Shown here: positions 1 to 64,000 of the stretch, one piece after another | Layout: each line of letters starts with the position of its first letter | Numbering within the stretch: position 1 is the stretch's first letter | Source of the DNA: Actinomyces sp. S6-Spd3 | GTDB taxonomy: Bacteria; Actinomycetota; Actinomycetes; Actinomycetales; Actinomycetaceae | Assembly: GCF_000758755.1 (NCBI RefSeq) | Contig: NZ_JRMV01000276.1 | Span: 62,001 to 126,000 of the forward strand | Length of the DNA: 64,000 bases | Reading direction: 5' to 3' | Translations under genes and position numbers: made by a program | Notes under the pieces: model-generated | The model's database searches: none | Seen by the model: the letters and a program-made list of their open reading frames with translations, nothing else | Told to the model about the DNA's origin: nothing

Positions 1-384
1 CCCATCGGGTGCCAAAGCCTGAACCTGCTCCCAGGTGATTGGATAGTCTTTCGAAATTCTCTCGACCATTCTTTGCGCGCGCGTCAGGCGTGACTCCGTG
101 GCGCGGCGCTGGACGGAAAGCAAGGCCTCGTTCGTCGGATCGGGAAGGTAACCCAAGAGGTGGACGGTGATTCCCTCGCGCGCACACGACAATTCGACAC
201 CGCGAACCAACGCAACCCCGGTGGACTCAACGCAAGCGGCAGCCTCGTCCCACCCCGCGTAGGTATCGTGATCGGTCAGACCGACAACGTCCAAACCCGC
301 CTCGCGGGCCTTGTGCATCAGTTCTTCCGGGGTATCGGTTCCATCCGAATACGCACTATGCGTGTGAAGATCGATCCTGCTCAT
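1..384 (-). CDS. PHP-domain metal-dependent phosphoesterase, partial (3' end beyond the window)
   Basis: The minus-strand frame starts at the ATG at 384-382 and stays open for 128 codons to the window edge, so only the N-terminal part is present. It begins with the PHP metal-binding signature DLHTHSAYSDGT, followed by GLTDHDT and GVELSC, which supply the usual histidine and aspartate ligands. PHP proteins of this type hydrolyse phosphate esters or nucleotides such as 3',5'-nucleoside bisphosphates; the substrate cannot be told from this fragment. It is divergent from the aminopeptidase at 442, with only 57 bases between the two starts, so their promoters must overlap. Confidence is high for the fold and low for the substrate. 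Confidence 0.85.
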   Translation of the reverse strand, partial: MSRIDLHTHSAYSDGTDTPEELMHKAREAGLDVVGLTDHDTYAGWDEAAACVESTGVALVRGVELSCAREGITVHLLGYLPDPTNEALLSVQRRATESRLTRAQRMVERISKDYPITWEQVQALAPDG

Positions 385-441
385 GCTTTTAGGATACGGT
401 CCCCCTAGCATGCCCCGCTGTGAAAGTGAGACCATGGCACC

Positions 442-1974
442 ATGAATACGAGTGATACCACTTCTAACCAAGAATCGGCCGACACCTTGGCCGAGCGCGT
501 GAACAACCGTTCGCGCCGCCCATCATCGGATGCTTTCCGCGAGTTCATGGGCTCAAACTGGGGTCCCCGTCCCGAAGCAGGGATCACGCGAGCACCCGTC
601 GCCGATTATCTTCCCGCGCGCGCCGTAGCAGCGGGCGAGCCTTTCCCCGGCGAACGCCTCGTCATCCCCGCAGGCACCTACAAGGTCCGCTCGAACGACT
701 GCACCTACCGTTTCCGCGCGTACTCTGCTTTCGCGCACCTGTCGGGTCTGGGCCAAGAACGCGAACCTGATTCCGTAATCGTTTTGGAGCCTCTCCCCTC
801 CGGTGGCCACGAGGCCGTGCTTTTCTTTAAGCCCCGAACCTCGCGTTCCTCGCAGGAGTTCTACTCTGATTCGCGCTACGGCGAGTTCTGGGTGGGCGCA
901 CGCCCCTCGCTCGAGGAAGTCGCAACAGAAACCGGGCTGCGCTGCGAGCACATCGACACTCTGCGTGATGCACTGGCTAAGGACGCGGGAAGCGTTCGTC
1001 TTCGCGTGGTCCGCAACGTTGACGAGGCCGTCGAGGCGATGGTCAACGAAGTGCGCCTCCAGGCAGGCCTCCCCTTCGGTGGAGATGCCACTGAAAGCGA
1101 TGATGCGCTTGAGGAACGCCTCTCCGAGATTCGTCTGTGCAAGGATGAGTTTGAAATCTCTGAACTTCGTCGCGCAATCGAGATCACGAAGGCCGGTTTT
1201 GAGGACATCTTGCGGGCCCTCCCCCGCGCCGTGGGACACCATCGTGGCGAGCGCGTGATCGAAGGCGCTTTCGGGGCGGTCGCACGCGAAGAAGGCAACG
1301 GTCTGGGCTACGACACCATTGCGGCCTCGGGAAACCACGCGAATACACTCCACTGGATCGATAACGACGGCCCGGTGAACGAAGGCGACTTGGTTCTGGT
1401 CGATGCTGGCGTCGAGGTCGATTCTCTTTACACCGCAGATATCACCCGCACGCTCCCCGTCAATGGAAGCTTCTCCCCCACTCAGGCGAAGGTCTATCAG
1501 GCGGTTCTGGATGCCTGCGAGGCCGCACTCGAACGCGCGAACCAGCCGGGAACGCGCTTCCGCGATGTTCACGATGCCGCAATGAAGGTCATTGCCGGAC
1601 GCCTTGAGGAGTGGGGACTTCTGCCTGTGAGCGCCGAAGAATCACTCTCCCCCGAAGGCCAACAGCACCGTCGCTGGATGCCCCACGGCACCAGCCACCA
1701 CCTGGGATTGGACGTTCACGACTGCGCTCAGGCGCGCCGCGAAATGTACCAGGATGCGTTCTTGCAGCCGGGAATGTGCTTCACGATTGAGCCCGGCCTG
1801 TACTTCCGTGGCGATGACATGGCCATCCCCGAGGAATTCCGTGGAATCGGCGTGCGCATTGAAGACGATGTTCTGGTCAACGCCGATGGTAGCGTCACGC
1901 GAATGTCAGAGGATATTCCTCGAAAGATTGCCGATGTTGAGGAGTGGATTCGCCAGGCGCAGCAGCGCGCCTAG
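442..1974 (+). CDS. pepP: Xaa-Pro aminopeptidase (aminopeptidase P, M24B family)
   Basis: This 510-residue cytoplasmic metallopeptidase should remove N-terminal residues preceding proline. The first part (about residues 50-190) matches the aminopeptidase P N-terminal domain, and the C-terminal pita-bread domain carries all five expected metal ligands: the two Asp in LVDAGVEVD...TADITRT (about 320-332), His in HGTSHHLGLDVHD (about 415), Glu in IEPGLY (about 451) and Glu in RIEDDV (about 473). Length is normal for actinobacterial PepP. The ATG at 442 is the first start in frame without an intervening stop; an ATG at 433 terminates after three codons. No strong Shine-Dalgarno sequence precedes it, so the mRNA could be leaderless. 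It converges on the next gene with a 3-base gap. Confidence 0.93.
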   Translation: MNTSDTTSNQESADTLAERVNNRSRRPSSDAFREFMGSNWGPRPEAGITRAPVADYLPARAVAAGEPFPGERLVIPAGTYKVRSNDCTYRFRAYSAFAHLSGLGQEREPDSVIVLEPLPSGGHEAVLFFKPRTSRSSQEFYSDSRYGEFWVGARPSLEEVATETGLRCEHIDTLRDALAKDAGSVRLRVVRNVDEAVEAMVNEVRLQAGLPFGGDATESDDALEERLSEIRLCKDEFEISELRRAIEITKAGFEDILRALPRAVGHHRGERVIEGAFGAVAREEGNGLGYDTIAASGNHANTLHWIDNDGPVNEGDLVLVDAGVEVDSLYTADITRTLPVNGSFSPTQAKVYQAVLDACEAALERANQPGTRFRDVHDAAMKVIAGRLEEWGLLPVSAEESLSPEGQQHRRWMPHGTSHHLGLDVHDCAQARREMYQDAFLQPGMCFTIEPGLYFRGDDMAIPEEFRGIGVRIEDDVLVNADGSVTRMSEDIPRKIADVEEWIRQAQQRA

Positions 1975-1977
1975 CTT

Positions 1978-2697
1978 TCAGTCCTGAGAATCCGGCCGGG
2001 GTGCTTCTTCAGAGGAATCTGAGGGAGCACCCTCTGCTTTGCTGTGGTCTGACGAGGCCGTGGGCTGTGCCTGCTCTTGCGGAGTATCCGCTGCTTGAGA
2101 AAGACGCACTCCAAAGCGCGGCTGTTCATCTGGGCGCGATCCATATTCCGTGGGGCCGCTGCTTTCGCGGGGCGTGCGCGCCCGACGCGGACGCATCTGA
2201 TTGCCCTGAGTCTTTTGCAATAGTTCAAAGGCCTCACGAATGCGATCCACACCCGCAGCTTTGGCAATGATCACTGCGTAACGCCCAGCAACCACTTGGG
2301 ATTGAGAGTAAAAATCGCGTCGGCGCCTGCGCATGAAGAAAAGGGAAGTACTCAAGCACGCGGTCATGAAAGCACCTGCAAGCATGCACGCGCCCACCCA
2401 CACCATGGTGTTTCCCTGGTTGATTGAGAGCACGATGCCGATCATTGCGCCCCAGAGTGCACCGTTCATCACTGCAGAGGAGACTGCACGCGCCCAGGTG
2501 ACGCGTCCCATGATTCGTTCTACCGAATACAAGTCGGTTCCAACGACGCTGACCTGTTCGACTTCGAAATCGTTGCTGGCAAGAACCTCAAGCGCAGCAA
2601 GGGCTTCTTCATAGGAGCCGTAGGAGGCAACCTCCGTGCCATCGGGCAGCCGTCCGCCACCGTTTCTCCGCACAACTCCATTGACAGGTACGCTCAT
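1978..2697 (-). CDS. General stress protein 17M-like membrane protein
   Basis: The protein has 239 residues. The N-terminal part (VASYGSYEEALAALEVLA and VSVVGTDLYSVERI) resembles the general stress protein 17M/YflT-like domain. It is followed by two hydrophobic helices (about residues 75-95 and 98-122), an Arg-rich segment and a long, charged, probably disordered C-terminal tail rich in Ser, Pro and Glu. I chose the ATG at 2697 over the earlier in-frame start at 2784 because AAGGAAAGGG lies just upstream and homology-like sequence begins there. It is divergent from the PRC-MgtE_N-CBS gene, 87 bases away, a pairing that recurs in actinobacteria. Function beyond a membrane stress role is unknown. 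Confidence 0.75.
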   Translation of the reverse strand: MSVPVNGVVRRNGGGRLPDGTEVASYGSYEEALAALEVLASNDFEVEQVSVVGTDLYSVERIMGRVTWARAVSSAVMNGALWGAMIGIVLSINQGNTMVWVGACMLAGAFMTACLSTSLFFMRRRRRDFYSQSQVVAGRYAVIIAKAAGVDRIREAFELLQKTQGNQMRPRRARTPRESSGPTEYGSRPDEQPRFGVRLSQAADTPQEQAQPTASSDHSKAEGAPSDSSEEAPRPDSQD

Positions 2698-2784
2698 GTT
2701 TTCCCTTTCCTTGTTCTGACATCGTAGCGAGAACTCAAGATGGATGGGCGGGTAAGAAGTTCGCTGTGGGGATAAACTGGCCAA

Positions 2785-4089
2785 GTGAGCAGTGCACCTT
2801 TAAACGTCGGAACAGCAGGACGTCGTATCTTTATCGGCAAACTTGCCGGAACGAGCGTCTTTGACCCCCTGGGCGAAAAAGTGGGAGTCATTCATGACGT
2901 CGTGGTGACTTTCCGATTGCACTCAACCGCGAATGTCATTGGCTTCGTTGTCGAGGTCGGTCCCCGAAAGCGCGTATTCCTTCCCTTTACGCGAGTCACT
3001 GCAATCGAAGCTGGCTCAGTGATCACCACCGGCTTGCTCAATATTCGTTCCTTCACCCAGCGCCCCGTCGAAACCCTGGTGATTACAGAGCTCTTCGACC
3101 GCGAAGTGACCATGAACGACGGAAGTGGCGCTGTCAAGATCCTTGATGTCGCAATGCAGCAGCGCCGGCCTCGTGACTGGATTATCTCGACCCTCCACGT
3201 CCAACGTATCCGTACGACCGCTTTGGGCTTTAAGCGCGGCGGAACCACCATGACGGTGGGAGTGGATGAAGTTTCTTCACTCCTCAAGACTGACTCAAAC
3301 CAGGCCGCAACAGCGCTTATTCAGCAGACCGAAGACATGAAGCCCGCGGACCTTGCGGACTTCATCCATGATCTTCCCGCTGATCGCCAGCTGGCAGTCG
3401 CCGCCGAGCTCCCCGACTCGCGTCTGGCCGACGTCCTTGAGGAACTGGGCGATGACGACCGAGTGTCGATCCTGTCCCAGTTGGAAGCAAGTCGAGCCGC
3501 CGATGTTTTGGACGTCATGCAGCCTGACGACGCAGCCGACCTTGTCGCCGAGCTCCCCGTTGAAACAGCTCAATCCCTTCTGTCCTTGATGGAACCGGAT
3601 GAGGCCGCGGACGTTCGCCGATTGATGGCGTACAAGGAATCAACGGCGGGGTCGCTGATGACAACCGAACCGGTGATTCTCGGACCCGACGCGACCGTGG
3701 CTCAAATGCTGGCCTCGATTCGGCGATCTGACCTCCCTGTTTCTTTGGCTGCAGCAACCTTCATTGCGCGCCCTCCCTTAGAGACCCCGACCGGGCAATA
3801 TCTTGGTGCTGTCCATTTCCAACGCGCTCTTCGCGAACCTCCCAATACTCTCTTGGGAACCATCATGGATACGGATTTGGACAAGCTCTCTCCGAATGCG
3901 CACGTTGCGACCGTGACACGTCTGCTCGCAACGTACAATCTGACCGTTCTTCCCGTTGTTGACGAAGATGGGCACCTCTTGGGCGCCGTGTCTGTTGACG
4001 ACGTCTTGGATGAGCTTCTCCCCCGCGACTGGCGCGACTGGGATGACGATGTCACCGACCGAGTAATGGCAAGGAGTATTGATGGCTGA
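2785..4089 (+). CDS. PRC-barrel / MgtE N-domain / CBS-domain protein (soluble MgtE-like sensor)
   Basis: The 434-residue protein starts at a GTG. Residues about 10-100 look like a PRC-barrel (GKLAGTSVFDPLGEKVGVI). Residues about 170-290 match the MgtE N-terminal superhelical domain, with its repeated DLADFIHDLP, DVLEELGDDDR and DAADLVAELP units. The end (about 290-425) is a pair of CBS motifs. Full MgtE channels continue with five membrane helices; here none follow, so this is a soluble or membrane-peripheral module with the Mg2+-sensing half only. Its stop overlaps the DUF1003 start by 8 bases, suggesting one mRNA and perhaps one complex. Substrate or partner is inferred, not shown. Confidence 0.85.
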   Translation: MSSAPLNVGTAGRRIFIGKLAGTSVFDPLGEKVGVIHDVVVTFRLHSTANVIGFVVEVGPRKRVFLPFTRVTAIEAGSVITTGLLNIRSFTQRPVETLVITELFDREVTMNDGSGAVKILDVAMQQRRPRDWIISTLHVQRIRTTALGFKRGGTTMTVGVDEVSSLLKTDSNQAATALIQQTEDMKPADLADFIHDLPADRQLAVAAELPDSRLADVLEELGDDDRVSILSQLEASRAADVLDVMQPDDAADLVAELPVETAQSLLSLMEPDEAADVRRLMAYKESTAGSLMTTEPVILGPDATVAQMLASIRRSDLPVSLAAATFIARPPLETPTGQYLGAVHFQRALREPPNTLLGTIMDTDLDKLSPNAHVATVTRLLATYNLTVLPVVDEDGHLLGAVSVDDVLDELLPRDWRDWDDDVTDRVMARSIDG

Positions 4090-4636
4090 TCGTCTTGATA
4101 CCCCGAGCGAGCGGAAGTTTAAGCTTTTTCGTCGCCGTTCCTCCGGTGATGGTTTCGGCCAGTTCGCCGAGGCAACCGCTCGCTTCATGGGCTCGCCCAA
4201 ATTCATTTTGTACATGACGATCTTCGTCGTGACATGGATTGCTGCGAACGTCATACTGTACAGGGTTTCTGAGCAGTACGCTTGGGATGCCTATCCTTTC
4301 ATTTTGCTGAATTTGGCCTTCTCAACCCAGGCTTCATATTCGGCACCTCTGATCCTTCTTGCACAGAATCGTCAAGATGACCGCGACCGCGTGCAAGCAG
4401 AACAAGATCGTCAGCGCGCTGAACGCAATCTCGCTGACACCGAGTATTTGACCCGCGAAATTGCAGCTTTGCGTATTGCTCTTCAAGACGTGGCGACCCG
4501 CGACTTTGTGCGATCGGAACTGCGCGACATGATGGCTGACCTTCGCGAGGAACTCGATGCTCGCGATGAAAAAGCAGAGTCGATCGACAACGACAATCCC
4601 GCAGATCTTTCAACGCCTCGCACCACTGAGAGCTAA
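4082..4636 (+). CDS. DUF1003 family membrane protein
   Basis: The protein has 184 residues with two transmembrane helices (about residues 40-60 and 70-95). The second continues into the family's signature AFSTQASYSAPLILLAQNRQ, which is followed by an Asp/Arg/Gln-rich stretch and a predicted coiled coil (about 100-165). I use the ATG at 4082 because AAGGAG ends 5 bases before it; a TTG at 4079 would sit too close. The gene overlaps the PRC-MgtE_N-CBS gene and is followed by mrp after 42 bases. The family has no settled function, but its constant position beside MgtE-like genes in actinobacteria suggests a membrane partner for divalent-metal handling. Confidence 0.85.
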   Translation: MADRLDTPSERKFKLFRRRSSGDGFGQFAEATARFMGSPKFILYMTIFVVTWIAANVILYRVSEQYAWDAYPFILLNLAFSTQASYSAPLILLAQNRQDDRDRVQAEQDRQRAERNLADTEYLTREIAALRIALQDVATRDFVRSELRDMMADLREELDARDEKAESIDNDNPADLSTPRTTES

Positions 4637-4678
4637 ACCGCTGCGCACAAGAGCGGCTAGGGTCATAGGATTGACACC

Positions 4679-5809
4679 ATGACTTTGACTTCGCAGAACG
4701 TTCTTGATGCCCTGTCGGCCGTTATCGATCCGGAAATTCGTCGCCCGATCACCGATCTCAATATGGTTGATGAGGTTGTGATCGATGGCTCTACCGTCTC
4801 GGTAACGATCCTCCTGACGACTGCAGGATGTCCGCTGCGAAACACAATTTCCGAGGACGTTCACAAGGTCCTTCGCGCACTCGATGGCGTCACCGATGTC
4901 AAGGTGACTATGGATGTCATGAATGACGAGCAGAAGAAGGCCCTGCGCGAAAAGCTCAACGGCGGGCGCCCCGAGCGCGAAATTCTCTTCGCACGCCCCG
5001 ATTCCCTGACACGTGTCATTGCTGTGACCTCCGGTAAGGGCGGTGTCGGTAAATCTTCAATGACGGCAAATCTTGCAGCCGCACTGGCACGTTCGGGCCT
5101 GAAAGTCGGCGTCATGGACGCGGACATTTACGGCTTCTCGATTCCCCGCATGCTGGGTGTCGCCCACGATCCTCAGGTGATCGACGGAATGATCATTCCC
5201 CCGCTTGGCGCCCAAGGCGTCAAAGTCGTCTCCATTGGCATGTTCGTTCCCGACGGTCAGCCCGTGATTTGGCGCGGCCCGATGCTCCACCGTGCACTTC
5301 AGCAGTTCTTGGCAGATGTGTTCTGGGGAGATCTGGACTTTCTCCTCATCGATATGCCTCCCGGGACCGGAGACGTTGCAATCTCAATTTCTCAGCTCCT
5401 CCCCAATGCTGAGATTCTTGTCGTTACGACCCCGCAGGTTGCTGCAGCCGAAGTTGCTGAGCGTGCAGGTTCGATCGCGTCGCAGACCAACCAGAAGGTC
5501 ATCGGCGTCATCGAGAACATGTCCTACCTGCCTCAGGAGGATGGCTCGAAGCTTGAGATTTTCGGCAGCGGCGGCGGGCAATCTGTCTCAGATCGCCTGA
5601 GCGCTCAGCTTGGCTACGATGTTCCACTCCTCGCCCAAGTTCCTTTGGATATTGCCCTGCGCGAAGGCGGAGACGCAGGAGATCCTGTTTCCGTGCACGA
5701 AGGAGAGGCCGCTCAAGTTCTTCAGGAACTTGCCCGCACGCTCTCTCACGCCTCGCGAGGCCTCGCAGGGCGTCCCCTGGGTGTTGCTCCCCTGAATAAG
5801 ACCATCTAA
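4679..5809 (+). CDS. mrp: Mrp/ApbC iron-sulfur cluster carrier P-loop ATPase
   Basis: The protein has 376 residues. The N-terminal 85 residues form an MIP18/DUF59 domain (LDALSAVIDPEIRRPITDL and LTTAGCPLR). The rest is a MinD-type ATPase with the deviant Walker A SGKGGVGKSS near residue 117, the MDADIYGFSIP switch and LIDMPPGTGDV. Such proteins bind and transfer Fe-S clusters. The CxxC that many Mrp proteins carry after ENMS is absent here (ENMSYLPQEDGSK), as I recall is common in actinobacteria, so cluster ligation must differ. Mrp next to an O-methyltransferase recalls the Rv1220c-Rv1229c region of Mycobacterium. A strong terminator follows. Confidence 0.93.
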   Translation: MTLTSQNVLDALSAVIDPEIRRPITDLNMVDEVVIDGSTVSVTILLTTAGCPLRNTISEDVHKVLRALDGVTDVKVTMDVMNDEQKKALREKLNGGRPEREILFARPDSLTRVIAVTSGKGGVGKSSMTANLAAALARSGLKVGVMDADIYGFSIPRMLGVAHDPQVIDGMIIPPLGAQGVKVVSIGMFVPDGQPVIWRGPMLHRALQQFLADVFWGDLDFLLIDMPPGTGDVAISISQLLPNAEILVVTTPQVAAAEVAERAGSIASQTNQKVIGVIENMSYLPQEDGSKLEIFGSGGGQSVSDRLSAQLGYDVPLLAQVPLDIALREGGDAGDPVSVHEGEAAQVLQELARTLSHASRGLAGRPLGVAPLNKTI

Positions 5810-5819
5810 TTCAACGAAT

Positions 5820-5865
5820 AAAACCCCGTCATTGGGCGCGTAGTCGCCCCAGTGGCGGGGTTTTT
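5820..5865 (+). terminator. Rho-independent terminator after mrp
   Basis: An inverted repeat AAAACCCCG...CGGGGTTTT closes a long stem (inner arms about TTGGGCG and CGCCCCA around a short loop) and ends in five T residues at 5861-5865. It begins 10 bases after the mrp stop and separates mrp from the next gene on the same strand. Confidence 0.9.
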
Positions 5866-5906
5866 GCGTAACCTTGAAGCAAAGGTTTACTACCGCGGAG
5901 GACATA

Positions 5907-6542
5907 ATGGCATCAGATAAGGCTCTGAGCTGGGTATTTGCAGAAGAGTTTGTCGAGGAAAACGACATCCTTGCCCAAGCTCGCGAGACTGCCACCGATT
6001 TAGGTGCTGAGCCCGTTTCAACCGGAGTCGGCGCTACCCTTCGTCTCCTTGCCGCAACCTGCGGAGCAAAAGCCGTCCTCGAAATCGGAACCGGAGCGGG
6101 AGTATCTGGCCTGTGGCTCCTCCAGGGAATGTCGGCCGACGGTGTCTTGACCACGATCGACCACGAGGTCGAGTTCCACAAGTACGCACGTCGCGCATTC
6201 ACAGCAGCGGGCATTCCCTCCCAACGCACCCGCCTCATCGCGGGTCGGGCTTTGGATGTTCTTCCCCGCATGGCCGCACGCGGCTACGACATGATGGTGA
6301 TCGATGCTCCTGCAGATGAAATTCCGGACTACCTCGATCATGCACTTCGGGTCCTACGCCCCGGCGGACTCATTGTGATCATTCATGCTCTGTGGCACGA
6401 CCAGGTTGCGGATCCTGCCCAGCGCGATGAACAGACCGTCATGATGCGAGAGCTGGCAAAGGTTCTTGCTTCTTCAGAGCAGTTTGTTCCGGCAATGCTT
6501 CCCGTCGGCGATGGACTGCTTGCAGCAGTTAAGCGCATCTGA
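5907..6542 (+). CDS. SAM-dependent O-methyltransferase (class I, Rv1220c-like)
   Basis: The protein has 211 residues. A SAM-binding Rossmann fold is indicated by VLEIGTGAGVSGLWLLQGM (motif I, about residue 60), then LTTIDHEVEFHKYARRAF and MMVIDAPADEIPDYLDHALRVLRPGG. The pattern fits the catechol-O-methyltransferase-like family, whose actinobacterial members have unassigned small-molecule acceptors. The ATG at 5907 is preceded by GCGGAGGAC, which is better than the upstream TTG at 5874. It is a single gene between the mrp terminator and the trp leader. Confidence 0.85.
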   Translation: MASDKALSWVFAEEFVEENDILAQARETATDLGAEPVSTGVGATLRLLAATCGAKAVLEIGTGAGVSGLWLLQGMSADGVLTTIDHEVEFHKYARRAFTAAGIPSQRTRLIAGRALDVLPRMAARGYDMMVIDAPADEIPDYLDHALRVLRPGGLIVIIHALWHDQVADPAQRDEQTVMMRELAKVLASSEQFVPAMLPVGDGLLAAVKRI

Positions 6543-6604
6543 GTCTTACTCGCTAAGTCTCATTGGGTGACATCTTTCGCGCATATGCGGGTTGTGACGC
6601 TAGT

Positions 6605-6658
6605 ATGAAAAACATGTTCGGTACTTCAGCAAACCAGATGTGGTGGTGGCTCTCCTAA
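6605..6658 (+). CDS. trpL: trp operon leader peptide TrpL
   Basis: This short open frame encodes MKNMFGTSANQMWWWLS (17 residues) with three consecutive Trp codons at 6641-6649, just before the stop. It lies 105 bases upstream of trpE and immediately before a switchable hairpin pair. This is the classical layout for ribosome-mediated attenuation: scarcity of charged tRNA-Trp stalls the ribosome on the Trp codons. There is no clear Shine-Dalgarno sequence before the ATG, so the transcript may be leaderless or poorly initiated. It is too short for routine gene callers. Recognition as a Trp leader is secure from the codon run and context. Confidence 0.93.
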   Translation: MKNMFGTSANQMWWWLS

Positions 6659-6724
6659 GGGTGGGCCTCCGTTGATGTACCTTAAAACTCATCAGGCTCG
6701 CCCATGCGGCGGGCCTTTTTCTTT
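6659..6724 (+). promoter_or_regulatory. trp attenuator: antiterminator and intrinsic terminator
   Basis: The terminator stem pairs GGCTCGCC (6695-6702) with GGCGGGCC (6708-6715), eight pairs with one G-U and a five-base loop, followed by TTTTTCTTT. The alternative structure pairs GGGTGGGCC (6659-6667) with GGCTCGCCC (6695-6703), nine pairs, which sequesters the 5' arm of the terminator. A ribosome finishing trpL at 6656-6658 would cover 6659-6667 and allow termination. A ribosome stalled on the first Trp codon would leave it free. I see no convincing extra stem pairing the leader coding region with 6659-6667. Confidence 0.9.
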
Positions 6725-6763
6725 GTCTTGTGGGCCCACCGGGGGCAAAAGATAAGGACGGAA

Positions 6764-8389
6764 ATGACACACGCGGACACGCCACACGTGATCACACGTG
6801 AGGTGCGCTATCACAGCGACGGCGGCAAGCTTCTTGCTGATCTATGCAACCAGGGCTTGCTTCCTCGCGCAGCCTCGGGGCACCCGACGAAGGTTGTCTT
6901 ACTCGACAGTGCTGACATCGCCTCCAAGCAGCACTTGACAACGATTGCTCTACTTGAAGCCAGCGCGTCTATCCAATGCGATGGCGATCAGGTCCGCGTG
7001 ACATCGACGCATCCTGTCGACGGCCCCGCTGCAATCCAAAGCGTATGCGAGGCTCTCCCCCACGCGCTTCTCGAACGCACCGAGACCGACGCTTTGTTGA
7101 CCTTGCCTTCTCTTCGTGAAGACGAGGCCGATGAGGAGACCCGCCTCAAGCAGCGCGCAACCATGGAACCCTTGCGTATCCTGACCGACACTCCCATCGA
7201 TCATCCGCACCTTCCTTTGGTCGCCGGGGCTGTCGCCTTTGATTACCTGGCAACCTATGAGTCCTTGCCCGAGGTCGCCCTCGGTTTCAACTCCTGCCCT
7301 GACTATCTCTTTTACTTAGCGCGCATCATTTTGGTGGTTGATCACCCCTCTCAAAGCGCCCAGTTAGTTGGCGCTTCCCTCGATCCCATTTCCCTTGAGC
7401 AGCGCATGAACGCGCTTGCCGAGGCGATCGACGCCGCACCCGAAAGCGCGATGGAATCCACGGCCTCGGAAATTGAGAAACAAGAAGGCGCACAGCCCCT
7501 CATTGCCCGCCCGACGATCTCCGATAGTGACTTCGCCGAGCTCGTCACCGTCATGCAAGAGCACATTGCCGCAGGCGATATCTATCAGGTTGTTCCCTCG
7601 CGCGGTTTCATCGCTGAATGCGCCGATGCGCTGACCAGCTATCGTTTCTTGCGCGATGAGAACCCCAGTCCCTACATGTTCTACATCGGGACTGAAGACT
7701 TCGAACTTTTCGGAGCTTCCCCCGAGTCCTCGCTCCTGCATTCGGCAAAGACCCACACCGTCGCAATTCGTCCAATCGCAGGCACGCGTCCTCGTGGTTT
7801 TGCTCCCGATGGCAGCATCGATCATGAACTCGATATCCGACTGGAGCTTGAGCTTCGTTCGGACGCAAAAGAAGTCGCAGAGCACGTCATGTTGGTCGAT
7901 CTCGCACGAAATGACGTTGCCCGAGTTTCCAAGCGCGGCACCCGCAGAGTCGAACAGCTTCTGCGCGTGGATCGTTACTCGCGCGTCATGCATTTGGTTT
8001 CCGAAGTAAGCGGCACCTTGGCCGAGGATCTTCATCCCCTGGATGCTTTCCGCGCGTCCATGACCATGGGAACACTAACCGGTGCCCCCAAGCTTCGCGC
8101 TGCTGAGCTTATTCGCACCTACGAAGGACTGAGGCGAGGTTCTTACGGCGGGGCAGTCGGGTATCTTCGCGGCGACGGCGAACTCGATACCTGCATCGTC
8201 ATCCGTTCGGCTTTCGTCAAAGACGGACACGCGATCGTGCAGGCCGGCGCCGGTGTTGTTGCAGATTCCGTCCCTGCTCGCGAGGCCGAAGAAACCGTTC
8301 ACAAGGCAAGCGCAGTTTTGCGCGCCCTAGCTGCCTCGGCACACCGTCCGCTGGTGATTGCAGCGAGCGCAGAAGAAGGTGAATTCTAA
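6764..8389 (+). CDS. trpE: Anthranilate synthase component I
   Basis: The 541-residue protein converts chorismate to anthranilate with ammonia delivered by TrpG. The N-terminal half includes LLDSAD (about residue 46), corresponding to the Trp feedback-binding element usually written LLES, so feedback inhibition is likely kept. The catalytic chorismate-binding half has PIAGTRPRG, LVDLARND, MGTLTGAPK and YGGAVGYL in order. The ATG at 6764 has AAGGACGG upstream; an earlier in-frame ATG at 6704 lies inside the attenuator hairpin and is rejected. It is the first structural gene after the attenuator and is separated from trpG by one base. Confidence 0.97.
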   Translation: MTHADTPHVITREVRYHSDGGKLLADLCNQGLLPRAASGHPTKVVLLDSADIASKQHLTTIALLEASASIQCDGDQVRVTSTHPVDGPAAIQSVCEALPHALLERTETDALLTLPSLREDEADEETRLKQRATMEPLRILTDTPIDHPHLPLVAGAVAFDYLATYESLPEVALGFNSCPDYLFYLARIILVVDHPSQSAQLVGASLDPISLEQRMNALAEAIDAAPESAMESTASEIEKQEGAQPLIARPTISDSDFAELVTVMQEHIAAGDIYQVVPSRGFIAECADALTSYRFLRDENPSPYMFYIGTEDFELFGASPESSLLHSAKTHTVAIRPIAGTRPRGFAPDGSIDHELDIRLELELRSDAKEVAEHVMLVDLARNDVARVSKRGTRRVEQLLRVDRYSRVMHLVSEVSGTLAEDLHPLDAFRASMTMGTLTGAPKLRAAELIRTYEGLRRGSYGGAVGYLRGDGELDTCIVIRSAFVKDGHAIVQAGAGVVADSVPAREAEETVHKASAVLRALAASAHRPLVIAASAEEGEF

Positions 8390-8390
8390 A

Positions 8391-9062
8391 GTGCGCGTCA
8401 TTTTCGTCGATAACCGCGATTCTTTCGTCTACAACCTAGTTGACCTGACGGCTCGCGAGGCTGGAGTACAGGTCTTCCGCAATACAACTCCTGTAGCTAC
8501 GCTGCGTGATGCGCTTGAGCCGACCGCCGAAGAACGCGCTGCGGGCGAACGCCCGCTCTTGATTCTCTCCCCCGGCCCGGGACACCCGCGCCAGGCCGGG
8601 CACATGATGGAAATCCTTGACGTGGCTCTGCAAGAGAAAATCCCAACCTTGGGCATTTGTTTGGGATTCCAGGCAATGGTCGAGGCCTGTGGCGGAGTCG
8701 TTGCCCCGGTTGGCGCAACCCACGGGCGCACTGACCGCGTAGAACTCACCGAGGCCGGGATCGAAGACCCGTCATTTTCTGCTATCGCTGAAGCGCCCCG
8801 CCCCGGCGACGAGGCCACACACGGCTATATCTCGATTGCCCGCTATCACTCGCTGGGAACCCGAAGCCTTCCCGAGTCTTTGATTTCACTGGCCCACACC
8901 CATGATGGAATCGTCATGGCCGCGCGTCACCGCAGTGCTCCGTGCATCGGCCTGCAATTCCATCCCGAATCTATCCTGACCCCTGCCGGACCGCTCCTTT
9001 TGCGCGGACTCTTGGCTGATCTGACACTTTCACCCTCGATTTCAAGGAGTTCTCATGAGTGA
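8391..9062 (+). CDS. trpG: Anthranilate synthase component II (glutamine amidotransferase)
   Basis: The 223-residue class I glutamine amidotransferase hydrolyses glutamine and passes ammonia to TrpE. The triad is visible: Cys in LGICLGFQA (about residue 85), and His and Glu in LQFHPESI near the C-terminus. It opens with the family's VDNRDSFVYNLVDL. I chose the GTG at 8391, one base after the trpE stop, since homology begins immediately there; an earlier in-frame start at 8358 would add residues overlapping trpE. The stop overlaps trpD by 8 bases, consistent with translational coupling. It is a dedicated TrpG, not fused to TrpD. Confidence 0.96.
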   Translation: MRVIFVDNRDSFVYNLVDLTAREAGVQVFRNTTPVATLRDALEPTAEERAAGERPLLILSPGPGHPRQAGHMMEILDVALQEKIPTLGICLGFQAMVEACGGVVAPVGATHGRTDRVELTEAGIEDPSFSAIAEAPRPGDEATHGYISIARYHSLGTRSLPESLISLAHTHDGIVMAARHRSAPCIGLQFHPESILTPAGPLLLRGLLADLTLSPSISRSSHE

Positions 9063-10086
9063 GTCTTACCTGCGCCACGCGTTAAATGGTGCTGTTTTGG
9101 ACCAGGAACAGGCTCGAAGCGTATTCGAACAGATGTCGCGCGGCGAGCTCAGTGATATTGAAATCGCGGCTTTCCTTGGGGCACTTCACGCTCGTGGCGA
9201 GCAGCCCAGCGAAATCGCGGGTGCCGCCGAGGCCTTCCGACAGGCAGCACAGAGCTTCTCCACCGATGCCACCGGCATTATCGATGTGGTGGGCACGGGC
9301 GGCGACGGCGTGGGCACGATCAACGTCTCCACGGCCTCGGCCTTCGTCGCAGCATCCATGGGATTAAAGGTCGCCAAGCACGGAAACCGTGCGGTGTCCT
9401 CAAAGGCGGGAGCAGCCGACCTCATTGAGGCTGCAGGAATTCCTCTGGATCTCTCCCCCGCTTCTTCGGCGCAGCTCCTTGAGCGCACTGGCTTTTGCTT
9501 CCTCTTCGCACAGAAGTACCACCCCGCAATGCGTTTCGTCGCCCCGGTGCGTGCCGCGCTCAAGAACCCGACGATCTTTAATCTCATCGGTCCCTTGGTG
9601 AACCCCGCCCACCTGTCCTATCAGGTTCTGGGCGTTGGCAAGCGCGAGCTCCTCGACGATGTCGCGCAGGCTCTGGCTTCCCTTGGACTCGAACATGCTC
9701 TGGTTGTTCACGGAAGTGGAACCGACGAGTTCGCTGTTCATGGACAGACGGAAGTCCGAGAGATTACTCGTGAGGGGGTCTCTTCCTTCACCTATACCCC
9801 AGAAGAACTGGGGATCACTCCCGCGCCCTTGTCGGATCTGATTGGTGGAGATGCGAGCGATAATCTTCGCCTCATCACTGATATTTTCAACGGTTCGGGC
9901 ATTCCTGCTCAACGCGATGCGATTGCTGCAACGACGGGAGCCATGCTCTATTTGGCTGGAAAAGCTCCTTCCTTGAACGAAGGAACCGCCGCTGCACTCG
10001 CCCAGCTCACCAGTGGTGCAGTTGCCGAGCACCTGAAGACGATTGCTTCAACCGCACAAGAATTGAAGACGCAGGAGCAACAATGA
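9055..10086 (+). CDS. trpD: Anthranilate phosphoribosyltransferase
   Basis: The 343-residue enzyme transfers the phosphoribosyl group of PRPP to anthranilate. The PRPP/anthranilate binding motifs are clear: [15 protein letters not shown] (about residues 80-95), [17 protein letters not shown], and [12 protein letters not shown] followed by GPLVNPA. The ATG at 9055 has AAGGAG at a good distance and overlaps the end of trpG by 8 bases. It overlaps the next gene by 4 bases (ATGA). Length and motif order are typical. PRPP itself is supplied by prs at 17.9 kb. Confidence 0.97.
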
Positions 10087-12374
10087 GCCAGCACGCTTTC
10101 TCCCCGATCTCACAGCGCCTGCGCGCCACCGGAACAGTCCTTGATTCCTTGGTTGCAGCGCGCCGCACGCGCCTTCCCGAACTCTACGAGGCCTACGGGG
10201 ACATTGATCCCCTCACGCTTCCTCGATCCGAGTGCTCTCTCGAGGATGCCCTGCGCACCCGTACCCTGGGCGAAAACGGCATCGAGGCGCGCCCCAGCGG
10301 CCCGGCCATCATCATGGAGTGCAAGTCAGCTTCCCCGACTCTGGGGACAATCATCGAGGGGACGTATTCTCCGCGTCTCCTGGCTCGCGCATATGCTCCC
10401 TACGCTGCGGCGATCAGTGTACTCACCGAACCCGATCGTTTCAACGGTCGCTTCGAGGACATCGACGAGGTGCGCCCCGAAGCCACTCAGCCGGTCTTGT
10501 GCAAGGACTTCGTCATTGATCCAATCCAGATCACCGCGGCGCGAGTGCACGGCGCGGACGCTGTCTTGCTCATGTTGAGCGTTCTTGATGACGAGGCCTA
10601 TCGCGAGCTTTCCTTGGCAGCGCTTCGTTTGGGAATGGATGTGCTCACCGAGGTCGACACTGAAGACGATATGCGTCGCGCACAGCTATTGGGCGCGCGA
10701 ATTATTGGTATCAACAACCGGGATCTGCGCACACTCAACATTGACAAGGCACATACTCGCGCGCTTGCTCCCCTGGCTCCTGCTGGGGCGGTCATTGTCG
10801 GCGAATCGGGTGTGAACTCTCGCAGCGACGTTGACGATCTTGCCCCCTACGTTGATGCCCTGCTGGTTGGTTCTCACCTTTCTGGTTCTGCCGATCCCGC
10901 TCACGCGGCATGGGAGATCACAGGCGGCGTTCCCAGCGCTGGTCAGGCATACTACGAAGCCCAGGCACGCTCAACGTCATGGGAACCGTACTCAAGCGAA
11001 CGCCTCGGCGCTAGCGAAGGCGCGGCCATGGCCTCGGGAGAGCACCCCACAAAGCTTTCCCCCTACTTCGGAGATTTCGGCGGACAGTACGTCCCCGAGC
11101 TCCTCATCCCAGCTCTTGACCAACTCGAAGAAGCCTTCATCGAAGCAATCGATGATCCCAGCTTCATCGAAGAGATCAACACGCTTTTGCACCACTTCCT
11201 AGGTCGCCCCACCCCGGTCACGGAACTGCGTAACCTGTCCGGCGGAGCAGCGCGGATCTTCCTCAAGCGAGAAGACCTCGTCCACGGTGGTGCGCACAAG
11301 GGTAACCAGGTCCTCGGCCAAGCATTACTTGCCAAGCGCATGGGAAAGACGCGCATCATCGCTGAAACAGGGGCTGGCCAGCACGGCACCGCAACCGCAA
11401 TGGTCTGCGCACTCCTCGGCTTGGAATGCACGATCTACATGGGCGCAGTTGACGTTGTTCGTCAGGCACCCAATGTTGAACGCATGGAGCTCATGGGCGC
11501 CACCGTCGTTCCGGTGACTGCGGGCAGCGGTACCCTCAAGGACGCCGTCAACGAGGCCTTGCGCGACTGGACAGCGACTTTTGCGACCTCCCACTATCTC
11601 CTGGGAACTGCAGCCGGCCCGCACCCCTTCCCAACGATCGTTCGTGAATTCCACCGCATCATTTCCACCGAGGCGCGCGCACAGATGCTCGCTATGACCG
11701 GGGGACTTCCCGACGCAGTCATCGCCTGTGTCGGCGGTGGTTCCAATGCGATCGGAATGTTCGCCGATTTCATCGATGATCCCTCCGTTGCCCTCTACGG
11801 TGTGGAACCCGCGGGTGAGGGACTGGATAGCGGCCACCACGGCGCAGCAATCCATGAAGGAAAGGTCGGTGTCCTCCACGGTGCGCGTTCCTACCTCATG
11901 CGTACCGATGAGGGCCAAGTCGAAGAGTCCTACTCAATTTCGGCAGGCCTAGATTACCCGGGAGTCGGTCCCCAACATGCCTATCTGTCGGCAAGTGGGC
12001 GCGCGAACTATGTGGGAATTACCGACGAGGAAGCGGTCGAAGCTTTCATTGCTTTGTCGCGCCACGAGGGAATTATCCCCGCAATGGAGTCCTCGCATGC
12101 TCTGGCTTACGCCTTGAAGATGGCTGCCGACCTTGAGGCAAAGGGGACAACTGCCGGACTGGATGTCCCCCAGGGCCACACTCCCCGACTTCTCGTGTGC
12201 CTATCTGGTCGCGGAGATAAGGACCTCGATCAGGTGCGCGAGCGCCTTGGTGGTTCTTTCTCGCGCGATGGCGCGGTTGCACGCGCAGCTGAATTAGTCG
12301 CGCAGGCGCGAGCAGGCTCAGGAACCCACAGGACTCATTCCTATGACCTTTCGACCCCCAAGGAGGAGCGATGA
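10083..12374 (+). CDS. trpCB: TrpC-TrpB fusion: indole-3-glycerol-phosphate synthase / tryptophan synthase beta
   Basis: One uninterrupted 763-residue frame joins two enzymes. Residues about 1-280 are TrpC: catalytic Glu and Lys in ECKSASP, Lys in LCKDFVID, Glu in LTEVDTEDD, Asn in GINNRDL and Ser in VGESGV are all present. After a linker of about 40 residues (roughly 281-325) TrpB begins with [14 protein letters not shown]. It carries the PLP lysine in [19 protein letters not shown] and the phosphate loop [10 protein letters not shown]. Indole glycerol phosphate made by the first half is the substrate of TrpA, which docks on the second half, so the fusion links consecutive steps of the pathway. 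Overlaps of 4 bases at both ends show tight coupling. No trpF domain is included. Confidence 0.96.
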
Positions 12375-13228
12375 CCCGCTACGAATCCATGTTCGAGCGC
12401 TGCGCGACTGAGGGGCGCGGGGCGATCGTCCCCTTCGTGATGCTCGGAGATCCCACGGCTAGCGCCTGCGAAGCAATTATCGAGGCCCTCATTGCCGATG
12501 GTGCGGACGCTTTGGAATTGGGTATTCCCTTCTCCGATCCGGTCGCTGATGGTGTCGTCATCCAGGAAGCTCACCTGCGTGCTCTCAATGCCGGAATCGG
12601 CTTCGAGGAGTCTTTCGCGATCTTGGGCCGCATTCGCGCAGCTCACCCCGAGCTTCCTATCGGCCTGCTCGTCTACGCGAATGTTCCTTTCTCCATCGGT
12701 ATTGAGCGTTTCTATGCGCGCTGCGCCGAGGTCGGAGTGGATTCGGTCCTCATCCCCGATGTGCCAATCCGCGAGGGTGATCCTTTCAGCAAGGCGGCCC
12801 TTGCCTGCGGCGTCGATAGCGTCTACATTGCGCCGCCTTCGGCCTCCCCACGTACCCTCAGCGATGTCGCGCGTTCGGCCCGCGGGTATGTGTATGCGGT
12901 TTCGCGCGTGGGAGTAACCGGCGCCGATCATGAGGCCTCGACCGTCGGCCTCCACGAGGCCGTAGCGACCTTGCGCGAGCAGGCCGCAGCGCCGGTGCTC
13001 TTGGGCTTTGGGATTTCCCGCCCCGAACACGTGCGCGCCGCAATTGAAGCGGGAGCCGATGGAGCGATTTCTGGTTCCGCGATCGTTCGCATTATTGCCC
13101 AGCATGCGGCCGAGGTCATCGCGCAGGAAGGTCAAGACTCTTCTCCCGCGATGAATGCTCTCCTTTCAGAGCTTCGCGATTTCTTTGCGCCCATGCGTGA
13201 AGCGACCGCACGCGGGGGCGTGCGCTAG
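12371..13228 (+). CDS. trpA: Tryptophan synthase alpha chain
   Basis: The 285-residue TIM-barrel enzyme cleaves indole-3-glycerol phosphate to indole, passed on to the TrpB half of the fusion. The two catalytic acids lie in [15 protein letters not shown] (Glu and Asp, about residues 47-60). [24 protein letters not shown] and the phosphate-binding GAISGSAIV complete the family signature. The ATG overlaps the trpCB stop by 4 bases and has AGGAGCG upstream. Length is slightly above the usual 265-270 because of a longer C-terminal helix. The PriA-like gene starts 2 bases after its stop. Confidence 0.96.
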
Positions 13229-13230
13229 TC

Positions 13231-13968
13231 ATGGATATCCTTCCCGCCCTGGATATTGCATCCGGCCTCGCCCTCACTCACCGCAATGCGGATGGACGTG
13301 AGGGGGCGGCCGGTGTAGATCCAATTCGTATCGCCCGCGAGTTCATCGATTGCGGGGCGCGCTGGATCCACCTCGTTGATATTGATGCGGCTTTCGGGCG
13401 CGGAAATAATGCTGAGGTACTGGGCGATCTCATTGCGCAGGTTCAGCGGTGGAGCGCCCGAAATCCGTGCCATATTGAATGGTCTGGTGGAGTTAAAGGC
13501 GGGGAGGATATCGAAAGTGCGCTAAGCGCAGGAGCTGATCGGGTCAATCTGGCCTCTCAGGCCCTGGCCGATCTTGATGAAGTTGCCTCGCTCATCGCTC
13601 ATTTTGGGGAGCGTCTCAACATCTGCATCGACGTCGAAGAGGGGCGTATTCGTCCGCGCGCTTGCGAAGGCGATGTGGGAGACGTGTGGAGCGTGTGCGC
13701 CCGCCTTGAGCGCGCCGGAGCAAGGCGCTACATCGTTACCGAGAAGAAAAGGGATGGAGCGCTTATGGGACCGCCCGTAGAACTCCTGAGAGATCTACGG
13801 GCGAGAACACGCGCTGATCTTGTTGCTTCGGGCGGAATCCGCCACTTAGACGATATCCGTACCCTCACACGCGAGGGCTATGTCGAGGGCGCAATCGTTG
13901 GAAAAGCACTATATGTGGGAAGTTTAAATTTGGCGCAGGCCCTGGAGATCTCACAGAGCGTTTGCTAG
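13231..13968 (+). CDS. priA: PriA/HisA-family isomerase, probably phosphoribosylanthranilate isomerase (SubTrpF type)
   Basis: The 245-residue HisA-type TIM barrel (LPALDIASG, VDIDAAFG, ASGGIRHLDDI, AIVGKALY) fills the place of the missing trpF at the end of the operon. In actinobacteria PriA normally serves both HisA and TrpF reactions. Aligned by eye to M. tuberculosis PriA, catalytic Asp11, Asp130, Arg143 and Asp175 are kept. Arg19 is Thr, Trp145 is Cys (RPRACEGD replaces RGRGWETD) and Asp171 is Glu. Trp145 and Arg19 contact the large histidine-pathway substrate, so specialisation to the tryptophan reaction is likely. That matches the SubTrpF subfamily described in Actinomycetaceae. Its 3' end overlaps the convergent DUF3117 gene by 18 bases. 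Confidence 0.85.
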   Translation: MDILPALDIASGLALTHRNADGREGAAGVDPIRIAREFIDCGARWIHLVDIDAAFGRGNNAEVLGDLIAQVQRWSARNPCHIEWSGGVKGGEDIESALSAGADRVNLASQALADLDEVASLIAHFGERLNICIDVEEGRIRPRACEGDVGDVWSVCARLERAGARRYIVTEKKRDGALMGPPVELLRDLRARTRADLVASGGIRHLDDIRTLTREGYVEGAIVGKALYVGSLNLAQALEISQSVC

Positions 13969-14115
13969 CGCTTGGGCGAGTTCCTTCGCTTCATCTGCAC
14001 TGAGTTCAATCACGAGGCGTCCGCCGCCTTCGCTGGGAATACGCATGACAATCCCACGACCTTCTTTTTCTGCCTCTAAAGGACCGTCACCGGTCCGCGG
14101 CTTCATAGCTGCCAT
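13951..14115 (-). CDS. DUF3117 small conserved actinobacterial protein
   Basis: The 54-residue protein MAAMKPRTGDGPLEAEKEGR... is nearly invariant across actinobacteria and typical of the DUF3117 family. I placed the start at the ATG at 14115, where conserved sequence begins and AAGGGAAACGG lies upstream; an earlier frame start at 14151 is not supported. The C-terminal part (LVIELSADEAKELAQALANAL) forms an amphipathic helix. It overlaps the end of the PriA gene by 18 bases in convergent orientation. Function is unknown. Confidence 0.9.
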   Translation of the reverse strand: MAAMKPRTGDGPLEAEKEGRGIVMRIPSEGGGRLVIELSADEAKELAQALANAL

Positions 14116-14193
14116 GTCCGTTTCCCTTCCGAAAGATCGGTATTTAAACACTTATATTCTACCGGGAACGACCTATTTTAGTAGGGATGTGAA

Positions 14194-14928
14194 CTACTCG
14201 TGTCCAACTACTCTTTCCACTGCTTCTTCGGCGCTATCTACGACGTGGAGCAGTTCCGGGTCTTCATCGGAGAGCATTCCCGACGCACGCATCGTTGAAT
14301 TAATCCATTCAACCAGCCCGCCCCAATAGTCTCGACCGACCAACACAATCGGGAAGGACTTGACCTTTCCCGTCTGAACCAGGGTCGCGGCTTCGAAAAG
14401 CTCATCCATTGTTCCAAAGCCTCCGGGCATGACGATGAAGCCCGACGAATACTTCATGAACATGGTCTTGCGGGCGAAGAAATATCGGAAGTTCACGCCG
14501 ATATTGACCCATTCGTTCATTCCCTGTTCATGAGGAAGCTCAATTCCAAGACCCACAGAGCTTCCGCCAGCTTCCCAAGCTCCACGGTTTGCGGCCTCCA
14601 TGATCCCCGGGCCGCCACCTGTAATGACCGCGTAGCCAGAGCTAACCAGGAGCGAACCAATGGTGTGTGCCTTCTCCCAATCTCCACTGCCCGCAGGTGT
14701 ACGAGCCGATCCAAAAACCGACACCGCAGGTCCTAAATCAGCCAGCGCACCAAAACCCTCGACGAACTCGGATTGAATACGCAAAACCCGCCACGGATCT
14801 TCGTGCAGCCAATCTGCGGAAGATTGGCTCCGCAAGAGCCCAGCATCGGAAGTTTCGTGAGGGATCTTTCCTCCGCGAAGGATCACGGGGCCTCGGCGAT
14901 AGGAAGTCTGCGGATTGGGAGTATCCAT
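14194..14928 (-). CDS. LOG family protein (TIGR00730 Rossmann fold, nucleotide 5'-monophosphate phosphoribohydrolase)
   Basis: The 244-residue protein has the two LOG signatures: GGPGIMEAANRGA (about residue 110) and PGGFGTMDELFE (about residue 175), the latter holding the catalytic Glu. Family members release a nucleobase and ribose 5-phosphate from nucleoside monophosphates and were first known from cytokinin activation. The ATG at 14928 has GAGGA at a suitable distance. It is 8 bases downstream of the BMP lipoprotein stop, so the two may be cotranscribed, which would join extracellular nucleoside binding with nucleotide breakdown. The N-terminal 60 residues are longer than in minimal LOG proteins, as is common in actinobacteria. 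Confidence 0.88.
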   Translation of the reverse strand: MDTPNPQTSYRRGPVILRGGKIPHETSDAGLLRSQSSADWLHEDPWRVLRIQSEFVEGFGALADLGPAVSVFGSARTPAGSGDWEKAHTIGSLLVSSGYAVITGGGPGIMEAANRGAWEAGGSSVGLGIELPHEQGMNEWVNIGVNFRYFFARKTMFMKYSSGFIVMPGGFGTMDELFEAATLVQTGKVKSFPIVLVGRDYWGGLVEWINSTMRASGMLSDEDPELLHVVDSAEEAVERVVGHE

Positions 14929-14936
14929 GGTGTCCT

Positions 14937-16007
14937 CTACTTTTTCTGGGCGAAGATCAGTGGGTCAAAAGGAGTGGAAATGACGAGCTCGCCAGTGATC
15001 ATCTGCTGACGCATGGTAGCAAGCGCATCCTTCAGTTCCGGAGTCATCAGCGCCTCGTGGGCAGCAAATGGCGCCAGAACAACCCCGTTATTATCAAGAG
15101 AATCAATGACCGCCTGAGAGGAAAATTCGCTTCCGCGTGCAGCCGTAATTGCCTCGCTCAGGTGGTCCTTGGTCAACGTCGACACAGCGGTGATGATCTG
15201 GGCTGAATTCGTCGGAGCCCCATCCCCCATCCAGACGAGCCTTTGGGCAGAGTTATTTCCTGCTTCTTCAAGAGCGCGAAGAGCCCCCTGATTCCCTGCG
15301 TCGGCAAAAGGAACAAGAATATCCGCACCGCCGCTCAAGGCTTTCATGGCCGCATCTTTGATGCTGGATTCATCGTCGCTCCCGGTGAATGTCCCCTTCA
15401 GGCGCGTCGGATCCCATCCGAGAAAACGAATTGAGGTTCCGTACGCCTGGTTGTAGGCGTCGATTCCCTGCATGAAAGCATCCATCAGTGCTTGGCGCTC
15501 ACTGGTTTCAACTCCCCCAAAGCCGGCGATCGTTCCCGTTGTCGTCATTCCGGCTGTTGCGTAGCCCGCGAGATACGCCCCCTGTGTTGCTTTCGAGGCG
15601 ACAACCTTGCCATTGCTCACCTCGCTGGGCTTCCCACCAGCGACGAAATCTGAATCGACCGCAATAAAGCGCACTTTCGAGTACTTGTGCGCAGCCTGAG
15701 TCGTGGCCTCGGCAATCCCCTGGCCTTCTGAAACGATGATCGTGCAGCCATCCTCAAGGAGACCTTTAAGCTCCCCCGCGCCCGTCGCCAGTGTCGTTTC
15801 TCCTCCAATCTCCGAGGCCGCCTGTGCAATTGCCCGTTTGGCGGGAGTTTGCGAGGCGTTAGAGTCCCACCCGGAAGCATCGGAGATCCCACAGATCTTC
15901 GGCGAAGCCGACGAAGGAGAGGACTGCGACGAGCATGCTCCAAGAAGAAGAACCGCAGTGGTCGCGGCCAGGAGACGCGCTGAAGAGTGTCTGGTCATGT
16001 CTTTCAT
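14937..16007 (-). CDS. BMP/PnrA-family substrate-binding lipoprotein (divergent paralogue)
   Basis: The protein has about 356 residues with a lipoprotein signal peptide ending LLLGAC. The periplasmic-binding fold resembles the BMP/PnrA nucleoside receptors and the paralogue at 31618 (shared elements GWD, AYLAGYATAGM, GFGG, FLGWDPT). The base-stacking segment written DKSFNESAY in the paralogue is DSNASQTPA here, lacking the Phe, so ligand specificity probably differs. The ATG at 16007 lies 1 base after the manC stop; an ATG at 15998 is an alternative. No Shine-Dalgarno sequence is evident, which fits translational coupling. No permease genes adjoin it, so it may use the importer at 27-31 kb or act as a sensor. 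Confidence 0.82.
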   Translation of the reverse strand: MKDMTRHSSARLLAATTAVLLLGACSSQSSPSSASPKICGISDASGWDSNASQTPAKRAIAQAASEIGGETTLATGAGELKGLLEDGCTIIVSEGQGIAEATTQAAHKYSKVRFIAVDSDFVAGGKPSEVSNGKVVASKATQGAYLAGYATAGMTTTGTIAGFGGVETSERQALMDAFMQGIDAYNQAYGTSIRFLGWDPTRLKGTFTGSDDESSIKDAAMKALSGGADILVPFADAGNQGALRALEEAGNNSAQRLVWMGDGAPTNSAQIITAVSTLTKDHLSEAITAARGSEFSSQAVIDSLDNNGVVLAPFAAHEALMTPELKDALATMRQQMITGELVISTPFDPLIFAQKK

Positions 16008-16008
16008 C

Positions 16009-17073
16009 TTAAAGGAGCTCGGCTTGCCCATTCTGAGACAGGGAATCGACAACTTTCTTCACGTCCTGGGCACGATTTCGATCAACAACAAGAATTGCGT
16101 CCTGCGTTGCAATCACCGCAAGATTCTCAGCACCAACCAAAACGATCTTCTGTCCGGTCATCGAACGGACAAAAGTTTGGGGAGAATCAATGCGCAGAGC
16201 CTCACCTTTAGGGCTGATATCGGCGAGAGCATCAAAGTCACCGACATCTGTCCACCCCATGTCGCGAGCTGGAACAACGGCAACGCCCCCTTCAAGCGAC
16301 AAAGGCTCGGCAATCGCATGATCGATGGCGATCTTCGTCAGCAGCGGCCAATGCTCATCCAAAGCCGCGTCAAAGTCCGCACTCCCCCACGCCTCGGCAA
16401 TCTTGCTGAGGTGGAGGGCCATATCCGGATGGAATTGAGCAAGACGACGCGCAAGAGTCCCCGCAGTCATGATGAACATTCCCGCATTCCACAGATATCC
16501 CGCTTCAACGTAGCTTCGGGCGGTTTGCTCATCGGGCTTTTCGACGAAGGAACTGACAATAGCTCCGTTTTCTGGTTGATTCTGATCGAAAGGATCTCCC
16601 GGAGCAATGTAACCGTAGGCTGTTGATGGGTTCGAGGGAGAAAGACCAACGGTAACAACGTAACCACGCTCAGCACAATCGAGGGCGCGACTGACGCTGG
16701 AGAGAAGAACATCGGGATGACTGATCGCGTGGTCGGCTGCGAAGGAAGCAATCGGCGCGTCATCGCCAAAACGCTGTCGAATAATGTAAGCGGCAAAGCC
16801 AATAGCAGGCATGGAATCTCGCCCTTGGGGCTCAACCAAGACAGTGATATCGCGCCCCTGGGGAATCTGAGCGCGCACTGCTTCTTCGTGCGCTTTACCA
16901 GTGACGATCGTAAAAGACTGCGCCATAGGATCGAGGCGGTCAATAGTTTCTTGCAGGAGGCTCTTCCCGCTCATTCGAAGGTCAAGAAGGAACTTCGGTC
17001 GGTCTTTACGCGAGAGGGGCCACAGCCTAGAGCCCACTCCACCCGCGGGAATAATAACGTGCACGCGCTTCAT
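16009..17073 (-). CDS. manC: Mannose-1-phosphate guanylyltransferase
   Basis: The 354-residue enzyme makes GDP-mannose from mannose 1-phosphate and GTP for glycoconjugates. It starts with the nucleotidyltransferase signature IPAGGVGSRLWPLSRKDRPK and has FAADHAISHP, SSFVEKPDE and GYLWNAGMFI in the expected order. The ATG at 17073 is used because the signature starts immediately there; upstream in-frame codons run through the rplY terminator hairpin. No Shine-Dalgarno sequence is visible. The length corresponds to the monofunctional form without the isomerase domain. It is followed after 1 base by the BMP lipoprotein. In Mycobacterium this place after rplY holds pth. Confidence 0.92.
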   Translation of the reverse strand: MKRVHVIIPAGGVGSRLWPLSRKDRPKFLLDLRMSGKSLLQETIDRLDPMAQSFTIVTGKAHEEAVRAQIPQGRDITVLVEPQGRDSMPAIGFAAYIIRQRFGDDAPIASFAADHAISHPDVLLSSVSRALDCAERGYVVTVGLSPSNPSTAYGYIAPGDPFDQNQPENGAIVSSFVEKPDEQTARSYVEAGYLWNAGMFIMTAGTLARRLAQFHPDMALHLSKIAEAWGSADFDAALDEHWPLLTKIAIDHAIAEPLSLEGGVAVVPARDMGWTDVGDFDALADISPKGEALRIDSPQTFVRSMTGQKIVLVGAENLAVIATQDAILVVDRNRAQDVKKVVDSLSQNGQAELL

Positions 17074-17092
17074 ACCATTCAGTGTAATAAAC

Positions 17093-17122
17093 GGGAGGCT
17101 CGCCCCTAGGGGCGAGCCTCCC
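17093..17122 (-). terminator. rplY terminator, a 30-base perfect palindrome
   Basis: The two 14-base arms GGGAGGCTCGCCCC and GGGGCGAGCCTCCC are perfect complements around a central TA. On the minus strand the hairpin follows the rplY stop by 15 bases and is followed by GTTTATT, a short U-rich tail. It also lies only 20 bases before the manC ATG, so read-through or processing could link the two genes. Confidence 0.75.
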
Positions 17123-17137
17123 GAAAACACAGTGAGA

Positions 17138-17731
17138 TCACTCGGCAGATTCGGCTGCTTCCTCGGCGGGAGCTGCCTCTTCCTCTTCTTCGACAACCTC
17201 TTCGCTGACCGTAACAACGACGGTCTCGGGATCGAGCTCGGAGACAACGCCCTTGGGGAAGGTCACGTCGGCAACGCGAACTGCGGTTCCGGCCTCGACA
17301 CCGGTGATGTCGACCTCGATGGACTCAGGGATGGAGGTGGCGGGAGCCTTGACCAGCAGTGCGAACTCTTCCTGAGTGTGCTGGGTGCCGGGGGCGGGCT
17401 CGCCAATGATGGAAACCGGAACCTCGACGTCAACGAGCTCGCCGGCCTTAACGGCCAGGAAGTCTGCGTGGAGCAGGTTGCGGGAAACGGGGTGACGCTG
17501 AACTTCCTTCACCAGAGCAAGGTGCTTCTTGCCTTCGATGACCAGCTCGACCAGAGCGTTCTTCTGGCCACGGACGGCCAGGAAGAGCTCGTGACCGGGG
17601 AGATCAACGTGAAGGGGGGCATCGCCGTGTCCGTAAAGAACACCGGGAACCAAGCCTGCACGACGTGCGCGACGTGCTGCACCCTTACCAAATTCGCTAC
17701 GGGTCTGTGCGACCAGCGTGGGGTTGCTCAT
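17138..17731 (-). CDS. rplY: 50S ribosomal protein L25/general stress protein Ctc
   Basis: The 197-residue protein of the long CTC/TL5 type binds 5S rRNA. It starts MSNPTLVAQTRSEFGKGAAR and contains VPGVLYGHGDAPLHVDLPGHEL and the second beta domain (PVSIIGEPAPGTQ...). It ends in an acidic Glu/Ala tail of about 25 residues. The ATG at 17731 has a strong GAAGGAGG upstream; an earlier ATG at 17764 is not supported. The order prs-rplY is shared with Mycobacterium (Rv1017c-Rv1015c), although pth does not follow here. Confidence 0.95.
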   Translation of the reverse strand: MSNPTLVAQTRSEFGKGAARRARRAGLVPGVLYGHGDAPLHVDLPGHELFLAVRGQKNALVELVIEGKKHLALVKEVQRHPVSRNLLHADFLAVKAGELVDVEVPVSIIGEPAPGTQHTQEEFALLVKAPATSIPESIEVDITGVEAGTAVRVADVTFPKGVVSELDPETVVVTVSEEVVEEEEEAAPAEEAAESAE

Positions 17732-17869
17732 GAGAGCCTCCTTCAAATAGTTCATTCCACGCACCGGCGCTAGGAATCTGAAGGAGGAATCCTACAGAAA
17801 GCCCTGTCGATAACGGCGCTTTCGCGCCCTCGCCGGAGCAACCTAGCTAGGATAGCGCGTTTAACGGTT

Positions 17870-18850
17870 TCAGGCGACCCCGTCGAACAAAGATGTGACC
17901 GATCCGTCGTCGAAAACTTCACGAATTGCGCGCGCGAGAAGCGGTGCAATGGGCAAAACGGTCAACTTGTCGAAACGCTTTTCCGGAGCAATCGGCAAGG
18001 TGTCGGTGACGATCACTTCGCTGGCACCGCACTCAGAGAGACGCTGTGCAGCCGGATCGGACAGAATGCCGTGCGTTGCAGCAACGATGACCGAGGAAGC
18101 GCCAGCGTTCATGACGACCTTGACGGCCTCGGAAATGGTGCCAGCGGTGTCGATCATGTCATCGACCAGCACGCACTGCTTACCCGCAACATCACCAACG
18201 ACGCGGTTAGCGACGGCAACATTGGGGCGCGTGGTGTCACGAGTCTTGTGGACAAAGGCCAGCGGGCAACCGCCCAGCTTCGCGGACCACTTCTCGGCAA
18301 CGCGGATTCGACCAGCATCCGGGGAAACCATGCAGACGTTGCTCAGATCAACGCGGGAACGCACGTAGTCAACCAGCACAGGCATCGCCCACAGGTGATC
18401 AACCGGGCCATCAAAGAAACCCTGTTCCTGCGAGGCATGCAGGTCGACGCTCATTACGCGGTCTGCACCAGCGGTCTTGAAGAGGTCTGCGATGAGGCGT
18501 GCAGAAATAGGTTCGCGCCCCAGGTGTTTCTTATCCTGGCGCGCGTAGGGGTAATAGGGAGCAACTGCGGTAATACGCTTTGCCGATGCTCGCTTGGCTG
18601 CATCGATCATCAAAAGCTGTTCCATCAGCCACTTATTCACTTCACCGGTGTGTGACTGCAAGACGAAAACATCCGCACCGCGCACCGACTCATTGAAACG
18701 AACGTAGGTTTCACCGCTGGCAAAGTCATATGCAGTCGTCGGAGAAACTCCGCAGTGCAATTCTTCGCCAACTTGTTGAGCGAGCTCCATGTGTGCTCGA
18801 CCTGATACAAGAACCAGACGCTTTTCTCCGCTGGTCACCAGCCCCGTCAT
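17870..18850 (-). CDS. prs: Ribose-phosphate pyrophosphokinase
   Basis: The 326-residue cytoplasmic enzyme makes PRPP from ribose 5-phosphate and ATP, feeding nucleotide, histidine and tryptophan synthesis (trpD in this window uses PRPP). The flexible catalytic loop region YARQDKKHLGREPIS, the DLHASQEQGFFDGPVDHL segment and the PRPP-binding loop VLVDDMIDTAGTI are all present. The ATG at 18850 has GGGGAGGAC upstream. It lies 52 bases after glmU, in the conserved glmU-prs order. Confidence 0.97.
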   Translation of the reverse strand: MTGLVTSGEKRLVLVSGRAHMELAQQVGEELHCGVSPTTAYDFASGETYVRFNESVRGADVFVLQSHTGEVNKWLMEQLLMIDAAKRASAKRITAVAPYYPYARQDKKHLGREPISARLIADLFKTAGADRVMSVDLHASQEQGFFDGPVDHLWAMPVLVDYVRSRVDLSNVCMVSPDAGRIRVAEKWSAKLGGCPLAFVHKTRDTTRPNVAVANRVVGDVAGKQCVLVDDMIDTAGTISEAVKVVMNAGASSVIVAATHGILSDPAAQRLSECGASEVIVTDTLPIAPEKRFDKLTVLPIAPLLARAIREVFDDGSVTSLFDGVA

Positions 18851-18902
18851 GCGGTTTGTCCTCCCCGTTTATACGGACCTCACTCGTCGAGCAGTTTCCT
18901 GT

Positions 18903-19934
18903 TCACCGTTCGATCAAAGTGAAAGGCGTTACTATGGTATCCCCTTCAAGGTGTGTGTCACTGACCCACGACGAAGGGACCCGACAACCCGGGCCGACCA
19001 GCGCATTTGTCAGTGTTGTTCCCGGGCCGATTTCACAACCCGACGCGATCGTTGTCTGACCGCGAAGAACAGTATGTGGGTGGATCGTTGTATCCGCTTC
19101 AATGCGGACATCACATTCGATCCATGTTGAGGCGGGATCCACGATGGATACTCCCGCACGCATGTGCTCACGACAAATTCGGCGGTTCATTTCCGCGGCC
19201 AATTCCGCAAGCTGAACACGGTCATTGCAACCCTGCGCCATCCATTGGTCGTCAAGAACAACGCCGTTTGTTACGCAATCAGCCCGGTAGGCCTGCGCAA
19301 GAACATCGGTGAGATAGACCTCGCCCTGTTTGTTATTTGTCCCCACATGCATGAGGGCATCGCGTAAGAACTCCCCATCGAAAGCGTAGATTCCTGCGTT
19401 GATTTCACAGATCGCACGCTCTTCTTCTGTGGCATCTTTCTGCTCGACGATGCGGCAGACGTCGCCACTTGCGCCGTCTCGAACAATGCGGCCATAGCCG
19501 GTCGGATCTTCGACAATCGTTGTCAGCACAGAAACAGTTGCACCACGTTCATCATGAGAGGCAACGAGGTCATTGAGAGTGGCTGCATCAAGCATTGGAA
19601 CATCGCCGTATGTGACAAGAATCGTTCCCTTGAGGCTGTGGCCACGCCTCAGAAGTTCATCCAAAGCACACTGAACTGCACGCCCAGTTCCAGGGATGTC
19701 GTCTTGATCCGCGATGATGGCGTCGGGGTTATTGCGAAGGATTTCATCGGCAACAAGGTCACGCTGGTGGCGTACGACTGCGACTAAATGATCGGGATCC
19801 GTACCGGCTCCAGCGCGGAGGGCGTGCCCGATCATCGATAATCCCATGACAGGATGAACGACTTTGGGAAGAGAGGACTTCATGCGTGTCCCAGCGCCTG
19901 CGGCCAGAACAATCACTGCAGTGGGAGTAGTCAT
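18903..19934 (-). CDS. glmU: GlmU N-acetylglucosamine-1-phosphate uridyltransferase, lacking most of the acetyltransferase domain
   Basis: The 343-residue protein has an intact N-terminal pyrophosphorylase (VLAAGAGTRMKSSLPKVVHP, TYGDVPMLD, EINAGIYAFD), which makes UDP-GlcNAc from GlcNAc-1-P and UTP. A left-handed beta helix begins near residue 255 (VSIVDPASTWIECDVRIEADTTIHPHT) but ends after about four coils with TPFTLIER and a TGA. Usual GlmU has 450-500 residues. The region carrying the acetyl-CoA site and catalytic His is missing. Only 52 bases separate the stop from prs and they hold a ribosome binding site, so no remnant is left. The glucosamine-1-phosphate acetyltransferase must be elsewhere or replaced. 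Confidence 0.9.
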   Translation of the reverse strand: MTTPTAVIVLAAGAGTRMKSSLPKVVHPVMGLSMIGHALRAGAGTDPDHLVAVVRHQRDLVADEILRNNPDAIIADQDDIPGTGRAVQCALDELLRRGHSLKGTILVTYGDVPMLDAATLNDLVASHDERGATVSVLTTIVEDPTGYGRIVRDGASGDVCRIVEQKDATEEERAICEINAGIYAFDGEFLRDALMHVGTNNKQGEVYLTDVLAQAYRADCVTNGVVLDDQWMAQGCNDRVQLAELAAEMNRRICREHMRAGVSIVDPASTWIECDVRIEADTTIHPHTVLRGQTTIASGCEIGPGTTLTNALVGPGCRVPSSWVSDTHLEGDTIVTPFTLIER

Positions 19935-19963
19935 GTCGCCCTTTCACGCGCGCTCACATTGAG

Positions 19964-20034
19964 CTCCGCCCCTAGGATTCGAACCTAGACTAAAGGCACC
20001 AAAAACCTCTGTGCTGCCGTTACACCAAGGCGGA
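19964..20034 (-). tRNA. tRNA-Gln (anticodon TTG)
   Basis: The minus strand reads TCCGCCT...GGGCGGA with seven acceptor pairs (one G-T), a D-arm GGTGTAACGGCAGCAC, a seven-base anticodon loop TTTTGGT with anticodon TTG, and the T-arm CTAGGTTCGAATCCTAG. The span is 71 bases including discriminator G; CCA is not encoded. Its place next to glmU and a TetR gene matches the mycobacterial order. Confidence 0.93.
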
Positions 20035-20113
20035 AGGACACATAGATTGTGCCATAAACACACCCGTCTTGGCATCTAGAACCCCAGGCGACTTGAACGT
20101 GTACGGTTAAGAC

Positions 20114-20746
20114 ATGGCCGAGAAACGAATGCGCATGAGCGGTTTTGCCCGCCGAGAGCAACTTGTTGCTGTCGGGCGAAAGACTTTTGCTTCAAAAGGA
20201 TTCGACGGGACAAGCGTCGAAGAAATTGCCTCTCAAGCCAAGATTTCCAAGCCCGTCATTTATGAGCATTTTGGCGGAAAAGAAGGCCTGTACGCCGTCA
20301 TCGTCGACCGCGAAGTTCACGCTCTCATGAGCGCCCTTGAAGCCGCCCTCGATTCCCAAAAACGGCCGCGTATGATCCTCGAAGACTCCGCGCTTGCATT
20401 GCTGAGCTACATTGAATCGAATTCGGATGGTTTCCGAATTCTTGTGCGCGATGCGCCACAAAATTCTACTTCCGGGTCGTTTTCATCCCTCATGGGTGAC
20501 ATCGCGATCAAGGTCGAGCACCTGCTTGCAAACCAGTTTTCTCAGGCGAATATGAGCCCCAAGTGGGCTCCCCTGTACGCGCAGATGCTTGTAGGTTTGA
20601 TTGCACAGGTGGGCCAATGGTGGCTTGATGAGCGCCGGATGAGTAAGGAAGACGTCGCTTCCCACGTCGTCAACCTCGTGTGGAATGGGATGCGGAACCT
20701 TCGCCCCTCCCCCGTCCTCCTCACCTCCGCTGACGAGGCCAAGTAG
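20114..20746 (+). CDS. TetR/AcrR family transcriptional regulator (Rv1019-like position)
   Basis: The 210-residue protein has an N-terminal helix-turn-helix (TSVEEIASQAKISKPVIYEHFGGKEGLY, about residues 35-62) and an all-helical ligand domain. The HTH is of the TetR type with the usual YxHFxxKExL ending. The ATG at 20114 has no strong ribosome binding site. It lies divergent from tRNA-Gln/glmU, as Rv1019 does in Mycobacterium, and converges on the amylase gene with a 41-base gap. Neither a ligand nor target operators can be assigned from the sequence. Confidence 0.9.
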   Translation: MAEKRMRMSGFARREQLVAVGRKTFASKGFDGTSVEEIASQAKISKPVIYEHFGGKEGLYAVIVDREVHALMSALEAALDSQKRPRMILEDSALALLSYIESNSDGFRILVRDAPQNSTSGSFSSLMGDIAIKVEHLLANQFSQANMSPKWAPLYAQMLVGLIAQVGQWWLDERRMSKEDVASHVVNLVWNGMRNLRPSPVLLTSADEAK

Positions 20747-20787
20747 GGGTTTGCCTCCCCCTTCCCTCCCCCGATAGTTGCGCGGGG

Positions 20788-22272
20788 TTAAAGATGCGCG
20801 GCCTCGGGGAAGTAGACGGAAAGGCCACCATCGGAGACGGGGAAGGTCGCCCACCCGTCCTCGTCAATAACAACGAAGGGGTGTTCACCGATCGCGCACA
20901 CCCAGTTTTCGCCGGCGCGCCACTTTCCAAGGAACAAACGTTTCTCACCAGCAAGACGATCCGATAGAACAACTGCACAGCCTGTCGAGGGGTCCCCTTC
21001 AATGCCCTGTCGAGCAAAACCAACCACGTCGGGATTATCGAAAGCATCAAATTGCGGGCCTTGAGCCGCGGTCTTTCGGGCTTGCATGAGGAAGGGAAGC
21101 TCGCGCACTGCGGGGAGCATATCCCCACTGCCCAAAAGATCTCCCCAGAAAACGCAGGGAACCCCGCTATCGCGGAAAAGAATCAAAGCATAAGCAGAGA
21201 GCTTGAACCAGGGGGCAACGGTCGATTCCAGTGATTGTCCCGGTTGAGTGTCATGGTTTTCAACGAAAGTCACCGCATTTTGGGCGCGCGCAGCAACCAG
21301 AGTATTCGAATAGAGCTGCGAAAGATCAAAGTTTCCGTCTGAGACGGAGGCCTCGTGAAAATGGAAGTGCAAGGGGACGTCAAAGAGTGCAACATCGGGG
21401 ACTCGGTCTAGGTAAGCGCACAACTGTCCCACGTCGTAGCTCCAATATTCCCCTACTGCAGGAAGCATCTTGCCGGTCGCTGCGCGTAAGTCCGGCAGCC
21501 AACGCGCAAAGAAATCTGAACCGATGTGTTTGACGGCATCCAAACGCAGGGCATCAATTCCCGTTGTCTCAACGTACCAGCGGCCCCAACGGTCCAATTC
21601 TTCATTGACCTGCGGTGAGGAAACGTCAACATCGCAACCCATGAGGTAGTCGTAGTTGCCCAGCTCCTCGCCCGCAGTTGGATCCCATTCTTTGCCATCA
21701 AAAAGCCACACGGCATTGGTCTTGGTGTTTTCGTCCCAATCGATACCGTTGAAACACTGCGAATCCCACTGGAAATCAGAGTAGGTTCCTGCCCGGCCTG
21801 GGAAGGTGAAACGGGTCCACGCCCGGATCGTTTCTTCATCGGAGATCACCTGAATTCGGTTCCCCGGATCAACCCTGCGCGCTCGAACTTCCTCAGTTTC
21901 ATCGCCGCCTAGACGATGGTTAAAGACGATATCGGCAATGACGTGGATCCCCGCCTCGTGGAGAGCATCGATGGCTGCGAGGTATTCATCCTTCGTGCCG
22001 TACTTCGTGGCGATGCTTCCTTTTTGATCGAACTCACCCAGGTCATACATGTCGTAGACGCCGTATCCAACGTCCTCGCGCCCTTTATAGCCCTTGTACG
22101 CGGGGGGAAGCCAAACTCCTTCAATCCCCAGCTCCGCAAGGTCGTGTGCCGTAGCAGCAATCGTCCTCCACAAGCTCTGATCAGCAGGCAAATCCCATGC
22201 GAATGCCTGCAAAAGCAAATGATCGTGGAAGTCTTGAGGCTGTGTATCTGATGAGGTGTGTTCTTCGCTCAC
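20788..22272 (-). CDS. Cytoplasmic alpha-amylase (GH13)
   Basis: The 494-residue glycoside hydrolase of the liquefying amylase type opens with LLQAFAWDLPAD and GIEGVWLPPAYKG. The four GH13 conserved regions are visible: ADIVFNHR, GIDALRLDAVKHI (nucleophile Asp), PAVGEYWSYD (acid/base Glu) and FVENHDTQP (third Asp). No signal peptide is present, so it should act on internal glycogen or imported maltodextrin. The start is a GTG at 22272 with only a weak AGGA upstream. It stands alone between a TetR gene and the deo/pgm cluster. Resemblance is to GH13 subfamily 5; product length cannot be judged. Confidence 0.93.
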   Translation of the reverse strand: MSEEHTSSDTQPQDFHDHLLLQAFAWDLPADQSLWRTIAATAHDLAELGIEGVWLPPAYKGYKGREDVGYGVYDMYDLGEFDQKGSIATKYGTKDEYLAAIDALHEAGIHVIADIVFNHRLGGDETEEVRARRVDPGNRIQVISDEETIRAWTRFTFPGRAGTYSDFQWDSQCFNGIDWDENTKTNAVWLFDGKEWDPTAGEELGNYDYLMGCDVDVSSPQVNEELDRWGRWYVETTGIDALRLDAVKHIGSDFFARWLPDLRAATGKMLPAVGEYWSYDVGQLCAYLDRVPDVALFDVPLHFHFHEASVSDGNFDLSQLYSNTLVAARAQNAVTFVENHDTQPGQSLESTVAPWFKLSAYALILFRDSGVPCVFWGDLLGSGDMLPAVRELPFLMQARKTAAQGPQFDAFDNPDVVGFARQGIEGDPSTGCAVVLSDRLAGEKRLFLGKWRAGENWVCAIGEHPFVVIDEDGWATFPVSDGGLSVYFPEAAHL

Positions 22273-22392
22273 TCTTTTATCCTGCCAGCCTCGATAGTTT
22301 GCCGCGAGTCAACCACGCACAGCTTCTCATAGAACAGCATATGATGGCGCGTCACAGACTGGGCAGACGCACCGTAGGAGGCGAATACAGCT

Positions 22393-22421
22393 GGTGGGCG
22401 CCTCCGAAGGAGACACCCACC
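22393..22421 (-). terminator. Hairpin with UUCG-type loop after the mutase gene
   Basis: On the minus strand GGTGGGTGTCTCC pairs with GGAGGCGCCCACC (two G-U pairs) around a TTC loop closed by C-G. It lies 62 bases past the mutase stop and would end the long deo transcript. There is no U-tract after it, so termination efficiency is uncertain. The rest of 22273-22482 holds no gene. Confidence 0.5.
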
Positions 22422-22482
22422 AGAAGTTTCAAGGCCGCAACTAGTGCAAGAATTCCACAGCAAGCGAGGCCTCGGGAATCAC

Positions 22483-24159
22483 TCAGATCCCAATCGCGGC
22501 ACCGAATTCGGATTTAATCGTCTCCAGGCGCTCACGAGCTTGTGCCCACGGAACCTCTGCTCCTTCTTCTACGGGGATTACCACTTCGAGGTAACACTTA
22601 AGCTTGGGTTCCGTGCCAGACGGACGAGCAATGACGCGGTCGCCGGCAGTAGTGGTGACCATGAGCGCATCCGTACCCGGAAGACCATCCCATCCCTTCG
22701 ACAGGTCCACAACTCCTTCGACCTCAGCGCCGGCAAGAGTTGTCGGGGGCTGAGAACGCAGGCGCTGCATGCCCTCTGCGATCAGCTCAAGGCGATCAAC
22801 ACGGAAGGTCAGCGGCGCGGTCACATGCAGGCCATAGAGCCGTGCCATGCGCTCGAGTTCGTCCTTTGCCGTGCGTCCCTGGCTCTTGAGCATTGCGAAC
22901 AAGGAAGCGGCAACAACCGAGGTGGCAATGCCATCCTTATCGCGCACGCGCGTGGGATCGGGGCAAAAACCGATGGCTTCTTCGTAGCCGAAGTAGAGCC
23001 CCGGAACGCGTGCAATCCACTTGAAGCCGGTGAGCGTGTGCTGGTACTTCAGTCCGTGCCCTTGAGCAATTTTGCCCAGCAAACGCGAAGAAACGATCGA
23101 GTTTGCGAAGACTGCATCCTCGGGGGCGCTTCCTGCGAGGAACTCTCCCAGCAGTGATCCCGTTTCATCGCCGGAAAGCTGACGCCAACCATTCGACGAG
23201 GCCTCGTCGGGAACCGCGAGCGCACAGCGGTCAGCATCTGGGTCGACCGCGATGATGAGGTCAGAAGCATGTGCGCGCGCATGCGCAATAGCCAGATCCA
23301 GAGCACCGGGCTCCTCGGGGTTCGGGAAGGACACCGTCGGGAAGTCGGGGTCCGGTTCCACTTGCTCTGCAACGAGGCTGACGTTGGTAAAGCCGGCCTC
23401 GTTGAGCACCTGCTGGGTCAGGGCTGCGCCCACACCGTGCATGGCGGTCAAGGTGATGGCCAGATCTTCCTTGATTTCCGGGCTTCCCTGCGCCAAAGAT
23501 GCGGCGCGAGCAATGTAGTCCTCGCGAGGATCCACATTGACGATCAGCTCGTCATTCTGAGCGATCTGATCGGCGAAAGGAGCCGAAGCAATCGCAGAAG
23601 CGATCTCGGCATCGAAGGGAGAAACAATTTGGACGCCCTGGCCGGCACCGGTCACGACGGTTCCGCCCAAGTAGACCTTGTAGCCGTTGTCGCGAGGCGG
23701 GTTGTGCGATGCGGTGACCATGATGCCCGCATCGGCGTCCAACTCGCGCACGGAGAATGCGGTGAGCGGGGTGGGGTTCTTCAGCGGAAGCAAGAACACT
23801 TCGCATCCTGCTGCCGAGGCCACGCGTGCAGCTGCGTGAGCGAAATCAACTGATCCGTAGCGGGCGTCGCAGCCGATGACGACGCGCGGAGCGCGCGTTG
23901 CATGCCTGAGGAGAACCGCGCACAACCCGGCGGTTGCACGGATGACGACCGAGAGATTCATTCGCGATTCGCCCGGGCCAATTTCACCGCGCAATCCGGC
24001 AGTACCGAATTGCAGAGGGCCATTCATGGCCCGATTCAGTTCGGCAAGTGCGCTCTCGTCTCCTGCGCGCGCTGCTTCAACGGCAGAGGCAAGTTCAGCC
24101 GCGGTTGCCGGATCCGGATCGTGGTCCACCCACTGTTGAGCTCGTTCAATAACGTTCAT
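22483..24159 (-). CDS. Alpha-phosphohexomutase family protein, PGM2-like; probable phosphopentomutase
   Basis: The 558-residue mutase has the N-terminal FGTAGLRGEIG, the phosphoserine loop ITASHNPPRDNGYKVY (about residue 145), the metal loop VDPDADRCAL and the sugar-binding loop GYEEAIGF followed by RDKDGIA. That last loop is the PGM2/PmmB type, like human PGM2 (EEAIGY...DKDG), whose main activity is on pentose 1-phosphates. It lies 13 bases after deoC in a cluster with deoD and deoA but no deoB. Converting ribose- and deoxyribose-1-phosphate to the 5-phosphates is therefore the likely role; glucose or mannose phosphate activity is the usual database label. The ATG at 24159 is preceded by GGGGG. 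Confidence 0.88.
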   Translation of the reverse strand: MNVIERAQQWVDHDPDPATAAELASAVEAARAGDESALAELNRAMNGPLQFGTAGLRGEIGPGESRMNLSVVIRATAGLCAVLLRHATRAPRVVIGCDARYGSVDFAHAAARVASAAGCEVFLLPLKNPTPLTAFSVRELDADAGIMVTASHNPPRDNGYKVYLGGTVVTGAGQGVQIVSPFDAEIASAIASAPFADQIAQNDELIVNVDPREDYIARAASLAQGSPEIKEDLAITLTAMHGVGAALTQQVLNEAGFTNVSLVAEQVEPDPDFPTVSFPNPEEPGALDLAIAHARAHASDLIIAVDPDADRCALAVPDEASSNGWRQLSGDETGSLLGEFLAGSAPEDAVFANSIVSSRLLGKIAQGHGLKYQHTLTGFKWIARVPGLYFGYEEAIGFCPDPTRVRDKDGIATSVVAASLFAMLKSQGRTAKDELERMARLYGLHVTAPLTFRVDRLELIAEGMQRLRSQPPTTLAGAEVEGVVDLSKGWDGLPGTDALMVTTTAGDRVIARPSGTEPKLKCYLEVVIPVEEGAEVPWAQARERLETIKSEFGAAIGI

Positions 24160-24172
24160 TTTTCCCCCTGAA

Positions 24173-24826
24173 TTAGTCTTCAAGACCGGCAAGAATCGCA
24201 GCGGTTGCAGAAACGCCCAGACGATTCGCGCCCGCCTCGATCATTGCGATGGCCGTTTGGGCATCGCGAATACCGCCAGAGGCCTTGACTCCCACGTTTT
24301 CACCCACGGTTTGACGCATCAGTTCAACGGCGTGAACCGAGGCCCCACCTGCAGGGTGGAAACCGGTTGAGGTCTTGACAAAATCTGCACCGGCAGCGAC
24401 CGCCGCACGGCAGACTGCAACGATTTCTTCGTCGGTCAAGGCCGCCGATTCGATGATGACCTTCAGGACTTTTCCTGCAGGGATCTCCGCGCGAACAGCA
24501 CGGATTTCTTCCTCGACCTGATCAAACTTGCCTTCTTTTGCCAGGGCAATATTGATGACCATATCGATCTCGTCAGCACCATCGGCAATAGCCTGCTTGG
24601 CTTCATAGGCCTTGACATTCGGCTTCACTGCCCCCGAAGGGAAGCCCACGACGCAGGCGACCTTCAGTCCTTCGGGCACCTCAAGCGGGAGCATCGATGG
24701 GGACACGCACACGGAATAGGTACCAAAATGTGCGCCTTCTTCAACGATTCGTTCGACGTCTTGGTGAGTTGCCTCGGGCTTGAGGATCGTGTGATCGATG
24801 ATGCTCGCAACGTCAGTTTTCTTCAT
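24173..24826 (-). CDS. deoC: Deoxyribose-phosphate aldolase
   Basis: The 217-residue class I aldolase splits 2-deoxyribose 5-phosphate into acetaldehyde and glyceraldehyde 3-phosphate. Family motifs are [12 protein letters not shown] at the start, [33 protein letters not shown] with the Schiff-base-region lysine, DFVKTSTGF (catalytic Lys) and VKASGGIRD. Start choice is between ATGs at 24832 and 24826; GAGGA is better spaced for the second. It is 20 bases downstream of deoD and upstream of the mutase, completing deoxynucleoside breakdown. Confidence 0.96.
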
Positions 24827-24846
24827 ACTCATTCCTCGTCTTTTCC

Positions 24847-25554
24847 TCAGATCTGCGCCAGAGGAAGTGCGATTTCCATCATCTGGGTGAACGCGGTCTG
24901 ACGTTCGTGTGCGGTCGTTTCTTCACCGGTCACCAGCGAGTCAGAGACGGTGAAGATACCCAAAGCCTCAACCCCGGCCTCGGCGGCAGTGGCGTACAGG
25001 CCCGCGGTCTCCATTTCGATGGCCATGATGCCCATCTTCTGCCAGCGCTCGTTAAAGGTCGGATCGGCATTGTAGAAAGTATCCGAGGACAGGACGTTAC
25101 CCACGTGGGTGGTTACGCCCTTTTCCCTTGCATTCTCGCGCACAGCCTCAATCAGGCGGTAGGAACCGATGGGGGCATAGGTTCCAGGGATGTTGTACTG
25201 ATCGATGAAGTTCGAGTTCGTGCAGGCTCCCTGAGCGATGACGACATCGTAAAGGTTGATTCCGGGCTGCAGCGCGCCGCAGGTACCCACACGGATGAGC
25301 TTTGTGCAGCCAAAGACGTGAATGAGTTCCCACGCATACAGCGAGATCGAAGGGATACCCATACCCGAGCCCATAACCGATACCGGAGTGCCCTGGTAGG
25401 TACCGGTGAAGCCCAGCATGTTACGCACCGCGTTGAATTGCTGCGCGTCCTCAAGGTAGGTCTCGGCAATGAACTTGGCGCGAAGCGGATCTCCGGGCAG
25501 CAAGATGGTCGGTGCAATGGGGGCCGTCGGGTTGATGTGCGGTGTCGATTTCAT
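24847..25554 (-). CDS. deoD: Purine-nucleoside phosphorylase, DeoD type
   Basis: The 235-residue enzyme phosphorolyses purine (deoxy)nucleosides to base and (deoxy)ribose 1-phosphate. It shows [50 protein letters not shown] and VSDSLVTGE in the order of the hexameric DeoD family. The ATG at 25554 has GGAG nine bases upstream; a start at 25569 is less likely. It follows deoA by 56 bases and precedes deoC. Confidence 0.96.
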
Positions 25555-25610
25555 GATCGTGTACTCCAATACGTGTGTGGTCGTGTCGCTTGCTTGGTCT
25601 GGTGTGAGTC

Positions 25611-26894
25611 TTAGTCCACGCGGTCCAAAATGATGTGACGAGGAGCGGGTGCGGTTTCGCTGATCACCACTCCCCCGTCCAGTGCCTCAAGAGCTCGGGG
25701 AATGCGCCACTCATCGTCTGTGTGCAGGGTGAAGAGCGCCTCTCCCTTGCGCACGCGCTCCCCAAGCTTGGCGTGAATTTCAATTCCCGCTCCCGCCTGT
25801 ACCGGATCGTCCTTGACCGCGCGGCCCGCGCCCAGCCTCCACGAGGCCACGCCCACGCTGAGTGCATCCATTTCGGAAATGAAGCCATCGGCCTCGGCAG
25901 TGACCGTATGGGTCAGCGCGGAAGTCGGCAGCGCAGCGTCGGGGTCTCCGCCCTGTTCACGAATCATTGCACGCCACACATCCATGGCACGACCGTCCTT
26001 CAACGCTGCTTCAACATCGGCATCAGGCTGTCCCGCCATGGTGAGCATGGTGCGAGCAAGCTCAACGGTCAATTCGACGACATCCGCGGGGCCACCACCG
26101 GCAAGAACCTCGACGGATTCTTCAACTTCAAGAGCATTACCGACCTTGAGTCCCAGCGGGGTGGACATATCGGTCAAGAGAGCCTGTGTTTTCACTCCGG
26201 CATCGCGGCCCAGGTCCACCATGGTGCGGGCTAGCTCGCGAGCATGATCAATGTCCTTCATGAAAGCGCCACTACCGACCTTGACGTCCAGAACCAGGGA
26301 GTCGGTTCCCTCGGCGATCTTCTTCGACATGATCGAAGAAGCAATGAGGGGAATGCAATCCACGGTCGAGGTGATGTCACGCAGCGCGTAGAGCTTCTTA
26401 TCTGCCGGAGCCAGACCTGCTCCAGCCGCACAAATCACGGCTCCGCAGCCTTCACCCAATTGGTGGTAGATCTCGTCATTGGACAAAGACGCACGCCAGC
26501 CGGGGATGGCCTCGAGTTTGTCAAGGGTTCCACCCGTGTGGCCGAGGCCTCGGCCGGAAAGCTGCGGCACTGCAACGCCGAAGACTGCAACAAGCGGGGC
26601 AAGCGGAAGGGTGATCTTATCGCCCACGCCACCGGTCGAGTGCTTATCCGCGGTTACGCGAGAAATACGCGCAAAATCCATGCGCTCGCCCGAATCGATC
26701 ATGGCCTGAGTCCACGTCACGATTTCTTCACGGTCCATTCCGCGCAGGAAAACAGCCATGGCCAAGGCGGCCATTTGCTCGTCCTTCATGACCCCGCGCG
26801 TGTAGGCATCAATGGTCCATTGAATTTCTTCAGTGGACAGTTTCCCGCCATCGCGCTTCACGCGAATGACGTCGACGGCATCAAACTGTTTCAT
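25611..26894 (-). CDS. deoA: Thymidine/pyrimidine-nucleoside phosphorylase
   Basis: The 427-residue enzyme phosphorolyses thymidine, deoxyuridine and possibly uridine. It opens DAVDVIRVKRDGGKLSTEEIQW and carries the glycosyltransferase family 3 phosphate loop ADKHSTGGVGDKITLPLAPL (about residues 80-99), then SGRGLGHTGGTLDKLEAIPG and VGSGAFMKD. The ATG at 26894 has AGGAAGGAC upstream. It lies between cdd and deoD, so uridine made by cytidine deaminase flows directly into it. Confidence 0.96.
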   Translation of the reverse strand: MKQFDAVDVIRVKRDGGKLSTEEIQWTIDAYTRGVMKDEQMAALAMAVFLRGMDREEIVTWTQAMIDSGERMDFARISRVTADKHSTGGVGDKITLPLAPLVAVFGVAVPQLSGRGLGHTGGTLDKLEAIPGWRASLSNDEIYHQLGEGCGAVICAAGAGLAPADKKLYALRDITSTVDCIPLIASSIMSKKIAEGTDSLVLDVKVGSGAFMKDIDHARELARTMVDLGRDAGVKTQALLTDMSTPLGLKVGNALEVEESVEVLAGGGPADVVELTVELARTMLTMAGQPDADVEAALKDGRAMDVWRAMIREQGGDPDAALPTSALTHTVTAEADGFISEMDALSVGVASWRLGAGRAVKDDPVQAGAGIEIHAKLGERVRKGEALFTLHTDDEWRIPRALEALDGGVVISETAPAPRHIILDRVD

Positions 26895-26975
26895 GATGTC
26901 CTTCCTGGGTGTTATTTCGGAGAATGCTTGGCGGGCGCGCACACCATTAAGGGACGTGCACGCCCGCCGCAGTCA

Positions 26976-27392
26976 TTAATCTTCGTTGAATCGTGCCGAT
27001 GGCACTTCGGTCAGGTCGTGGGGGCCAAAAGCTCCCGGTAGTACTTGTTTCATGGTCATGACGCCCTCGGGCATCAAAACCAGGCAGTCATTACCGCCGT
27101 GCTCAAAAATGAGCTGACGGCAACGACCGCAGGGAGCAACCGGCTCGCAATTCCCGTTCACCGCAACCACCGCCACGAGGCGACCGCCACCGGAGCGCAC
27201 CATCTGCGAAACCATTCCGCATTCAGCGCACAGTGTGACACCGTAACCGGCGTTCTCCACGTTGCATCCCGAATAGGTCTGCCCGTCTGTTGTCAGTCCA
27301 GCTGCTCCAACGGGAAATCCGCTGTATGGGCAGTAGGCCTGTTCCATTGCCGAGATAGCAAGATCCTGAAGATCTTCCCAGTTGATGTCCAT
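26976..27392 (-). CDS. cdd: Cytidine deaminase
   Basis: The 138-residue zinc enzyme deaminates cytidine and deoxycytidine. Zinc ligands and the catalytic Glu are in TLCAECGMV and PCGRCRQ, with the substrate-binding NVENAGYG before them; YCPYSGFPVGAA is the usual N-terminal element. It is 27 bases downstream of the last permease gene and 81 bases upstream of deoA. The order importer-cdd-deoA is typical of nucleoside salvage operons. Confidence 0.96.
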   Translation of the reverse strand: MDINWEDLQDLAISAMEQAYCPYSGFPVGAAGLTTDGQTYSGCNVENAGYGVTLCAECGMVSQMVRSGGGRLVAVVAVNGNCEPVAPCGRCRQLIFEHGGNDCLVLMPEGVMTMKQVLPGAFGPHDLTEVPSARFNED

Positions 27393-27419
27393 GAGTCGTT
27401 CCTTCTACCTAGCAGTCAA

Positions 27420-28694
27420 TCACTTCGTGTAGGGAATGTTCTCAGCTGCCGGCGGACGCGACTTCCCGACGAATCCGGCGACCGCGATGATGGTCACGAT
27501 GTAGGGGATCATCGAGATCAGGTCTGAAGGAATGGACTGCTCCAGGTTCGGCAGCAGGCGCGCAAGTGCCTGAGCAAAACCGAACATCAGTGCAGCACCC
27601 ATGGCGCCGATCGGGTGCCACTTACCCAAGATCATTGCAGCCAAGGCAATGTAGCCATTGCCGGCGGAAATATTGTCGGTAAAGGACAGGTCCGAACCGA
27701 TGGTGAAGAATGCACCGCCCAATCCCGCAAAACCGGAAGCAAGGATGGCATTGAGGGTTCGCGTGCGATTGACGTTAATGCCGACGGTATCGGCTGCTCG
27801 CGGGTGCTCACCGCAGGCGCGAAGACGCAAGCCCCAACGCGAACGGTACAGGTAGATCGCCAAGAAAATCACCGTGGCGTACATCAAGTAGACCAAGATG
27901 TTGTGGTTGAAGAGCATCGGGCCAATAACCGGGATTTCTCCCAGGATCGGAATCTTGATATCAGAGAGCGAGAACTTATTCGTATTGAAGAGTTCGGCCT
28001 TCTTCGTCATCCACGTTCCGTAGAAGAAAGTCGTCAGACCCGCTGCCAAGACGTTCAAGACCACACCGACGATGATCTGATCCACGCCATACTTGACCGA
28101 GAAGAGCGCCAAGAGGCAGCCAAGGAAGGCACCCGCGATCGGCGCTGCGATCAGGCCCGCCCATGAAGTCTGGAAGTACGAGGCAGCCATGACACCTGCG
28201 AAAGCTCCCAAGAGCAGGTCACCTTCAATGGCGATATTGACAACGCCAACACGTTCCGAAACAACGCCCGAAAGTGAACCGAAGATCAGAGGCGTTGAAA
28301 TTGCAACGGTCGAATACAGTGTCGAGGTCAGTGTCACGACACCGCTAGAACCCGAACCTGCATAGATCAGGAATCCGAAGACCGTTGCAATCCCGGCGAC
28401 AATCATCATGGTGACATCAAGCCAACGCGGATTCTGCCGACGTGCCCATACCGAGTAGATCGACCACATGGCCACCACAAGAGTCAACGCTGTCAGCACC
28501 AGAAGGATAGGCCGTCCGGGGGTGACAATATCGTCAATATTGAGGCTCTGGGACTTGTCATTGAGTCGGATGGTGACGTCGCCGCTGACCTTGATCGTGA
28601 AGAGAATTTGCAGGAGCACTGCCAGAACGTAGACAACTGGCATCTTCCATGAACGCTTGAGTTGAACGTCATTCATTGTTTGCATCTGGCTCAT
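27420..28694 (-). CDS. Nucleoside ABC transporter permease (NupQ/YufQ-like)
   Basis: The 424-residue BPD_transp_2 (LivH/RbsC-like) permease has about ten hydrophobic segments. Characteristic pieces are NIAIEGDLLLGAFAGV, VGINVNRTRTLNAILASGFAGLGGAFFTIG and GNGYIALAAMILGKWHPIGAMG. The start overlaps the upstream permease stop by 4 bases (ATGA). With the sister permease, ATPase and BMP lipoprotein it makes a complete nucleoside importer like Bacillus NupNOPQ. The N-terminal extension of about 60 residues holds an extra hydrophobic helix. Confidence 0.92.
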   Translation of the reverse strand: MSQMQTMNDVQLKRSWKMPVVYVLAVLLQILFTIKVSGDVTIRLNDKSQSLNIDDIVTPGRPILLVLTALTLVVAMWSIYSVWARRQNPRWLDVTMMIVAGIATVFGFLIYAGSGSSGVVTLTSTLYSTVAISTPLIFGSLSGVVSERVGVVNIAIEGDLLLGAFAGVMAASYFQTSWAGLIAAPIAGAFLGCLLALFSVKYGVDQIIVGVVLNVLAAGLTTFFYGTWMTKKAELFNTNKFSLSDIKIPILGEIPVIGPMLFNHNILVYLMYATVIFLAIYLYRSRWGLRLRACGEHPRAADTVGINVNRTRTLNAILASGFAGLGGAFFTIGSDLSFTDNISAGNGYIALAAMILGKWHPIGAMGAALMFGFAQALARLLPNLEQSIPSDLISMIPYIVTIIAVAGFVGKSRPPAAENIPYTK

Positions 28695-29956
28695 CGTGCC
28701 TCTCCTTCCGAATCGGTGGAGGCGCCATCGACGACGGCATCGCCGCCTTCAGACGCTGCATTTTCCTTCACTGCCGAGGCCGCGGCCGGACTCTTCCCGT
28801 CCTCTTCAGTATGTTCATCGCTGAGCTCAGCGAGCTCAGCGCGCAAGCTCTTCTTGGTTTCCTTGGGCAGGTGGAAGAGCCAGCGAACAAACATGGGGGC
28901 TGCAATGAGCAGGACGATCACTGACTGGAGGATCAGGATCATATCGATCGGGACGCCCTTCGCCTGCATGGTGTAGCCACCTGCTTTAAAGGCACCGAAG
29001 AGAACACCTGCGCCCAGAGTGCCCAGGGGCTTGTTCCGACCCAAAAGAGCAACCGTAATGGCGTCAAAGCCGATGGTGCCAGTGATATCGCGCGAGACAT
29101 AACCAACGGTGCCCAAGGCCTCGTTTGCGCCCGCAAGGCCGAGAAAGGCACCCGAGATGGCCATGGTGATTGCGGTAATCTTCCCCACCGAAATTCCGGC
29201 GGTACGGGCGGCCTCGGGATTGGCACCAACAGCTCGGATTTCAAAGCCCAAGGTCGAACGTTCAATGAGCCACCAGAAAATGATCACCGCAAGGAGCGCG
29301 ACGAAAACACCCATGTGAATCTTGAAGGGCGCATCGAGAATGCGAGCGAAAGCGGCTGAATCCGCAACCTTCGGAGTTTGAGGCTGATTAGAACCCGGGA
29401 CCTGCCACGATGGCTTCGAAAGGATGTAGCCCAGCGCCAAGGTGGCAATCGAGTTCAACATGATGGTAACGATGACTTCGTTAGCACCGGTCTTTGCTTT
29501 GAGCACGCCGGCGATTCCGGCGTAAAGAGCACCGGCGACCATCGCTGCAAGAAGAGCAACAAGGGTGTGAATAACGGGAGGCAAGTTCATTGCGAAGCCA
29601 ACCCACACAGCAGAAAGAGCACCGAAAATAATCTGGCCTTTACCGCCGATATTGAACAACCCTGCGCGGAATCCCAGAGCAAGACCCAAACCGCCCAGCA
29701 CCAAGGGGATTGAGAAGAACAGGGAATCTGTCAGCGGCTTGATCTGGCGTTGGAAGCTGCGTGCGCCGGGGTCAAAGATTGCCCCGCGGAACATCGCATA
29801 ATAGGCATCGAGTACCGATGCGCCAGTCATCGCGATCAAAATCGCACCTAGAGCAAAGGCAATGAGAACCGCGAGGATGGAAACGAACCACCGCGATCCC
29901 AAGATGTGACGACACACAACCAGTGCCTTCGAAGGACGTTTTGCCTGGGTCATCAC
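28691..29956 (-). CDS. Nucleoside ABC transporter permease (NupP/YufP-like)
   Basis: The 421-residue permease of the same superfamily as its neighbour has family elements FNIGGKGQIIFGALSAVWVG, FEIRAVGANPEAARTAGI and LGLAGANEALG. The C-terminal 60 residues are hydrophilic, rich in Glu, Ala and Ser, and probably disordered in the cytoplasm, longer than usual for the family. The start at 29956 overlaps the ATPase stop by 4 bases. It pairs with the NupQ-like protein to form the membrane channel. Confidence 0.92.
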   Translation of the reverse strand: MMTQAKRPSKALVVCRHILGSRWFVSILAVLIAFALGAILIAMTGASVLDAYYAMFRGAIFDPGARSFQRQIKPLTDSLFFSIPLVLGGLGLALGFRAGLFNIGGKGQIIFGALSAVWVGFAMNLPPVIHTLVALLAAMVAGALYAGIAGVLKAKTGANEVIVTIMLNSIATLALGYILSKPSWQVPGSNQPQTPKVADSAAFARILDAPFKIHMGVFVALLAVIIFWWLIERSTLGFEIRAVGANPEAARTAGISVGKITAITMAISGAFLGLAGANEALGTVGYVSRDITGTIGFDAITVALLGRNKPLGTLGAGVLFGAFKAGGYTMQAKGVPIDMILILQSVIVLLIAAPMFVRWLFHLPKETKKSLRAELAELSDEHTEEDGKSPAAASAVKENAASEGGDAVVDGASTDSEGEAR

Positions 29957-31515
29957 TTCTCCTCCTCGTGTGAATCCGAAACCTCAGCGTTTTCCTGCTC
30001 GCCCGCCACAGCCTCGTCATAGGGAACGCCGGCCATCATCAAACCGAGCACATCACGCGGGGTATCTGCAGGAACGATACCCATCACGCGGCCTCGATAC
30101 ATCACGACGATGCGGTCGGCCAGCGAAACTACTTCATCCAATTCGGATGAGATCAACAGGACGGGAATGTTCTGGTCGCGAACCTCGACGATGCGCTTGT
30201 GGATGAACTCGATCGAGCCCACGTCCACGCCACGAGTTGGCTGATTCGCAACAAGCAGGTTGAGGTCCTTCGACATTTCGCGCGCGACAACGACCTTTTG
30301 CTGGTTTCCGCCCGAAAGCGAAGAAATCGGATCACTGATCGACGTCAGACGAATATCGAACTCTTCCTCCTTAGCCCGCGCATTTTGAGCGATGATTCCG
30401 AGCTTGAGCATGGGACCGGCCGCGAAACGCGAGTCCTTGTACTGGTCCAAGACCAGATTTTCGGCGATCGAGAAAGAGGAAATAATGCCGTCGGTCGAAC
30501 GGTCCTCGGGAATGAAGCCGATTCCCGCGTCCAAAGACTTACGAGGGTTGGCGTGTGTAATGTCGATTCCTTCAAGGAGGATCTCACCGGAATTCGGGGT
30601 GGCTAGGCCCAAAATGGTCTGTGCAAGTTCGGTCTGACCGTTACCTTGAACACCAGCAACCGTAACAATTTCACCGCGTTCGACAGTGAAAGATACGTGG
30701 TCGAGGAGGGGCAAGCCCGTAGGAGAAAGCATGGAGATCTCCTTGAACTCCAATCCCCCACCGCTTGGATGTGCCTCAGCTTTGTCAACGCGCATCATGA
30801 CCGAGCGGCCGACCATCTTATTGGCCAGCTCGGATTCGGAGTCCTGCGGAGATGCTTCACCGACGACGGTTCCGCGTCGAATGACGGTGATTTCATCTGC
30901 GACGGCGCGGACCTCGCGCAGTTTGTGGGTAATGAAGACGATGGACGTTCCCGCATCGGCAAGCTGACGCATGATCGCCATGAGTTCGTCGGTTTCCTGG
31001 GGAGTCAAAACCGCCGTTGGCTCATCAAGAATAAGGACCTTTGCTTGACGCGAGAGGGCCTTCACGATTTCGACTCTCTGCTGGGCACCAACAGAAAGGT
31101 CTTCAATGAGGGCATCGGGATCAAGATCGAAACCAAAGCGCGCAGAGACTTCTTCAACAGTGCGTCGGGCCTGCGCAAGATCAATCAACCCGCTTGCTTT
31201 TGTCGGCTCGAAACCCAGAGCGATCGATTCTGCGACGGTAAAGACCGGGATCAGCATGAAGTGCTGGTGCACCATTCCAATCCCCGCGGCAACCGCATCA
31301 CCGGGGCCGTTGAAGTGGACCGGCTTCCCATCGATGAGGATTTCTCCTTCATCGGGCTGGTGAAGGCCGTAAAGTACATTCATCAGCGTTGATTTACCGG
31401 CTCCGTTTTCACCAAGAAGCGCGTGAATATGCCCTTCTTCGATGGTGAGGTTGATGTCATTATTTGCGACCAGAGGACCGAAACGTTTGGTGATCCCCTT
31501 GAGTTCCAACTTCAC
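29953..31515 (-). CDS. Nucleoside ABC transporter ATPase, two nucleotide-binding domains (NupO/YufO-like)
   Basis: The 520-residue protein holds two ABC cassettes. The first has Walker A GENGAGKST (about residue 35), signature LSVGAQQRVEI and Walker B VLILDEPT. The second has a degenerate Walker A VQGNGQTEL, signature SLSGGNQQK and a weak Walker B LLVANQPTRG. This asymmetry is standard for RbsA/NupO-type sugar and nucleoside importers. The start is an ATG at 31515. It follows the BMP gene by about 100 bases that include a strong hairpin. Confidence 0.94.
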   Translation of the reverse strand: MKLELKGITKRFGPLVANNDINLTIEEGHIHALLGENGAGKSTLMNVLYGLHQPDEGEILIDGKPVHFNGPGDAVAAGIGMVHQHFMLIPVFTVAESIALGFEPTKASGLIDLAQARRTVEEVSARFGFDLDPDALIEDLSVGAQQRVEIVKALSRQAKVLILDEPTAVLTPQETDELMAIMRQLADAGTSIVFITHKLREVRAVADEITVIRRGTVVGEASPQDSESELANKMVGRSVMMRVDKAEAHPSGGGLEFKEISMLSPTGLPLLDHVSFTVERGEIVTVAGVQGNGQTELAQTILGLATPNSGEILLEGIDITHANPRKSLDAGIGFIPEDRSTDGIISSFSIAENLVLDQYKDSRFAAGPMLKLGIIAQNARAKEEEFDIRLTSISDPISSLSGGNQQKVVVAREMSKDLNLLVANQPTRGVDVGSIEFIHKRIVEVRDQNIPVLLISSELDEVVSLADRIVVMYRGRVMGIVPADTPRDVLGLMMAGVPYDEAVAGEQENAEVSDSHEEEK

Positions 31516-31570
31516 TGTAACTCTGCCCTTCTGCGCGGTTGAGTTTCGGTTTCAGGATAGCTGATACAGC

Positions 31571-31601
31571 GAAGGCGCGGTGGAGAGACCACCGCGCCTT
31601 C
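31571..31601 (-). terminator. Intercistronic hairpin between the BMP gene and the importer ATPase
   Basis: GAAGGCGCGGTGG pairs perfectly with CCACCGCGCCTTC around a loop of five bases, 17 bases after the BMP stop. There is no U-tract on either strand. Such hairpins often stabilise the upstream message or cause partial termination, giving more binding protein than transporter. Confidence 0.6.
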
Positions 31602-31617
31602 ACTTAGTGTTCACGAA

Positions 31618-32721
31618 TCACTTCGGGGAGTTCGCGGACTCAACCTTCAGTTCGCCCTTCTTGATCTGATCGGTGAGTTTGGTGAGCTCATCCTTCAGAT
31701 CCTGAGGAACCTTGGAATCGAACTCGTGGAAGGGAGCGATGGAGACGCCACCGTTTTCCAGAGTACCGACGTAAGGAGTTGCGCTGAACTTGCCGTTCAC
31801 GGAGTCCGTGATGGCCTGCTCAACCGAAGCGCCGATTTCCTTCATGACCGAGGTCAGAATGATCGACTTGTAGTCGGGGGCAGATTCGTACCAGTCGGAG
31901 TCAACACCCACGATGTAGGTCTTGCCATCGGCCTTTGCAGCAGCAGCTGCGCCCAGGCCCACAGGACCAGCGACGGGCATGATGATGTCAGCGCCCTGGT
32001 CGATGAACTGCTGTGCCTGCTGCTTGCCCAGTGCCTGGTCATCGAAGGACTGGGTGAAGGAGCCATTCTGGGTTGTCTTGTCCCAGCCGAGAACCTGGAC
32101 GTTCGTGCCCTTTGCCTTGTTGTAGGCTGCGACACCATCGGCGAAGCCGTCCATGAAGACGGTAACCGAAGGAATCTGGATGCCACCGAAGGTGGCGACC
32201 TTGCCGGTCTTGCTCATTCCCGCTGCGGCGTAACCAGCCAGGTAAGCAGCTTCAGCGGTGTTGAAGAGCAGAGGACGTGCGTTCTCAACGGTTACGGTCT
32301 TGTTGGAGTCGTCCGAGAAGGAAGAGTCAACAAGTGCGTAGTGGACGTCCTTGTTCTCGTTTGCAGAGGCGTGCAGTGCCTTCTCCAGGTTGAAGCCAAC
32401 GCCGATGATCAGATTGCAGCCGTCGGAGACCATTGATTCAGTGTTGGGTACGAAGTCCGACGAAGAGGAGGACTCTGCCGTGTTGATCTGAATGCCGAGC
32501 TTCGACTGTGCGGCCTTCAGGCCGTTGTATGCGGATTCGTTGAAGGACTTGTCGTCCCAACCGCCAGCATCAGAAACGGCGCAAGCCTTGAAGCTTGCGC
32601 CATTGGAAGATGCGCTCGAGGTCGAGCCAGAATCCGAAGAGGGCTTCGAACCGGACGAGCACGCGGTCAGTGCGAGCGTAGCAACGCCAGCGACTGCAAC
32701 GATTCTTGTGAGGGTCTTCAT
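31618..32721 (-). CDS. BMP/PnrA-family nucleoside-binding lipoprotein
   Basis: The 367-residue lipoprotein has signal peptide and lipobox LALTACSS, then a Ser-rich linker. The binding fold has the ligand motifs of PnrA/BmpA receptors: VSDAGGWDDKSFNESAYNG with the base-stacking Phe, AYLAGYAAAGMSKTG and VGVDSDWYES. It should capture nucleosides outside the membrane and hand them to the importer encoded just downstream. The ATG at 32721 has TTGGAGGAA upstream. It is the first gene of the importer-salvage series. Confidence 0.93.
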   Translation of the reverse strand: MKTLTRIVAVAGVATLALTACSSGSKPSSDSGSTSSASSNGASFKACAVSDAGGWDDKSFNESAYNGLKAAQSKLGIQINTAESSSSSDFVPNTESMVSDGCNLIIGVGFNLEKALHASANENKDVHYALVDSSFSDDSNKTVTVENARPLLFNTAEAAYLAGYAAAGMSKTGKVATFGGIQIPSVTVFMDGFADGVAAYNKAKGTNVQVLGWDKTTQNGSFTQSFDDQALGKQQAQQFIDQGADIIMPVAGPVGLGAAAAAKADGKTYIVGVDSDWYESAPDYKSIILTSVMKEIGASVEQAITDSVNGKFSATPYVGTLENGGVSIAPFHEFDSKVPQDLKDELTKLTDQIKKGELKVESANSPK

Positions 32722-33038
32722 GCCGTTATTCCTCCAAGTAGAGTGTGTTGATACACAGTAGGTTGGTTGCGACAGCGCGAATCAACCGCTTGGAAGACAC
32801 GCGCACCACCGCTTGCGAGAACGCATACGTGTGCTGCGTTGACGCCCATTTAGAGTTTCTCCCATCGCATTCGGACGCGTCAAGGCGAATCGGCCTCAGC
32901 GCGATAACGAATCGATAAAAGTTATATTTTCCGTCCATGCATACGCCTGTGGGCGGCAGGATTTCTTCATCCCACCGCCCACAAACGCAGGTCACTCAGG
33001 CTTTTCACCGGTATATCCCGGCGAATACCGAGTTCCTA
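32722..33038. other. Intergenic region upstream of the nucleoside importer
   Basis: No gene is seen in these 317 bases. They hold the ribosome binding site of the BMP gene, an AT-rich stretch near 32910-32940 and, at 32948-32983, an imperfect hairpin with arms TGTGGGCGG and CCGCCCACA. The hairpin lies 56 bases past the 5'-nucleotidase stop and may end that transcript; it has no clear U-tract. I could not pick a convincing promoter, though a TTGACG on the minus strand near 32880 is a candidate -35 box. Confidence 0.5.
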
Positions 33039-35342
33039 TCATGCAAACTTGCGACGCATCACCAAGCCGAGACCACCCATACCGAGAGCAGCCAAAACGA
33101 CCAGCGCGGCCTCGGAACCGGTACGTGCCAGCTTTTTGCCCGCGACGCCCTTTGCGTTCGTCGCTGCAGCGCCGGGCTGTTGTGCCGCAACCGGGCAGGT
33201 GACCTGAACAGTCAGTCCCGAGGCCTCGGGAACGACGGTGCCGAAGTCGGTCTCAACGGTGACGGGAAGCGAGAGCACTCCCCCTTCGGGCTTGGCAGCG
33301 CACACCGACATCGGCAGCGAGGCCTTCAGAGTTGCCTGGCCAGCGCCGTCGGTTGTGATAATCGAGGCCTCATCGGATGCGTGCTCTTCGCGCAGCGAGT
33401 TGTTGACGCTTGCATTGACAGCTACCGATCCGAAGGAGACCTTGACATTCTGGGTCTTGCCGGGCCCCTCGGAGAAGGACAGGCCACGCAAAGGCACGGT
33501 GAATTCCTGATCGGGAGTCACCGGATCGCTCGGGAGCGTCACACCAATTGCCTGCTTGAGAGTCGCAGCCTTGATGCCGTTGTGTCCAGCCAGATACTCG
33601 TTGAACTTATCGCGGTCGAGGTTACCCAGAACCGTCTTCGTTCCACGGGTCAGTGCCGGGAAGGTATCGCCTCCAGCAAGGAGGAAGGTCACCGACCCAA
33701 CCGTGTACTCCTTGTTCATATCAATGGGCGCACCATTGACGAGCAACGAGGTAATGCGCTCACCGTAAGGCTTGGAAGGATCGTAGGTGTACTGGACATT
33801 CTTTGACAGACCAAGCTTGAGCAGCGGGCGCGAGTTCTGAGAGTTCAGGTTCGTCTTCCACTGTTCTTCCAGAGCGTCCTTCACATCGGAACCCTTGATG
33901 GTCACGTATCCCAGCTCGTTCGAGAAGGGCATGACGTCGTAGCTCTGCTTGTAGGTGATGCTGCCATCGCTACCGGGTTCAAGATCTGCGCGCAGACCGC
34001 CAGCATTGATCATGCCGATATCAACGGGGTTGCCATCGGGTGTGCGGATCGTTTCGCGCATCGCGTCAGCAGCCAGGTTGCCCAGGGTCGACTCGATACC
34101 GCGGTTACCGCCCTTTTCGATGCTTCCATCGGGTGCCTCGAAAATGCCGCGGTGGAAGCTCTCGGTGTAGCCCCGTGCTACGACCTGAGCGCCGGCGACG
34201 GCCGAGGCCTGCTGCGCGCGGGTAACAACTGCCTTCGTCTGCGGGTCTTCACCGCACTCGTAGACGGTTGCCGCGGGGATCAGCTTGGTGTCGGCCTTAA
34301 CGACCTTTCCGGTCGCCGTATCGTAAGAGATCTGAATCAGGCCCAGGTTATCCGTGTAGGAACCGGAGGCGACACCCGCCAGAAGGGGGTTCTGAGAGGT
34401 GAGCTCGACCGCCGAATCGACGTGGTCAAACTCGTAAGGAACGTGCGTGTCGCCACCCATGAGGCCGTCAACATCAGGACCCATCTTCGGGTAGTTGTTC
34501 TTCACGTCATCATCAAGCATGGCGATGACGATCTGCGCGGTTCCATCCTGCTTGAGCTGCTTCGCCAGGGTGTTGATCTTGGCGATCGGGTCCTTGAAAG
34601 TCAGGCCCTGCGTGGTTCCGGGGCTGAGCTTGTAGGGAACATCCTCGGCAATCGCGCCGATGAACGCGACCGTCACTCCCGAAGGAGAGGTCCACAGCTT
34701 GTACTCTCCCAGGTAGGGAGTGCCCGCTCCCCACGTTCCCATTCCTTCAACGTTTGCAGCAAGGTAGGGGAAGTTCGTTTGAACGAACTCAGAGGGGTTT
34801 GAGCCATCGACGCGCTGCTTGAAGACTGCCTGGCCCATATCCAACTCGTGGTTGCCCATGGTCGAACCCAGGGGATGCATCGTGTTGAGCGCTTCGATGG
34901 TCGGGTTATCCTTCAACGCACCCGAGGTGTAGGGAGACGCACCAATGTTGTCGCCCAGCAGGGTGAAGCTTGAGTTCGGGTTCGCTGCGGTTGCACGCTT
35001 GAGATAGCAATTCATCGCAGGAAGACCGGCCTCGACGACCTTGCGGCTCTTGCGATCCTTTTGCATCTCGATGTGCCCGTGCACATCGGTGAGGTTGTAC
35101 AGGTCCAGGGTGACGATATCGGATGCGCCGCGATCCGTACCAGCACCGGGGGCCGTCGCGGGGGTGGCCTGGTTTGCCGAGGCCGTGGCTTCGGCGGCGG
35201 AAGTCGGCGCGGTGGCCTCGGGGCTGGCCTCCGTCGTCGAAGTCGCCTCGCCGGCGGGGTCTGCGAAGGCAGCTAGAGGAGTTGCGAAGAGCGCGAGGGC
35301 TGCGCCGGTCGCAATCACCGCCCTTCGGGTTCGAGTGAGCAT
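33039..35342 (-). CDS. Cell-wall-anchored 5'-nucleotidase / UDP-sugar hydrolase family protein
   Basis: The 767-residue protein has a signal peptide (ALALFATPLAAFADP), then a calcineurin-like domain with NLTDVHGHIE, LLGDNIG, TMGNHELDMG and GGDTHV. A 5'-nucleotidase C domain (NRGIESTLGNLAADAMRE, about residues 415-590) and a beta-rich spacer follow. The C-terminus is a sorting signal: LARTG, a hydrophobic helix and MRRKFA. The motif is LAXTG, typical of class E sortase substrates in actinobacteria. It should remove phosphate from nucleotides outside the cell. AGAGGA before the ATG at 35342 decides the start over 35357. The nuclease gene lies 31 bases upstream, so the two are likely cotranscribed. 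Confidence 0.92.
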   Translation of the reverse strand: MLTRTRRAVIATGAALALFATPLAAFADPAGEATSTTEASPEATAPTSAAEATASANQATPATAPGAGTDRGASDIVTLDLYNLTDVHGHIEMQKDRKSRKVVEAGLPAMNCYLKRATAANPNSSFTLLGDNIGASPYTSGALKDNPTIEALNTMHPLGSTMGNHELDMGQAVFKQRVDGSNPSEFVQTNFPYLAANVEGMGTWGAGTPYLGEYKLWTSPSGVTVAFIGAIAEDVPYKLSPGTTQGLTFKDPIAKINTLAKQLKQDGTAQIVIAMLDDDVKNNYPKMGPDVDGLMGGDTHVPYEFDHVDSAVELTSQNPLLAGVASGSYTDNLGLIQISYDTATGKVVKADTKLIPAATVYECGEDPQTKAVVTRAQQASAVAGAQVVARGYTESFHRGIFEAPDGSIEKGGNRGIESTLGNLAADAMRETIRTPDGNPVDIGMINAGGLRADLEPGSDGSITYKQSYDVMPFSNELGYVTIKGSDVKDALEEQWKTNLNSQNSRPLLKLGLSKNVQYTYDPSKPYGERITSLLVNGAPIDMNKEYTVGSVTFLLAGGDTFPALTRGTKTVLGNLDRDKFNEYLAGHNGIKAATLKQAIGVTLPSDPVTPDQEFTVPLRGLSFSEGPGKTQNVKVSFGSVAVNASVNNSLREEHASDEASIITTDGAGQATLKASLPMSVCAAKPEGGVLSLPVTVETDFGTVVPEASGLTVQVTCPVAAQQPGAAATNAKGVAGKKLARTGSEAALVVLAALGMGGLGLVMRRKFA

Positions 35343-35373
35343 ATTGTTTCCTCTCATGATGGTTGGGTGAAGG

Positions 35374-37647
35374 TCAGAGGGTCCGGCGGCGCATGGCGCA
35401 GGCGATCACGCCCAGCACCAGGGCTCCTAGGGCCAGTGGAATGGTTTCGTTCACGCCGGTCGAGGCCAGCTTGGAGCGCTTCTGCTTGGCTTTTGTTGCC
35501 GATGCAGACTGCTCGGGGTTACCTGCCGGGGCACTTGGATTGGTCGAGGCCTGATCCGAAGGCTGGGCCGAGGGGCCAACCGGCGGCTGGGCGATCGGGG
35601 TGATGAGATTCAAACCGATGATCTCGGGATTGTGGTCCGAGGCGCGGTAGGGGTTGTCGGCCTCGAAAGCCAGGTATGCGTTGTAGTTGGCGCGTGAGTA
35701 TTCGAAGGCGATGCTTTCTTGCGCGTTTACCGCCCACGACTTCACCTCGGTGATCAGCGGGTGCGCTGCAGAGTTCGCGAAGACGTGGTCCATCGATCCA
35801 GAGCGACCACCATAGACATAGGAGGAATCACCGTGACCTGACTCGTGGGCCCAGCCCGCATCGGTCAGGACTTTCAGAGGGTCTTCCATCGTGTAGGCGT
35901 TGAAGTCGCCAACAAGCAGTGTCGGGGTTCCGTTGAAACGCTGTGCGAAGGTGGCAAGTGCGCGGGCCTGCTTGACGCGAACTCCATTGGAGTTCCCCTG
36001 ACCATCACCGTTGTCAGTGTTGGCTGCCGCTTCCGCGCCGGACAAGTTCTTGGGTGCAGAACCCTTGGACTTGAAGTGGTTGGCAATGACAACGAAGTTC
36101 TTGCCTTCGTGGTTTACATCAGTGATCGGCTTGAATTCTTGAGCCAGGGGCTGACGCGCGAGGCCCGTGTATGCCGGATCGTCGTAAATGACGGAGTCCC
36201 CGACCGGGGCGATCTTTGCCTTCTTGTAGATGAAAGCAATGCGGATGACGTCTTCGTTTGCGGGAACGGTTGAGGGACTGGGGACATAGGCCCAGACCTC
36301 GGATCCTGCAGCTGCATTGAGCGCATTGACGAGGCTCTTGAGCGCACCGTCACGGTCGGTGCTCACACCCGATGCGACGGGGTTTTCGATTTCTTCCAAT
36401 GCCACAACGTCGGCATCGATCGTATTAATCGCCTGAACGATCTTGGTCTGTTGGTTCGCAAAAGCTTGCGAGGACCAGGCGCCGCGGAGTTTGCAGTTCT
36501 TATCGGTCACGTACTTGTGGTCGCGGTCCTCGTATCCCTTACATCCGGGTTCGTTTTCACCCAGATCAGAGAAGTAGTTGAGGACGTTGAAGGTTGCGAC
36601 CTTCGTATCGCCACTGACTGAAGGAGCAGCGGGCCGCTCCCCCGTGATGGTCACCGGCGAACGATCAGGATTTCCAGCGGTCATCTGCGTAGGTTGGAAG
36701 ACGAAGCTCCCGAAGCGTGATTCCAAGACAACGGGTTTCGTGAAGGTCACGTGGTAGCCCACGCGAGCAGGGGCTCCGTTGGCCAAGTAGGCGTAGCGTT
36801 CTTTGTGCCCGTTTTGCTTGAAGTTCGTCAGGTCTGTGGTCGAGGCATCGTCCAGGTCGATGGTCTTGGCGGCGTTTTCAGCCTCGTAGGCTTGAGCAGC
36901 AGCGCCGGGGGCAACAACGTCGGTTGCGGTACGCAAAACCTCGGTTCCAGGGGTCAGCGAGAGCGTCCCGTATCGGTTGGTCTTGTAGTTATCGGTAATC
37001 GTCCACGTGTCCTTGGGCAGGACCAGCATGGACTCCAGTGCTTCCATCTGGTCTTGAGTGGGCACGCCGCTCAGTTCCGTTGGCTTGACAGGATCACAAT
37101 CAGTAGCAGCGGTAATACTTTGCGGAAGCAATTGGGTCAGGCTCTGGGTTGCGGCGGTCGCATTTTTCACGCCTGAATACTCAGCCACCTTGCCTTTGAC
37201 GACAACGCAGTCACCAATGGAGGGCATCGTCGCAGAGGATTTCCCCATGAAGACGAATAGGCCGTCGGAGGCGGTTCGTGCGGGGTCCCAGGTTCCGCCT
37301 GTTCCGGGGGTTTGGATGGTGAAGCCCTCAAGGCCCTTGAGGTTAGCGTTCTCTCCCTTGGGGTAGGCCGCGGTCACAACGCCTTTGGTTTCGACCGTCT
37401 GATTGATCAGCTGGGAATCGTCCCCGTCGCCCGGGGTCTGAATATCCGGGATCGAGACCAGCGCACTCACCGCGCGCGTCTGCCTAACATGTGCCGAGGC
37501 CTCGACGCTGGGTGTGGGCGTCGAGGCCTGAGTTTCGCTTCCCGATGTCGGGTCTTCGCTGGGATCCGCGTAGGCAGCTAGCGGCATTCCAAAAAGGGAA
37601 AAGGCTGCCAGAGCACCGATCACTGTTCGCTTCTTCGCACGCAGCAT
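35374..37647 (-). CDS. Cell-wall-anchored extracellular nuclease (ExeM/NucH family)
   Basis: The 757-residue protein has a signal peptide (FSLFGMPLAAYADP), then an OB-like domain (about residues 60-300) common in ExeM/NucH nucleases. An endonuclease/exonuclease/phosphatase domain follows (about 345-690) with VATFNVLNYF, VALEEIENP, LLVGDFNAY and ASDHNPEI. The C-terminus has LASTG, a hydrophobic segment and AMRRRTL. It should degrade extracellular DNA at the cell surface. The ATG at 37647 has GAGAGGAAG upstream. Gene order with the surface 5'-nucleotidase and the nucleoside importer suggests DNA is used as a nutrient. Confidence 0.92.
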   Translation of the reverse strand: MLRAKKRTVIGALAAFSLFGMPLAAYADPSEDPTSGSETQASTPTPSVEASAHVRQTRAVSALVSIPDIQTPGDGDDSQLINQTVETKGVVTAAYPKGENANLKGLEGFTIQTPGTGGTWDPARTASDGLFVFMGKSSATMPSIGDCVVVKGKVAEYSGVKNATAATQSLTQLLPQSITAATDCDPVKPTELSGVPTQDQMEALESMLVLPKDTWTITDNYKTNRYGTLSLTPGTEVLRTATDVVAPGAAAQAYEAENAAKTIDLDDASTTDLTNFKQNGHKERYAYLANGAPARVGYHVTFTKPVVLESRFGSFVFQPTQMTAGNPDRSPVTITGERPAAPSVSGDTKVATFNVLNYFSDLGENEPGCKGYEDRDHKYVTDKNCKLRGAWSSQAFANQQTKIVQAINTIDADVVALEEIENPVASGVSTDRDGALKSLVNALNAAAGSEVWAYVPSPSTVPANEDVIRIAFIYKKAKIAPVGDSVIYDDPAYTGLARQPLAQEFKPITDVNHEGKNFVVIANHFKSKGSAPKNLSGAEAAANTDNGDGQGNSNGVRVKQARALATFAQRFNGTPTLLVGDFNAYTMEDPLKVLTDAGWAHESGHGDSSYVYGGRSGSMDHVFANSAAHPLITEVKSWAVNAQESIAFEYSRANYNAYLAFEADNPYRASDHNPEIIGLNLITPIAQPPVGPSAQPSDQASTNPSAPAGNPEQSASATKAKQKRSKLASTGVNETIPLALGALVLGVIACAMRRRTL

Positions 37648-37970
37648 GCGCAGCTTCCTCTCAAGGTGCACGATCAAAATGCACGGGCGCTGCGAGAACC
37701 GCAGTGCCCGGGGCCAGCTCAGAGGATCTACCGAGCTGTAGCCTCAATCACTCAAAAGAGTAGCAAGCTCAAAGGATACAAAAGTACGATTTTCGAATAT
37801 CCCAGAATCACTCCTGAAAATCGTCAGCAAACCCACAGCTGCGTTTGCGGTTTTCGCACGATATAGGTGGTTTTCTCCCCTCACAACCCATCACATGAGA
37901 AGGTTCGACTCGACAAGCCCGCAGCGACTAATCTGGACTCATTAGGACATTTCAGGAAGGAATATCGACG
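37648..37970. other. Divergent intergenic region (nuclease / ABC exporter) with an inverted repeat
   Basis: No gene is seen in these 323 bases. The stretch 37755-37815 is AT-rich and should hold the core promoter of the nuclease-nucleotidase pair. At 37827-37848 the arms GCAAAC and GTTTGC face each other across 10 bases, a possible operator. AGGAAGG before 37971 is the exporter's ribosome binding site. Confidence 0.45.
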
Positions 37971-39068
37971 ATGTCTCAACCCCCGCTCCCTCCGACTCCT
38001 CCAGTTCCGCCTCCCGGGCCACTGTTCCAGCCGGGGCAGCCTGCAGTGACTCCTGCACAGCCGGAGCAGTCTCAGCCAAAGAGGCGTTCGATCGTTCCTC
38101 CCCCACCCGAACCTGGACAGCAATACGGGCAGGCGGCTTTTGTTGCACAGCAGTACCCGCAGCAAACCCCCGGTTTCCAACAGGCTCCCGTGAATCCTCA
38201 ACAATTCCAGCCAGGCTCCGCATCTGCTCAGCAGTTCCAAGCAACTCCAGTGGGCCAGCAACCTCCGGCAGCTGCATTCCCCGCTTTCATGCCCACGCAG
38301 TCCCTCGGGGAGCCCGGTGAATGCGCGCTCGCGATGCGCGGCCTCGTGAAGATTTTCGGAAACTTGGTTGCGGTGGCAAACCTCAACCTGGACATCCCCA
38401 AGGGATCCTTCTACGGATTTGTCGGCCCCAACGGTGCGGGCAAGTCCACAACCCTCAATATGGCGACCGGTTTGCTCACGCCGGATTCTGGAACCGCTTT
38501 CGTCAACGGAATCGATGTGTGGGCGGATAATCTTGCCGCCCGCGCACAGCTTGGCGTCATGCCCGATGGGATGCGCCTGCTCGACCGTCTTTCCGGCCCT
38601 GATTTCTTGGTTCACGTCGGAATGCTGCGCGGTTTACCTCGCGAAACTGCTCGCGAGCGCGCGCAGCAGCTGCTGGCAACTTTGGACCTCGTGGATGCAG
38701 GTAAGAAGCTCATCTCCGACTACTCGGCGGGTATGACGAAGAAGATCTCCCTTGCTGCGGCACTCATCCATGCTCCCTCGGTCTTGGTCCTTGATGAGCC
38801 TTTCGAGGCGGTCGACCCGGTTTCAGCAGCAAACATCCGCCAGATCCTCATCGATTTCACCCACAGGGGCGGAACGGTCATTTTGTCCAGCCACGTCATG
38901 GCCACCGTTCAGCAGCTGTGCACTCATGTTGCTGTGATTAATCACGGACAGGTGTTGGCTTCTGGAACGACTGCAGAAGTGGCGGGCGATATGTCCTTGG
39001 ATGAGCGTTTTGCTCAGTTGGTGGGCGGCCTGCACACGAGCGAAGGGCTGTCATGGTTGGCCAACTGA
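37971..39068 (+). CDS. ABC transporter ATP-binding protein with a Pro/Gln-rich N-terminal tail
   Basis: The 365-residue protein has a normal exporter-type ABC cassette from about residue 118: Walker A GPNGAGKST, signature SAGMTKKISLA and Walker B VLVLDEPFEAVDP, then HVMATVQQL. The first 115 residues are low complexity, almost entirely Pro, Gln, Ala and Gly (start MSQPPLPPTPPVPPPGP), and must be disordered in the cytoplasm. Such tails are not usual on ABC ATPases. The ATG at 37971 has AGGAAGG upstream, and continuous in-frame coding supports it as real. It overlaps the permease gene by 16 bases. Substrate unknown. Confidence 0.9.
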   Translation: MSQPPLPPTPPVPPPGPLFQPGQPAVTPAQPEQSQPKRRSIVPPPPEPGQQYGQAAFVAQQYPQQTPGFQQAPVNPQQFQPGSASAQQFQATPVGQQPPAAAFPAFMPTQSLGEPGECALAMRGLVKIFGNLVAVANLNLDIPKGSFYGFVGPNGAGKSTTLNMATGLLTPDSGTAFVNGIDVWADNLAARAQLGVMPDGMRLLDRLSGPDFLVHVGMLRGLPRETARERAQQLLATLDLVDAGKKLISDYSAGMTKKISLAAALIHAPSVLVLDEPFEAVDPVSAANIRQILIDFTHRGGTVILSSHVMATVQQLCTHVAVINHGQVLASGTTAEVAGDMSLDERFAQLVGGLHTSEGLSWLAN

Positions 39069-40747
39069 TTCGTTTGAAGCTGCGCATCATGTGGAACGTG
39101 ATGTGCAAACAAGTCGTCGTGCTGCTCCTGTCGCTCATGGCGCTTCTGTATGGTTTGGCAATGGTCGGCGCTCTGTACGTTGGCGTCCTGGCTTTACATG
39201 AATCTATCCCGCCGGAATTCATCATGCTCATCGGGCCTTTGGTTTTCCTCGGGTGGCTGATCCTGCCACTGTTGTTCTCGACGATGGATAACACCCTGGA
39301 ACCACGTCGACTTTCTCCTTTCATTGCGCCCTCACCCAAACTTGGCTTTGCTCTTGTTGTGGCGTCTGCGCTTGGAATTGGCGGGATTTTTTCATTACTC
39401 CTCTTCCTTGTACCCGCCTGGTTTTTCTTAACTCGCGGTGAATTACTGCTCTCGCTTGGCGCAAGCTGTGCTGCTGTTCTCACCCTCCTCACTGCTGTCA
39501 TTTGGGCAAAGTCCGTGACGACGTGGGCGGGAAACCAAGTTTTGAAAAACTCAGAACGCAAGAATTTTGCGTCTTTTATCGGTTCGATGATTTTCGTTGC
39601 AGTTTTCGCGCCGATGGGAATCTGGATGCAGTTTCTTATTCGCAATTTTTCCTACGACGCAGTTCTTGCCTTCGCTTCCAAGGTCTACACGACACCTTTT
39701 GGTGCTTTTTTCGGGGTACTTGAATCCTTGAGGCAAGGGGACTACCTCCTTGCGGGAGTTCGCTGTGCAATCGGTCTTGCGACTCTCGCCCTAGGTTGGG
39801 TCCTCTGGATCCGCGTATTAAAGCCGTCGATGTACGGCAGCGCAAACCGTGTTTCTGCCAAAGCGCGTGAGGCCATTGAGGCTGGCCGCTATCACGTTGA
39901 TGAGGCACGCGCCGAGGCTGAATTGGCAAAGCAGCGCTCGGATTCGCGTTCGGCAGGACTCAAGCGTGTTCAACGCTGGCAGGCGCTCGGGCTTTCAGGC
40001 CGCTCGGCTGCGATGGCGACGAAGACGGCTTACTACTGGCTCCACGATTCTCGACTGTCAGTGTCCTTGGGCTCGACGATCCTCTTCCCGGTGATGGCCG
40101 TTCTCATGGACTACATGATTGACAGTGACGTGCGTGAATTCATGCCTTTCACTTTCGGCTTTTTCCTATACCTTGCTCCGATCGTCATCGGCGCAAACAT
40201 CGGTGCGAATATGCAATATGACTCCACAGGCGCATGGGTGCCGATTGCTGCCGGAATGACCGGGCGCGAAGATCGTTTAGGCCGCCTCTTGGGGTCACTC
40301 GCTATTGTTACCCCGGTTATCCTTGTGGCCTCGGGAGCGGCATGCGTCATTATGGGCAAGAGTGTGCTTGATATCGTCTACACACTGTGCTTGTGCATTC
40401 TCTTCCTGACTGCTTCATCAGGAATCGCAACGGTTGTCGGAAGTCGCTGGGTCTACCCCGTTCAGCAACCTGGCGCATCTCCTCTATCGACGCGAGGCGC
40501 AGGGGCTGGAATGGTGGCGATGTGGGCGACCTCTGCTGCAATGCTGGGCGGTTTGTTGGTCGCTTTGCCCGGCTGGCTTGCCTTGATCTTCACCACCGGC
40601 ACAGGAATCCCCTTCATTATCGCTGTGGTCGTGTCTTTGGCCTGGAGTGCAGCCATCATCGCAGTTTCAGTGGTGTGGGGTGGACGCTTGTGGGACCGCT
40701 ACAAGGTCGAGATGCTGACAACAATGAAGTCATGGGCGGGAAACTAG
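39053..40747 (+). CDS. ABC transporter permease, about 12 membrane helices
   Basis: The 564-residue integral membrane protein has two hydrophobic halves separated by a charged cytoplasmic segment (about residues 265-320, rich in Ala, Arg and Glu). It is partner of the ATPase, whose gene it overlaps. Each half has about six helices, suggesting a fused pair of permease units. I do not recognise a named family; similar pairs are common in actinobacteria without an assigned substrate. A convergent palindromic terminator follows at 40780. Confidence 0.85.
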   Translation: MVGQLIRLKLRIMWNVMCKQVVVLLLSLMALLYGLAMVGALYVGVLALHESIPPEFIMLIGPLVFLGWLILPLLFSTMDNTLEPRRLSPFIAPSPKLGFALVVASALGIGGIFSLLLFLVPAWFFLTRGELLLSLGASCAAVLTLLTAVIWAKSVTTWAGNQVLKNSERKNFASFIGSMIFVAVFAPMGIWMQFLIRNFSYDAVLAFASKVYTTPFGAFFGVLESLRQGDYLLAGVRCAIGLATLALGWVLWIRVLKPSMYGSANRVSAKAREAIEAGRYHVDEARAEAELAKQRSDSRSAGLKRVQRWQALGLSGRSAAMATKTAYYWLHDSRLSVSLGSTILFPVMAVLMDYMIDSDVREFMPFTFGFFLYLAPIVIGANIGANMQYDSTGAWVPIAAGMTGREDRLGRLLGSLAIVTPVILVASGAACVIMGKSVLDIVYTLCLCILFLTASSGIATVVGSRWVYPVQQPGASPLSTRGAGAGMVAMWATSAAMLGGLLVALPGWLALIFTTGTGIPFIIAVVVSLAWSAAIIAVSVVWGGRLWDRYKVEMLTTMKSWAGN

Positions 40748-40779
40748 AAGCCTCGTTTTCCACCGATTGACATATGGTT

Positions 40780-40807
40780 GTGGCCCGCAGGAATTCCTGC
40801 GGGCCAC
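40780..40807. terminator. Bidirectional terminator between convergent genes
   Basis: A perfect 28-base palindrome: arms GTGGCCCGCAGGAA and TTCCTGCGGGCCAC. It lies between the ABC permease (plus) and the DUF1540 gene (minus), 20-33 bases from each stop, and can serve both. Confidence 0.75.
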
Positions 40808-40827
40808 ACCCGTTATACGCGATATGT

Positions 40828-41106
40828 TCAGCGAGCCTGGTAGGTCAGGCAATCAGCGCCGGCGGATCCCACGCGAATCGCAGAGGCGGTGCATTCCAGA
40901 CCGGTGTTGAAGGAGCAATCTGCCTTCTGGCAGGCGCCAACAACCGGGCTCTTGCGCTCGAGGCCACCACGAACCGAGAGCGGAACGAAGGTTGCGCAGG
41001 TACGTCCGTAGCCGATGGTCACGGCACCAGCAGCGCAGCCATTGTTGTTGTACGAGCACTCCGAAACGGAGCAGTCCTGGACCAGGGGAAGGTCGATGGT
41101 CGTCAT
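40828..41106 (-). CDS. Small cysteine-rich DUF1540 protein
   Basis: The 92-residue protein has two copies of a cysteine motif. The first is DCSVSECSYNNNGCAAG with a later TCATF, the second ACQKADCSFNTGLECTAS with DCLTY. The arrangement (C-x4-C-x6-C...C) is the DUF1540 signature, likely binding metal. The ATG at 41106 has CAAGGAG upstream and starts the conserved part; the longer frame from 41241 lacks any support. It is monocistronic, bounded by a terminator. An iron-box-like sequence lies about 170 bases upstream. Function unknown. Confidence 0.85.
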   Translation of the reverse strand: MTTIDLPLVQDCSVSECSYNNNGCAAGAVTIGYGRTCATFVPLSVRGGLERKSPVVGACQKADCSFNTGLECTASAIRVGSAGADCLTYQAR

Positions 41107-41274
41107 GATGTTCTCCTTGAAGAGTCGACACAAATTGTTAAGACCCCTCAAGAATGCATGTTTTATTTCGAAAAACGTATAGCACTGTTTTTTCCGCGGA
41201 ATATCAACGAAAACTGAGTGTTGCTTCCGAAGAATGTTCACGTAATTACGATAAAGTCCAACCGGCTATTTGCC

Positions 41275-41293
41275 TCAGGTTAGGCTGTGCTAC
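41275..41293. promoter_or_regulatory. Possible DtxR/IdeR iron-box half-site
   Basis: TCAGGTTAGGCTGTGCTAC matches the left half of the DtxR/IdeR consensus (TTAGGTTAG-G-CTAACCTAA) at 8 of 9 positions and the right half at 5 of 9. It lies between the DUF1540 gene and the ABC-F stop, upstream of DUF1540. The poor right half keeps confidence low. A 10-base palindrome CGTAATTACG lies nearby at about 41240. Confidence 0.35.
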
Positions 41294-41315
41294 ACAAGGT
41301 ATGGCACTGCGAGTT

Positions 41316-43226
41316 CTACTCGTCAAGAAGCTCTGCATTCAGTAGCCAAGCTTCTTCCAACTCGTCAATTTCCTGGCGAATCTGAGTTGACTGCGCAGAC
41401 AAGTCCGTCATCTCTTCTAGAGCGCTCTGATCCTCAGCAATGCGCGCAGCACATTCAGCAAGCTGTTCTTCGACCTTTTCAAGGCGTGTGCGCAAGGTAT
41501 CGATCTTTCGCTCAAGCCGTGCGCTTTCTTTCTTTGCCGCTCGTCGCGCAGCAGAATCAGTCATCCCCGAGCCTGTGGCGTCTGCGGAAGATTCCTCCCC
41601 CGCCGCATTTCCAGATTGACGAGGCCCTGCCGCACTTTCGCGAGCATCGGGAGACTTTGCGCCACCGGCCTCGCGAATACTCAAGTATTCTTCAACTCCC
41701 CCGGGAAGAGCGCGAAGGCTTCCATCCCCCAAAAGTGCAACCTGGTGATCGGTCGCGCGCTCAAGAAGATAGCGATCGTGGCTGACAACGACCAAGGTTC
41801 CCGGGAAGGCATCAAGGAGGTCTTCCATTGCGGCCAAAGTATCCGTGTCAAGATCGTTCGTCGGCTCATCGAGAAGAAGAACATTGGGCTCGGCCATGAG
41901 CAGGCGCATGAGCTGAAGCCGACGCCGCTCACCACCAGAGATCTCACTGACCCGCGTCCACGCGCGCTCGCGAGTAAAGCCCATTCTCTCCGTCATTTGC
42001 GAGGCGGAAACTTCCTTGCCGTCAACGATCACGCTGTGGGCGACCGCGTCCACGGCCTCGACAACGCGAAGATCACTGAGCTCGTCAAGCTCGTGAGTAT
42101 CCTGCGAAAGGGTAGCGATCTGGACGGTCTTTCCGCGTTTCACCCGGCCGCTTGTTGGCTCCAGATCACCACGAAGAAGATTAAGGATCGTCGTCTTACC
42201 TGCGCCATTCACGCCGACGATCCCCACTCGCTCCCCCGGAGCCAAGCGCCAGGTCACGTGGTCAAGGATCGTGCGCCGACCACCCTGAGGAGTCTCGAAA
42301 GAAACGCTCACGTCTTCAAGATCAACAACGTCTTTACCCAGACGAGCGGTCGCCATCTTGACCAATTCAACGCTATCCCTAGGCGGAGGCACGTCAGCGA
42401 TCAGGGCCTCGGCCGCAGCAATGTGGAACTTCGGCTTCGACGTGCGCGCCGGAGCCCCGCGACGAAGCCACGCGAGCTCTTTCGTCAGGAGATTCGCGCG
42501 CTTCTTTGCGGCAACATCGGCTTGGCGGACGCGCTCGGCTCGCGCCAGAGTGTAAGCAGCGTAGGAGCCATCATAGATTTCTACCCGACCGGGGATCTGA
42601 GGACGAGAGCCTCCCGGGTCGATCCCGGGAACGACTTCCCAGATGGTTTCACACACTGCATCCAAGAACCAACGGTCGTGGGTGACAGCGATCAGCGCGC
42701 CGCTTGCACCCGGGCGCGCAAAACGTGCGTTCAAGTGGCGCGCGAGCCACGCAACGCCTTCCACATCGAGGTGGTTCGTTGGTTCATCCAAGCAAACGAC
42801 GTCGGAGGGAAGTGCGAGCACCCGTGCAAGGTCAACGCGGCGGCGTTGCCCACCAGAGAGTGTTCCAACCAGAGCATGCAGGTCGATATCTGCCAAGAGA
42901 CCGGCGTGAATATCGCGGATTGAACTCTGCGAAGCCCATTCGTATTCTTCGAGTCCCGGGTGAACAGCATCCATCACTCGGGCATTGTCATCAAGGTGAT
43001 CCGCCTGCTCGAGCATGACCACACGCAAACCATCGCGAGTGATCACTTGCCCGTCGTCGGGCTGCTGCACGCCTGCGACCAGGCGCAAAAGCGTGGATTT
43101 TCCGGCACCGTTGGGCCCCAAGATTCCGATTCGCGACGTATCTTCAACGCTAATATCGACATCGGCTAAGAGCTGACGCGAACCCGCGAGTGCTCCCAGA
43201 GATTGTGTGCCTAGTAGATGTGCCAC
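41316..43226 (-). CDS. ABC-F family ATPase (Uup-like, translation or resistance factor)
   Basis: The 636-residue soluble protein has two ABC cassettes: GPNGAGKST / LSGGQRRRVDLA / VCLDEPTNHLD and GVNGAGKTT / ISGGERRRLQL / LLLDEPTNDLD. They are joined by an interdomain linker (about residues 225-290), and a Lys/Glu-rich coiled-coil C-terminal domain spans about 560-636. The coiled-coil end is the Uup type. ABC-F proteins act on ribosomes. The start is a GTG at 43226, directly abutting the ispE stop (TAGGTG). Members of this family follow ispE in many actinobacteria. Confidence 0.93.
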   Translation of the reverse strand: MAHLLGTQSLGALAGSRQLLADVDISVEDTSRIGILGPNGAGKSTLLRLVAGVQQPDDGQVITRDGLRVVMLEQADHLDDNARVMDAVHPGLEEYEWASQSSIRDIHAGLLADIDLHALVGTLSGGQRRRVDLARVLALPSDVVCLDEPTNHLDVEGVAWLARHLNARFARPGASGALIAVTHDRWFLDAVCETIWEVVPGIDPGGSRPQIPGRVEIYDGSYAAYTLARAERVRQADVAAKKRANLLTKELAWLRRGAPARTSKPKFHIAAAEALIADVPPPRDSVELVKMATARLGKDVVDLEDVSVSFETPQGGRRTILDHVTWRLAPGERVGIVGVNGAGKTTILNLLRGDLEPTSGRVKRGKTVQIATLSQDTHELDELSDLRVVEAVDAVAHSVIVDGKEVSASQMTERMGFTRERAWTRVSEISGGERRRLQLMRLLMAEPNVLLLDEPTNDLDTDTLAAMEDLLDAFPGTLVVVSHDRYLLERATDHQVALLGDGSLRALPGGVEEYLSIREAGGAKSPDARESAAGPRQSGNAAGEESSADATGSGMTDSAARRAAKKESARLERKIDTLRTRLEKVEEQLAECAARIAEDQSALEEMTDLSAQSTQIRQEIDELEEAWLLNAELLDE

Positions 43227-44216
43227 CTAGCATTCCTCTTCTTCGACAATTGCGCCGAGCGCGGGACCCGAGGTGGGCAGGGTTGCACTGACTTCGGGGC
43301 TGTGTGCCAAGGCCTCCGCAAGCTCGTCGGCGTGAGCCTTATCGCGGGCGAGCACTGCAATTGTTGGGCCAGAGCCGGATAATATCGCTGCGCAGGCACC
43401 GGCTGCACGCGCATCGCGAATCGTTTCAGCAAGCTCGGGATACAGATGGAGCGCGGGGGCGGTTAAGTCATTACTCAACGCCGGCGCCACGCTTGTTGCA
43501 TCCCCCAGCAAGGCACGCTGATCTTCTTGGCTCAATGGCGCGGGGTCTATTCCTGTAGCGTTATTTTCCGCTTCTCTCAAGGCATCCAGTGTTTTGAAGA
43601 CCTCGGGAGTCGAAAGACCCCGGTGCGCGCGGACCATGACCCAGTGATGGTGCGGCCACGTCGATGCGTCAGAGCCAAGCAAGGGAGTCAGAACATCTCC
43701 GCGGCCCTCCCCCACGCTCATACCGCCCATGATGCAGGCGGGAACGTCTGCTCCAAGCCCGCGCCCGATCTGGCACAGTTGCTCGAGACTCAGCCCTAGT
43801 TCCCATAAACGGTTGCACGCTACCAACGCTGCTGCCGCATCCGCCGATCCCCCGGCCATTCCTCCAGCGATGGGAATGTATTTGTCCACGCGGATCGACA
43901 CTCCCGCGCTGGTTTGTGCCCAGGGACCCGTAGCTGCGAGCTTCTGGAGGACTTTTGCCGCACGGTAGGCCAAGTGCGATGTGGGATCTAGCTCGCTCAT
44001 GAGCTGCGTCGCGCCCTGGTCAATGCTTCCGTCTGCAGCATAAGCATGGGTTTCGATGTGAATCCCCGGCGACTTGGCCGTGCGCACACTGACGTACTCG
44101 CGGATATTTAAGCATTCGAATACAGTGACGAGGCCGTGGTAGCCCTGCGTATCCGGCTGTCCAACGCGCAGGATAAGGTTCACTTTCCCCGGTGCAGATG
44201 CACGTACCTCACGCAC
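43227..44216 (-). CDS. ispE: 4-diphosphocytidyl-2-C-methyl-D-erythritol kinase
   Basis: The 329-residue GHMP kinase phosphorylates CDP-methylerythritol in the non-mevalonate isoprenoid pathway. It opens with SAPGKVNLILRVG, has the ATP loop IPIAGGMAGGSADAAAALVA (about residues 115-135) and ends with the third GHMP motif ILSGSGPTIAVLA. It overlaps rsmA by 8 bases. The order rsmA-ispE is conserved in actinobacteria (Rv1010-Rv1011). Confidence 0.95.
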   Translation of the reverse strand: MREVRASAPGKVNLILRVGQPDTQGYHGLVTVFECLNIREYVSVRTAKSPGIHIETHAYAADGSIDQGATQLMSELDPTSHLAYRAAKVLQKLAATGPWAQTSAGVSIRVDKYIPIAGGMAGGSADAAAALVACNRLWELGLSLEQLCQIGRGLGADVPACIMGGMSVGEGRGDVLTPLLGSDASTWPHHHWVMVRAHRGLSTPEVFKTLDALREAENNATGIDPAPLSQEDQRALLGDATSVAPALSNDLTAPALHLYPELAETIRDARAAGACAAILSGSGPTIAVLARDKAHADELAEALAHSPEVSATLPTSGPALGAIVEEEEC

Positions 44217-45207
44217 TGGGCGACTCCGCCTGGCGTTCCTTCGCGTAACGATCTTGAGCAGGAAGAGGAATTGTTCCTTCTGCTCTCATTTCAAGCAAAG
44301 CGCGTCCGAGCCGCACATAGTCCTCGATCCCGAGCTTTTCGCCTCGAATAGAAGAATCCACCTGAGCGCGATCGCACAGCTCTTGGGCATTGTCTGCGCC
44401 TCCCGCCCAATTCTTCAAGGCGGCGCGCAGGGTCTTGCGCCGTTGCGAGAAGGCGGTGTCGCAGGCCTCGAAAGTCGCAAGACGCAAGGCGGTATCTCCG
44501 CGCGGGGTCTCCAAGCGACGCAGGGATACCAGCGCCGAATCGACGTTGGGAATGGGCCAAAACACGGAACGTCCAATGGTTCCGGCGCGGTTCGCATTCC
44601 CGTACCAGGCGGCCTTGACGGAGGGAACGCCATAGGTTCGCGAACCCGGCTCTGCAGCCAAGCGGTCTGCGACCTCGGCTTGAACCATGACCAGCGCATA
44701 GTCAAGCGAAGGGAAAGACTCCATCATCGACAGCAGCAAAGGTACTGCGACGTTATAGGGAAGATTTGCGACCAAGTGCGTGGGAGCATCCCAGTCAACC
44801 CCAAAGTCCGCCAAGCCTTCGATTTGCACGGCGTCACGATTGACAACGTGGAGACGCTGGGCTGCATCGGGCATGCGTTGAGCAACGGTCACGGGCAGGG
44901 CGCGAGCTAAAACGGGGTCAATTTCGATCGCTCGAACCCACGCACCAGCCTCGAGAAGGCCAAGGGTGAGGGAACCTAGGCCCGGCCCAACCTCAACGAC
45001 CTGAGTTCCCTCGCCGATCCCCGCATCTCGAACGATACGGCGGACGGTTCCAGCGTCGTGAACGAAGTTCTGGCCCAGGGTTTTCGTGGGGCGAACTCCC
45101 AGCGCTTCGCAGATCGCGTGCACTTCGATAGGGCCAAGGAGCCCACTCTCGCTGGGCTCTGCGTCACTGGGCAGACGCGGGGTTGAATAACGACGGGTTG
45201 AACTCAC
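44209..45207 (-). CDS. rsmA: 16S rRNA dimethyladenosine methyltransferase RsmA/KsgA
   Basis: The 332-residue protein dimethylates the two adenines near the 3' end of 16S rRNA. Motifs are TLGQNFVHD, VVEVGPGLGSLTLGLLEAG, AIEIDPVLAR, NLPYNVAVPLLL (the catalytic NLPY) and VMVQAEVADRL. The N-terminal 28 residues before the core are extra and Ser/Pro-rich, so a later start is possible. It lies 17 bases after the transglycosylase gene, in the rpf-rsmA-ispE order of actinobacteria. Confidence 0.95.
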   Translation of the reverse strand: MSSTRRYSTPRLPSDAEPSESGLLGPIEVHAICEALGVRPTKTLGQNFVHDAGTVRRIVRDAGIGEGTQVVEVGPGLGSLTLGLLEAGAWVRAIEIDPVLARALPVTVAQRMPDAAQRLHVVNRDAVQIEGLADFGVDWDAPTHLVANLPYNVAVPLLLSMMESFPSLDYALVMVQAEVADRLAAEPGSRTYGVPSVKAAWYGNANRAGTIGRSVFWPIPNVDSALVSLRRLETPRGDTALRLATFEACDTAFSQRRKTLRAALKNWAGGADNAQELCDRAQVDSSIRGEKLGIEDYVRLGRALLEMRAEGTIPLPAQDRYAKERQAESPSA

Positions 45208-45224
45208 GCACCCATCCTAATTGA

Positions 45225-46598
45225 TCAGTACCAACCGACGGAGTTTGAATGCGCGAGCGCCGAACACGGCCTGCCGTAGCGACCCGCAATGTATCCCAGA
45301 CCCCAGTTGATTTGAGTAACGGGGTTAGTCTGCCAATCCGCCCCTGCCGAGGCCATCTTGCTTCCCGGGAGAGCCTGCGGAATACCGTAGGCGCCGGAAG
45401 AGGCGTTCTTCGCGTAGGGATTCCAATGGGATTCGCGGTTCCACAGGGCAACGAGGCACTGGAACTCGGAGTCACCCCAGCCTCTTGCAGCGACCAAAGG
45501 CTTTGCGAGACTCCGCGGGTCTTCACCCGAATAGGTCAGCGGAATATTGGCCGCAACCATCGCCTGTGCAACTTCGGCGGAGTTCCCACCAGCAGCCGTA
45601 ATTTCAGCTGCGCTTGAGAGGGTGCCGAGTTTTGCGCGGTAGCGAATGGAGCGGGTGCCATCCTCTTCGGTCTTCTCTTCAAGAGTTGCCTTGGGGTCAA
45701 GTCCGGCCTCGATCAGAGCCTTCGGGGTGACCTCTTTGGTTCCGATCGAGCGGATTTGCGCACTGGGCTCGCGAACCACCGTTGAGTTGAGCGGCGCCTC
45801 GAAGCGTTCACCGCCGTCAACGTTTTCGCTCCACGTCATCTCTTCGGCTTCGCCTTCAACACCCTTGGTCGTCACCTGTTCTTCGCCGGCGAAAAGCTGG
45901 TCGGAATCTTGGCGGTGTTCTTCAAAGGGAATGGCGACCTTGCGAGGAGCAAGTGAGCGCGTGACCTTGTGAATATCGATCGAGAGTCCCTCAGCAGTGG
46001 ACTTCACCTCGACTCGGTCAAGGGGACTGAGGGTGATTCCCTCTTTTTCCAGGATCGAACGGGTATCCATGCCTTCTCGTGCGGTAATCGTTCGTGTATC
46101 TCCGTCAACGATGACCTTGACTTGTCGGGTCTGCGAAACCAGCGGGGTCAGGCTCGAACGCGACTGGGAACGATCAACTGCAAGAACTGCTTTCCCGGAA
46201 TCCACTCCCATATCTGCCAGTACTCCTTCTGCAGAAGGAGCTGTGGACCACAGCGTTTTGCGCGAGCCGTCAATACTGAGCGTGTAGGGCTTCGCAGTAC
46301 GCACAACGATGGTTTGCCCGTCACTGACCTGTTGGTGAATTGACGGCTGGACGAGGTCGTGTTCTGCCACCTCAACTCCGGCCTCGTTCAAGACGCCGGA
46401 AACCGAGTGCGCCCACGTCGAAACGGGGCGGATCACTCCGTCAACTTCAATATTGACCGTCGAGTGCTCGTGGGCGACGCCAATCCCCGCGATCCCGCAC
46501 AGCACGAAGCTAGCTGCGCTCGCAGTGACGAGGACAGCTTGCTTCGATGGTTCCCAAGAGTGGGCGCGGGGACGGGAGTGGCGTGCGGATGTGGTCAC
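45225..46598 (-). CDS. Secreted G5/DUF348 protein with lytic transglycosylase-like C-terminus
   Basis: The 457-residue protein has an N-terminal signal anchor (about residues 17-40), then three DUF348 ubiquitin-like modules (STVNIEVDGVIRPV, YTLSIDGSRKTL, VKVIVDGDTRTI). A G5 domain (about 225-310) and a C-terminal lysozyme-like domain of about 85 residues follow, with ALWNRESHWNPYA holding the catalytic Glu, then SSGAYGIPQALPGSKM. It should cut peptidoglycan. I chose the GTG at 46598, which overlaps the stop of the upstream rpf in a GTGA; the longer frame from 46640 would overlap rpf by 46 bases. It is a paralogue of the preceding gene in its first 300 residues. Confidence 0.9.
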   Translation of the reverse strand: MTTSARHSRPRAHSWEPSKQAVLVTASAASFVLCGIAGIGVAHEHSTVNIEVDGVIRPVSTWAHSVSGVLNEAGVEVAEHDLVQPSIHQQVSDGQTIVVRTAKPYTLSIDGSRKTLWSTAPSAEGVLADMGVDSGKAVLAVDRSQSRSSLTPLVSQTRQVKVIVDGDTRTITAREGMDTRSILEKEGITLSPLDRVEVKSTAEGLSIDIHKVTRSLAPRKVAIPFEEHRQDSDQLFAGEEQVTTKGVEGEAEEMTWSENVDGGERFEAPLNSTVVREPSAQIRSIGTKEVTPKALIEAGLDPKATLEEKTEEDGTRSIRYRAKLGTLSSAAEITAAGGNSAEVAQAMVAANIPLTYSGEDPRSLAKPLVAARGWGDSEFQCLVALWNRESHWNPYAKNASSGAYGIPQALPGSKMASAGADWQTNPVTQINWGLGYIAGRYGRPCSALAHSNSVGWY

Positions 46599-47719
46599 AG
46601 AAGTCCTAGCGATCGAGCGCAGGCCGGCCACTGCCCCCATCCGGAGCGGGCCTGGAGAGCCTGGGCGCGCTGGGTCTGCTCAGCTGCCGAGGCCTCGGAA
46701 GGCAGTCCGGTACCGCCCATTGCGCGCCACGTGGAAGCAGAGAACTGGTAGAGACCGTAGTAGCCGTTACCGGTGTTCGTTGCCGGGTTACCGCCGGATT
46801 CGCAACGCGCGAGAGCGGCCCAGACGTCGTTGCCGGTCACGGTCGCCGACGAGCCTGATGAAGACGATGCGGCAGAAGATGACGATGCCGTTGTCGTTTC
46901 CTTGGTTCCGATCTTGACGATCTGCTTGACCGGTTCGGTGCGGTTCTCGGACACTACTTGGCTGACGATTTCTTGACCGTCGCGGCGCTCAACGTAGACG
47001 CTCCTCTTGATGGAGCCATCGGAGCCCTCTTGAGCAACCTTGCGGGTTCCCTTTGCCAAGGTGGAGTCTTCTTGTTCTTCAACTTCCTTCGTCAAAGTTT
47101 CTTCACGTTCTTCAACGCCGCGCTGAACGCGGATCACTCGAAGGAAGCTTCCCTGCTCATCGCTGGTGAAGACGACGCGGTCGAGGAAGGAAACCTCAAC
47201 ACCGGCTTGGGAAAGGAGATCGGAGGCACTTGCACCTTGACGAGCATCAACCGTGTGGGTCTGCCCGTCCGCAACGACGCGGATAGGACCGCTCGCCGTT
47301 AGGGCGGGAAGCTCTGCACGAGAGGTTGAACGATCAGCGGCGATAATGGCGCCCTTCGTGCCGACTTGTCCCAGCAAGTCATCAATGTCGGTTGCAGTCG
47401 ACCATGTGGGAGTGGAGACGCCATCGATATCGACCATGTACTGCTGAGCGCGGCGGACAAGGATGGTCTGTCCGTTACTCACCCGTTCATGGAGTGAAGG
47501 CGCCACAAGGTCGTGCGAAGAAACTTCAACACCCGCGGTTGCTAAAACGTCAGAGACCTTGCCCATAAACCCTGAAACGGGGATAGAAACGCCATCAACT
47601 TCCAGAGTGACATCACGGAAGGACGAGGCAACGGCAGTACCGGCGATTCCGGTAACGGTCATGGCAGCAACTGCAGCGCTAGCGATAACAGCCTTGCGCG
47701 AGGGGTGCTGAATGTTCAT
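46595..47719 (-). CDS. rpfB: Resuscitation-promoting factor (RpfB-like: DUF348, G5 and Rpf domains)
   Basis: The 374-residue secreted protein has an N-terminal signal (about residues 10-32), three DUF348 modules (VTLEVDGVSIPV, YMVDIDGVSTPT, IRVVADGQTHTV) and a G5 domain (about 200-270). A Ser/Ala linker and a C-terminal Rpf domain (about 300-374) follow, with ALARCESGGNPATNTGNGYY and catalytic Glu in CESGG. Rpf proteins cleave peptidoglycan and aid regrowth. GGAG precedes the ATG. It is the first of five tightly packed genes down to ABC-F. In Mycobacterium the tatD gene adjoins; here two other genes intervene. Confidence 0.94.
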   Translation of the reverse strand: MNIQHPSRKAVIASAAVAAMTVTGIAGTAVASSFRDVTLEVDGVSIPVSGFMGKVSDVLATAGVEVSSHDLVAPSLHERVSNGQTILVRRAQQYMVDIDGVSTPTWSTATDIDDLLGQVGTKGAIIAADRSTSRAELPALTASGPIRVVADGQTHTVDARQGASASDLLSQAGVEVSFLDRVVFTSDEQGSFLRVIRVQRGVEEREETLTKEVEEQEDSTLAKGTRKVAQEGSDGSIKRSVYVERRDGQEIVSQVVSENRTEPVKQIVKIGTKETTTASSSSAASSSSGSSATVTGNDVWAALARCESGGNPATNTGNGYYGLYQFSASTWRAMGGTGLPSEASAAEQTQRAQALQARSGWGQWPACARSLGLL

Positions 47720-47880
47720 ATAGCTCCAAACTTCGGAGGTTTCGCCCTAGCAGTTTCACGAAGAAATGCGGCTCGCATGCGAGCCTGCGGCGAACGGACA
47801 CTTCACACGCTACGGGGAAAATGAAATCCAAGCGAGCGATAGTGATACGGAACATACACATAAGCCACATAAATCACAGT

Positions 47881-47896
47881 TGTCACACCTGTAACA
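47881..47896. promoter_or_regulatory. Imperfect inverted repeat in the rpf/lipoprotein divergent region
   Basis: TGTCACACCTGTAACA has 7-base arms (TGTCACA and TGTAACA) that match at 6 of 7 positions across CC. It lies 102 bases before the lipoprotein start and 162 before the rpf start, so a regulator bound here could act on either. The rest of 47720-47997 holds a 16-base perfect palindrome GGCTCGCATGCGAGCC (47770-47785) in the rpf leader, which could form a hairpin in the mRNA. Confidence 0.4.
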
Positions 47897-47997
47897 GCAG
47901 CTGAATGAGAGATTGATAAGTCAAATTGGCATTTATTCAGGGACGAACACTAGGATGGGGAAAGATTGTCACCGCTGCAAAGAAGGGACCGTGAATA

Positions 47998-48804
47998 ATG
48001 AAGTCACGCCAACGCGGGATCTACGCACTTGTAACGTGCATTGCCTTGGGAGTGTCCATGGCGGCATGTGGATCCTCGTCCAACGGATATATCCAGGGGG
48101 ACGGCTCAGAACCCGCTTATAAAAAAACGGTCTTCTTCTCAACAGAACCCAACCAAGATCTCAGCGATTTGAGTTCTGTCTCTCCTCAGCCGGAAGGCAA
48201 GGAAACATTCAGCCCCGAAGATTCAAAGCTCTTCCTCAACCGCTACCAGGTGGGCTACAACAAAGACAAACACACGCTGTTGGCAACGACCGATCGCGGT
48301 TCCTTCTCGTTCACTTTTAAAGGCGTAACGGTATTGCCGCAGACAACTCAAGATGGTCACAAGATCATCAAGGTTGATTACACCATGCAGAACCATTCAC
48401 AGAAGAAAGAGACTCCCGACAATGCCCTGCGTTGGGTGTTCTACATGGCTTCTTCTCCACTTCCGGGCACTGACATTGCCAAGCAATACGCTGCTCACAC
48501 CATCGATGATCCTAATCAGTTGACGATTTTTAAGCTCACTGACGTCGAATCACAGCTACTGAAAGCTCCTGACACCAGCCAATTCACCTCCGATGACGCT
48601 CAGGTGAAGGCTGCAGGTGAACCGGTCGGGGACTACTTAAAACTCTCGAGAGAACAACAAGACACCGTTTATTCTTCCCTCTTCCTTGCCCCGAGTGACC
48701 TCAGTTCAGTGAGTTTGAACTTTGTGGCATGCACGAATGGGAAGGGCCTGACCGCAGACATTTACTGCCGCGTCGTGCAACCGCTGGAAGGATCGCTTCA
48801 ATGA
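47998..48804 (+). CDS. Putative lipoprotein, unknown function
   Basis: The 268-residue protein has a lipoprotein signal (IALGVSMAACGSS), then about 65 residues of hydrophilic sequence and a beta-rich domain (about 90-265) with FSFTFKGVTVLP and KVDYTMQNHSQKKETPDNALRW. The domain recalls the DUF5067-like extracellular lipoproteins, but I cannot confirm this. The ATG at 47998 has GAAGGGACC upstream. It overlaps the transglutaminase-like gene by 4 bases (ATGA), so the two are coupled and likely work together at the cell surface. Confidence 0.8.
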   Translation: MKSRQRGIYALVTCIALGVSMAACGSSSNGYIQGDGSEPAYKKTVFFSTEPNQDLSDLSSVSPQPEGKETFSPEDSKLFLNRYQVGYNKDKHTLLATTDRGSFSFTFKGVTVLPQTTQDGHKIIKVDYTMQNHSQKKETPDNALRWVFYMASSPLPGTDIAKQYAAHTIDDPNQLTIFKLTDVESQLLKAPDTSQFTSDDAQVKAAGEPVGDYLKLSREQQDTVYSSLFLAPSDLSSVSLNFVACTNGKGLTADIYCRVVQPLEGSLQ

Positions 48805-50936
48805 GACTCGCACACACATTCAGTCGCGCCATTGCTGCGCTTGGCATTTTCACGGTAGTTTCTTTTGCCATTCCTGCCGCAGCTCATGCGGACGACAGCG
48901 TTGACCAGCTCAAGAAGACCGATCCTTCGGCTTTCGAGTGGGCCGAGGGCGTTCAAGAGGTCAAGCAGGGCGATAGATTGATCGTTCCGACCCAGATGTC
49001 GCTCAAGAACTTTGAGGCCCGTAAGGATATTGCCCCCTCAGGACAAGGGGCGCAATACACTCCGCCTTTCTCTGTTTATTCCGATGCGACGCTCACCGTT
49101 GATCTCGGTTTCAGCGTAGCGAGCTATGGTTCTCAGGGCCTTGCAATTGCTCCTAACCCGATCACCCTCATGACCCGCTCCCAGGCTAGCCCTTTGGCGG
49201 ATATCACCGGAAACTCCGGCTGGGGACTTCTCCCCATGTACTACCTGGTCCAATACAACGACCTTGATACGGGCAAACTCCTGGAGCACCCGATTGTTCG
49301 CCGTATCCGCGTCAGCGACGAGGGTTTTCTCTCGCGTCCCCAAAATGTAGCGGTCAATGAGGAAGAAAACGGCACTTTTACCGTCTCGTGGGACCCGGTC
49401 GAAGGTGCAGAGAGCTACTACCTGGTTCATCTCAATAGCACAGATACCAAGGGAGTGACCCGTCTAGATCCCAGGTTGATGGCGGAAACTTCAGCCACTT
49501 CGTGGAACTCCGATCAGCGCGAGGAAGGGGAACGCAAGCTCGATACGTATCTTAATACTGCGCTCATAGGTTTCGTCACCGAAGAAGACCACAAGGGTCT
49601 TCATTCAGATGGTGGCTTTACCGATGAAGAGTACGATGCCATACTCAATGGCAAAGGCGCTCAGATCGCTGTCATCGCCAAGAAGGGCGCGAAGGTTTCC
49701 AAGATGTCCAATTTCCTCGACATCTCAGATACGATGGGAAACACGCCCATGAAGATTGCATCAAGTGCGTGGCGAGAACTCAATCCGAACAACTCGGTTT
49801 TCCAAAGTCTGAGCGATATCCCGACCCAGATTCCTATGGTCATGGCAGACGGACACACCCGCCTTCTTCCGATCATTGTCGACCCGGAGCGCAGTTGGGT
49901 CGAAACGAGCAACCCGCGTACTACGCAAGATCCGCAGGCAAAACTGCAAGTTTCCTATCATATTGGACACAGCCGTTTCACGAATACCTTCATCGTCCAC
50001 AATTTTGATCCTTCGACCTATCTCAACGACTTGGCCAAGCTGAAGGACGATCAGGAAAAGAACAATCGAAGCGGTTACATCTCGACAAATCTGACTTATT
50101 CCAAGGAGTCCACATCCAAGGCCCCTGAAGATAAGATCGCTCGTACTTTCCCTGATACCCCTGTTCAGGTGCTTGGTTCGTCCGCGCTGTCCAAGTACAT
50201 TGCAGCAAACCTCATGAGCGGTTACACAGACATTTCACTTGCCGATTTTGAGGAGGCAACGTCTCCACAGCGCGTGTGGGATGCACTCGATGAGGCAAAA
50301 GATCAGAATGGCCTAGTTCCTTTCATTATTAATGCAAACATTTCGGGAAGCGACAAGGTTCTTCACGTCGAGCTTGGAACGACCGCTGCAACTGACCAGC
50401 ACCTGTCGCCCAAGGATTACTCCGCCCAGATCAACTCTGCGGCAGACAAAGTCGTTGCCGACATCATCAAGCCTGGTATGGATGACGCAGCCAAGGTACG
50501 AGCAATCAACTCGTGGATTATTGCCCGTACGACCTACAACTACGACAGTTATCACAGGACGCAAGAAATCTGGGCAAACCCGGATCCAAAGACGCATAGG
50601 CTCCCTCCTGAGCTCACTCCCGACCACGATGCAGGCGGCGTTTTCTTCAAGGGAACAACCGTGTGCGAGGGCTATGCGAATGCCTTCCAACTCTTGGCGC
50701 TCAAGTCCGGAGTGACTTCGATCGTCGTCACGGGAACAGTCACGAATGGCGGTGGCCATGCCTGGAATCAGGTCAAGATTAATGGCCAATGGAAGACCGT
50801 GGACGTTACTTGGAACGACGGAGGCGACTCTGGCCAAGAAGCAGTTGAAACACGCTATCTCATGGTCGATAACAATGATCCGGTTGTGACCAGAACTCGC
50901 ACCTGGAAGGATCCCGCGATCAAGAAGATCCTCTAA
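48801..50936 (+). CDS. Secreted transglutaminase-like protein
   Basis: The 711-residue protein has a signal peptide (AIPAAAHADD), an Ig/fibronectin-like region (about residues 175-215, FTVSWDPVEGAESYYLVHL) and a long central part without a recognised fold. A transglutaminase-like domain ends the protein (about 560-705). Its triad is visible: Cys in TVCEGYANAF, His in GGGHAWNQV and Asp in VDVTWNDGG. Members of this superfamily in bacteria act as proteases or cross-linkers; activity here is unknown. The ATG at 48801 overlaps the lipoprotein stop. No wall-sorting signal is present, so it may be secreted or held by the lipoprotein. Confidence 0.85.
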   Translation: MRLAHTFSRAIAALGIFTVVSFAIPAAAHADDSVDQLKKTDPSAFEWAEGVQEVKQGDRLIVPTQMSLKNFEARKDIAPSGQGAQYTPPFSVYSDATLTVDLGFSVASYGSQGLAIAPNPITLMTRSQASPLADITGNSGWGLLPMYYLVQYNDLDTGKLLEHPIVRRIRVSDEGFLSRPQNVAVNEEENGTFTVSWDPVEGAESYYLVHLNSTDTKGVTRLDPRLMAETSATSWNSDQREEGERKLDTYLNTALIGFVTEEDHKGLHSDGGFTDEEYDAILNGKGAQIAVIAKKGAKVSKMSNFLDISDTMGNTPMKIASSAWRELNPNNSVFQSLSDIPTQIPMVMADGHTRLLPIIVDPERSWVETSNPRTTQDPQAKLQVSYHIGHSRFTNTFIVHNFDPSTYLNDLAKLKDDQEKNNRSGYISTNLTYSKESTSKAPEDKIARTFPDTPVQVLGSSALSKYIAANLMSGYTDISLADFEEATSPQRVWDALDEAKDQNGLVPFIINANISGSDKVLHVELGTTAATDQHLSPKDYSAQINSAADKVVADIIKPGMDDAAKVRAINSWIIARTTYNYDSYHRTQEIWANPDPKTHRLPPELTPDHDAGGVFFKGTTVCEGYANAFQLLALKSGVTSIVVTGTVTNGGGHAWNQVKINGQWKTVDVTWNDGGDSGQEAVETRYLMVDNNDPVVTRTRTWKDPAIKKIL

Positions 50937-50956
50937 GAAGATCAGGTCTACATATG

Positions 50957-50992
50957 AGTGGTGGGGCCTCCCGACAGGGAGGCCCCACCACT
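50957..50992. terminator. Strong terminator between convergent transglutaminase and tatD genes
   Basis: Arms AGTGGTGGGGCCTCCC and GGGAGGCCCCACCACT are perfect 16-base complements around a four-base loop GACA, followed by GTGTTT on the plus strand. It sits 20 bases past the transglutaminase stop. Confidence 0.88.
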
Positions 50993-51067
50993 GTGTTTCA
51001 AGCTAAACGCAAGCATTCACGGCATGTGCGCGAGCATTCACGCACACTCTCCCGTTACCTCGACTGT

Positions 51068-51979
51068 TTACCAGCTCCCGTAGACCCTTTCAGTGTTCTC
51101 ACGAAGCTGCACGCACGCGCGTTCTTCTGAAACACCCCACAGATCAGCGATAAAGCGAACAGTATGCGCCATCACGTAGGAGGCATTCGGGCAGCCCCGC
51201 CACGGCAGCGGAGTCAAATAGGGCGCATCTGTTTCAACCAAGACCAGCTCGGGAGGAAGGACCGCGAAAGCTTGACGAAGGTCCTTGTTCGCTGGATAGC
51301 TGATAGGACCGGCAAAAGACGCATACCACTCACGTTCAGCCAGAACAGATGCCATTGCCGCATCCCCTGAAAAACAGTGAAAGACAATGCGCTGATCGGG
51401 ATTCGCACACTCACGCAAAAGCGCAATCGAGTCCTCGTGTGCCTCACGATCGTGAATCTGCAGCGGCAAATCATGGCGAGCAGCCATTTCGATATGCGCG
51501 CGGAAGGAATCCTTCTGGGCCTCGCGACCGGGATCAGCAGTACGGAAATAATCCAAGCCGCTCTCCCCCACTGCAACCACCATCGGATCACCCAAGCGTT
51601 CCTCCACGGCGGATAAGGCCTCGTCAAGGGGAATATGGTGCTCACGCACCTGCGGAACTAAACCATCGGGGGACGGATCGGCGCACCCAGCGTGCAGCGC
51701 GGCCTCGTTCGGGTGGATCGCAAGGGCAACGCGCACTCCCTCATGCGCCCGGGCAAGCTCAAGCATCGGATCGAAATAGGGCAGTTCACAGGCGCTGGAA
51801 ATCATCCGCGTCACGCCTACCTGACGCGCGCGCTCCAATTGCTCCTCAAGAGGCATCTTCACACCGTCTGCGCGGGGGATCTCTCCCTCGTGGACGGGAA
51901 GATGCGTGTGGTTATCGATAACCGACGAGGCCAAAGGCTCGGGAGTATCCGGCCAGGGACGAGGCTTTCGCTTACCCAC
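51068..51979 (-). CDS. tatD: TatD family metal-dependent deoxyribonuclease
   Basis: The 303-residue TIM-barrel hydrolase has metal ligands in VIDNHTHLP, AVGESGLDYFR, LQIHDREAHED, HCFSGDA and VETDAPYLTP. TatD proteins have 3'-5' exonuclease activity and act on DNA and possibly D-amino-acid substrates. The first 18 residues before the core are basic and Pro-rich. In Mycobacterium tatD directly precedes rpfB (Rv1008-Rv1009); here the same strand order holds but 3.3 kb of opposite-strand genes separate them. It follows the DJ-1 gene by 9 bases. Confidence 0.93.
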   Translation of the reverse strand: MGKRKPRPWPDTPEPLASSVIDNHTHLPVHEGEIPRADGVKMPLEEQLERARQVGVTRMISSACELPYFDPMLELARAHEGVRVALAIHPNEAALHAGCADPSPDGLVPQVREHHIPLDEALSAVEERLGDPMVVAVGESGLDYFRTADPGREAQKDSFRAHIEMAARHDLPLQIHDREAHEDSIALLRECANPDQRIVFHCFSGDAAMASVLAEREWYASFAGPISYPANKDLRQAFAVLPPELVLVETDAPYLTPLPWRGCPNASYVMAHTVRFIADLWGVSEERACVQLRENTERVYGSW

Positions 51980-51988
51980 GGGACCTCC

Positions 51989-52573
51989 TCAGTGCTGCCA
52001 GACGATAGATTCACGGACCTGCTGCGCCGCCTCCTCGCCCAGAAGCTGATGGACCAGCTCGAGGCCAAGTTCCAGAGCAGTTCCCGCTCCCCTGCTGGTG
52101 ACAATGTTCCCGTCAACGACGACGCACTCAGACTGAGCCTGTGCCCCGCCCGCGCTCAGGGCATCCATGAAGCCGGGGTTCGCAGTCGCGCGGCGCCCCT
52201 CAAGCACCCCAAGTTCAGCAAGAATCGAGGGAGCTGCACAGATCGCGGCAAGCTTGAGCGAGGCCTCGGCGCGGCGGAGTACCTCGGCGCGCACCTGCGC
52301 ATTCTCTTTGAGCCTCAAAGTTCCCGGCATTCCTCCGGGCAGGAAAACCACCGCATAGGACGCCAAATCTGCGTCGTCAAGCATAAGATCAGCGACAACC
52401 TTGATGCCGTGAGAGCTTGCGACGTGGCGCTCGTTTTCAATCGAAATGAGGTCCGACTGAATCCCCGCACGATAGAGAGTATCAACAACCGCAAGGGCTT
52501 CGACTTCCTCGAATCCGGTCGCCAGTAGGACGGCGACAGTGTCGGTGGTCGAAAGGGTGGTAGGCGTTGGCAT
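51989..52573 (-). CDS. DJ-1/PfpI family protein
   Basis: The 194-residue protein of the class I amidotransferase-like fold has VAVLLATGFEEVEALAVVD, VFLPGGMPGT and the nucleophile elbow AAICAAPSIL with Cys near residue 112. It is closest to the DJ-1/YajL/ThiJ branch, whose members act as glyoxalases or in redox protection. The ATG at 52573 has GGAGGA upstream. It is probably cotranscribed with tatD. Confidence 0.9.
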   Translation of the reverse strand: MPTPTTLSTTDTVAVLLATGFEEVEALAVVDTLYRAGIQSDLISIENERHVASSHGIKVVADLMLDDADLASYAVVFLPGGMPGTLRLKENAQVRAEVLRRAEASLKLAAICAAPSILAELGVLEGRRATANPGFMDALSAGGAQAQSECVVVDGNIVTSRGAGTALELGLELVHQLLGEEAAQQVRESIVWQH

Positions 52574-52660
52574 AAGTCCTCCTCAAACGGGCAGCCCGAC
52601 GCGCTGCACGCGCGCTGCATACCTTCAGGGTAACTCAGACGCGCAGCGGCGCAGTCCGAC

Positions 52661-55600
52661 CTACTCTGAGCGCAGGGCTTCGACAGGATCTTGACGAGAT
52701 GCCCTCGAGGCCGGAATCAAGCCCGCGATCACGGTCAAACCAACCGAGATCGCAATCAAGATTGCCGCGGTGAGCGGAGAAAGTTGAGCAATGTTGCTCA
52801 CCTGGAAGCCCTGCTCCGCGATCGCATTAACCATGCCGCAGATACCGTAGGTCACAGCAACACCGATGATGCCCGCAATCAGGCCCTCGATAAAGGTTTC
52901 CGCGTTGAATACCGCAGAGACATTGCGCTTTGAGGCACCGATCGATCGAAGAATGCCGATTTCTTTCTTGCGTTCAAGAACTGAAATATAGGTGATGATC
53001 GCAATCATGATCGAGGACACGACCAGTGAGATCGATACGAAGGCGATGAGAAGCCACGAGATCACGTTGACGATCCTCGTCACTGAGCTCATGAGTACGC
53101 CCATGATATCGGTGTAGGTGATGACCTGGTCGGACTTGCCCGCACTCTCCTTGTCAGCGTTGTACTGGTCCAAGACGGCCTTGACGGAATCCTTGTCCTT
53201 GAAGGACTTCGGGTAAATCGAGATGCTGCTGGGGGACTTCAGGTCAGCCCACCCCAGATCGCGCAGGTTGGTCTCAAGCGTGGGGACGTTCGTTGAGAAC
53301 ATCGTCGCCATCAAGGCGGCAAGGGACTTCTCATCAAGATTCGACGAGAAGGCCGACGCCATGGCCTCGGGATCGAAATGGAAGGCGCTGCTCATATTCG
53401 TAGCGAATTGGCTCATTGTTGCGCTGATCTGCTGGCCAATTGTCTGCGAAAGCTGAGTCATCATCTGGGTCATGGCCGTCGCCATGGTCTCTTGCAGAAC
53501 CTGGCCGATCGCCGCGGAGACCCCGCGCATGAGATTGCCACCAAGCTGGGCGGCGATCTGCGCCGAAATCTGGTTCGCAAGTTCCGTTGACACCTGAGAG
53601 GCAACAGAAGCCAGTGCCGGGTCATCCCCAAGTGCCGCTTGCAAGTTCGTCATTAGCTTCTCGCGGTCAACAACTTGGTCAGAAGAGACGGCGGTATTGA
53701 TCTGTTGAATGACCGAGGGCTGAGAGAAGTACTCAGAGACCAGCGTGGAAAAGTCCGTGGAGCCACCCGCAGCAATCTGGTTTTGCGCGTAGTCCTGGAA
53801 TCCCTGAAGGATCTGACTTGCCTGCGAACTTAAGTACGTTCCTGCCGTGTCCTTCACGGCTCCATCTGCCAGCGTCTTGCGGATAATCGCAGGGAAATCA
53901 ACATTTTGCAGCTGAGGAACGCTCTTGGTGAGCTCTCCCAGATTGAGCTTCGAGGGATCAATCTGCACCGCTGAACCGTCGGCGGGAACAAGCTGCGAAA
54001 GATCAATATTCGACAAGTCCATTCCCGACAAATCAAGGTTCGAGAAGTCAAGGCTAGACAGGTCCATTCCGCTGAAATCTAGGCCCGAGAGGTCCATTTG
54101 CATGGCCGATGGGTCGATAGAGAAAGCCGCAGAAAGCTTGTTTTGATCGACCGTAAACAAGCTGGACATATCAAAACCACTGGAACGGTCCTTCGAGGAA
54201 TCCGCAAGTTCCTGGAAAGTCTTACCCGTGAACACGTCGGTCTTCGGGTTCGCCCGCTGATCCTTAACGATCTGACTATCCTCGGCCTCGCGAATGATCT
54301 GGCGGGTCAGCTCAGGGGTGTAGGCGAGGCCCTGACGCAGCGCTCCCCCATGCGAGGAATTCGGCTTCACGATTGCGCTAATGCGAAGCTCTTGGCCCTG
54401 GTCGATCAACTTCTTCATGAATTCTTTATCGGAAGAATGATCCGACCAGACCTTGTAGTTTTCGTCCCAGGTGTACTTTGCGGCTGCGTTGATGCGCTTG
54501 TATTTAATCCCCAAAATCTTGTCGTAATCGTACGAGGCCGCGGGGGCGTCGCTTGCCGAGGGGGACGGAGTCGGGGTGGCTGAGTTCTTTTCGCCGATGG
54601 TCCCCGAGTAGTACTGACGCATCAGTTCGTCGAATTCTTTGTGATCCTTCAGCCCGAGGACATACTCCATCAGGTTCGACATATTGCCGTCTTCATCAAT
54701 AACAAGGACGACTTCGGACGCTGAAGTTGGCCAGTGGCCGGCAAGAACATCGTAGGAGGAGGTGTAAAGAGAGGATTCCTGCGGCATTTGGTAGAAGGCG
54801 TTAGTAGCCATCATCGAGGACATGGGACTTCCGCGCATGCCCGTTTCCATCCGATTCATTGCCTGATCGGGACTGACTTGGATATTGTCCTTCGAGGTAT
54901 CGGCCTGGAAAATCTGCGGGGTGACGTCGTAGTCGTATTCGATGGCGTTGACGAAAGAGTTGACATTCCCGCCGTTCCCATCAAGGAATGCCTTCAAGGA
55001 GGCCAAGTCATTCGTCTTCGCATCGCGAATATTGTCTGCAAGAGTCCTCAGCTTGGAGACCCCGACTTTGCCGTCGCTTGGCTTCTCACTGCTAGCGGCT
55101 TCGACTTGCGCAGACAGGGCGCTGGACATGTCCATCCCGCTCTTTTGAATGGTCAGCGGGTATGCGCCCAGGGTTTCTTCTTCTGTTTGGGCGATGTACG
55201 CATTCGTGCCGTTCGCCAGAGCCAAAATCGCGGCGATACCGATGATTCCAATAGACCCCGCAAAGGAGGTCATCAGGGTACGGCCCTTCTTCGTCATCAA
55301 GTTATTGAAAGACAGCGAAAGCGCAGTCAGGAAGCCCATCGAGGTACGGCGCACTGGCTTGGCCTCGCGAACTTCTTCGGTACCCGGAACGAAAGGACGT
55401 GAATCGGCGACCACTTCACCATCCGCGAGCTCGACAATGCGGGTTGCGTATTGGTGCGCAAGCTCCGGGTTGTGGGTCACCATGATGACCAGACGGTCTT
55501 GAGCAACATCGCGCAGGAGGTCCATGACCTGAACGCTGGTCTTGGAGTCAAGAGCACCGGTCGGTTCATCGGCCAGGAGGATTTCAGGATCGTTAATCAG

Positions 55601-56065
55601 CGCTCGTGCAATGGCGACGCGCTGCATCTGCCCGCCAGAAAGCTGCGAGGGCTTCTTTCCTACGTGCTCGGCCAGCCCGACGCGTTCCAAGGCTTCCATC
55701 GCGCGCTTGCGGCGTTCGCCTCGGGAGACACCGGAGAGGGTCAGCGCCAACTCAACGTTGGACAAGATGGTCTGGTGCGGGATCAGGTTGTAGGACTGGA
55801 AAACGAAGCCGATGCGGTTGTTGCGGTAGGCGTCCCAATCGCGGGCTTTGTAATCCTTCGTTGAGATTCCATCGATGACCAGGTCACCGCTTTGGAAATG
55901 GTCAAGGCCGCCAACGACGTTGAGCATCGTCGTTTTACCTGAACCCGACTGACCTAAAATTGCGACGAATTCACTATCCCGGAATGCGACTGAAACGTCA
56001 TTGAGCGCAACTTGACGCAGATTCGCAGTTTCGTAGATCTTGACGATATTTCGCAGTTCGAGCAC
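52661..56065 (-). CDS. Giant MacB/FtsX-type ABC transporter with pentapeptide repeats in its extracellular domain
   Basis: The 1134-residue protein has an N-terminal ABC cassette (1-230) with [21 protein letters not shown] and [12 protein letters not shown], of the LolD/MacB type. One membrane helix follows near residue 270-290. A very large extracellular region (about 290-1000) comes next, and three C-terminal helices of the FtsX fold (about 1003-1130) include [17 protein letters not shown]. Residues 657-691 are seven consecutive pentapeptides of the type xDLSx or xDFSx. The extracellular part also holds Ala/Gln-rich helical stretches. Usual MacB is about 650 residues. The start is a GTG at 56065 with AAGGA upstream. 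The role may be mechanotransmission or export; the substrate is unknown. Confidence 0.9.
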
Positions 56066-56169
56066 TAGGATTCCTTCGACCGTTATTTGCTGACCTTTTT
56101 AAGGCTAACAAAATCACTGGTGGGGCGATATGGGGGATTCCCCTGGTTTACTTTGGGTGAAACTCGGGG

Positions 56170-58038
56170 CTAGTGGTCGCTGGACTTTCCCGAAACCAAG
56201 AGGATTTCTTCATTATCGAGGCGGGCGAGGGCGCCCTCGAGGGCCGCTGAAGAGAAGATTCCCTCATCGCGAGCCTGAAGAAGAGCGTCACGCTGAGCGT
56301 GAATGGCTTCAAGAGCCAGTTCGCGAATCTGATCGCGCGTGAAGGAACGCTCGACTTCCTCTCCGCTCATTTCCACGGGAGTGGCCTCGTTTTCCCCATC
56401 GGTGTCAGGGAGAGGCTCGCTCACAGCCCCCGAAGAAGGAGAAGATTGCAGGTCGACAACATTGCCCAGGCGTGACAGGGTTCGTGAAACTCCAGCAGAC
56501 AAGAGTGTCTGAGCATCAACCTCCTTGATTGCTTGTGCCAGAGCCGTATCCACGAGTGCGGAACTCATGACCTGTCGAAGTTCTTCGCGTTCTTCTTCAC
56601 TGATATCGGCAGAGGCCATCTTGGGCTTGATCAAGCGGATCAGCCACGGCAGCGAAAGCCCTTGAATAACCAGCGCACCAGATGCGATGAAGAGGGCGAT
56701 CGTCAGAAGGAAGGACCGCATGGGCGCTGCGGCGGAAATCGTTTGTGCTGCGGCAAGAGTGATGGCTCCGCGCATCCCAGACCAGATAATGACGCTGGCT
56801 TCACGCGGCCCAAGCGGCTCTTTTTCAAAGTAATCAATGTCGGATCGGCGCACTGCGTGTTGCCTCTCGGCAATTTTGAGGCGGCGTCGCCAGCGGGCCA
56901 TGGTTTTGATCCACTGTTCTTCGCTGAGGTTTCGGCTTGCCAGAACCTCGCTGTCCACGGTGCAGGCCTGCGCCATTCGCTGCGCGAAGGCTTCGAGGCG
57001 CCCAGCCTGGGCCTCGTAGCGCCTCTTTCGGTGCTTGCTGCGATGGTCGAGCCAAGTGAGCATGAGTGCGATGAAGAGTGCGCGGATCACCATGATCAGG
57101 CTGCCTGCAATGACGGCGATCACGGCGGCTCGTACCAATCCACCGCCGTCTCCATCGGCGTCTTCGATGATGCCAAAAGCTTGAAGGCCCATAGCCAAGA
57201 AGATCCCACTCTCAAGCATGAGAGTCATGGTCGACCAATTTTGCTGCGAAAAACGCCTATTTTGCGCAGAAATCATGCCTGCGCGACGACCGGAAACGAC
57301 AAGCCCAGCAACGACTGCGGCAACCAATCCAGAGCCGCCCACGTGCTCGGCGGGGATCGAAGCAATGAAAGGCATTGCGAAGGAAAAGACCGTATCTGTC
57401 GACGGATCTTTGATGATCGAACGGATCCGAACGCCCACTTCGCCGACGATTAAACCGACAACAATGGCGATGCCAAGAGCAACGAGGACGCGCCCCGTGA
57501 GGAGTGCGGGATTGAGAGCGTCGTTGTCGGAGGCAAGACCCGCGTTCATCGCCGCAGCAAGAAGCACCAGTGAAGTGGCGTCGTTGAAAAGGCCTTCGCC
57601 TTCAAGCACTGTAATGATGCGGTGCGAGACGCCGCTGCGCTTGGCAATAGTGATGGCGACCGCGTCGGTGGGAGATAAAACGGCTCCCAGCGCTACGCCC
57701 CACGCCAGTGAAATCTGCGGAACCATCCAGTTAATGAGGAAACCAATGGCGAATGAGGAGATAAACACCAGCGGAATAGCAAGCATTGCCACGGCTTGCA
57801 TTTCTCGGCGGAAATCCATCGTTGGCATACGCACAGCCGCTGAAAATAGCAGGGGTGGAAGAATAATTTCCAAGATGATGTGCGGCGCGATTTCGATGGC
57901 TCCAACCTGTGGGAGGAAACCGATCGCAAGTCCAACGCCGAGCAGGATCAGTGGTGATGCGACGCCAACTTTGGGGGCAATAAACTGCGAGGCCACAATA
58001 ATGAGCATCCCCAACAGCGCGATCATCAACGGTTCCAT
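56170..58038 (-). CDS. CPA1 family Na+(K+)/H+ antiporter
   Basis: The 622-residue protein has about 12 membrane helices in the first 415 residues. Family motifs are LEIILPPLLFSAAVRM, ALGAVLSPTDAVAITI, VLEGEGLFNDATSLVLL and VIWSGMRGAITLAAAQ. A cytoplasmic segment between about residues 335 and 410 is charged, and the C-terminal 150 residues are soluble and acidic. It exchanges monovalent cations for protons at the plasma membrane. The ATG at 58038 is divergent from ogt, 68 bases away. Confidence 0.93.
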   Translation of the reverse strand: MEPLMIALLGMLIIVASQFIAPKVGVASPLILLGVGLAIGFLPQVGAIEIAPHIILEIILPPLLFSAAVRMPTMDFRREMQAVAMLAIPLVFISSFAIGFLINWMVPQISLAWGVALGAVLSPTDAVAITIAKRSGVSHRIITVLEGEGLFNDATSLVLLAAAMNAGLASDNDALNPALLTGRVLVALGIAIVVGLIVGEVGVRIRSIIKDPSTDTVFSFAMPFIASIPAEHVGGSGLVAAVVAGLVVSGRRAGMISAQNRRFSQQNWSTMTLMLESGIFLAMGLQAFGIIEDADGDGGGLVRAAVIAVIAGSLIMVIRALFIALMLTWLDHRSKHRKRRYEAQAGRLEAFAQRMAQACTVDSEVLASRNLSEEQWIKTMARWRRRLKIAERQHAVRRSDIDYFEKEPLGPREASVIIWSGMRGAITLAAAQTISAAAPMRSFLLTIALFIASGALVIQGLSLPWLIRLIKPKMASADISEEEREELRQVMSSALVDTALAQAIKEVDAQTLLSAGVSRTLSRLGNVVDLQSSPSSGAVSEPLPDTDGENEATPVEMSGEEVERSFTRDQIRELALEAIHAQRDALLQARDEGIFSSAALEGALARLDNEEILLVSGKSSDH

Positions 58039-58106
58039 ACATATAGTTTACGGGGGACGCATGTATATGTCTGGGGCGTGCATATCCGTCGCCGCTGTGC
58101 CAGTCT

Positions 58107-58718
58107 GTGAGCATGCGTATTGCGAGCATCGCGAAGGACTCCGAGCTGGCGCTGTGTTCCTTCGACACTGAACTTGGCGCTATTACCTGCGCTGCCTCCG
58201 GTGGAGCCTTAAGCGCGCTGTGGATGAGCGGGCAGCGCTTCTTTGGTTACCCTTTTGGGATTTCCGAGGCCAAGGCCTCCTCCCACGTTCCACTCTCCAT
58301 CCGGGGTGACTTGCACGCGTGGACACCAGACGGTAGCACAGTCAGCGATCAGAATGCCGCCGTCTTGGAACAGGCCTACCAGTGGACGCAGGACTTTCTC
58401 GCGGGTGCAAACCCCGATCATTTCGCGATTCCCCTGGCAACCTATGGAACGGACTTCCAGCTGCGGGTGTGGAACGCACTTCTGGATATCCCCTATGGAG
58501 AGTGCGTGACCTACTCGGATCTCGCTCGAAAGGTCGGCTCACCGCGCGCGTACCAGGCGGTTGGGAGCGCGGTTGGGCACAACCCACTCTCGCTCATCGT
58601 CCCCTGTCACCGCGTGGCCTCGGCCTCGGGCCAGGTCCACTACGGAGGAGGACCGGCGCGCAAGCTTTACTTACTCTCACTGGAGTCGGGCGAAGGTATA
58701 ATAAACAGCCATCATTGA
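58107..58718 (+). CDS. ogt: Methylated-DNA-protein-cysteine methyltransferase
   Basis: The 203-residue suicide repair protein removes alkyl groups from O6-alkylguanine and O4-alkylthymine. The active site Cys is in IVPCHRVASASG; DIPYGECVTYSDLARKVG and YQAVGSAVGHNPLS are the DNA-binding helix-turn-helix parts. Starts at 58107 (GTG) or 58113 (ATG) are both possible. The last codons (GIINSHH) are unlike the usual end of the family, and the TGA at 58716-58718 lies inside the -35 box of the following promoter, suggesting the downstream cassette was joined here. Confidence 0.93.
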   Translation: MSMRIASIAKDSELALCSFDTELGAITCAASGGALSALWMSGQRFFGYPFGISEAKASSHVPLSIRGDLHAWTPDGSTVSDQNAAVLEQAYQWTQDFLAGANPDHFAIPLATYGTDFQLRVWNALLDIPYGECVTYSDLARKVGSPRAYQAVGSAVGHNPLSLIVPCHRVASASGQVHYGGGPARKLYLLSLESGEGIINSHH

Positions 58719-58762
58719 CGTACGTAAGAATCTACGTATAATTACACGTAAGATTTCACGTA
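58715..58762 (+). promoter_or_regulatory. Near-consensus promoter overlapped by two tandem palindromic operators
   Basis: TTGACG (58715-58720) and TATAAT (58737-58742) are 16 bases apart, a very strong vegetative promoter. The spacer is the palindrome TACGTAAGAATCTACGTA (58721-58738; arms TACGTA and TACGTA). A second copy, ACGTAAGATTTCACGTA (58746-58762), lies 24 bases further on, covering the expected start of transcription. The copies agree at 14 of 17 positions and each is an inverted repeat, so a dimeric repressor is expected to close the promoter. GGAGGG and the ATG at 58777 follow at once. A second TATAAT lies at 58697-58702 within ogt. Confidence 0.85.
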
Positions 58763-58776
58763 CTTTGGAGGGTGTT

Positions 58777-59928
58777 ATGGCGCTCAAGCCTATCGAACCA
58801 CAGCCCGGCAGCGACCGAGACCCGGCCAACTTCGTCGGCCGTCACGAGGTGAGTACCCGAGCGCGCCAACGCCTCCAAGTAGGAGCAAACCTCCTCCTGA
58901 CAGACCCAAGGCGCATGGGCAAGACCTTCTGGATGCACGCTTTCGCGGCACAAGAAAAACGCTTCCACTGCTACTTCATCGACTACGAAGGCGTATTCAC
59001 GGTCAACGACTTCCTGATCCGCACCGCCGATGCACTCATTCAGGGCGGAAAGCTTCCCTCACGGGCATTCCAAAAACTTAAAACCATCTTCGATAACTGC
59101 GATATCGAGATCTCAAGCCCCATCACCATTAAGAGCTATCACCGTCAAACATCTCCACACGTCCTACTCACCGACATTCTCAGCACCCTCGACGGGGAAG
59201 AAAACGACATTATTCCACTGGTCATGATGGATGAAGTCCCCATGGCGGTGAATAACATTGCCGAGCGCGAAGGAGTAGGAGCTGCCGAAGAAATCCTCCA
59301 AACCCTGCGCGCACTTCGTCAAAAGACCACACGAGTCCGATGGATTGTCACAGGATCGATCGGCTTCCATCACGTCCTCAGTAAAGCCAACATGACCCAG
59401 GGAGTCTTGAACGATCTTGAATCATTACCACTGGGTCCGCTCACCCATGACGAGGCCGACGAACTTGCACGCCGCCTGCTCCTAGGAGTTGGACATGAGC
59501 CCAGCGACGAGGTCTCACGCGCACTTGTCGACGTGAGCGGGGGGATCCCATTCCTCCTACATAAGCTCGTGGGAGCGCTCGCGCACGGCCGCTATGCCAC
59601 ATTTACGCCCAGCGATGTCCGCGTATGCTTCGAAGATTTCATTGACGACCCAGACGAATTCCGTTGGTTCGAGCACTACCTCACTCGCGTCGCACCGCAT
59701 TACGGTGAGCGAGCACGCATCGCGGATCAGATTCTGCAAGAGACTCTGTCTGAGACGAATGAGTGGGTCCCCATCGATTCTTTGACTCCAGGTGAGAAGG
59801 TAGCCGACGTCATTGAAGATCTCATCAAGGATCACTATTTGGAGCGCCGAGGCCGCTCAGTTCGTTGGCGTTATCCCGCACTCCAATACATTTGGGCGCG
59901 TAAGAAGGGGGTATGGGACCGCCGATGA
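58777..59928 (+). CDS. STAND/archaeal-type P-loop ATPase with C-terminal winged helix (first gene of two-ATPase operon)
   Basis: The 383-residue protein has an N-terminal FVGRHEVSTRARQRL. Walker A TDPRRMGKTFW (about residues 42-52) lacks the first Gly but fits the PRRxGKT of archaeal-type ATPases. Walker B VMMDEVP lies near 148 and the sensor-like WIVTGSIGFHH near 190. Residues about 300-375 look like a winged helix (IADQILQETLSE...LERRGRSVRWRYPALQYIW). There is no signal or membrane segment. I use the ATG at 58777, 4 bases after GGAGGG, not the TTG at 58765. It overlaps the next ATPase gene by 4 bases. Function unknown; possibilities are a DNA-binding switch or a defence NTPase. Confidence 0.85.
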   Translation: MALKPIEPQPGSDRDPANFVGRHEVSTRARQRLQVGANLLLTDPRRMGKTFWMHAFAAQEKRFHCYFIDYEGVFTVNDFLIRTADALIQGGKLPSRAFQKLKTIFDNCDIEISSPITIKSYHRQTSPHVLLTDILSTLDGEENDIIPLVMMDEVPMAVNNIAEREGVGAAEEILQTLRALRQKTTRVRWIVTGSIGFHHVLSKANMTQGVLNDLESLPLGPLTHDEADELARRLLLGVGHEPSDEVSRALVDVSGGIPFLLHKLVGALAHGRYATFTPSDVRVCFEDFIDDPDEFRWFEHYLTRVAPHYGERARIADQILQETLSETNEWVPIDSLTPGEKVADVIEDLIKDHYLERRGRSVRWRYPALQYIWARKKGVWDRR

Positions 59929-61490
59929 GTACCGTTCCGCTTGCCTGCTTTACTCCCTCACTCATGCCTGAGGAGGTTCTCGAGCGCGTGTGTGTCGCAC
60001 GTGAACCGGTTCTCAAGACCCTCGAGAAGCGCGTGAAAAAGCTTGGACACACACCGAGCCCCAACCACACTCTTCTCGTTGGCCCTCACGGAGTGGGCAA
60101 AACGCACGTCATTTCCTTGGCTTATCACCGCTGCACACGGCTCATTGCCAGCCAAAATGATCCTTCTGTCCGTATCGCTCGCCTTCCCGAGGCCCCATGG
60201 ACGATCACGTCATATGGGCGCCTTCTTGCTGCGATTCTCGATCGGGTTTCCCCCGCCGCTACGAGAAACACGGATGAGTCAACCCTAGAAGCACAGCTTC
60301 GCGACGCCCTGCGAACCTACGGACCTATTGTGGTCTTCGCTGAAAACGTTGACCATATCTTTGTTGCTCTTGGAGAAGATGGACAGCAAAAACTGCGAAG
60401 CTTTCTTCAAACCGAGACGAGAATCCTCATCATTGGAAGCGCCGCTCGTCTCGATCGCAGTCTTTCTGAGTCCGCTTCACCTTTCTTCGGATTCTTCGAC
60501 ACGATTCGGCTCGCGCCCTTCTCCCCTGAAGACGCGCGCGAAATGCTCACTTCTTTGGCGCGAGAATCAGACAATTCGGAACTAGCCGATCATCTTTCAT
60601 CCACTGAAGCGATGGCTAGCATCCACGCAATCACACACCTCACGGGCGGCACGCCTCGAGTGTGGGCAGTGCTGGGAAATGCGCTGAACACCGCAGGTTT
60701 TACCGATCTGAAAACTTTACTTCTTACATGTCTTGACAGCTTCACACCCTATTACTATGAGCAGCTGGCTCAGCTCTCTCCGTTACAGCGCCTCGTGATC
60801 TCTGAACTTGCCGCAGCCAACCGTCCGCTCCCAGTTAAAGATCTTGCTGAGCGTGTGGGTGCAGAACAGCGCTCTGTGGCTAAAGCGGTGAGCGACCTCA
60901 GCGAACGAGGGTGGACGAAACCCGTTTCTACTGTTTTCACGGATCTACTTGACCAGCGCCGTAGCTACTACGACTTCGTAGACCCTCTTACCCGGATCAT
61001 TCTTCAGCTCAAGGATTCGGACACGCTTTTATTGCCTCGCATCGTGATTTTCCTTGAGACATGGTTTGGCACCGAAGGACTGACCGCCTCTTCCTCGTTT
61101 GAATTGCTTGGAGCGGTCGAAGATGCACTCGCATCGGCTGCACAGGGGGACGCGGAGCCGATGATGGCACTCCCCAGCACCGCGCGCGAGGCGATCGAAC
61201 TCAAAGTGTGTGATGTGGAGGGGATTTCCTCGGCACGCCTGAATCTCCTTGCGAAAGCCGCGAAAAGGGCCGATCTTCTTCCCTCCAAAGACATCATCGA
61301 ATGGGTCGCCCGCGCGGAACGTCTTGACCAGGAACTCCAATCCCCCCAAAGCCGGCTCACGTTGGTACGTTGGCTTGCCGCCTTAGGGAACTTTGACGAG
61401 GCCGAGGCCGCCTTGGGGACGATTACTTCCACACAGGAGGCTCAGGAAGGCGCGCGGGCACTGAGCGACGCTCACCAAGCCCGCGACTAG
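59925..61490 (+). CDS. AAA/Orc1-like P-loop ATPase with winged helix (second gene of two-ATPase operon)
   Basis: The 521-residue protein has Walker A VGPHGVGKTHV (about residues 50-60). The Walker B place reads VVFAENVDHIF (about 135-145), with Glu-Asn-x-Asp in place of the usual Asp-Glu. LIIGSAARLD (sensor 1) and LTGGTPRVWAVLG (sensor 2 type) follow. Residues about 283-345 form a clear winged helix (LQRLVISELAAANRPLPVKDLAERVG), as in Orc1/Cdc6-like proteins. The last 180 residues are helical, with Ala/Leu-rich repeats like TPR units. ATG overlaps the first ATPase stop (ATGA). It has no recognisable effector domain. Confidence 0.85.
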   Translation: MSTVPLACFTPSLMPEEVLERVCVAREPVLKTLEKRVKKLGHTPSPNHTLLVGPHGVGKTHVISLAYHRCTRLIASQNDPSVRIARLPEAPWTITSYGRLLAAILDRVSPAATRNTDESTLEAQLRDALRTYGPIVVFAENVDHIFVALGEDGQQKLRSFLQTETRILIIGSAARLDRSLSESASPFFGFFDTIRLAPFSPEDAREMLTSLARESDNSELADHLSSTEAMASIHAITHLTGGTPRVWAVLGNALNTAGFTDLKTLLLTCLDSFTPYYYEQLAQLSPLQRLVISELAAANRPLPVKDLAERVGAEQRSVAKAVSDLSERGWTKPVSTVFTDLLDQRRSYYDFVDPLTRIILQLKDSDTLLLPRIVIFLETWFGTEGLTASSSFELLGAVEDALASAAQGDAEPMMALPSTAREAIELKVCDVEGISSARLNLLAKAAKRADLLPSKDIIEWVARAERLDQELQSPQSRLTLVRWLAALGNFDEAEAALGTITSTQEAQEGARALSDAHQARD

Positions 61491-61517
61491 CACATCTAAA
61501 GCCAGCCCAAGACGCAA

Positions 61518-62852
61518 CTACTTGTTCTCGGTAGAGTTCGGTAAGGCCTCGGCAATCTGCTGCGCAACCAAGTCCTCGTCGACGGGAAGCTGAGTGCGCG
61601 CATAGGCGGCGGCGTCATCTTGGGCATCGACAATTTCCTCAGCAACCGAACTGGCATCACGGCGCAATTCGACACCGTCAACGACGGAAGCACGCGCAAG
61701 CGTACGGGCCTCTAACCGGTCCTCGTCCGTGAACTCGAGATCATCAGCATGCTTTCGAACAAGAAGGCGAATAAGCTTGCGGCGCAGGTTTTCCTCGCGC
61801 AGGACTGCAGAACGCTCACGCAGCCAGCCGACTGCCAAAATAATTAGCAGAACAACACCCAACCAACCGATGACCGGATACATAACCCCGATCAGCTTCT
61901 TGAATCCCATGAACGAAGCCGCGTAGCCCGCTGCTACTACTCCGATGAGCACCAGACGCATTCGTGAGGTCGACCCGCCAGAAAAACGACGAGCTGTCGA
62001 ATAGAACAGGGAAAAAGCGGTGTTGTAGATCAGCGCAAAAATCACAAGGGTATATCCGAAAGCGAATAGCGGATGAATCGAGCGTGCTATCTCAAGAGCC
62101 GGGACGTTTACATCCCAGATACGATCCACGTTCAGATACAGAGCAAGCGCATCCGCACCGAGGACAAGGGCGATCAGCAAGCCACCGATACGACCGGCAC
62201 GACGCGCCTCACCAATGCGCAAGATTGAGCCACCGAGGACGAAGGCCATTGCAATACCACAGACAACACACAGCGCGAAATAGTTAATCGTCGCCAGCCA
62301 CAGATTCGGCAGTGCGGGAGTGACATTACGCGCGGCTGCGTCAAGTTCAGCAATGCCCGCATGCGGAGTCACCAATGAATAAATGGTCAAAACGGCAATC
62401 GCAATCATAATGATGGGCGTGAACACCCCGATCACATTCATAATCCGGTCGAAGTCCAGGAAAGCCGTAAGAATGACAAGCAGGGCACACAGTAAGCTGC
62501 CCGCCCAAGTAGGCACTCCGAATTGCTGCTGGAGGTTCGCACCGGCCCCTGCCAGCATCACGAAGCCCGTAGTGAAGGCAGAGAAAATCAGCACCACATC
62601 AATGACGCGACGCAAAACGGGATGAGTGATGCGTTCGAAGACCTCGTCGTGATTGTCTGAGCGAAAGTACGAGCCAAGCTGCAGGGCAACGACGCCGAAA
62701 ATCACGTTCAGCACACCCAAGGCTACGATTCCGATCAAACCCTTGGCGCCAAAAGCAAGGAAATATTGCAGGAGATCTTGGCCGCTGGCCAAACCTGCGC
62801 CGACTATCACTCCCACATATGCAAAAGCCACCGAGAGGTATTTCTTAGTCAT
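61518..62852 (-). CDS. YkvI family membrane protein, copy 1
   Basis: The 444-residue protein has about ten membrane helices (YVGVIVGAGLASGQDLLQYF at the start, then MLAGAGANLQQQFG and NLWLATINYFALCVVCGIAM). A cytoplasmic C-terminal tail of about 105 residues follows, rich in Arg, Glu and Ala. The start of the fold (GVIVGAGLASGQ) is that of APC-superfamily transporters and the YkvI branch. Substrate unknown. The ATG at 62852 has GGAAGAAG upstream; 12 upstream codons are dropped. It converges on the two-ATPase operon and is a tandem paralogue of the next gene. Confidence 0.85.
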   Translation of the reverse strand: MTKKYLSVAFAYVGVIVGAGLASGQDLLQYFLAFGAKGLIGIVALGVLNVIFGVVALQLGSYFRSDNHDEVFERITHPVLRRVIDVVLIFSAFTTGFVMLAGAGANLQQQFGVPTWAGSLLCALLVILTAFLDFDRIMNVIGVFTPIIMIAIAVLTIYSLVTPHAGIAELDAAARNVTPALPNLWLATINYFALCVVCGIAMAFVLGGSILRIGEARRAGRIGGLLIALVLGADALALYLNVDRIWDVNVPALEIARSIHPLFAFGYTLVIFALIYNTAFSLFYSTARRFSGGSTSRMRLVLIGVVAAGYAASFMGFKKLIGVMYPVIGWLGVVLLIILAVGWLRERSAVLREENLRRKLIRLLVRKHADDLEFTDEDRLEARTLARASVVDGVELRRDASSVAEEIVDAQDDAAAYARTQLPVDEDLVAQQIAEALPNSTENK

Positions 62853-62896
62853 TGTCTTCTTCCGATTGCCAATAAATATCACGGCCAAGGCCTATT

Positions 62897-62914
62897 TTCA
62901 CCGTACAGGGTGAA
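62897..62914. promoter_or_regulatory. Inverted repeat upstream of YkvI copy 1
   Basis: TTCACC and GGTGAA face each other over six bases (GTACAG), 45 bases before the copy 1 ATG and between the two YkvI genes. Perfect 6-base arms suggest an operator; no regulator can be assigned. Confidence 0.35.
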
Positions 62915-62989
62915 CTACTAGGCCGCAGAATTATGTCGATTGAATCACAAAAGAAGAAAGAAAGCTACGAGTTCGTTCGAATGGGGAAA

Positions 62990-64000
62990 CTACTTGCTGT
63001 CCGTGGAATCCGGCAAGGCCTCGGCAATCTGCTGCGCAACCAAGTCCTCGTCGACGGGAAGTTGAGTGCGCGCATAGGCGGCGGCGTCATCGTGGGAAGC
63101 GACGATCTGTTCCGCAATCGAGTCGGCGTCGCGGCGCAGCTGCGTTCCTTCGACGACCGAGGCACGGGCGAGTGTCTGCACCTCGGCGCGGTCCGCATCT
63201 GTGTACTCAAGGCCATCGGCATGCTTGCGCACCTGCACGCGGATCAGCTTGCGACGCAGATTTTCTTCGCGGATTACCGAGGCGCGGCGGTGCAGCCACG
63301 CGATCGCAAGGACCACGAGGAGTGCAATCCCCAGGTAGCCGATGATCGGATACATGCCGCCAACCAATTTCTTAAATCCCAGCAGGGAGTTCGCATAACC
63401 CGCAGCGGTCACCCCTGTCAGAATCACTCGCATGCGCTGATCCGAACCGCCAGAGAAGCGTCGAGCCGTTGAGTAGAACAGGGAAAAGACCGTGTTGTAG
63501 ATCAGCGCGAAAATGATGAGCGTATACAAGAGCGCGAAAGCCGGATGAATGCGCCGGGCGATCTCCAACGTCGGCACTCCCACATCCCAGATGCGATCCA
63601 TGTTGAGGAAAAGCGTCACCGCATCGGCTGCAATAACGAGAGCAATCAGCGCACCGCCCAAGCTCCCGGCCTTGCGTGCCACATCGATGCGCAGGACGGA
63701 ACCTCCCAAAACGAAAGCCATCGCAATACCGTTGACCACGCAGAGTGCGAAGTAGTTGATTGTCGAGAGCCACAAGTTCGGAAGCGCAGGGGTAACATTC
63801 TGCGCGGCAGCGTTGAGCTCGGTGATGCCTGGATGCGGGCGCGCAAGCGAGTAGATCGTCAAAATACTGATGGCAACAATGATCATCGGGGTGAAGACAC
63901 CGATGACTTTCATGATGCGATCAAAATCAAGGAAGGCAGTGACGACAACCAAAACCGCGCAGATCGCACTTCCCGCCCATGCCGGGATTCCAAACTGTTG
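62990..64000 (-). CDS. YkvI family membrane protein, copy 2, partial (5' end beyond the window)
   Basis: 337 codons are open to the window edge, starting inside the protein at QQFGIPAWAGSA, which corresponds to QQFGVPTWAGSL of copy 1. About seven membrane helices and the C-terminal tail are present. The two proteins are closely similar throughout and end in EALPDSTDSK and EALPNSTENK. The 3' ends share a 77-base block differing at one base. It is about 137 bases upstream of copy 1 on the same strand. As with copy 1, the substrate is unknown. Confidence 0.88.
   Translation of the reverse strand, partial: QQFGIPAWAGSAICAVLVVVTAFLDFDRIMKVIGVFTPMIIVAISILTIYSLARPHPGITELNAAAQNVTPALPNLWLSTINYFALCVVNGIAMAFVLGGSVLRIDVARKAGSLGGALIALVIAADAVTLFLNMDRIWDVGVPTLEIARRIHPAFALLYTLIIFALIYNTVFSLFYSTARRFSGGSDQRMRVILTGVTAAGYANSLLGFKKLVGGMYPIIGYLGIALLVVLAIAWLHRRASVIREENLRRKLIRVQVRKHADGLEYTDADRAEVQTLARASVVEGTQLRRDADSIAEQIVASHDDAAAYARTQLPVDEDLVAQQIAEALPDSTDSK

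What the first reader, a model, noticed from the sequence alone, without database searches (positions are those of the whole stretch)
58715..61490. Uncharacterised two-ATPase operon under a strongly repressible promoter
Two overlapping genes (ATGA) encode P-loop ATPases of different types, each with a winged-helix region, and nothing else. The promoter is close to the vegetative consensus and is covered by two copies of a palindromic operator. Such a design, strong but tightly shut, is common for toxin, defence or stress-response modules. I know no described system made of exactly this pair. The second ATPase has an unusual Walker B (ENVD) and a helical repeat tail that could sense a ligand or protein. 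Inference: an autoregulated switch or defence module in which one ATPase is regulator and the other effector.
Basis: partly seen in the sequence, partly recalled or inferred. Interest (0 to 1): 0.8.

Follow-up and report, generated by a model that had tools for sequence, protein, structure and literature searches.

The report
Self-repressed pair of related ATPases
Two overlapping genes make a pair of distantly related ATP-binding proteins behind their own array of repeated operator sites; the pair appears to move between bacteria as a unit, and on a few plasmids its distant relatives head operons of anti-phage genes, so it looks like a control switch for bacterial immunity that has not been studied.

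Summary
The operon is real and under selection. ORF1 (58777-59928, 383 aa) and ORF2 (59925-61490, 521-525 aa) overlap by ATGA. They are distant homologues of each other (hhalign 97.9%), not two different types. P1 keeps a normal Walker B (DE). P2 has a conserved, probably hydrolysis-poor EN, a MarR-like winged helix and a variable tail. The operator is four ACGT boxes exactly 12 bp apart (two 18-bp palindromes) laid over the promoter. The perfect array occurs once in the (draft) host genome and is kept in related operons whose flanks differ. Gene pair and operator travel together, and the window's copy is an insertion at an ogt/transporter junction that is empty in 11 genus relatives. Distant homologues on Moraxella plasmids have a different operator of the same design and are followed by known or candidate defence genes (Avs4/PD-Lambda-4; PRTase/CARF/ORC). 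A lone P2 on a Mycobacterium avium plasmid overlaps a PD-T4-6-like kinase gene. Best reading: a mobile, autorepressed ATPase switch, with P2 the operator-binding subunit, of the kind that controls immune operons, standing alone here. DNA binding, repression, trigger and defence function are inferred. The open-literature searches listed no description of the pair.

The parts
58715..58720 (+). -35 hexamer TTGACG, overlapping the stop codon of the upstream ogt gene
   Evidence: TTGAC-type hexamer at the array in 7 of 10 aligned loci by eye
58737..58742 (+). -10 hexamer TATAAT, 16-bp spacer
58721..58738 (.). operator palindrome 1 (ACGT boxes at 58722 and 58734), from just after the -35 into the -10
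58745..58762 (.). operator palindrome 2 (ACGT boxes at 58746 and 58758), downstream of the -10; 24 bp from palindrome 1
58767..58772 (+). ribosome-binding site GGAGGG
   Evidence: read directly from sequence
58777..59928 (+). P1: P-loop ATPase (weakly ATPase_2/AAA_14-like), 383 aa; canonical Walker B; C-terminal region aligned with the winged helix of P2
58906..58926 (+). P1 Walker A, PRRMGKT (residues 44-50)
   Evidence: R45, R46, G48, K49 invariant in 13 of 13
59230..59235 (+). P1 Walker B DE (D152, E153)
   Evidence: both invariant in 13 of 13
59925..61490 (+). P2: AAA_16-type ATPase with MarR-like winged helix and helical tail; start at 59925 (ATGA overlap) or 59913
60081..60104 (+). P2 Walker A, GPHGVGKT (residues 57-64 counted from 59913)
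   Evidence: G60, G62, K63, T64 invariant in 15 of 15
60342..60347 (+). P2 degenerate Walker B, E144-N145
   Evidence: N145 in 14 of 15 rows (D in L038), E144 in 13 of 15 (D in L038, L036); the more distant Segatella P2-like protein, not in the alignment, has DE
60771..60932 (+). P2 winged helix (residues 287-340), proposed operator-binding domain

Best explanation
A mobile, self-repressed, two-subunit ATPase switch. P2 is the operator-binding subunit: its MarR-like winged helix binds the tandem 18-bp palindromes as dimers side by side, covering the promoter, and keeps a strong promoter shut. Its nucleotide pocket (intact Walker A, EN in place of DE) would hold ATP with little hydrolysis, and its fast-changing tail (long and TPR-rich in other Actinomyces-family relatives, short here) would read the trigger. 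P1 is the hydrolysis-competent homologue that would form a mixed complex with P2 and set or release its state. Trigger or change of nucleotide state frees the promoter and the pair is made in bulk. On a few plasmids the same kind of unit heads operons with anti-phage genes, so derepression would switch on immunity; in the window's lineage the unit stands alone, either as a complete small system or as a control cassette without cargo. Shown here: genes, homology, operator, co-travel, insertion, purifying selection, defence neighbours of distant relatives. Inferred: which subunit binds DNA, repression, P1-P2 contact, nucleotide control, trigger, immune role.
For: Pair: in the family search both genes are in 9 of 213 genomes, adjacent in all 9; P1 alone in 1 (broken, with a P2 fragment), P2 alone in 1 (with a 65-aa P1 remnant). 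P1 is directly followed by P2 in the 3 class hits (L051-L053), in both places of G656 (one P2 cut by the contig end) and on Segatella, Moraxella and Methylomonas plasmids, P2 being an 85-aa fragment in the last. Operator: shared invariant positions in 10 aligned loci; ACGT boxes at -55, -43, -31, -19 from the P1 start in window, L055, L044 and L046; one perfect array in the genome; operator without intact P1 at L050 and as fossils at L103/L104. Moraxella: three tandem palindromes AACTATA-N4-TATAGTT or near over a TTGACT...TAATAT promoter (promoter by eye), half-site repeat reached in 0 of 1000 shuffles (7-mer; 5 and 1 of 1000 for 5- and 6-mers), perfect palindrome only at this promoter in the three loci. 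M. avium lone P2: 20-bp palindrome just before the gene. P1 and P2 homologous. Insertion: ogt directly beside the transporter in 11 of 14 genus genomes that matched the transporter and lack the module there. Selection: dN/dS 0.08 (P1) and 0.20 (P2), window against L055. Defence: Moraxella P1-P2 followed by an overlapping Avs4/PD-Lambda-4_A gene (5.6e-127) or by dUTPase_2, PRTase-CE, ORC-CDC6-like and CARF genes; M. avium P2 overlapping a PD-T4-6-like kinase (8.7e-96).
Against: No cargo gene in Actinomyces: downstream genes differ and, by recall of their sequences, look like housekeeping. The defence neighbours belong to homologues only 18-25% identical, few in number (two cargo types in three Moraxella plasmids, one M. 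avium plasmid), and kinase models are broad. In the word-repeat test 13 of 20 upstream regions did not reach 5 of 1000 at any word length, among them L035, L037, L038, L051-L054, L061, L064 and L065; 18-bp palindrome tests of single loci are mostly weak. P2 where P1 is lost has a higher dN/dS (0.36, L048 against L050). The Segatella P2-like protein has DE, so EN is not universal. P1 has no family match to a winged helix but aligns with that of P2, so P1 could bind the operator too. AlphaFold models were too poor to use (pLDDT 43 and 51). Single 16-bp palindromes gave no regulon above the reversed control in the own genome (14 vs 14), though G155 had 15 vs 6.
Confidence: 0.55

Rival explanations
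1. The pair is itself a complete anti-phage or toxic system: the P2 tail senses an invader protein, P1-P2 assembles like a STAND immune receptor and harms the cell or the phage; the operator only keeps it low.
For: Fast-evolving P2 tails, TPR-rich in L043; sporadic, inserted, and decayed in at least four genomes (G021, G032, G035, G036); stands alone in Actinomyces with no cargo.
Against: No nuclease, TIR, protease, HEPN or membrane effector domain in either window protein by Pfam or PADLOC; in one Moraxella plasmid a separate known effector follows the pair.
Confidence: 0.25
2. A DNA-maintenance pair (ORC/Cdc6- or TniB-like ATPases) acting in replication, segregation or transposition, with autoregulation.
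For: Weak ORC/Cdc6 and TniB matches of P2.
Against: TniB below cut-off (21.3 of 22.4 bits); no transposase, Rep or Par match among five window neighbours scanned; not found in 203 of 213 family genomes; only one perfect array in the genome.
Confidence: 0.1
3. The operator belongs to a host regulator and the pair is only one of its targets.
For: Neither protein has been shown to bind DNA; arrays in family genomes that are not at the module were not all examined.
Against: One perfect array in the genome and none at one mismatch; in the printed part of the family list, 7 of 9 genomes with zero-mismatch arrays have it at the module or its remnants, the other two were not examined; the operator letters differ between Actinomyces and Moraxella relatives.
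Confidence: 0.07

Closest known systems
CapK-CapS (kinase plus wHTH repressor upstream of diverse immune operons; PMC13373217, abstract and passages read)
   Same: Two adjacent genes at the head of diverse immune operons, autoregulation, winged-helix repressor on palindromes overlapping promoters.
   Different: CapK is an anti-sigma-type kinase and CapS a STAS-wHTH protein; here both are homologous P-loop ATPases with no kinase or STAS match, and the Actinomyces units have no downstream immune operon.
ATPase_2 (PF01637) and related STAND ATPases; solved relative 2qen
   Same: P1 RRxGKT Walker A, DE Walker B; weak match to 2qen (8.2e-5). STAND kinship is from recall of these motifs.
   Different: P1 is below the Pfam cut-off (14.3 of 33.2 bits) and is tied to a second ATPase and an operator.
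AAA_16/NACHT-type proteins with kinesin-light-chain TPRs
   Same: P2 passes AAA_16 (34.8 of 32.6 bits); L043 carries TPR_12/TPR_10 repeats; Moraxella P2 passes NACHT.
   Different: MarR-like winged helix after the ATPase; Walker B EN; long TPR tail absent in the window.
BREX BrxB inactive STAND and BrxC/BrxD ORC-Cdc6 ATPases (PMC12839542, passages read)
   Same: Active and inactive STAND/ORC-type ATPases, some with winged helices, working in defence.
   Different: No BREX protein among the five window neighbours scanned with Pfam; BrxB lacks Walker motifs, P2 keeps Walker A.

Membership tests
ATPase_2 (PF01637) for P1 | Pfam gathering score 33.2 | tested here: not met
   14.3 bits, E 0.037; Segatella homologue 30.3 bits
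ATPase_2 (PF01637) for P1 | Walker A with RRxGKT/S and acidic Walker B (motif from recall) | tested here: met
   R45 R46 G48 K49 D152 E153 invariant in 13 of 13
AAA_16 (PF13191) for P2 | Pfam gathering score 32.6 | tested here: met
   34.8 bits, E 2.9e-8
MarR-like winged helix for P2 | Pfam MarR_2 gathering score 27 | tested here: inconclusive
   window 18.6 bits, L043 24.8, L053 36.2
CapK-CapS | GHKL-type kinase plus STAS-wHTH repressor | tested here: not met
   no kinase or STAS match in either protein
CapK-CapS | located at the head of diverse immune operons | tested here: inconclusive
   seen for Moraxella and M. avium homologues, not for Actinomyces units
TniB/TnsC transposition ATPase | TniB gathering score 22.4 and a nearby transposase | tested here: not met
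   21.3 bits; no transposase among five neighbours scanned
Known anti-phage system (PADLOC 2023) | model match | tested here: not met
   P1 none; P2 only weak Csa3/CARF3 matches, E about 1e-3
Autorepressor | binds and represses its own promoter | not testable with these tools
   needs binding and reporter assays

The most novel reading that the evidence does not exclude
A new class of exchangeable immune control cassette in bacteria: a paired active/degenerate STAND-type ATPase switch, autorepressed through phased palindromes whose sequence co-evolves with P2, placed in front of unrelated anti-phage effectors (Avs4, PRTase/CARF/ORC systems, a kinase) and also moving alone. Repression would be gated by nucleotide state rather than by proteolysis (CapP-CapH, recalled) or phosphorylation (CapK-CapS).
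Probability: 0.35. Interest if true: 0.75.

Novelty: new variant of a known kind. Interest (0 to 1): 0.55.

Why it matters
How immune operons are kept silent and switched on is known for only a few regulators. A self-contained ATPase pair that carries its own operator and recurs in front of unrelated anti-phage genes would add a nucleotide-driven mode of control, and the perfect operator array gives an easy bioinformatic and biochemical handle: binding of P2 to about 48 bp of DNA is directly testable.

Tried and rejected
Fusion of P1 and P2 in G549 (one 738-aa ORF) was a false lead: the genes lie in different frames. A regulon was looked for and not found in the own genome. Phage records gave no match for P1, P2 or Moraxella P1 and viral contigs no confirmed relative for five queries, so the module is not phage-borne as far as seen. 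Rfam: nothing at gathering score in 58000-63000. A second operator before the Moraxella cargo: two ACTATA half-sites lie near there (12112, 12177 of L063) but the hexamer occurs elsewhere too; left open. Weak mad8, Csa3/CasR and IniR matches were rejected as too weak. The distant ATPase_2-like proteins of G637 and G857 match P1 over profile positions 11-196 only and have no P2 beside them; they were not counted as family members. Palindrome shuffle tests per locus were mostly not significant and are not used as evidence beyond conservation across loci. L120 (G143) was dropped from the empty-site count: the ogt and transporter matches are both truncated at the junction. Only one of the two M. 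intracellulare plasmid hits was opened. Paper searches (listings) showed no description of this pair; only open-licence PMC papers were searched.
Full report
Where it is. The window is part of contig C276 of a 2.09-Mb draft genome, 96.5% complete; among three named relatives found, the nearest is Actinomyces marseillensis, 99% identical in P1. Between an O6-methylguanine-DNA methyltransferase gene (PF01035; here ogt, name from recall) and a convergent gene of a membrane transporter (no Pfam match at 0.001; function from recall) lie two genes, P1 (58777-59928) and P2 (59925-61490), overlapping by ATGA.

What the proteins are. P1 (383 aa) has a PRRMGKT Walker A and a DE Walker B; R45, R46, G48, K49, D152 and E153 are invariant in 13 of 13 rows. 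It matches Pfam AAA_14, AAA_35 and ATPase_2 only below cut-off and the solved ATPase 2qen weakly (8.2e-5). P2 (525 aa) passes AAA_16, has a MarR-like winged helix (below cut-off in the window, above it in L053) and EN where an active ATPase has DE: N145 in 14 of 15 rows, E144 in 13 of 15. The more distant Segatella P2-like protein has DE. The profiles of P1 and P2 align over 303 columns, into the winged-helix region, with probability 97.9%. That P2 hydrolyses ATP poorly is inference. Of 15 aligned P2 rows nine are 605-903 aa, four (L037, L038, L052, L053) are 369-389 aa without a tail, and the window and L055 are 525 and 521 aa. The one Actinomyces-family P2 scanned besides the window's (L043) has a kinesin-light-chain-type TPR tail, and the A2 profile matches kinesin light chains; the Moraxella tail gave no TPR match. 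Both genes are under purifying selection: dN/dS 0.08 and 0.20 between window and L055.

The operator. Four ACGT boxes lie at 58722, 58734, 58746 and 58758, exactly 12 bp apart, as two 18-bp palindromes 24 bp apart over the promoter. The perfect array occurs once in the genome; none has one mismatch; the next two have two, one of them the same array shifted. In 10 aligned loci, one of them a broken copy, the array is conserved although upstream flanks differ. The boxes stand at -55, -43, -31, -19 from the start of P1 in window, L055, L044 and L046, and L048 has six boxes. In the family scan with up to one mismatch, 68 of 213 genomes had a match, many of them probably coding background, as the reversed control also matches; the printed list was cut after G137. 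Within the printed part, zero-mismatch arrays occur in nine genomes: five at the module or its broken or P1-less copy (G005, G007, G026, G035, G036), two at fossils (G021, G032: remnants of P2 or P1), and two (G104, G106) not examined. In a word-repeat test of 20 upstream regions, seven reached at most 5 of 1000 shuffles at some word length (window, L055, L043, L044, L046, L048 and Moraxella L036); thirteen did not.

It travels. Family search at E 1e-10: P1 in 10 of 213 genomes, P2 in 10 of 213; both, adjacent, in nine. The P1-only genome (G035) has broken pieces of both, the P2-only genome (G036) a 65-aa P1 remnant. In evenly drawn class samples P1 is in 4 and P2 in 5 of 394, shared by four including the own genome; G368 has P2 only. 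In the phylum sample, a P1 profile hits 4 of 396: own, G656 twice with P2 adjacent, and two distant proteins without P2. In the genus sample, 17 of 34 genomes matched the transporter. Three hold the module beside it; of the other 14, 11 have ogt within about 110 bp of the transporter (distance between alignment ends), an empty site; in G143 both genes are truncated at the junction; two have only a paralogue of about 40% identity. G155 has this empty site although it carries the module elsewhere (L043, L112). The window's copy is thus most simply an insertion.

Distant relatives and defence. On Moraxella osloensis plasmids P1-P2 is followed in one case, by an overlapping gene, by a 1248-aa Avs4/PD-Lambda-4_A protein (L062; 5.6e-127), and in two others by dUTPase_2, PRTase-CE, ORC-CDC6-like and CARF genes and a methyltransferase (L036, L063; the cargo was scanned in L063), with an annotated qatD upstream in L036. 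In L063 P1 is interrupted by an IS5 element. Their promoter carries three palindromes of the form AACTATA-N4-TATAGTT or near, 27 bp apart, around TTGACT...TAATAT: the Actinomyces design with other letters. The perfect palindrome occurs only there in the three loci, twice in each. A lone P2 on an M. avium plasmid has a 20-bp palindrome before its start and overlaps a PD-T4-6-like kinase gene by 4 bp. The Segatella pair has a WYL regulator upstream; Methylomonas P1 with an 85-aa P2 fragment lies about 1.4 kb from a type I restriction gene on the other strand. Against this: L037 and L054, P2 without P1, show no clear operator, these relatives are only 18-25% identical, and Actinomyces units have no defence cargo, though L045 has a HEC-01A/B-like pair about 2.5 kb upstream.

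How it probably works. The operator stays with P2 where P1 is lost (L050), and its letters differ between P2 lineages, so P2 most likely binds it (inference; P1 is not excluded). Tandem palindromes over the promoter suggest cooperative repression. P1, the homologue with an ordinary active site, probably forms a mixed complex with P2 and sets its state. The known systems that work most like this are regulatory pairs at the head of immune operons such as CapK-CapS (PMC13373217; abstract and passages read), but the proteins are unrelated, so it is not a member. Rivals are a self-sufficient immune receptor pair (0.25), a DNA-maintenance pair (0.1) and a host-owned operator (0.07).

Limits. AlphaFold models were poor. 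No binding, repression or phage data exist here. The defence link rests on four plasmids. Literature was checked only in the open library, (listings), with passages read in PMC7159879, PMC12839542 and PMC13373217; none of what I saw described this pair.

Noticed in passing
L103 (G021:C4) near 6437 and L104 (G032:C1) near 6848: Intact operator arrays remain where the ATPase genes have decayed to fragments, in what looks by recall like the same ribosomal-protein locus as L048 and L050: operator fossils.
   Followed up: partly
window 61095-61490 against L055: The P2 tail is far closer to L055 (dS 0.10) than the P2 core (dS 1.18): a recombination mosaic within P2.
   Followed up: partly
L062:10921-13016: After the Avs4/PD-Lambda-4_A gene comes a second large STAND-like gene (NPHP3_N match) with no PADLOC match in the part searched.
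   Followed up: no
G000:C274:44751 and G161:C9:21095: A perfect palindrome ACGTGATCGATCACGT occurs singly in both genomes, perhaps the site of another regulator.
   Followed up: no
window 52661-56065: One 1134-aa ORF joins an ABC ATPase, a long middle part with a pentapeptide-repeat match and an FtsX permease domain.
   Followed up: no
window 61518-63952: Two tandem copies of the transporter gene, about 75% identical.
   Followed up: no
L045:3617-5418: HEC-01A/HEC-01B-like candidate defence pair about 2.5 kb upstream of P1 in G014.
   Followed up: no
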